This document shows, piece by piece, positions 1 to 20,682 of a stretch of DNA of 20,682 nucleotides (position 1 is its first letter; every line of letters begins with the position of its first letter). A program made the translations under genes and the position numbers. The stretch is from a virus, in IMG/VR virus record IMGVR_UViG_3300021197_000210, positions 1 to 20,682 of that record, one strand, 5' to 3'. Under the pieces are notes generated by a model, which saw only the letters and a list, made by a program, of their open reading frames with translations, was not told the DNA's origin and did not search any database.

Positions 1-168
1 CTTAGATAATAGTCATCGCACAATATGTATTATGTCTAGTTGGAAGCTAAGTTGTTGTGGTTCAGCGACTTATGCTAGAATTACTGATGGGAGGGGGCAG
101 TCAGAAATCCTGCGAAGCTGTATGTATATATATCATTAGGTGACCTTTAAAAAAATTGCTCATTCATA

Positions 169-228
169 GGGCTTAGTAAGGGCTTATGAAGGGCTTGGTA
201 AGGGCCATGATGAAATCATTAAGGGCTT
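169..228. repeat. 11-bp direct repeat array (GGGCTTnnkAA)
   Basis: Three contiguous 11-bp copies start at 169, 180 and 191 (GGGCTTAGTAA, GGGCTTATGAA, GGGCTTGGTAA). A degenerate fourth starts at 202 (GGGCCATGATG), and the core GGGCTT reappears at 223, 21 bp after the fourth copy starts. The period is about one helical turn, so all copies present the same DNA face. A small dyad, ATGAT-gaa-ATCAT, sits at 207-219 between copies four and five. Iterated, phased sites like this are typical of protein-binding arrays such as terminase recognition sites or replication iterons. The position just upstream of the small terminase gene favours a terminase or packaging site by inference. Confidence 0.65.
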
Positions 229-248
229 CTCTTATCTACTTATCTGTA

Positions 249-281
249 TACTTAAGTACACCCTTCCTTGGGGGAAGTGTA
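249..281. other. Palindrome plus bulged hairpin in the leader
   Basis: TACTTAAGTA at 249-258 is a perfect 10-bp palindrome. It runs into a hairpin in which TACA (257-260) and CTTCC (263-267) pair with GGAAG (273-277) and TGTA (278-281), leaving a two-base bulge CC and a five-base loop. There is no following T-run, so it is not an intrinsic terminator. It may be a protein-binding or RNA structural element of the leader. Confidence 0.35.
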
Positions 282-391
282 GCTAATGAACTACCCCATA
301 TGATGATCAAGAGACATCATTATGTACACCCAATTAAGATTTATTGATTATAACATTGACTGTCAAGTAAATTAACTCCAATATCTTCAAT

Positions 392-934
392 ATGGAAAAA
401 GAGGAACTCATGAAGGAGATTACTCAAGCTATTCAAGAAGTAGCTTCTAAGAAGGGTGCGATGCAGAAGAAGAGCATCAGTCGGTATAATCCGGAGAAGG
501 TAGCCGAGATACTATATCTGTATTCTGTGGGCAATAGCCAGACTAGGCTAATAAGGAAGTATGGCTTTGATAGGAATAGTGTGGTAAATGTATTGGTAGA
601 CTATGCTGATTACTTTGGTAAGTTCAAGGATATGTCAGGAGCTATAGCGGCAAAGAACTATATGAATCTAAGTAGTCTTGAGGAAGACTTGGTGGATGCA
701 GTCAGAGTAAGGATGGAGAATGGAGAGCTGGAGGTGACATTTAGGGATTTGAAGGAGTTGAGTATAGCTAAGGCTAACTCAATCAGAGAGGCACTTACTG
801 CTAGAGGTGAGGCTACTAACATTACTGAGGATCGTAAGGTATATACCCAGGATGACTATGATGAGACAATTAAGTTAGCTAAGGAGAGACTAAAGAAAAT
901 CAAAGGTGAGGTAATAGACATAGATGGCGATTAA
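392..934 (+). CDS. Putative terminase small subunit
   Basis: The 180-aa product is probably the DNA-recognition subunit of the packaging motor, which binds the phage packaging site and presents DNA to the large subunit. Residues about 35-72 look like a helix-turn-helix (NPEKVAEILYLYSVGNSQ and then a second helix after KYGFDRNS). A helical middle section and an acidic/basic C-terminal tail follow, an organisation and length usual for small terminases. It is the first gene after the repeat-rich leader and lies one small gene upstream of the large terminase, which supports the call more strongly than the sequence does. I use the ATG at 392; an in-frame ATG at 410 is an alternative, and neither has a clear ribosome binding site. 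Small terminases diverge quickly, so a different DNA-binding regulator is possible. Confidence 0.6.
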   Translation: MEKEELMKEITQAIQEVASKKGAMQKKSISRYNPEKVAEILYLYSVGNSQTRLIRKYGFDRNSVVNVLVDYADYFGKFKDMSGAIAAKNYMNLSSLEEDLVDAVRVRMENGELEVTFRDLKELSIAKANSIREALTARGEATNITEDRKVYTQDDYDETIKLAKERLKKIKGEVIDIDGD

Positions 935-1157
935 CAGCGATTACGATGAATTATTTGATAGGGTTCGTGGCAATCTAGGCGAACACTTTGGCAACTATAT
1001 GTTCATAGTAATGGATGATGATGGTGACTTATTCTATGATTATCCTAATCACAGGGTAGGCAGAATGTTATTAAAGGAAACAAAAGAGGATATGGAAGGC
1101 GATGTTCTAGATATTATTTGGGAGGAAGAAATAGAACCAGAAGAAGATGGAGATTAA
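924..1157 (+). CDS. Small acidic protein between the terminase genes, unknown function
   Basis: This 77-aa protein is strongly acidic, with an MDDDGD segment in the middle and a C-terminus made mostly of Glu and Asp. It has no signal peptide or membrane segment. It overlaps the end of the small terminase gene by 11 bases and the start of the large terminase gene by 11 bases, so it is locked into the packaging operon and translationally coupled to both. The central part (YMFIVMDDDGDLFYDY) looks like paired beta strands. I do not recognise a named family. A terminase accessory role is inferred from position only. Confidence 0.7.
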   Translation: MAINSDYDELFDRVRGNLGEHFGNYMFIVMDDDGDLFYDYPNHRVGRMLLKETKEDMEGDVLDIIWEEEIEPEEDGD

Positions 1158-2805
1158 ATTTACAAATCACCCTTTGCTTAAACCACCTACTGATGAGGAG
1201 ATAGTTCTTCTTGGTGAGAAAGACCCTAGACTTTTAACAGAACTCCACAAGGCCCATGAAGGCAGAATTGAAGCATCTGTAGAAGACCCTATCCGATATG
1301 GATTTGATTTAGATGGTTGGAACAGAATCAGAGATGGGTTAGATGAGTATGATGAGTGTTTAACACTAGGTGGTAATAGATCAGGTAAGACTACAGGGTG
1401 TGCGAAGTTAGTAATGAAGGCAGTCATGGATAGTTATGATGGCCACATTGTATGCTTCTCACAGAATGCTGACACCTCTGTAAAGGTTCAGCAGGCGGCA
1501 GTATGGGAGATGATGCCCAAGGAGTTTAAGAAAAAGACTAAAAGTATAGAGGGGTATATCAATTTCTCTATGCAGAATGGATTTACAGGAAGTTCTTTTA
1601 TCTTTCCGGATACCAGGACTAGGGTTGATTTCAAGACTTATACACAGTTCTCAAACAATCAGACTATCTTGGAGGGTTTTGAATTTGGGTTCAAGCACCC
1701 CAAAGGGCAAAACATAGGAGCATGGCTTGATGAGTATCTTGGCGATGCCTCTTTGGTAAACACTCTTAGATTCCGACTAGCGACTAGAAACTCTAAGCTA
1801 CTGATAGGGTTTACTCCGATTGATGGTTATACACCATTTATATCAGAATACCTAAAAGGAGCAGAAACCCTAGAAACACGAGAAGCTGAACTGTTATCGA
1901 ATAAGCCATTACCTGTAAAACAATATAGTAAAGAGAGAGATGCCTCTATAGTTTATCTTCATTCTGATGAAAATCCTTTCGGTGGATATGAAAGAATAGC
2001 AAAGGACTTGAAGAAAGCTCCAGAGGAAGAGATACTTGTTAGAGCATATGGTGTGCCAGTCAAGTCAATGACAACACTATTACCTTTGTTTAATACAGAG
2101 GTAAATGTTTTAGATGAAACCAAGAACAAGTACAATATGTCCTTTCCGGATATTAGTGATAAGAATGAGTTTACTTGTTATCAGGTAGTTGATCCAGCCG
2201 GTGCTAGAAACTATACAGCAATATGGGCAGGGGTAAATGAACAAGGCGAGATATACATTCGTAAGGAGTTTCCTGAAAGAGATATATATGGAGAGTGGGC
2301 ATTGTTTGGTGATCCGAAATGGAGATATGGCCCTGCCGCTAAGAAGCTTGGTTTAAATGTAGCAGGATATGCCGAAATGTTCAGAGAGATAGAAGATGAC
2401 TTAGGTGTAGATGTATTTGAGAGAATCGGTGACTCTAGATTCTTTGCAAAAGAGAATGAGAACAATGATGATTTATTCAGAGCATTTGATGATCATAACA
2501 TGAACTTCCTTGCAAGTGATGGTAGAATGGAGGAAATAGGGATCAATGCATTAGACGAATGGTTTAATTATAATCCTAATCTACCAGTAGACGAAGTCAA
2601 TAGACCACTATGCTATATACACAGATCATGCGGCAACCTAATCGAATCACTCATAAACTATGGAAGTAATGGGAAAGCAGACGAAGCTCTAAAGGATTTT
2701 TTTGATGTAATAAGATATTTAAGAATGAGTAATGGTGGTGAAGGCCCTGACCATGTAAACAAGCGGCAACTATTAACCCAATATAACCATACAGGAGGTT
2801 ACTAA
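1147..2805 (+). CDS. terL: Terminase large subunit (packaging ATPase and nuclease)
   Basis: This 552-aa protein is the motor that cuts concatemeric DNA and pumps it into the prohead through the portal. The N-terminal ATPase shows a Walker A motif GGNRSGKT at residues 75-82, a Walker B motif WLDE at 193-196 and a coupling motif LIGFTP at 219-224. The C-terminal RNase H-like nuclease shows acidic residues in VVDPAG (D349), GDSR (D429) and DFFDVIR (D517/D520). All are where a complete terminase should have them, and the length is normal. The start overlaps the previous gene and the stop overlaps the next gene's ATG by one base. The nuclease domain and neighbouring P22-like portal suggest a P22/Sf6-type relative rather than a T7-type one, but this is an impression. 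Confidence 0.95.
   Translation: MEIKFTNHPLLKPPTDEEIVLLGEKDPRLLTELHKAHEGRIEASVEDPIRYGFDLDGWNRIRDGLDEYDECLTLGGNRSGKTTGCAKLVMKAVMDSYDGHIVCFSQNADTSVKVQQAAVWEMMPKEFKKKTKSIEGYINFSMQNGFTGSSFIFPDTRTRVDFKTYTQFSNNQTILEGFEFGFKHPKGQNIGAWLDEYLGDASLVNTLRFRLATRNSKLLIGFTPIDGYTPFISEYLKGAETLETREAELLSNKPLPVKQYSKERDASIVYLHSDENPFGGYERIAKDLKKAPEEEILVRAYGVPVKSMTTLLPLFNTEVNVLDETKNKYNMSFPDISDKNEFTCYQVVDPAGARNYTAIWAGVNEQGEIYIRKEFPERDIYGEWALFGDPKWRYGPAAKKLGLNVAGYAEMFREIEDDLGVDVFERIGDSRFFAKENENNDDLFRAFDDHNMNFLASDGRMEEIGINALDEWFNYNPNLPVDEVNRPLCYIHRSCGNLIESLINYGSNGKADEALKDFFDVIRYLRMSNGGEGPDHVNKRQLLTQYNHTGGY
2793..2798 (+). promoter_or_regulatory. Strong ribosome binding site before 2805
   Basis: AGGAGG lies six bases before the ATG at 2805. 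It is one of only two perfect Shine-Dalgarno sequences in the window and supports that start. Confidence 0.7.
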
Positions 2806-3182
2806 TGGCAAAAAGAAGATTAACAGATATAGCCAAAGACTACGATATTTCATTTGAAGAATTGCAAGACATTGCATTTAACAAATTGACCGAGGAAAGT
2901 ATTTCCGGAAAAGGAAAGAATACTTGGATAAATGAAGTTGGTCAGGAAATATTAGATGACAATATTCCGATCAAAGAAGTGAAACCAAGAATGTACAGGG
3001 GTAAGGTACGAAACATAGCACCAAACCCTAGATTTTCATTCGTTCATGTTAAAGAAAAGAATGGATGCATTAAGGTAGAAATACCCAGAAGATTCATTGG
3101 AAAAGTAAGAAGACATCAAATGGTTAATCTAGAAGAAAGAGAAGAGGACCAATATATTATGGTTCTTCCGAAGATAGTTTGA
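2805..3182 (+). CDS. Small basic protein with IF2-N-like N-terminus, unknown function
   Basis: The 125-aa product has two parts. Residues 1-50 (RLTDIAKDYDISFEELQDIA and the helix after it) resemble the small helical domain at the N-terminus of bacterial initiation factor IF2, a fold used for RNA or protein contacts. Residues about 63-125 look like a small beta-barrel with basic patches (YRGKV, IPRRF, KVRRH). Together these suggest a nucleic-acid-binding accessory protein. It sits between large terminase and portal, with its ATG overlapping the terminase stop by one base and preceded by a strong AGGAGG. Its true role is unknown; a packaging or RNA-binding regulator are both possible. Confidence 0.7.
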   Translation: MAKRRLTDIAKDYDISFEELQDIAFNKLTEESISGKGKNTWINEVGQEILDDNIPIKEVKPRMYRGKVRNIAPNPRFSFVHVKEKNGCIKVEIPRRFIGKVRRHQMVNLEEREEDQYIMVLPKIV

Positions 3183-3205
3183 TCATTATGTTAAAATAAG
3201 ACGAT

Positions 3206-5287
3206 ATGCAAGACACAGATATTTCGGAGTCACTTACTTATGTGACAGGAGAACCTAATGTAAACCATTTGCGCCATGCTTACGAGCAAACAGTAAATGA
3301 ACTAGAACCATATTTTGATTTATGTAGGGACTCCTACGATCAACGAAGAAACTATTGGGCAGGGAAAAGTCGTGACCTTCGCAAACATGGGGCTGATGCC
3401 TTTCCATGGGAAGGTGCTTCAGACATTGAGTCTCATGTTATCGATGAAAGGATATCAAGACTTGTTGCAATGCTTATGTCTTCATTGAGCAGAGCCAATG
3501 TTTCAGCATTTCCTGTTGAAGTAAACGATATAGCTAGATCAAAAATCGTAGGTAGTTTCATGAAGTGGATGGTTAGCTCTGGTTACATCAATCGCTTTGA
3601 GAAAGAAATGGAGCTAGGGTGTAACTATTTGTTAGAGCGAGGTATCTTAATTACTCATGTTGGTTGGCAGAGAGAGGATCGTAAATTTCTACAAGAGTTA
3701 GATATTGCACAGATTGCTCAAATGTCACCAGAGGTAGCTCAAGCTGTTGATGATCCAAGTAATGACCAGGCATTGGTTGCATTACTACAACAAACCTTTG
3801 AAGGAGTAACCGAAAAGAGAGGGTTAAAAGCCTTAAAGGAACTAAGGAAGAAAGGTTCTACAAAACTTCCAATAGTCCGAAGACAAGTAAATGCTCCTGA
3901 GGTAAAAACATTAGCACCTGACTTTGACTTTTTCTTACCACCATATGTTACTGATCCACAGAAAGCACCTTATTGTTTCTGGAGAAACTTCTATACTCCA
4001 CAGGAGTTAGAATTAAAAGTAACCACAGATGGGTGGGATGCAGACTTTGTAGCCGAAATGATTCAGAACTATCGTGGTGTTGATGTATTAGATATAGAAA
4101 AGCAACAAGAGGGTAGACGATCAAATCTTATACAAGATTATGGCTACGAAGCAGAGGAGTTAATTGAATTAATTTATGGATATCAGCGATTGATTGACCC
4201 AGAGGATGGTTCAGAAGGAATCTACTATACTGTGTTCCATAAACAATTTAGTGGGAACGAAGATGCTCCTGCTTTCGCAATTCACGAATTACTCAATGGA
4301 TATGAAGATTATCCTATCGTGGTCACAAAACTGTCAGAGGATTCTAAAAGATTGTATGACACTATGACTGCTCCTGATCTGCTTCGTGGTATTCAAAACC
4401 AAGTAAAGGTAGAAAGAGATTCACGAATTGATAGAAACTCTTTGGCAACATTGCCGCCAATCATTCACCCTGTCGGACAAGCACCAACAGACTTTGGCCC
4501 TGGTAGATATATACCTTACCGAAGAAAAGGAGACTTGGACTTTGCTCCAACACCTCCACCACCTACAGGATCAATAGAGATTGAAAGAACTCTTCAGGAA
4601 CAAGCTGATAGATTGATGGGATTAGATAATACTCCAATCAGCCAATTGAAGCTACAGTTCTTGGTTAACAAATTCCTAAAGCACTCAGCAGATGTATTAA
4701 AACTAGCTTACAAGTGTTTCCAAAGATTTGGCCCTGATAGTGTATTCTTTAGAGTAACTGGTTCTCCTGATCCACAAACATTTGGCAAAGGTGATCCAAA
4801 CGAAGACTTTGATGTTACTATATCTTACGATGTATTAAACACAGACCCTGAAACTCAAGAGAAGAAACTTGCACAAATTCAAGCACTTACTGCTATGGAT
4901 CGTAATGGTCGAATAAATGTTGATAGTTTGTTAACAGTTATAGCAAATGCAGTTGATCCTGTGTTAGCCGATCAGATTCTACAACCAGTAGAAGCCGCAC
5001 AAGAACAAGTAGTCAAACAAGTTACTGACGATCTATCTAAGATTTTTGCCGGTATTGAAATGCCTGCTAGACCAAATGGCGCTCAGGTTGCAATGCAAGT
5101 AATCCAACAATATGGTTCTCAGCCAGATATTCAAGCTAGACTACAGTCAGATGAAGCATTTGCCGCTAGGATGGAAAAATATGTTGGACAATATACCTTT
5201 ATGATGCAACAACAACAGAATGCACAAATCGGTCGTATTGGTACAGAGCCTGCTGCTATGGGTAGTGTTGACACTCAAAACATTTAG
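3206..5287 (+). CDS. Portal protein
   Basis: This 693-aa protein is the likely portal, the dodecameric ring at one capsid vertex through which DNA enters and leaves and to which tail parts attach. The N-terminal helical region contains FPWEGASDIE, a signature-like segment common in large podovirus portals. The middle has RGIQNQVKVERDSRIDRNS followed by a proline-rich turn (APTPPPPTGS) near residue 450. The C-terminal part is helical and Gln-rich (MMQQQQNAQ), consistent with a P22-like barrel or crown extension. The length agrees with P22-type portals (about 700 aa) rather than the shorter T7 type. It follows the terminase and precedes scaffold and capsid genes, as expected. The 23-base gap before it holds an AT-rich TGTTAAAAT motif but no ribosome binding site. 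Confidence 0.88.
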   Translation: MQDTDISESLTYVTGEPNVNHLRHAYEQTVNELEPYFDLCRDSYDQRRNYWAGKSRDLRKHGADAFPWEGASDIESHVIDERISRLVAMLMSSLSRANVSAFPVEVNDIARSKIVGSFMKWMVSSGYINRFEKEMELGCNYLLERGILITHVGWQREDRKFLQELDIAQIAQMSPEVAQAVDDPSNDQALVALLQQTFEGVTEKRGLKALKELRKKGSTKLPIVRRQVNAPEVKTLAPDFDFFLPPYVTDPQKAPYCFWRNFYTPQELELKVTTDGWDADFVAEMIQNYRGVDVLDIEKQQEGRRSNLIQDYGYEAEELIELIYGYQRLIDPEDGSEGIYYTVFHKQFSGNEDAPAFAIHELLNGYEDYPIVVTKLSEDSKRLYDTMTAPDLLRGIQNQVKVERDSRIDRNSLATLPPIIHPVGQAPTDFGPGRYIPYRRKGDLDFAPTPPPPTGSIEIERTLQEQADRLMGLDNTPISQLKLQFLVNKFLKHSADVLKLAYKCFQRFGPDSVFFRVTGSPDPQTFGKGDPNEDFDVTISYDVLNTDPETQEKKLAQIQALTAMDRNGRINVDSLLTVIANAVDPVLADQILQPVEAAQEQVVKQVTDDLSKIFAGIEMPARPNGAQVAMQVIQQYGSQPDIQARLQSDEAFAARMEKYVGQYTFMMQQQQNAQIGRIGTEPAAMGSVDTQNI

Positions 5288-5288
5288 T

Positions 5289-5813
5289 ATGACTCCAGAA
5301 CAGTATAGCACTAAGCGATCTGCTGAAATGCAGAATCAAATTGACATGGCTAACTTAACTAAGGCAGTTGCCTTAGAAGCTAGAGGAGAAGGTATGGATG
5401 GAATGTTTGCAGTTGCTAAAAGCATACTCAACAGACATGAACTCATAAACTCAGGCGAGGTTTTGCCATCTACATATATGCCTAATAGTGTTAACAGTAA
5501 ACCAACTATTAGTGATATCTTGTTTCATAAGGATCAGTATCAAGTATATGACTCAAAGAATAAAAGATTCAAAGATCAAAAAAACCCTCCAACTAAAGAA
5601 GATTTCCAAAAAGCCCAAGAAGCTATTCATTTAGCTTCAGATACCCATAGGGCAATGACATATATCTTGGATCGTAATTTACCAATGGATACTTTCGATG
5701 GTACAGGCTTCAGAAGAAGAGATGCTAAATACGATGCTTCTCAAGATAAAGGAACATTCATGATAGGAAACCATCAATTTAACAAAGCAGGAAGACCTGA
5801 GTTGGAAGAATAA
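5289..5813 (+). CDS. Cell wall hydrolase, SleB/CwlJ type (putative endolysin or virion hydrolase)
   Basis: The 174-aa product carries the core of the SleB/CwlJ (Hydrolase_2) family of peptidoglycan lytic enzymes. The segment VALEARGEGMDGMFAVAKSI followed by LNR at residues 27-49 matches the family signature, with E30 as the likely catalytic glutamate. C-terminal strands (GTFMIGNHQF) complete the usual small domain. It either lyses the host or opens peptidoglycan during DNA entry. I chose ATG 5289, one base after the portal stop. An in-frame ATG at 5220 inside the portal gene would add 23 residues with a basic then hydrophobic stretch resembling a signal anchor. Neither start has a ribosome binding site. 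Placement between portal and scaffold, far from the holin-like genes, is unusual for a textbook lysis cassette. Confidence 0.82.
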   Translation: MTPEQYSTKRSAEMQNQIDMANLTKAVALEARGEGMDGMFAVAKSILNRHELINSGEVLPSTYMPNSVNSKPTISDILFHKDQYQVYDSKNKRFKDQKNPPTKEDFQKAQEAIHLASDTHRAMTYILDRNLPMDTFDGTGFRRRDAKYDASQDKGTFMIGNHQFNKAGRPELEE

Positions 5814-5816
5814 TTT

Positions 5817-6026
5817 ATGACACTAGAAGAATCACTACAATCATTATCAAACCACGAATCATTTGCTACATTTGTATTTACAATTCGTGACCTAAGGGAA
5901 GAAGCTATAGAGGAGTTACACAAGGCTGACTTTGAGACCATTCAGCAAATAGCAGGTAGGATAATTACATATGATCAGATTTTACAAATGGCAGGTTACA
6001 GAATCTTAGAAAAAAGATTTGGGTAG
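5817..6026 (+). CDS. Small conserved-looking phage protein, unknown function
   Basis: This 69-aa protein is mostly helical by composition. Its C-terminal half (IQQIAGRIITYDQILQMAGY) resembles small proteins I have seen between portal and scaffold genes of metagenomic marine podoviruses. It has no signal peptide, membrane segment or catalytic motif. It begins three bases after the hydrolase stop, with a weak GGAAG upstream, and is the last gene before a promoter-like motif ahead of the scaffold. A head-assembly chaperone or connector role would be a guess from position. Confidence 0.65.
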   Translation: MTLEESLQSLSNHESFATFVFTIRDLREEAIEELHKADFETIQQIAGRIITYDQILQMAGYRILEKRFG

Positions 6027-6028
6027 TA

Positions 6029-6037
6029 TGTTATAAT
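6029..6037 (+). promoter_or_regulatory. Candidate extended -10 promoter before the scaffold gene
   Basis: TGTTATAAT is a perfect extended -10 element, located in one of the few intergenic gaps and 44 bases before the scaffold ATG. There is no recognisable -35 hexamer at the normal distance. The predicted leader contains a small hairpin, CTTTG at 6054-6058 pairing with CAAAG at 6062-6066. It could boost transcription of the scaffold-capsid-decoration block that ends at the terminator at 8681-8718. Confidence 0.45.
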
Positions 6038-6080
6038 AACTTTATCGCAATCGCTTTGGCGCAAAGAAAGTGGACAAATT

Positions 6081-7148
6081 ATGACAGATGAAATCGCACC
6101 TGACATCGCAGAGTCAGCAAAAAATCCTGTGGACAACATATCCCCATCTGACTTCGCAGTCAGAAGGTTAGGTCAACCAGATGAAACTCAAGAAGCAACA
6201 GCCTCTGAGCAAATCCAGGAGACCCCAGAATCGGTAGTAGAGGAAGCAGAAACTCAAGAGGAGACTGAGCAGTTAACTCAACAGGTTTCAGAAGAATCCA
6301 CTAATAATGATCTTTCACAGTACAACTTGGATGAAATGTCCGAGGAGGATTTAAGAGACTTATCAGATAAACTTGGAAGTAAAGCAGTTGCTCGATTTGG
6401 AGAACTTACTGCTAAACGAAAACAAGCTGAAGAAAAGTTAGCTGAATTACAAAAACAGTTGAGCGAAAATAAGGATGATATTCTAAATAAGCCTAAGGCT
6501 ATTGAGAACAACCCTTATAATAGTTTAAAAACTGTTGAGGAGCTTCAAAATAAAAACCAAGAGTTAAATGATATTATCACTTGGGCTGAAGAAACCTTAT
6601 TTGAATCAGATGGCTATTCGGCAGATGATGTGGTAACAGAGGTTGAAGGCAAAGAAGTAACTAAAGCACAAGTTCGCAAAAGTTTACTACAAGCTCGGAA
6701 AGCTAGAGACCAATTCTTACCAGATCAATTGAACCAAGTTCAGAAGATTGAAACTAGTAAACAAGTTAAGGAAGCATTTGCTAAACAAGCAGAAGAAGAA
6801 TTATCTTGGATGACAGGAGATGACAACGATACTCGCAGAAATTATGAGGCTATGCTAAATGATAAGCGATTCATTAATCTCCAAGAAACAGTTGATCCTG
6901 ATATATCAGCACAACTACCTTACATTATAGCTCATGCAGCCAATAGTATATATGGTAGAAAACTGGTAAAGGATACTAAGTCGGTTAATCTTAATCCCCC
7001 AAAGACAGGTGCAACTTCAGCACCAACAGTAAGTCGTACTAAGAAAAGTCAGAAGGCTTTGGCTGACCTGAACAGTAGGTTCAAAAATTCAGGATCAAAA
7101 GGTGATTTCATTTCACTCAGAACTGCTCAATTATCCAAACAATCATAA
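6081..7148 (+). CDS. Putative capsid scaffolding protein
   Basis: The 355-aa product is a plausible scaffold, which guides capsid subunits into a closed prohead and is then released. The first 90 residues are very acidic and Gln/Glu/Thr-rich, consistent with disorder. Residues about 85-130 form a heptad-like charged helix (LTAKRKQAEEKLAELQKQLS). More helix follows, and the C-terminus ends in a basic Ser/Lys-rich segment, the usual place for coat binding. It lies immediately upstream of the major capsid gene, the standard position. No protease motif is visible. The call rests on composition and position because scaffold sequences are poorly conserved. Confidence 0.75.
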   Translation: MTDEIAPDIAESAKNPVDNISPSDFAVRRLGQPDETQEATASEQIQETPESVVEEAETQEETEQLTQQVSEESTNNDLSQYNLDEMSEEDLRDLSDKLGSKAVARFGELTAKRKQAEEKLAELQKQLSENKDDILNKPKAIENNPYNSLKTVEELQNKNQELNDIITWAEETLFESDGYSADDVVTEVEGKEVTKAQVRKSLLQARKARDQFLPDQLNQVQKIETSKQVKEAFAKQAEEELSWMTGDDNDTRRNYEAMLNDKRFINLQETVDPDISAQLPYIIAHAANSIYGRKLVKDTKSVNLNPPKTGATSAPTVSRTKKSQKALADLNSRFKNSGSKGDFISLRTAQLSKQS

Positions 7149-7167
7149 CAATTAATCCATAAATATA

Positions 7168-8166
7168 ATGGCAATTTCAGATACATTCAATCCGGCTTTA
7201 CAGCCAGTTACAACCCAAGGGCCGAGTGTTTCCAATCGTGAGGATTTGACAGATGTCTTAACTATCCTTGCGCCAGAAGAAACTCCAGCTCTTTCATCTG
7301 CCAACAAACAGAAAGCAAATGCTACTTTTGTTGAGTGGACAGTCGATGGCCTAGCCGATCCCTCAACAGCAGGTATTAGCGAAGGTGCTGATGTTACAAC
7401 ATTCACAGACCAATTCGCAAGCCGCGCTCGTCTTGGCAATTACATTCAGAAGTTTCGCAGAGACTTCATGGTTTCCGATTTACAGGAAGCTGTTGACTCT
7501 GTAGGCCCTGCTAAAGTTGCACAAGCTGAATCAAAAGCTATTCGTGAATTGAAAAGAGATGTTGAAGCAACAATTCTTTCAGACAATGATCGTCAAGCAG
7601 AAACAGGTGCAGCCCCTTACAAAATGCGAGGACTTGGTAAGTTCTTGGATGGCGCTAATGCTGACATCCCTGCTGATTACGAAACTCCTGCAGCATCTAT
7701 TGCTACTACAGGTTCAGCTACAACAGAGACTGAGTTCAACACAATCATTCGTTCGATCTATCGTGCAAATGGTGAAGCTAACAACTTAGTTCTTATCGCT
7801 GATACATCACTTCGTAAGCAAATCGCAGACTATGCTCGCTTAGGAAACCAAACTGAAACTGTTCGTAGTGTAAACTATGATGGTGATAACTCAACAATTA
7901 AATTATCTGTTGAGATTTACCAATCAGATTTCGGTATCGTTTCTATCGTTAACATGAATCCAACAACCAACCCAGAGACAGTTTCAGGATCAACAACTAA
8001 TCACGATCGTGGTTATATGATCAACCCTGACTACTATGGTATTCACGAGCTTATCCCTATGGGATCATCTCGCCTACCTAACATGGGTGGTGGTGAACGA
8101 GGATTTGTTGACTGTGCATTAACACTTGGTGTTTATGCTCCAGCGGCTCATGGTATAATCAAATAA
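7168..8166 (+). CDS. Major capsid protein, SU10-type (HK97 fold)
   Basis: The 332-aa protein is the likely shell subunit. Its beginning (REDLTDVLTILAPEETPALS), the glycine/aspartate-rich loop with FVEWTVDGLADP, the long helix with AESKAIRELKRDVEATIL, and the C-terminal segment with GYMINPDYYGIHELIP match what I know of the SU10 major head protein family (Pfam family formerly DUF5309). The length is usual for this family. No long N-terminal propeptide is seen; the acidic scaffold is a separate gene. It follows the scaffold gene after 19 AT-rich bases that lack a Shine-Dalgarno sequence, which is striking for what should be the most highly translated gene. A decoration-like gene follows. Confidence 0.88.
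   Translation: MAISDTFNPALQPVTTQGPSVSNREDLTDVLTILAPEETPALSSANKQKANATFVEWTVDGLADPSTAGISEGADVTTFTDQFASRARLGNYIQKFRRDFMVSDLQEAVDSVGPAKVAQAESKAIRELKRDVEATILSDNDRQAETGAAPYKMRGLGKFLDGANADIPADYETPAASIATTGSATTETEFNTIIRSIYRANGEANNLVLIADTSLRKQIADYARLGNQTETVRSVNYDGDNSTIKLSVEIYQSDFGIVSIVNMNPTTNPETVSGSTTNHDRGYMINPDYYGIHELIPMGSSRLPNMGGGERGFVDCALTLGVYAPAAHGIIK
8151..8159 (+). promoter_or_regulatory. Candidate extended -10 promoter at the end of the capsid gene
   Basis: TGGTATAAT overlaps the last codons of the capsid gene and ends 27 bases before the next ATG. It has no good -35 element. A promoter here would give the decoration-like gene its own short transcript, ending at the terminator at 8681-8718. Because it lies in coding sequence it may be chance. 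Confidence 0.3.
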
Positions 8167-8170
8167 TTAA

Positions 8171-8176
8171 AGGAGG
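8171..8176 (+). promoter_or_regulatory. Strong ribosome binding site before 8186
   Basis: AGGAGG lies nine bases before the ATG at 8186 and extends to AAAGGAGGT, the best Shine-Dalgarno sequence in the window. It predicts high translation of the decoration-like gene. Confidence 0.75.
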
Positions 8177-8185
8177 TAAAATAAC

Positions 8186-8665
8186 ATGGCATTAGTATTA
8201 AAAAAAATCGGAAACCTGGAAACACTTGCACAAGGCTATACTCACGAAGTAGAGTTTGATGCAAGCGAACTATCAGCTTCAACTGGCGCTCAATCAACAG
8301 CAGTTCAGTTCCCATCAGGGTCTGCACTTGCAGGTGTTATCGCTAAAGCAAGCATTGAAGTAAAAGAGTTAGTAACTGCAGCAGTATCTACTGGTTCAGC
8401 TATCTCTAATGCAACAATCTCTTGTGGAGATGACGATGTTGATGGATTCGTAGCAGTAACAGACTGTTTCACAGGTGATACAGACAACCAAGGGTATGTA
8501 AACACAGGAGCATTATTAAATGGTGCAACTGCTACATCTCATGTGGTTTCTCAGTTCAATGTATCATCTAATGGTACAGGTAATGGATTCGGTAATGCAT
8601 CAAGGGGTAAATTCAAACTCTTGGTAGCTTACTATCCAACAGCTGGTTCAGGACTTAACAGTTAA
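8186..8665 (+). CDS. Probable head decoration or minor capsid protein
   Basis: This 159-aa protein is rich in Ser, Thr, Ala, Gly and beta-prone residues, with few charged helices, and has no signal or membrane segment. It directly follows the major capsid gene, carries the strongest ribosome binding site in the window and is followed by the only strong intrinsic terminator. Those features fit an abundant capsid-surface protein. The sequence shows alternating hydrophobic strands (HEVEFDA, GVIAKASIEVKE, ATISCGDDDV, GKFKLLVAYYP) as in a beta-sandwich. Two cysteines lie in the middle (SCGDD and TDCFTG). I do not recognise a named family, so the function is inferred from location, composition and expression signals. 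Confidence 0.65.
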   Translation: MALVLKKIGNLETLAQGYTHEVEFDASELSASTGAQSTAVQFPSGSALAGVIAKASIEVKELVTAAVSTGSAISNATISCGDDDVDGFVAVTDCFTGDTDNQGYVNTGALLNGATATSHVVSQFNVSSNGTGNGFGNASRGKFKLLVAYYPTAGSGLNS

Positions 8666-8680
8666 TAAATTAATCTCAAT

Positions 8681-8718
8681 GGGGAGGTTGGGCTGAGTAT
8701 CAGCCTCCCCTTTTTTTT
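8681..8718 (+). terminator. Intrinsic terminator after the capsid block
   Basis: GGGGA (8681-8685) pairs with TCCCC (8706-8710), and GGCTGA (8691-8696) pairs with TCAGCC around a three-base loop; a five-base bulge lies on the 5' arm. Eight T residues follow at 8711-8718. It is the only strong Rho-independent terminator I see, and it separates the capsid genes from connector and tail genes. Confidence 0.9.
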
Positions 8719-8727
8719 AATAATAAA

Positions 8728-9036
8728 ATGGATATACTACATCACAAAGATAATAAGATAGATGAGAAAGAGCATTGCGAGGCAATGGCTCAGGTTATCA
8801 ACAATGCTATCTTAGAAGAAAAACTAAACGAAAAGGATCGTACCGACATAGCTCGTAAAGAGGCTAGAGATAATGTTGGAAAGACTCACCCTACACTAGG
8901 TAAATGTGTAGCAACAATCCCTGCTAGGGATTATTTTAGATTAGTTAAGAAGTATGGATCAGATACTGTCTTATCTAAAGAATTTTTACAATACTTCAAT
9001 AAGAAGCACAAAGACTTATCACCGAATAAAGCATAA
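8728..9036 (+). CDS. Small charged protein, unknown function
   Basis: This 102-aa protein is highly charged and helical, with many Lys, Asp and Glu residues and no membrane segment. It starts ten bases after the terminator T-run, and its stop overlaps the next gene's ATG by one base. A segment with TLGKCVATIPARDYFRLVKK in the middle looks structured, while both ends are polar. Its position, first gene after the capsid block and just before the connector-type gene, suggests a head-completion or assembly factor, but no family is recognised. Confidence 0.7.
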   Translation: MDILHHKDNKIDEKEHCEAMAQVINNAILEEKLNEKDRTDIARKEARDNVGKTHPTLGKCVATIPARDYFRLVKKYGSDTVLSKEFLQYFNKKHKDLSPNKA

Positions 9037-10046
9037 TGTTAGATAGAACAACATCTGATTTGTTTGATACAATCAAAGCTCTATCAGGGGTAAATGATTT
9101 TACTACTGAGGAAACTGCCAACTTAGTTGACTTAGCTAATCGTAGATTTACTATGGCTTACAACACTAGCCCTATGTGGGATAGATATGTGGCTGTAGGA
9201 GAAGAAAGAAACCTTAGTTCATTTGAGGTAAGTAGGGCCACTTTTGAAAATGGTCTTTACTTTAAGTATGGAACTGAATTAGTTGGCTCAATTTATTATG
9301 ATGTTTATGTACCAACTAACCAGGATAACTTTGCTAAAGAGAATAATGCATTTAGAAAAGGAACAGATGGAAGATGGATTTTCGGATCATACTCTTATAC
9401 TAAAGACCCAGTAACTAACATTGTAACATTTATAGGTGGAACAACCCAAGCTAAACAACAGGATACTGACTCTACTGGTGCTTACATAGAATATGGTTCA
9501 CCTACTGAGGTTATACAATGGGGTGATTTTGTTGGTCTTACTAATTTTAAGTTAACCCCAAGGCAAACAGTTGAGTTTTCTGAAAAATACGAAGTATTAA
9601 ATTCAGAGGACACAAGAGAAACAAAAGAACAAATTACAGATTTTATTCGTATTCATAGGGAACAACCATTTTTAAATAGATCAGCTACTGAATATGATTT
9701 CTTTGTTGATTCATTTGGTGCAAATGTATTAAGCCCATTGACCAATGAAAGTAGCACAGTATATGTAACTTATAAGAAACCAATTGATCCAGCTAATAAT
9801 CCTTCCACAGGAATAGGTATTTCTAGTTTTACGATTGGTTCAATACCATCGGAATTTTTTAATTATATCTCTCATGGAACATATGCTGATTTCCTTAGAA
9901 TGGATGGTCAGCATGACAAGGCAGCCTTTGAAGAACAGAAGGCTGATTTGTTCCTAGCAACAGAGCTTGAGCGCATTGATATAATAAACAATAACAACTC
10001 TTTAAATCATAAGATATCAACTTATGTAAACAGATCAACCAGATAA
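9036..10046 (+). CDS. Putative head-tail connector or tail adaptor protein
   Basis: The 336-aa product probably joins the portal to the short tail. The N-terminus is helical (TTEETANLVDLANRRFTMAY), typical of adaptor proteins. The middle is beta-rich. Near residues 270-316, IPSEFFNYISHGTYADFLRM followed by a charged helix with FEEQKADLFLATELERI resembles the C-terminal helices of adaptor proteins in podovirus-like phages, where such helices pack against the portal. The gene order capsid, small gene, adaptor is the one expected. The stop of the preceding gene overlaps the start. Identification is by general pattern and neighbours. Confidence 0.5.
   Translation: MLDRTTSDLFDTIKALSGVNDFTTEETANLVDLANRRFTMAYNTSPMWDRYVAVGEERNLSSFEVSRATFENGLYFKYGTELVGSIYYDVYVPTNQDNFAKENNAFRKGTDGRWIFGSYSYTKDPVTNIVTFIGGTTQAKQQDTDSTGAYIEYGSPTEVIQWGDFVGLTNFKLTPRQTVEFSEKYEVLNSEDTRETKEQITDFIRIHREQPFLNRSATEYDFFVDSFGANVLSPLTNESSTVYVTYKKPIDPANNPSTGIGISSFTIGSIPSEFFNYISHGTYADFLRMDGQHDKAAFEEQKADLFLATELERIDIINNNNSLNHKISTYVNRSTR
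9977..9985 (+). promoter_or_regulatory. Weak candidate extended -10 motif
   Basis: TGATATAAT lies near the end of the connector gene, 68 bases before the next ATG. It has no evident -35 and is inside coding sequence, so it may be coincidental. It is listed because it matches the same motif as 6029 and 11629. Confidence 0.2.
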
Positions 10047-10052
10047 AAAATT

Positions 10053-10388
10053 ATGCCTAATTCAAATGTAGTCAACCTATACCCAGTACCTAATGACCAG
10101 GCAACTGTAAAGCAAGCATCTATTGCTATACCTGTATCAGGGTCAGGAGCAGTATCTTTTACAACATTGTTTGGAGAATTACATGAAAATACTAAATATG
10201 TAGTATTAGATGTACATGATTCAGATTGCTTTGTAAATTATTTTACTACTGCTACTGCCGCTAATGGACATCGATTATATGCTACTCGCAGTTATACATG
10301 GAGTAAAGATGCAGCAGAAGGTGCTTCTTTCATTAATAGTTCAGCAAGTACAGCAGGTCGAATTGTAGCTTCAGAGTTTACACAATAA
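10053..10388 (+). CDS. Small beta-rich protein, likely virion-associated, unknown function
   Basis: This 111-aa protein has a Ser/Ala/Thr-rich, strand-prone sequence (QASIAIPVSGSGAVSFTTLF, KYVVLDVHDSDCFVNYF) without a signal peptide or membrane helix. It starts six bases after the connector gene and its stop overlaps the next ATG by one base. The composition resembles small beta-sandwich accessory proteins of virions. Its coupling to the lectin-like gene suggests that the two work together, for example as a base and an exposed domain, but this is inference. Confidence 0.7.
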   Translation: MPNSNVVNLYPVPNDQATVKQASIAIPVSGSGAVSFTTLFGELHENTKYVVLDVHDSDCFVNYFTTATAANGHRLYATRSYTWSKDAAEGASFINSSASTAGRIVASEFTQ

Positions 10389-11329
10389 TGTCTTCAGAAT
10401 TACTAGGTAGTGCTGTTTCTGTTTTAGATGGAAATTTAGCTTCAGCTTGGGATGCCCTACGAGGTAGGTCTGGGTCTTTTGATCCAGCTCTACCTACTGT
10501 TTTTTCTACTGCTTATGGAGTATGGAGTACCAAGGATGTCTTTGGGACAGGTGGTAATGTAATTGAATTAGTAAGTAGTGGAGCATCACCTAGTACAAGA
10601 AATTTTACTGCTACTGAATTAACTGATGGCACTTATGCTTCTTGGGTAAGTTCAGCTCCAACAGTTAAAACACTTTACGATCAAGTTGGTTCTCTTAATT
10701 TAGCACAAAGTTTTGCTGGAGTTGCTCCTCTTTATGTATCCTCCGGTAATACCCTACAATTCAATAAGGATGGATTTATGGGTAATCCAAGAACACTGTC
10801 TAGTTCCTCTGATTCTCAAGTAAACACAGACTTTGGAGGCAATACAGTAACTCCTCATTCACAAGTAACATTTGCAGTAAATGTAAAAGCCACTACTGGT
10901 TCACAAGGTACTGGTTCACAAATAATAGCTGGTGTAAGAGATAATGCTCCTACTCAAGCTATAAATCAAAGGGCTAAATATATTATTCAAAATGATGCTA
11001 CTAGCATTGTTGGACTCAGACAAAGAGACCAAGCTTATACTATTTTTGATACTTTTCACGATTCAGCAATAGGAAGTTCTTTTGAAAACTACATTGGTAG
11101 TATGCAAAGAAATAAACAAGCAGAAGGTTCTACTCAAACTCTTCTTGATATGTTCGTTGATGGAACTCAAGAAATTGATGCTAACACAACAACACTAAGT
11201 ACTGAATGCCAAGTTTTTATATTTGAATTAGGTGGCTCAAGATTTGAAACAAATATCTTTGCCGCATTTGATGAAGCATTGGATGCGACTTCAGTTGCAA
11301 ACTTAAACACAGAAATGGATGCCCTATAA
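10388..11329 (+). CDS. Concanavalin/LamG-like virion protein
   Basis: The 313-aa protein resembles concanavalin A-like (arabinofuranosidase B N-terminal/LamG-like) beta-sandwich domains found in phage virion proteins. Seen in sequence are an opening WDALRGRSGS, FTATELTDGT at 73-82, TLYDQVGSLN at 95-104 (compare the common TWYDQSGNG), APLYVSSGNTLQFN about 113-126, and a C-terminal strand set ending with a short helix, VANLNTEMDAL. Such domains bind glycans or mediate capsid display. No glycosidase active site is evident. Its place among connector and small genes, far from the fibres, suggests an appendage on head or neck rather than the main receptor binder. The family call is fairly firm; the role is inferred. 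Confidence 0.6.
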   Translation: MSSELLGSAVSVLDGNLASAWDALRGRSGSFDPALPTVFSTAYGVWSTKDVFGTGGNVIELVSSGASPSTRNFTATELTDGTYASWVSSAPTVKTLYDQVGSLNLAQSFAGVAPLYVSSGNTLQFNKDGFMGNPRTLSSSSDSQVNTDFGGNTVTPHSQVTFAVNVKATTGSQGTGSQIIAGVRDNAPTQAINQRAKYIIQNDATSIVGLRQRDQAYTIFDTFHDSAIGSSFENYIGSMQRNKQAEGSTQTLLDMFVDGTQEIDANTTTLSTECQVFIFELGGSRFETNIFAAFDEALDATSVANLNTEMDAL

Positions 11330-11330
11330 T

Positions 11331-11528
11331 ATGGATAAGTATTTAATATATAATACAGAGGAAGAACTAAAAGCAAAAGCTTTAGAGGAAGCTATAGCTA
11401 ATAATCTTGGTTATCCATATGCTGGAGCAATGATGTACACAAGTGAAGGTAAGTATGCTCTAGGTGTTAATGGATTTACAACACTTACCAAAGAAGAAGA
11501 GGCTTTAGTAGTAAATAATATACCATAA
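11331..11528 (+). CDS. Small protein, unknown function
   Basis: The 65-aa product has an N-terminal acidic helix (NTEEELKAKALEEAIANN) and a central aromatic/Gly segment (YPYAGAMMYTSEGKYALGV). I start it at ATG 11331, one base after the previous stop; an in-frame ATG at 11319 would overlap the previous gene. The pattern resembles short phage proteins found after fibre or lectin-like genes. The stop codon shares a base with the next ATG, so it is coupled to the membrane-protein block. Confidence 0.65.
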   Translation: MDKYLIYNTEEELKAKALEEAIANNLGYPYAGAMMYTSEGKYALGVNGFTTLTKEEEALVVNNIP

Positions 11529-11686
11529 TGGAAGAGACACTACAGAGATTATCAGTAGGAGTATTTGGTTGGATCGCAACTGATACACTACAAGACATTG
11601 ATTTAATAATGGGGATAATGTCCAAGGGTGTTATAATAGGGTTAACTACTTTATCAATACTTAAACTAATCCAAGAATTAAAATGA
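11528..11686 (+). CDS. Mini membrane protein, 52 aa, holin-like candidate
   Basis: This short gene encodes METLQ-type acidic start residues (MEETLQRLSV), an amphipathic first half, and one hydrophobic helix at about residues 33-48 (KGVIIGLTTLSILKLI). Its ATG overlaps the preceding stop by one base and its stop overlaps the following ATG as ATGA, an arrangement that strongly supports translation despite its size. It is immediately upstream of the three-helix holin-like gene, so it could be a second holin, an antiholin or a small accessory membrane protein. No family is recognised. Confidence 0.65.
   Translation: MEETLQRLSVGVFGWIATDTLQDIDLIMGIMSKGVIIGLTTLSILKLIQELK
11629..11637 (+). promoter_or_regulatory. 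Candidate extended -10 promoter before the holin-like gene
   Basis: TGTTATAAT is identical to the motif at 6029 and ends 46 bases before the holin-like ATG, almost the same distance as the scaffold example. It lies inside the 52-aa gene and has no clear -35. A promoter here would give extra or late transcription of the lysis block. Confidence 0.35.
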
Positions 11687-12087
11687 CAACAGAACTTATA
11701 GCAATGCTCGGAGGAGGTGCAAGTGGCTTTCTCTTTAAATTAATTGGTACAATGGTAACTTCTCAGCAAGCCAATGTTGATAACTTAATTAAGAAGCAGA
11801 AAGCATCAGACGAAAGTGCAGATGCCGCGGCAAAGAGAACCGGTGATGGTGGTGCTATTGTTCGTAGAATTATTGTAGTAACAGTTTTATTCGGAGTAAT
11901 TATAGCTCCATTCATCCTAGCTCATAGTAACGAAGGGGTCACAGTAGCTAATGAATACAGTAAATGGTTTGGCTTAATTAAAGGCACTAGCTACCAAACA
12001 TTGCATGGGTATGTTATACTACCAGAGATAAGACAAACAGTATTGGCTATCGTAGGATTCTACTTTGGCTCATCATCAGTTAAATAA
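11683..12087 (+). CDS. Holin-like membrane protein (three hydrophobic segments)
   Basis: The 134-aa product looks like the phage and gene-transfer-agent holins of about 130 aa with three membrane segments, which collect in the inner membrane and open it at the time of lysis. Hydrophobic segments are at about residues 5-26 (amphipathic, LIAMLGGGASGFLFKLIGTM), 62-80 (RIIVVTVLFGVIIAPFILA) and 117-130. A basic, Ala/Asp-rich linker (KKQKASDESADAAAKRTG) separates the first two. It overlaps the 52-aa gene as ATGA. The hydrolase that it would serve is about 6 kb upstream. Alternatives are another small membrane protein. Confidence 0.62.
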   Translation: MTTELIAMLGGGASGFLFKLIGTMVTSQQANVDNLIKKQKASDESADAAAKRTGDGGAIVRRIIVVTVLFGVIIAPFILAHSNEGVTVANEYSKWFGLIKGTSYQTLHGYVILPEIRQTVLAIVGFYFGSSSVK

Positions 12088-12109
12088 TTATGAATCATTG
12101 TCATTGTAA

Positions 12110-12901
12110 ATGGATAAGAAAAGAGCAAAGCAAGAACTGCGAACTCTCAGGGATTCAATCTCTGAAGTGCTTGGCGAAAAGAATAATCAAGCTGATTCCT
12201 CAGACATTAAGGAAAGTATTGAGCAAGCTCAAGAGTCTGCTAGAGCAGGGGCTAAAGCTCTTAAAAAATCTCTTATAGAGAGGATCAAGGAATTACCAGT
12301 TGTAACACAAGTATCTCAGCTAGGGGCTGCAGGTACTGTTGCTGTGTCTACTGCGGCAGTAACTCAAGTAGATATTGCCCAAGATCGTACAGAGGTATTT
12401 GTAGCAGAAGTGGCCCAGGATGTCATTGAAGAAAGATTTGAAGTTCCAATGTTTATTGATAACTTTGTGGACTTTGCTACTTTAAATGATTGGGGACAAA
12501 AGGTTATTACCGAGAAGATTTCTGAGGCACAGGCTTTCGTAGCCGAGGTTTCCGAACCACCACAGACTTCTCAATCATCTTCTGCTCCTGAGGACACCAA
12601 ACCTGCACCCTCTGCTTCTTCACAAGATAGTTCTTCCGATAAGTCTTCTGAGCCGAAAGATAGTAGCACAGAGCAAAAATCAGAAGAAAAGGAATCCAAA
12701 TCAGATAAAACATCCTCAGAGCCTACTGAAGAGCCTAAGGAGGTCAAGTCTAATGATGATACTAAGGAAGAAACAAAAGAGCCTACAGAGCAATCTGAGG
12801 CTAAATCTGATGCCATAGAACAGGTAAACACACCATACGAACCAATGGATGATGATATAAAGCCTCACACAGACACAAGACCAGTATCCCCAATATTATG
12901 A
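12110..12901 (+). CDS. Coiled-coil protein with long Ser/Glu/Lys/Pro tail, unknown function
   Basis: This 263-aa protein has a distinctive layout. Residues 1-60 are charged helix, residues 62-88 are a moderately hydrophobic Val/Ala/Gly/Thr stretch (LPVVTQVSQLGAAGTVAVST), residues about 95-145 form another helical region, and residues 149-237 are low-complexity Ser, Glu, Lys, Asp, Pro and Thr. There is no lipobox. It lies in the membrane-protein block, and its stop overlaps the next ATG as ATGA. A membrane-anchored, periplasm-spanning role is one idea, with a spanin substitute as a speculative case. An internal virion protein with a disordered tail is another. A 62-codon frame starting at 12090 overlaps it and looks like a shadow. 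Confidence 0.7.
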   Translation: MDKKRAKQELRTLRDSISEVLGEKNNQADSSDIKESIEQAQESARAGAKALKKSLIERIKELPVVTQVSQLGAAGTVAVSTAAVTQVDIAQDRTEVFVAEVAQDVIEERFEVPMFIDNFVDFATLNDWGQKVITEKISEAQAFVAEVSEPPQTSQSSSAPEDTKPAPSASSQDSSSDKSSEPKDSSTEQKSEEKESKSDKTSSEPTEEPKEVKSNDDTKEETKEPTEQSEAKSDAIEQVNTPYEPMDDDIKPHTDTRPVSPIL

Positions 12902-13062
12902 TAGAGTACATTTTTAGTAACTACAAAGACGATCTGCTCGCTATGGCATTTGCATACATTGGTATAATATCTATTATAATGATGTTCTTACCAAAGAATA
13001 ATATATTGGTAAAATCATTCAAGAGCATCGCATCAATCTTTACATCCCTTTTCAAAAAATGA
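12898..13062 (+). CDS. Mini membrane protein, 54 aa
   Basis: The protein begins MIEYIFSNYKDDL, has one clear hydrophobic helix at about residues 14-31 (LAMAFAYIGIISIIMMFL) and ends in a basic amphipathic segment (KSFKSIASIFTSLFKK). It overlaps both neighbours as ATGA, so it is translationally coupled on both sides. It would place a short N-terminus outside or inside the membrane with a basic tail likely in the cytoplasm. Function is unknown; a holin, antiholin or partner of the next membrane protein are all possible. Confidence 0.68.
   Translation: MIEYIFSNYKDDLLAMAFAYIGIISIIMMFLPKNNILVKSFKSIASIFTSLFKK
12960..12968 (+). promoter_or_regulatory. Weak candidate extended -10 motif
   Basis: TGGTATAAT lies inside the 54-aa gene, 91 bases before the ATG at 13059. 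It lacks a recognisable -35 and may be chance. It would transcribe the PEP-CTERM-like gene and the basic mini-gene cassette. Confidence 0.22.
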
Positions 13063-13349
13063 GCCACGAATTTTCAGAACTTAATATCAACAATGACTCC
13101 GACTATGGTTGGGGCGATAGCATTACATCAACTAATTACAATTACTTTTATGTACCATCTATACCGGAGTGGGCATATAGTGAATTTGATGGATTATTAT
13201 ACGAAGGAACTCAGTACAATTGGAGTGAAGTAGATTATAGGCTTTCAGTTGATTATAATAGTGTACCTGAACCAGCAGATGCAGGATTCATTGGTGCAGT
13301 ATTAGTAGGAGTTTTTGTAGCATTTACTTATTTTAAAACAAAAAAATAA
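13059..13349 (+). CDS. C-tail-anchored protein with PEP-CTERM-like end
   Basis: The 96-aa product has an acidic, aromatic N-terminal region of about 66 residues (ten or so Tyr and four Trp) without a signal peptide. It then has VPEP at residues 69-72, one hydrophobic helix at 76-92 (GFIGAVLVGVFVAFTYF) and a basic end, KTKK. VPEP, helix and basic tail in that order at the very C-terminus is the layout of the PEP-CTERM sorting signal that exosortases recognise in many Gram-negative bacteria. Two things do not fit well: no N-terminal signal peptide is seen, and the tail has Lys rather than the usual Arg cluster. It may simply be a tail-anchored membrane protein. The ATG overlaps the previous stop as ATGA. 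Confidence 0.72.
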   Translation: MSHEFSELNINNDSDYGWGDSITSTNYNYFYVPSIPEWAYSEFDGLLYEGTQYNWSEVDYRLSVDYNSVPEPADAGFIGAVLVGVFVAFTYFKTKK

Positions 13350-13350
13350 C

Positions 13351-13455
13351 ATGGCTATCACATCAATTATATTTTTCGGAAAAAAGAAAAAACCTAAGCA
13401 ACCAAAAGTTGCTCAAAGGAAAAACATATTAACCCAAAAAAGGAACATTAAATAA
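13351..13455 (+). CDS. Basic mini-protein, 34 aa
   Basis: The predicted peptide starts with a short hydrophobic run (MAITSIIFFG) and continues as an almost purely basic tail (KKKKPKQPKVAQRKN and a last KRNIK). It fills the gap between the PEP-CTERM-like gene (one base away) and the next mini-gene (two bases). The tight fit and the bias shared with the neighbours support it as a gene. The hydrophobic N-terminus could be membrane-associating. Function is unknown. Confidence 0.5.
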   Translation: MAITSIIFFGKKKKPKQPKVAQRKNILTQKRNIK

Positions 13456-13457
13456 TT

Positions 13458-13541
13458 ATGCCACAAGGAAAAGGAACATATGGAAGTAAAAGAGGTAGAC
13501 CACCTACAAAGAGAAAGATGAAGAAGAAAGGTAAGTGCTAG
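13458..13541 (+). CDS. Basic mini-protein with AT-hook-like motif, 27 aa
   Basis: The peptide begins MPQGKGTYGSKRGRPPTKRK and ends KMKKKGKC. Its start resembles tiny proteins I have seen in metagenomic marine phage late operons. The KRGRPPTKR core matches the AT-hook consensus, in which Arg-Gly-Arg-Pro lies in the minor groove of AT-rich DNA, and this genome is AT-rich. The next gene's GTG overlaps its TAG by one base. DNA binding or compaction is inferred from the motif and charge, not shown. Confidence 0.62.
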   Translation: MPQGKGTYGSKRGRPPTKRKMKKKGKC

Positions 13542-13705
13542 TGGGCAAGTTATGTGCTAGAGGTAAGGCAGCCGCCAAAAGAAAGTATGATGTATACCCA
13601 TCAGCTTATGCTAACTCATATGCAGTTCGTGTATGTAAGGGGCAAGTTAAAGGCCCTGATGGTAAGAAGAAGACTGCTAGTGGATATAAGAGAAAGAAAG
13701 TATGA
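13541..13705 (+). CDS. Basic cysteine-containing mini-protein, 54 aa, GTG start
   Basis: Translated from GTG 13541, the product starts MGKLCARGKAAAKRKYDVYP and continues with SAYANSYAVRVCKG and a basic Gly/Lys tail. This pattern, with CARGKAAAKRK, YPSAYAN and VCKG, recurs in small proteins of marine phages and other aquatic viruses as far as I remember. The GTG start is chosen because it shares a base with the previous stop and no ATG lies at the conserved beginning. The stop overlaps the next ATG as ATGA. Two cysteines are 27 residues apart and might bind a metal. Function is unknown. Confidence 0.65.
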   Translation: MGKLCARGKAAAKRKYDVYPSAYANSYAVRVCKGQVKGPDGKKKTASGYKRKKV

Positions 13706-13938
13706 GCCTCAAAAGATGGCATCAAGAGAAATGGGTGGATGTTAAAACCGGTAAACCTTGTGGGAGAAAATCAGTCAAGGGAAGTAGCCGAGCATATCCA
13801 GCTTGTAGACCATCGAAGAGAGTTAGCTCAAAAACTCCAAAGACTCAATCAGAGATGTCTTCGGCAGAGAAAGCAAAGTTCAAAAGAACAAAGACAAGTA
13901 GTAAAAGAATTTCATATCAACACAAAAGAAAGAAGTAA
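13702..13938 (+). CDS. Basic mini-protein, DUF5872-like, 78 aa
   Basis: The protein begins MSLKRWHQEKWVDVKTGKPC and contains YPACRPSKRVSSKTPKTQSE and AEKAKFKRTKTSSKRISY. These segments match what I recall of a virus-associated family of unknown function (DUF5872). It is strongly basic, with two cysteines 17 residues apart and no membrane segment. It overlaps the preceding gene as ATGA, and its stop shares a base with the next ATG. A role in nucleic acid binding inside the virion or in the infected cell is inferred from charge only. Confidence 0.75.
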   Translation: MSLKRWHQEKWVDVKTGKPCGRKSVKGSSRAYPACRPSKRVSSKTPKTQSEMSSAEKAKFKRTKTSSKRISYQHKRKK

Positions 13939-14048
13939 TGGGTAAGGGGATGCAACCAAAGGCTGGATACAATCAAAAATTGTATGAACAGAATTACGAT
14001 GCAATCTTTCGTAAAAAGAAAAAGCATGAGAAAAGAACACAAAAGTAA
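13938..14048 (+). CDS. Basic mini-protein, 36 aa
   Basis: The peptide is MGKGMQPKAGYNQKLYEQNY followed by DAIFRKKKKHEKRTQK. Its pattern (GKGM, P-K-GY, NYDAIF, poly-Lys) resembles small proteins found beside DUF5872/DUF6321-like genes. It starts on the last base of the previous stop and overlaps the next gene. It has no cysteine, unlike its larger neighbours. Function is unknown. Confidence 0.6.
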   Translation: MGKGMQPKAGYNQKLYEQNYDAIFRKKKKHEKRTQK

Positions 14049-14262
14049 AAAAGGTGGACTAACTGCCGAAGGCAGAGCTTACTTTAAAAGAAAGACTGGT
14101 GCTAATTTAAAGCCACCAGTTACTGAGTCTAATCCTACTGGTAAAAAGAAAGCCAGAAAGAAATCATTTTGTGCTAGAATGTCTGGTGTTAAAGGGCCAA
14201 TGAAAGACAAGAAAGGAAGACCCACAAGAAAGGCATTAGCCCTTCGTAGATGGAAATGCTAA
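14026..14262 (+). CDS. Basic mini-protein, DUF6321-like, 78 aa
   Basis: The product contains KSKKGGLTAEGRAYFKRKTG, then NLKPPVTESNP, KSFCARMSGVKGPMKDKKGR and a terminal LALRRWKC. This ordered set is one I associate with the virus-enriched DUF6321 family of unknown function. I choose ATG 14026 (MRKEHKSKKGG) because the conserved part starts there; in-frame ATGs at 13984 and 13999 would lengthen it by up to 14 residues within the preceding gene. It is very basic with two cysteines. It ends at 14262 and the tail nozzle gene starts at the next base. Confidence 0.78.
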   Translation: MRKEHKSKKGGLTAEGRAYFKRKTGANLKPPVTESNPTGKKKARKKSFCARMSGVKGPMKDKKGRPTRKALALRRWKC

Positions 14263-17200
14263 ATGGCTAGATACGACAAGTATGGAAACCTAGATGATCG
14301 TACCCTTGAAGACCTAGACTTAGGATTCACCGGATACAACAATCGTCTGCGATCTGATCAGTTACAAAGAGGTACACTTAGCTCTAGTGTCAATGGTCGG
14401 CTTGATCGTAATGGTGAGTGGCAAGTAAGGAAGGGTATAACTAATGTTATATCTCCATTTACTGTAGCAGGTAATGCAGTTAGATTACCTACTTCTTCAG
14501 AAGAGGAGACAGGTACAAGACTTAGGTTACCTTTCACTATATCGGCAGCCACAGTATCAACCAATGTTGTAACTATTACCACAGGTGCAATTGCACATGG
14601 ATTAACAACAGGCGATAAGGTAGTGATAGAGGGACTGAAAAAAAGTGACCCAGGTCATACTGATCCAAATGGTGAGAGAACCATTACTGGCACTCCGACA
14701 ACCACTACATTTACTTTTGACTTAACTACAACTGCTACATCGTATGTTGTCACAGAAGGCATTGTGCTAACTTGGGAAGCATTCCCACAAGACCCTGTAA
14801 ATTGGGGTAGTGCCTCAAGCTATGCACAAATTAATCAGCATTTATTCCTTCCTCATACAGGTGGATCATTAGAGCTAACACTCAATGATGCTACTAACAC
14901 AGAGGTAACATCATCCTGTAGGTTTAGTGATAATGCGATTTCCACCGATGAGTTTGTTATTTTATCTAGTGTCACAAATGCAGTTGCAGTTAATGTAAAT
15001 GACTCAAGTAAATTCAATATGACTTTCGAGGCAGGTGAAACTGTTCCTTTAGCATCTCAGTTATTGCAGGTGTTAAATAAAATCATATTATTCAGAAATG
15101 AACAAGCAGCACTTGAGTGCAATAAATTTTTTAAACAATTAGATATAGCATCAGCGACTAGACCAGGAAGCTCTAGGGTTGTGACTGTTAATACAACTGT
15201 AGCACATGGATTAGAAACAGGTGACTTTATCGGTATAGAAAACCTATCACTTGGTAACGAAGACCCCAATGGTTCTTTTGTAATCACAAAGGTTGACCTA
15301 GATACATTTACATACCAAGTAGCTAACACATCTCCAAGTGGTTCTTCTGATGATTATTCGGCAGTAGTGGGTGCATTTGGTCATACGATACCTGCATTCA
15401 AAAAAGTTCCTAGTGGTCAGTATACACAGCCTATTGAGGTTGCTACTCAAGCAGGCGAATATGCACAAGTTGAAAACAGAGGTGTGGTTCATAAGAATCC
15501 TGACAACTATGTATTGGGTGATGAGTTAGAATTTTTAGGAGAAATACATGACACAAATGTATCAGGTCTTGTTATTGGTTCTAAGTTTAATGTATCAAAA
15601 GTATTCACATTAGGTGACACTTCTGCGATAGGATCATCTGCCGCAGGAGATAATAGTCATGGAAACCCAGAGTATGGAACTATGTACAGAATAGTATTTA
15701 CTGCTACTGGACATGGTTTATCTGTAGGTGATCCTATAACAATAGCAGGAACTTCTCAAGGTGCATTAAATGCTGATTGGTTTGTTGCCGAAGTGCCAGA
15801 TGCTAATACTTTTACAATATATAAAACATCAAATACTGCAATCTCTAGTGGTGGTACAGTAAGAATTGCAGAAGGTTTTGAGTTTTTTATACAATCCGAG
15901 AAGACAAGTGTTCATGTAACAGAGGGTGATAGTTATTTAGCTCAACCTGTATTTTCAAAGAGAATAGCTCTAAGTATGGGATTCCGACATATGCCGAATC
16001 CACCTTATGGTATATATCACCAAAAGAGGTTGGTTGTACCATTCTTCTTTGATGTAAGCGATACAGGCCTTACTACTGATAGAGGAAACCGAGATGAGTT
16101 AATTGTGTCTGACTTATTAGACACAGATACTTATGATGAAGTATTCGGTCAGTTTAGATTTAATGCAGGTGGTGCTGACTTTAATGTAGGCATGCACTCA
16201 TTCTCTGAAGATGTCTTGGTGGTATTTAACAGAAATAGTATTCACTTAGTAGTCAGTAGCTTGAACCTACAGACCGCAGCAGTAAAGAATTTGACCAACG
16301 AAGTTGGGTGTATAGCTCGTAAGAGTATTATTCAAGTTGGTAATAGGATATTATTCTTATCAGATAATGGTGTGTATGCTATTGATTTCCAAGATGAGTA
16401 TAACCTTCGTGGTAACGAAATGCCACTTAGTGAACCAATCAATGTTAATGTACAGAACATCAACAAAGATAATGCTAGTAAAGCAACTGCTGTTTACTTT
16501 GATAACAGATACTACATTGCAGTTCCTATGAACTATGTAGAGAGTGTTAACACTAGCCAAGTATTCTTTTCAGAGAGAGAGGCACTTGAGTATGTTGATC
16601 CAATAACTGGTTTAATGAATACATTTGATGCATCTGACACAACAAAGAATTTAGTCAGAAATGTAAGTGCTACAGAAAACAATGTCATATTAATATACAA
16701 TTTTCTTAACAATGCTTGGGAGTCCATTGACTATGTGAGCGAACAATCAAGTAGCACAAACTTTGCTATTAACCCTGATTGGAATATATTAGATTTGGTT
16801 GTAGCAGGTAGAGGTGATGCTCGTGGTGTATATGTAGTAAACTCTAAGGGTGGTGTACACAGACTAGATATTGGGCTAAGTGGTACTGACTCAGTTATTA
16901 CTGAGATTGGAGTAACAGACTCAAGTAGTAAAAACACCAATGGATTTGCTACAACTCGTATGTATAACCTTAACTCAATTGACCGAAAAAGATTTGAAAA
17001 CTTTGAGATACTAGCTGAGTCTAGTGTTGATGCAAGTGCCACATTTAGACTAGGAGCAGTAGCTGAAAACTTAGATTCAGAGTTCTTGCTAAATAATGGA
17101 AATGCATATTCTATAGCAACTAAGGGAGAAGATGTTGCCATTCGTGGTAGAATAGGAAATAAGAGAGCATATGGTATGGAGTTTAAATTACAAAATACAA

Positions 17201-17274
17201 CCGGTAGACCTAGATTCAAAGGATTCAAGGTAGCCGCATCAGAAACATTTAGATCAATAAACGAAGCAAGATAA
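14263..17274 (+). CDS. Tail nozzle-like protein with three E1_FCCH-like repeats
   Basis: The 1003-aa protein is a large tail structural component, probably the nozzle or tubular protein below the adaptor. The N-terminus (GFTGYNNRLRSDQLQRGTLS, then GRLDRNGEWQVRKG) and the later beta-propeller-like part (ILFLSDNGVYAIDFQDEYNL, ATAVYFDNRYYIAVPMNY) are typical of such proteins in podovirus-like phages. Three similar modules are inserted at about residues 99-160, 304-360 and 472-532. Each has HGL, TGD or VGD, and a closing TFT(F/Y/I) strand, the pattern that databases label E1_FCCH in phage proteins. They probably decorate the outside of the tail. The gene starts immediately after the basic mini-gene cassette, and the fibre genes follow. 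Confidence 0.75.
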   Translation: MARYDKYGNLDDRTLEDLDLGFTGYNNRLRSDQLQRGTLSSSVNGRLDRNGEWQVRKGITNVISPFTVAGNAVRLPTSSEEETGTRLRLPFTISAATVSTNVVTITTGAIAHGLTTGDKVVIEGLKKSDPGHTDPNGERTITGTPTTTTFTFDLTTTATSYVVTEGIVLTWEAFPQDPVNWGSASSYAQINQHLFLPHTGGSLELTLNDATNTEVTSSCRFSDNAISTDEFVILSSVTNAVAVNVNDSSKFNMTFEAGETVPLASQLLQVLNKIILFRNEQAALECNKFFKQLDIASATRPGSSRVVTVNTTVAHGLETGDFIGIENLSLGNEDPNGSFVITKVDLDTFTYQVANTSPSGSSDDYSAVVGAFGHTIPAFKKVPSGQYTQPIEVATQAGEYAQVENRGVVHKNPDNYVLGDELEFLGEIHDTNVSGLVIGSKFNVSKVFTLGDTSAIGSSAAGDNSHGNPEYGTMYRIVFTATGHGLSVGDPITIAGTSQGALNADWFVAEVPDANTFTIYKTSNTAISSGGTVRIAEGFEFFIQSEKTSVHVTEGDSYLAQPVFSKRIALSMGFRHMPNPPYGIYHQKRLVVPFFFDVSDTGLTTDRGNRDELIVSDLLDTDTYDEVFGQFRFNAGGADFNVGMHSFSEDVLVVFNRNSIHLVVSSLNLQTAAVKNLTNEVGCIARKSIIQVGNRILFLSDNGVYAIDFQDEYNLRGNEMPLSEPINVNVQNINKDNASKATAVYFDNRYYIAVPMNYVESVNTSQVFFSEREALEYVDPITGLMNTFDASDTTKNLVRNVSATENNVILIYNFLNNAWESIDYVSEQSSSTNFAINPDWNILDLVVAGRGDARGVYVVNSKGGVHRLDIGLSGTDSVITEIGVTDSSSKNTNGFATTRMYNLNSIDRKRFENFEILAESSVDASATFRLGAVAENLDSEFLLNNGNAYSIATKGEDVAIRGRIGNKRAYGMEFKLQNTTGRPRFKGFKVAASETFRSINEAR

Positions 17275-17275
17275 T

Positions 17276-18112
17276 ATGGCAGGAGTAATCAGATCAGGAA
17301 CAAACACAGGGTCTTACCCTAACAACTTTGGAGCAAGCGATGCAGTAACAGCTAGTCAATTGAATGGTCATGTAAATGATGCATCATTTGACCCAACAGC
17401 AGTAGTGACTGGTGGTGGATTAGCACTAGATACTGGTATTAAAATAGCAGACGAAGGTGTTACATTAGCTAGAATGGCCCATGTTAATACAAAGAAAATA
17501 TTAGGCAGAACTACTGCCGGAACAGGCGATGTAGAGGCATTAACACTTAACACAGATAATGCATTGGCTAGTGCTAGTGCTACATCTTTAGCAACTGATG
17601 GTAGTATCAAGGCTTATGTGGATACATATATTAGACCAAATATTGTTACTACTAATTCTACTGCTGCTTCACAAACATCTGCTACAAATGCTTTTACAGA
17701 CTTTCCATCCTTGGAAGTTACCATTACACCTAGACTAGCTAGTTCTAAATTTTTAATTAATACAAGTGCAATCTTAGGGAATCAAAGTAATCAAATGATA
17801 TGGGGCAAAATACAATATAAAGTAAATTCTGGTGCATATGCAGATGTAGTTGTAGCCGATAGTCCCAGCAACCGAACAAGTATTCATGGAATACTTGATA
17901 TGAATTTAAATGATCCAGAGTATGGAGGAAACCTTGTTATAAATATAGGTGCGAGTGGACTCTCTTATTCTGTTGGTGATACTATTACATTTAAATTACA
18001 GGTAAAAAATTACCTTGATAGCATTGCCTTAAATTTCAATAGGTCAGAAAATGATTCCGATGTTGCTAGAAAATTCAGAGGTGTATCAACAATAACAGTA
18101 CAAGAAGTTTAA
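17276..18112 (+). CDS. Tail fibre protein, first of two paralogues
   Basis: The 278-aa protein has a fibre-like N-terminal module of about 120 residues (VTASQLNGHVNDASFD, KKILGRTTAGTGDVEALT, LATDGSIKAYVDTYI) and a separate beta-rich C-terminal domain from about 130 ending GVSTITVQEV, as in many short phage fibres. The N-terminal part is Thr/Ser/Ala-rich and probably trimeric. It starts one base after the nozzle stop. The next gene repeats the N-terminal pattern with another tip, so the two fibres likely attach at equivalent sites on the tail and bind different or alternative receptors. Confidence 0.75.
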   Translation: MAGVIRSGTNTGSYPNNFGASDAVTASQLNGHVNDASFDPTAVVTGGGLALDTGIKIADEGVTLARMAHVNTKKILGRTTAGTGDVEALTLNTDNALASASATSLATDGSIKAYVDTYIRPNIVTTNSTAASQTSATNAFTDFPSLEVTITPRLASSKFLINTSAILGNQSNQMIWGKIQYKVNSGAYADVVVADSPSNRTSIHGILDMNLNDPEYGGNLVINIGASGLSYSVGDTITFKLQVKNYLDSIALNFNRSENDSDVARKFRGVSTITVQEV

Positions 18113-18113
18113 T

Positions 18114-18773
18114 ATGTCAGTAGTAAACACAGGTAAAAATTTCGCAAATGGTGAGCAGTTAACTGCCTCTAAACTCAATCAAATGTTTGGGGATTCAACA
18201 TTCTCAACTGGTGCAGTAGATAACTCTAGTGTTACACTTAACTCACAGGGTAAGCTACAGGTTAATCAGATTACAACTAGTAACATTGCCGCTAACTCTC
18301 TTAACTTGGATGACATACAACAGATATCTACTGATAGAGTATTAGGAAGACTAAGTGATGAAACTGGTAATGTTGAACAAATTACTGTTGATGAGGACTT
18401 AACATCAGTATCAGCTAATCATGATGAGTTAGCTACATCTAAGGCTATCAAGGATTATGTGGATACAACCGCAGCACCTACAGTTGGTTTTGTGCCAACT
18501 AGCTATACTGGTGAAGAATCAGTAACCCTTCCTAATGGCTTGATTATGAAAATGGGGATATCAGCAAGTGTTGGTACTAATTCGAGTTTAACAGTAGAGT
18601 TTGGTACTGATTTTAATGCTGTACCTATAACAGTTCAATTAACTAAATATCATGGATTAAAAGTAGATGGACAAGGAGAACTTACAGTTGATAATGTTAC
18701 AGCATCTGAGTTTACAATTCGTAATGGGCTAGATGTTGCAGGACAAGTATATTGGTTTGCAATAGGTAGATAA
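18114..18773 (+). CDS. Tail fibre protein, second paralogue with gp53-like tip
   Basis: This 219-aa protein shares with its upstream neighbour the LTASKLN start, DRVLGRLSDETGNVEQIT, and ELATSKAIKDYVDTTA. Its C-terminal domain is different: VTLPNGLIMKMGISASVG leads to strands and ends GQVYWFAIGR, which resembles the small receptor-binding tip domain described for gp53-like phage fibres. The tip is about 90 residues, and the shared part about 118. The gene begins one base after the previous stop. Receptor binding is inferred from domain type and position. Confidence 0.75.
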   Translation: MSVVNTGKNFANGEQLTASKLNQMFGDSTFSTGAVDNSSVTLNSQGKLQVNQITTSNIAANSLNLDDIQQISTDRVLGRLSDETGNVEQITVDEDLTSVSANHDELATSKAIKDYVDTTAAPTVGFVPTSYTGEESVTLPNGLIMKMGISASVGTNSSLTVEFGTDFNAVPITVQLTKYHGLKVDGQGELTVDNVTASEFTIRNGLDVAGQVYWFAIGR

Positions 18774-18776
18774 TTT

Positions 18777-19244
18777 ATGGCACTAGCTAATCATGTTCGT
18801 AAATGGTTGGAGATAAATGGCACTCCAAGTGAGGTAAAGAAGATAGTTGATTATTGTTTAAGGAAAGAAAATGGAAAAGTATTTGATGATTGGGGAGAGG
18901 ATATTATCACCACAATGGTTACTTACCATATGTTTAAAAAGACAATATCAGTTATATATGATGGTGAAGAAGTTGTGGGTGTACATATGTGGTACAATTG
19001 TAATTACGAAGATGGATGGGAATTTATTAGAGGTTGGGAAGAAGATGATCCAAATGGTGATTCAATATTCTTAGCTTTCTTATTTGCAGAAAACAGAAAA
19101 GTATTAAAACAATTAACATTAGATTTATTCTCAAAAGAACCAAATGTACTCATAAAGAAATTAATAGGAATAAGACACCGACATGGTGTACCAACTAAGA
19201 TAGATTTATCAGTAAAATATTTTAACAAATTACTTAAAGCATAA
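18777..19244 (+). CDS. Unknown protein, possible acyltransferase-like fold
   Basis: The 155-aa soluble protein begins with a helix (ANHVRKWLEINGTPSEVKKI) and then has strands (TISVIYDGEEVVGVHMWYN) and a helix (SIFLAFLFAENRKVLKQLTL) followed by KLIGIRHRHGVPTKIDLS. The strand pair around DGEEVVGV is reminiscent of GNAT-type acyltransferases, but I cannot find a convincing acetyl-CoA loop (QxxGxG/A). It lies between fibre and internal virion protein genes with three bases before it, and its stop shares a base with the next ATG. A structural or assembly protein is equally possible. I do not recognise the family with certainty. Confidence 0.6.
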   Translation: MALANHVRKWLEINGTPSEVKKIVDYCLRKENGKVFDDWGEDIITTMVTYHMFKKTISVIYDGEEVVGVHMWYNCNYEDGWEFIRGWEEDDPNGDSIFLAFLFAENRKVLKQLTLDLFSKEPNVLIKKLIGIRHRHGVPTKIDLSVKYFNKLLKA

Positions 19245-20491
19245 TGGGAGGAAAAGGAAAAACAACAATCAATCAGCCAGACCCTATTGATCCAGGTCAA
19301 TCAGCTGGTGAATTTTTATTTGGCAAGGGTTTTAAAAGCTATGGAGGTATTACTGATCCTCGCTTACAAGAAAGACTTTTAGGTGCTGAGAGAACATATA
19401 GACCTGAGTATGCCGCTCTTGAGTTAGCTGATATTAATACATTTGCTTTTGGTCTAGGTGAAAGACAAGCAGGTGAAGGCTATGAATCTCAACAAGCAAA
19501 GGTTGCTAGTTTAGAAGATAGGTTGGCATCAATAGACCCAGAGATTACCACAACCACAAGAGGTTCTAGATTTAAAAAGGGAACAACCACCAAAAAAGAT
19601 AACCCTCAGTATAAAGAACTCAAAAGACAGCTAGAAGTAGAGCAAAATAAACTTCGTGACTTAGCCCCAAGAAGGGAACAATCAGGCTTGTTTGATTTAC
19701 TAGGAGAGTCTGGTCGCAGAGCATCTGAGATGCAGAGAGAATCTCTACAACTTCAGAGAGAAGCCGATGTAGATGCATTGCAAGAATTTGCCCCACAAGT
19801 AGTGGAAGCCTATAGAGAAGCTGATCCTTACTCTACTATGTTAGCAGAGCAAACTCAGAGACGAGCTATGGGTCAGCTAACTCCAGATGAGGAGAGAGAT
19901 ATACAGCAACAAGCTAGACAAGCATCTATGGCTAGAGGTCGTACAGGTGCTAGTGCAGAATTTGCAGAAGTATTAGGTCGCAGACAATTTACAGATCAGT
20001 ATACACAACCAGCATTTCAAATGAATCGAGCATTAGCTGGAGATATTGGTATGACTATTTTGGGAAGACCATCAGCAGGTTTAGCTATGGGTGGTAATGT
20101 ATTAGGGCAAGCTCAAGCACAAGCGGCACAACCAATAGGACCACAACTATTTGATCCAAATATGGGTATCAATATGGCTATGCAACAAAGGTCACAAGAT
20201 ATGAGTTTATTAGGCGCACAAGCACAAGCTGATGCTAGTCGTAGTGCAGGTATGAGTAGTGGGCTTGGCAGTATCGCAGCATCACTTATAACTAAGTGTT
20301 GGGTAGCTCGTGAAGTTTATGGTATAGAAAATCCAAAGTGGCTTATGTTTAGAGAATGGCTAGACACCAAAGCTCCATCTTGGTTTGACAAATTATATAT
20401 CAAACATGGTGCGAGATTTGCTAAATTCATTTCAAACAAACCCTTCATTAAAAACATCATTCGCAAGTGGATGGATACAAAGATTAGTTAG
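19244..20491 (+). CDS. Internal virion or DNA ejection protein, with C-terminal CWVAREVYG module
   Basis: The 415-aa protein is Gln/Ala/Arg-rich and helical, with a coiled-coil stretch at about 82-140 and another at about 155-195. Residues 230-345 are Gly/Ala/Gln/Met-rich, as seen in podovirus proteins that leave the virion with the DNA and help form a channel. The last 65 residues are a compact, distinctive unit: KCWVAREVYGIENPKWLMFR, then WLDTKAPSWF and a basic helical end. I recall that unit at the C-termini of other phage structural proteins. It sits downstream of the fibres and next to another internal virion gene. The role is inferred from composition, domain and position. Confidence 0.62.
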   Translation: MGGKGKTTINQPDPIDPGQSAGEFLFGKGFKSYGGITDPRLQERLLGAERTYRPEYAALELADINTFAFGLGERQAGEGYESQQAKVASLEDRLASIDPEITTTTRGSRFKKGTTTKKDNPQYKELKRQLEVEQNKLRDLAPRREQSGLFDLLGESGRRASEMQRESLQLQREADVDALQEFAPQVVEAYREADPYSTMLAEQTQRRAMGQLTPDEERDIQQQARQASMARGRTGASAEFAEVLGRRQFTDQYTQPAFQMNRALAGDIGMTILGRPSAGLAMGGNVLGQAQAQAAQPIGPQLFDPNMGINMAMQQRSQDMSLLGAQAQADASRSAGMSSGLGSIAASLITKCWVAREVYGIENPKWLMFREWLDTKAPSWFDKLYIKHGARFAKFISNKPFIKNIIRKWMDTKIS

Positions 20492-20493
20492 TT

Positions 20494-20682
20494 ATGGGAT
20501 TTCAAACAGGTAGTAGAGTAGACCCAAGGTTATTAGATTATAGTGGATATGCCCAAGGCATGACTAATGCGGCAGCAATTAATGCAAAAGCATTAGATAG
20601 TTTAGGTCAAGCAGTCGGCAAAGGCATTGAAGAATTTAATGAGAAGAAGTTACAGAAGGAGCAAAAGAAACAAGCAACTCCT
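20494..20682 (+). CDS. Partial internal virion protein, cut by window edge
   Basis: The first 63 residues are visible (MGFQTGSRVDPRLLDYSGYA and a charged Ala/Gly/Lys-rich helix ending in KKLQKEQKKQ). The opening SRVDPRLLDYSGYAQG is typical of internal virion proteins of this class of phage. The gene starts two bases after the previous stop and runs off the right end, so domains further on, such as a lysozyme-like one, cannot be seen. Confidence 0.65.
   Translation, partial: MGFQTGSRVDPRLLDYSGYAQGMTNAAAINAKALDSLGQAVGKGIEEFNEKKLQKEQKKQATP

Follow-up and report, generated by a model that had tools for sequence, protein, structure and literature searches.

Exosortase/PEP-CTERM sorting is widespread in polysaccharide-making Gram-negative bacteria, and the locus described here raises the question of whether a phage supplies such a system with a substrate of its own. 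The window (i.e. the whole 20,682-base IMG/VR record analysed) is the structural half of a podovirus-like phage, whose nearest database relative is phage C75C1 (a record without a host; terminase 75%, portal 70%, capsid 67%). A first-pass annotation had proposed that one small gene in it, 13059, encodes a PEP-CTERM-like membrane protein. The best overall explanation of our results is that this gene probably encodes a phage substrate for a host exosortase. The features involved are collected in Table 1.

Table 1. Features of the window and of the related large-phage cassette
Feature	Position	Strand	Basis
Terminase	1147-2805		
Portal	3206-5287		
Major capsid protein	7168-8166		
134-aa membrane protein with a holin-like layout (phrog_38283, of unknown function), adjoining the cassette upstream	11683..12087	+	
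263-aa cassette partner; N-terminus charged and helical, middle weakly hydrophobic, plus an acidic low-complexity part rich in Ser and Glu	12110..12901	+	
54-aa single-TM cassette partner with amphipathic cationic C-terminus	12898..13062	+	alignment A3
Type A phage protein of 96 aa, PEP-CTERM-like, with an acidic N-domain and without signal peptide	13059..13349	+	ORF, alignment A4, slot census
VPEP codons (residues 69-72), presumed exosortase recognition motif and tail-exchange boundary	13263..13274	+	
C-terminal transmembrane helix and Lys-rich end (residues 73-96)	13275..13346	+	hydropathy; model helix 72-95
Tail genes	reaching 20491		
Large-phage cassette and barrel gene	L289:1748-5714; L292-L313 around barrel gene		

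Gene 13059 closes a coupled run of three genes (12110, 12898 and 13059), in which successive genes share ATGA start/stop overlaps (at 12898-12901 and 13059-13062), as expected for a translated, coupled gene. Of the 43 homologous loci, 39 contain the 12110 gene and several of the other four are cut short; the upstream 11683 gene is also kept in relatives that lack the cassette. Downstream of the PEP gene, before the tail gene is reached, the window encodes a run of small, very basic proteins (13535-14262; DUF5872 and DUF6321), DUF6321 being known in PHROGs as the C-terminal part of larger phage proteins. The endolysin slot after the portal differs among relatives, with a protein of the cell-wall-hydrolase type and weak PHROG endolysin matches in the window (5220-5813) and a lysozyme-like protein, recognized by eye, in L048 (5299-6042). 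In L024, a 94-aa membrane ORF (7452-7733) is inserted between the 12898 and PEP genes.

The 96-aa ORF bears out the tail described in the first-pass annotation, i.e. VPEP, a C-terminal helix and a Lys tail, both in its sequence and by hydropathy. Its best 19-residue hydrophobic stretch starts at residue 74, 24 residues follow VPEP and the protein ends in FKTKK, so that PEP motif, transmembrane helix and basic end are all present in the order typical of these tails. The missing signal peptide, which the same annotation had counted against its proposal, is real: the N-terminus (MSHEFSELNINNDSDYGWG) is acidic and hydrophilic by eye, and residues 1-68 contain one Arg, no Lys and 12 Asp/Glu. An upstream start supplying a signal peptide was considered and rejected, as the in-frame reading is INLYIPFQK-MSHE and CTT stands where type B loci (see below) have their ATG, leaving the window protein without such a start. 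The protein gave no hit to PF07589 or TIGR02595, and its best NCBIfam match, floc_PepA, scored 14.2 bits where the cut-off is 80. The structural model of type A is only moderately confident (mean pLDDT 68.5; pTM 0.37). Judged by its sequence, the window protein is a signal-peptide-less PEP-CTERM variant and, as it lacks the signal peptide and falls below the profile cut-offs, we do not count it among the strict members.

A first homology search retrieved 43 IMG/VR contigs with relatives, all with VPEP, although one of the seeds itself contained the motif (DYNSVPEP). For this reason the search was redone from motif-blind anchors (the capsid protein, MCP, and the upstream gene 12898), which removed seed bias as an explanation. 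The 12898-anchored search and the earlier loci together yielded 67 distinct products of the slot, two of them (L145 and L181) cut short or damaged. All 65 distinct products with the C-terminus covered display [VI]PEx followed by a helix and a K/R end, with an exact PEP in 50 (VPEP 39, IPEP 11) and other forms in the rest (IPEM 7, IPEL 3, IPES 3, VPES 1, IPEQ 1). Homologues that keep the helix and lose VPEP had been named in advance as a finding that would speak against a PEP-CTERM reading; [VI]PE was never lost, and the last P was replaced in 15 of the 65. The comparison set consisted of 2866 distinct ORFs (50 aa or longer, both strands) from the same phage loci. A C-terminal hydrophobic stretch with a basic end was present in 429 of them, and the complete [VI]PEx-helix-K/R end in none outside the slot proteins. 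Together with the slot census, this rules out a chance motif. The codons of the motif Glu are evenly divided (32 GAA and 32 GAG), so it is the residue and not the DNA that is conserved. An alignment of 49 sequences (A4), reaching down to about 31% identity, retained only M1, G45, Y53, W55, E57, R61, P70 and E71 as invariant positions, with P72 kept in 90% or more. Type A proteins range from 65 to 118 aa. In L019, L024, L032 and L033 the tail gains a cationic amphipathic segment after the helix (KGINVKDTVLGGIKSIYNKITKK), which resembles the C-terminus of the 12898 protein.

The tail also behaves as a module. The slot proteins of L010 and L002 have N-domains that are 98% identical and tails that are only 24% identical (VPEPSFYGLVLGFSLLLLTMIKRRK and VPEPADAGFIGAVLVGIFVAFCYFKNKGK, respectively), while those of L036 and L025 show the converse, with identical tails on N-domains of 45% identity; 119 pairs resemble the former case and 36 the latter. 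The boundary of the swap lies exactly at VPEP, a break that is expected if motif, helix and basic end form one functional signal. Bacterial PEP-CTERM sets likewise combine a fast-diverging N-domain with a tail common to unrelated proteins (PMC12188702), and the N-domains of the phage family diverge fast in the same manner, with unrelated proteins sharing a tail.

Profile matches and signal peptides, absent from the window protein, were found among its relatives. In a first alignment of 28 members, PF07589 matched 17 and TIGR02595 15 (E up to 1, most below cut-off). The PEP-CTERM profile check suggested in the first-pass annotation thus came out negative for the window protein and positive for some relatives (L157, L289 and L308). 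The close relative L157, itself a type A protein without signal peptide, passes both cut-offs (PF07589, 21.8 > 20.7; TIGR02595, 21.4 > 16), and its tail (VPEPSTYALLAGFAVLIFTMIKRRNK) is near the PEP-CTERM tails of an Opitutae metagenome-assembled genome (MAG), G001 (e.g. VPEPSTYALLGGLFALSFVAMRRRK). In 15 loci the slot is occupied by a different protein of about 205 residues, type B, which in all 15 starts at an ATG inside the 12898 gene, 25 nt ahead of that gene's end; the ATG follows an AAGGAG-like site. Its N-terminus is signal-peptide-like by eye (e.g. MHIYLQKIKFLLAPLLFVSIAWGA) and its tail is of the same kind as in type A. Type B contains a predicted beta-sandwich domain of about 150 residues, for which Foldseek returned PDB matches all above E 1e-3 (TM up to ~0.5) and BFVD a single unnamed viral match (5e-8); the resemblance to CBM, flocculin and collagen-binding-type domains is generic and was not used as evidence. 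L099 joins a related protein with a signal peptide to a tail (GLLMGLCLLTLTLIKRK) that elsewhere sits on type A. By eye, signal peptides were recognized in the type B loci, in L099 and in the large phages L289-L313. These relatives, with curated thresholds passed, Arg/Lys tails and signal peptides in some, give strong support to the original description of a PEP-CTERM-like phage protein, and we consider the tail of the slot proteins very probably to be a PEP-CTERM-type sorting signal.

Type B relatives led to other, larger marine phages (contigs up to 141 kb), e.g. L304, whose terminase matches phrog_2, which we take to be of T4-like type. The gene order in these phages is a 12110-like gene, a 12898-like gene, the PEP-CTERM protein and a barrel-type protein, and three of the loci carry a second PEP-CTERM protein. 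The 12898 HMM finds a counterpart beside the large-phage PEP-CTERM genes (E 3e-12 to 8e-7); for 12110 the HMM values are weaker (E 1.4e-6 to 1e-3) and affected by compositional bias, and the proposed homology is a weak one that draws on these scores and on position. The large-phage PEP-CTERM proteins combine a signal peptide with a textbook tail (e.g. VPEPSIYALLFGWAAFLYVAINRKNA and IPEPSSYALLAGFAVFLYIAIKRR), and those of L289 (PF07589, 21.8; TIGR02595, 18.5; both past cut-off) and L308 (PF07589, 23.5, past cut-off) are, by sequence, full PEP-CTERM members. The barrel-type protein appears to be a secreted outer-membrane protein (PF10082, E 0.0016, below cut-off). Neither the type B domain nor the barrel was found in class-level host genomes (286 genomes each), and a scan of 50,697 phage records gave no type A, large-phage type B or barrel proteins.

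A search of 18 phage records for an exosortase found none; the enzyme, if any, must therefore be that of the host. A scan of 84,980 species genomes based on the capsid alignment yielded two contigs, one in the Opitutae MAG G001 and one in a Rickettsiales MAG; membership of a phage contig in a MAG is weak evidence of a host, and neither contig has a slot gene in view, the G001 contig (capsid relative of 63% identity) ending before the slot. A likely host without exosortase was also listed as contrary evidence in the first-pass annotation; G001, the only plausible genome link, encodes two exosortases and has 14 PEP-CTERM matches that exceed the cut-off. Within its order, an exosortase is present in 93 of 132 genomes. 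None was found in the Rickettsiales MAG or in the 32 genomes of its order. The search for CRISPR spacers, also proposed in the first-pass annotation, found none, the short matches in the order of G001 being without flanking repeats, and among further MCP matches in Verrucomicrobiota a close one occurred in G001 only. Related major capsid proteins are present on three contigs of G001 (C43, C56 and C23; 63%, 29% and 28% identity), which indicates either several phages or a contaminated bin. On this circumstantial evidence, the host is likely to belong to Opitutae or to another exosortase-bearing group.

These results suggest the following scheme. The protein would be made from the structural-gene operon, coupled to its envelope-type partners 12110 and 12898, and its position makes a late timing in infection probable. 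Once inserted in the inner membrane, it would expose its acidic N-domain on the outer side and keep its basic tail on the inner side. By the positive-inside rule, the short acidic N-tail of type A would be transferred outwards. Export could proceed via a Sec signal peptide in some lineages; for the window version, which lacks one, a YidC/Sec-type transfer of a short N-tail nearly free of Lys and Arg must be assumed. Cleavage at the PEP motif by a host exosortase would follow, passing the N-domain to the outer surface or its polysaccharide, and we regard actual processing by this enzyme as probable. As for purpose, our preferred guess, offered tentatively and by analogy, is a surface mask. Like the lipoprotein Llp of T5, which blocks adsorption to infected cells and debris (PMC9586334), the phage protein might block re-adsorption to the infected cell and its debris. 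Masking would fit the exchangeable outside domains and the outer-membrane barrel of the larger phages. The uses put forward in the first-pass annotation, such as hijacking or jamming the host's sorting system or marking infected cells, are likewise hypotheses. By analogy with the superinfection-exclusion lipoproteins Llp and Cor, these may be small phage proteins that use a host anchoring route to the outer envelope. Llp, however, is a lipoprotein made early, whereas the protein described here would be anchored through an exosortase signal and is encoded among the structural genes.

One competing explanation, an ordinary tail-anchored inner-membrane protein in which PE is no more than a helix cap unrelated to exosortases, would account for a window version that lacks a signal peptide and falls below all profile cut-offs. 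We consider it unlikely, since PE is invariant while helix, tail and N-domain have been exchanged or have diverged, syntenic relatives pass PEP-CTERM cut-offs or have signal peptides, and the other ORFs of these phages with a C-terminal helix never show the motif. A decoy is equally improbable in our estimation. Here a small, abundant substrate would saturate or block the host exosortase, host PEP-CTERM proteins and matrix would no longer be maintained and progeny release would be eased. The tiny size of type A, with the motif among its few invariant features, agrees with this, as does a third motif residue relaxed in some members, which an inhibitor might tolerate; but a mere decoy would need neither the folded beta domain and signal peptide of type B nor the barrel protein and occasional second PEP-CTERM protein of the large phages, and the N-domain is itself conserved (Y53, W55, E57 and R61).

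A role in lysis deserves comparison too, as the product is a membrane protein encoded in a late operon, close behind the holin-like 11683 and translationally coupled to a cationic membrane protein. Together with 12898 and 12110 it could disrupt the outer membrane like a spanin, PEP-CTERM processing taking the place of the lipobox. A regular-expression search of the window protein and of all forward ORFs in 13 loci (the window and 12 related ones) found no lipobox; this agrees with a lysis role and is also consistent with a cassette that replaces the lipoprotein route. A match to an ordinary holin or spanin family, which the first-pass annotation had listed as contrary evidence, did not turn up when the window protein was compared with Pfam, NCBIfam and PHROGs. 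Unlike holins and spanins, moreover, the slot proteins have a long acidic outside domain that is exchangeable, and its swap for a beta-sandwich would be unexpected in a spanin. The whole cassette is absent from relatives such as phage C75C1, and the coiled part of 12110 precedes its weak hydrophobic stretch, unlike the arrangement in an i-spanin. We therefore hold a lysis protein to be no likelier than the two preceding explanations, and retain that of a substrate for the host exosortase.

Set against known PEP-CTERM/exosortase proteins (PF07589, TIGR02595), the slot proteins share the tripartite layout of VPEP, helix and basic C-terminus, and, among relatives from this slot or cassette, some score above the curated thresholds and some carry an N-terminal signal peptide. 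They differ in being phage-encoded, in a structural operon with two partner genes and with no exosortase found in the phage records; the window version moreover lacks a signal peptide and lies below the cut-offs, and the last P is relaxed in a quarter of the variants. In the literature searched, mostly by titles and abstracts and with partial coverage, there was no report of phage-encoded PEP-CTERM proteins, only papers on host genes. The chances seem about even that two phage lineages, one podovirus-like of about 38 kb and one larger with a T4-like terminase, share a mobile envelope cassette for a host-exosortase substrate. The PEP-CTERM route would then take the place of lipoproteins in putting phage proteins on the host surface; the outside domains would be interchangeable, and the larger phages would add an outer-membrane barrel.

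Direct evidence of exosortase cleavage is thin: in Nostoc, a peptide covering the PEP-CTERM domain was undetected in either strain (PMC12188702), and a study of Aquincola states that the role of VPEP still has to be defined (PMC9850573). Given their tiny size, naturally varying motif and natural tail swaps, the phage substrates would offer compact reporters of which residues matter. Our findings suggest that uncultured marine phages borrow the host exosortase late in infection and, if this is true, they would point to a lipoprotein-independent remodelling of the infected-cell surface in marine bacteria that are hard to culture.
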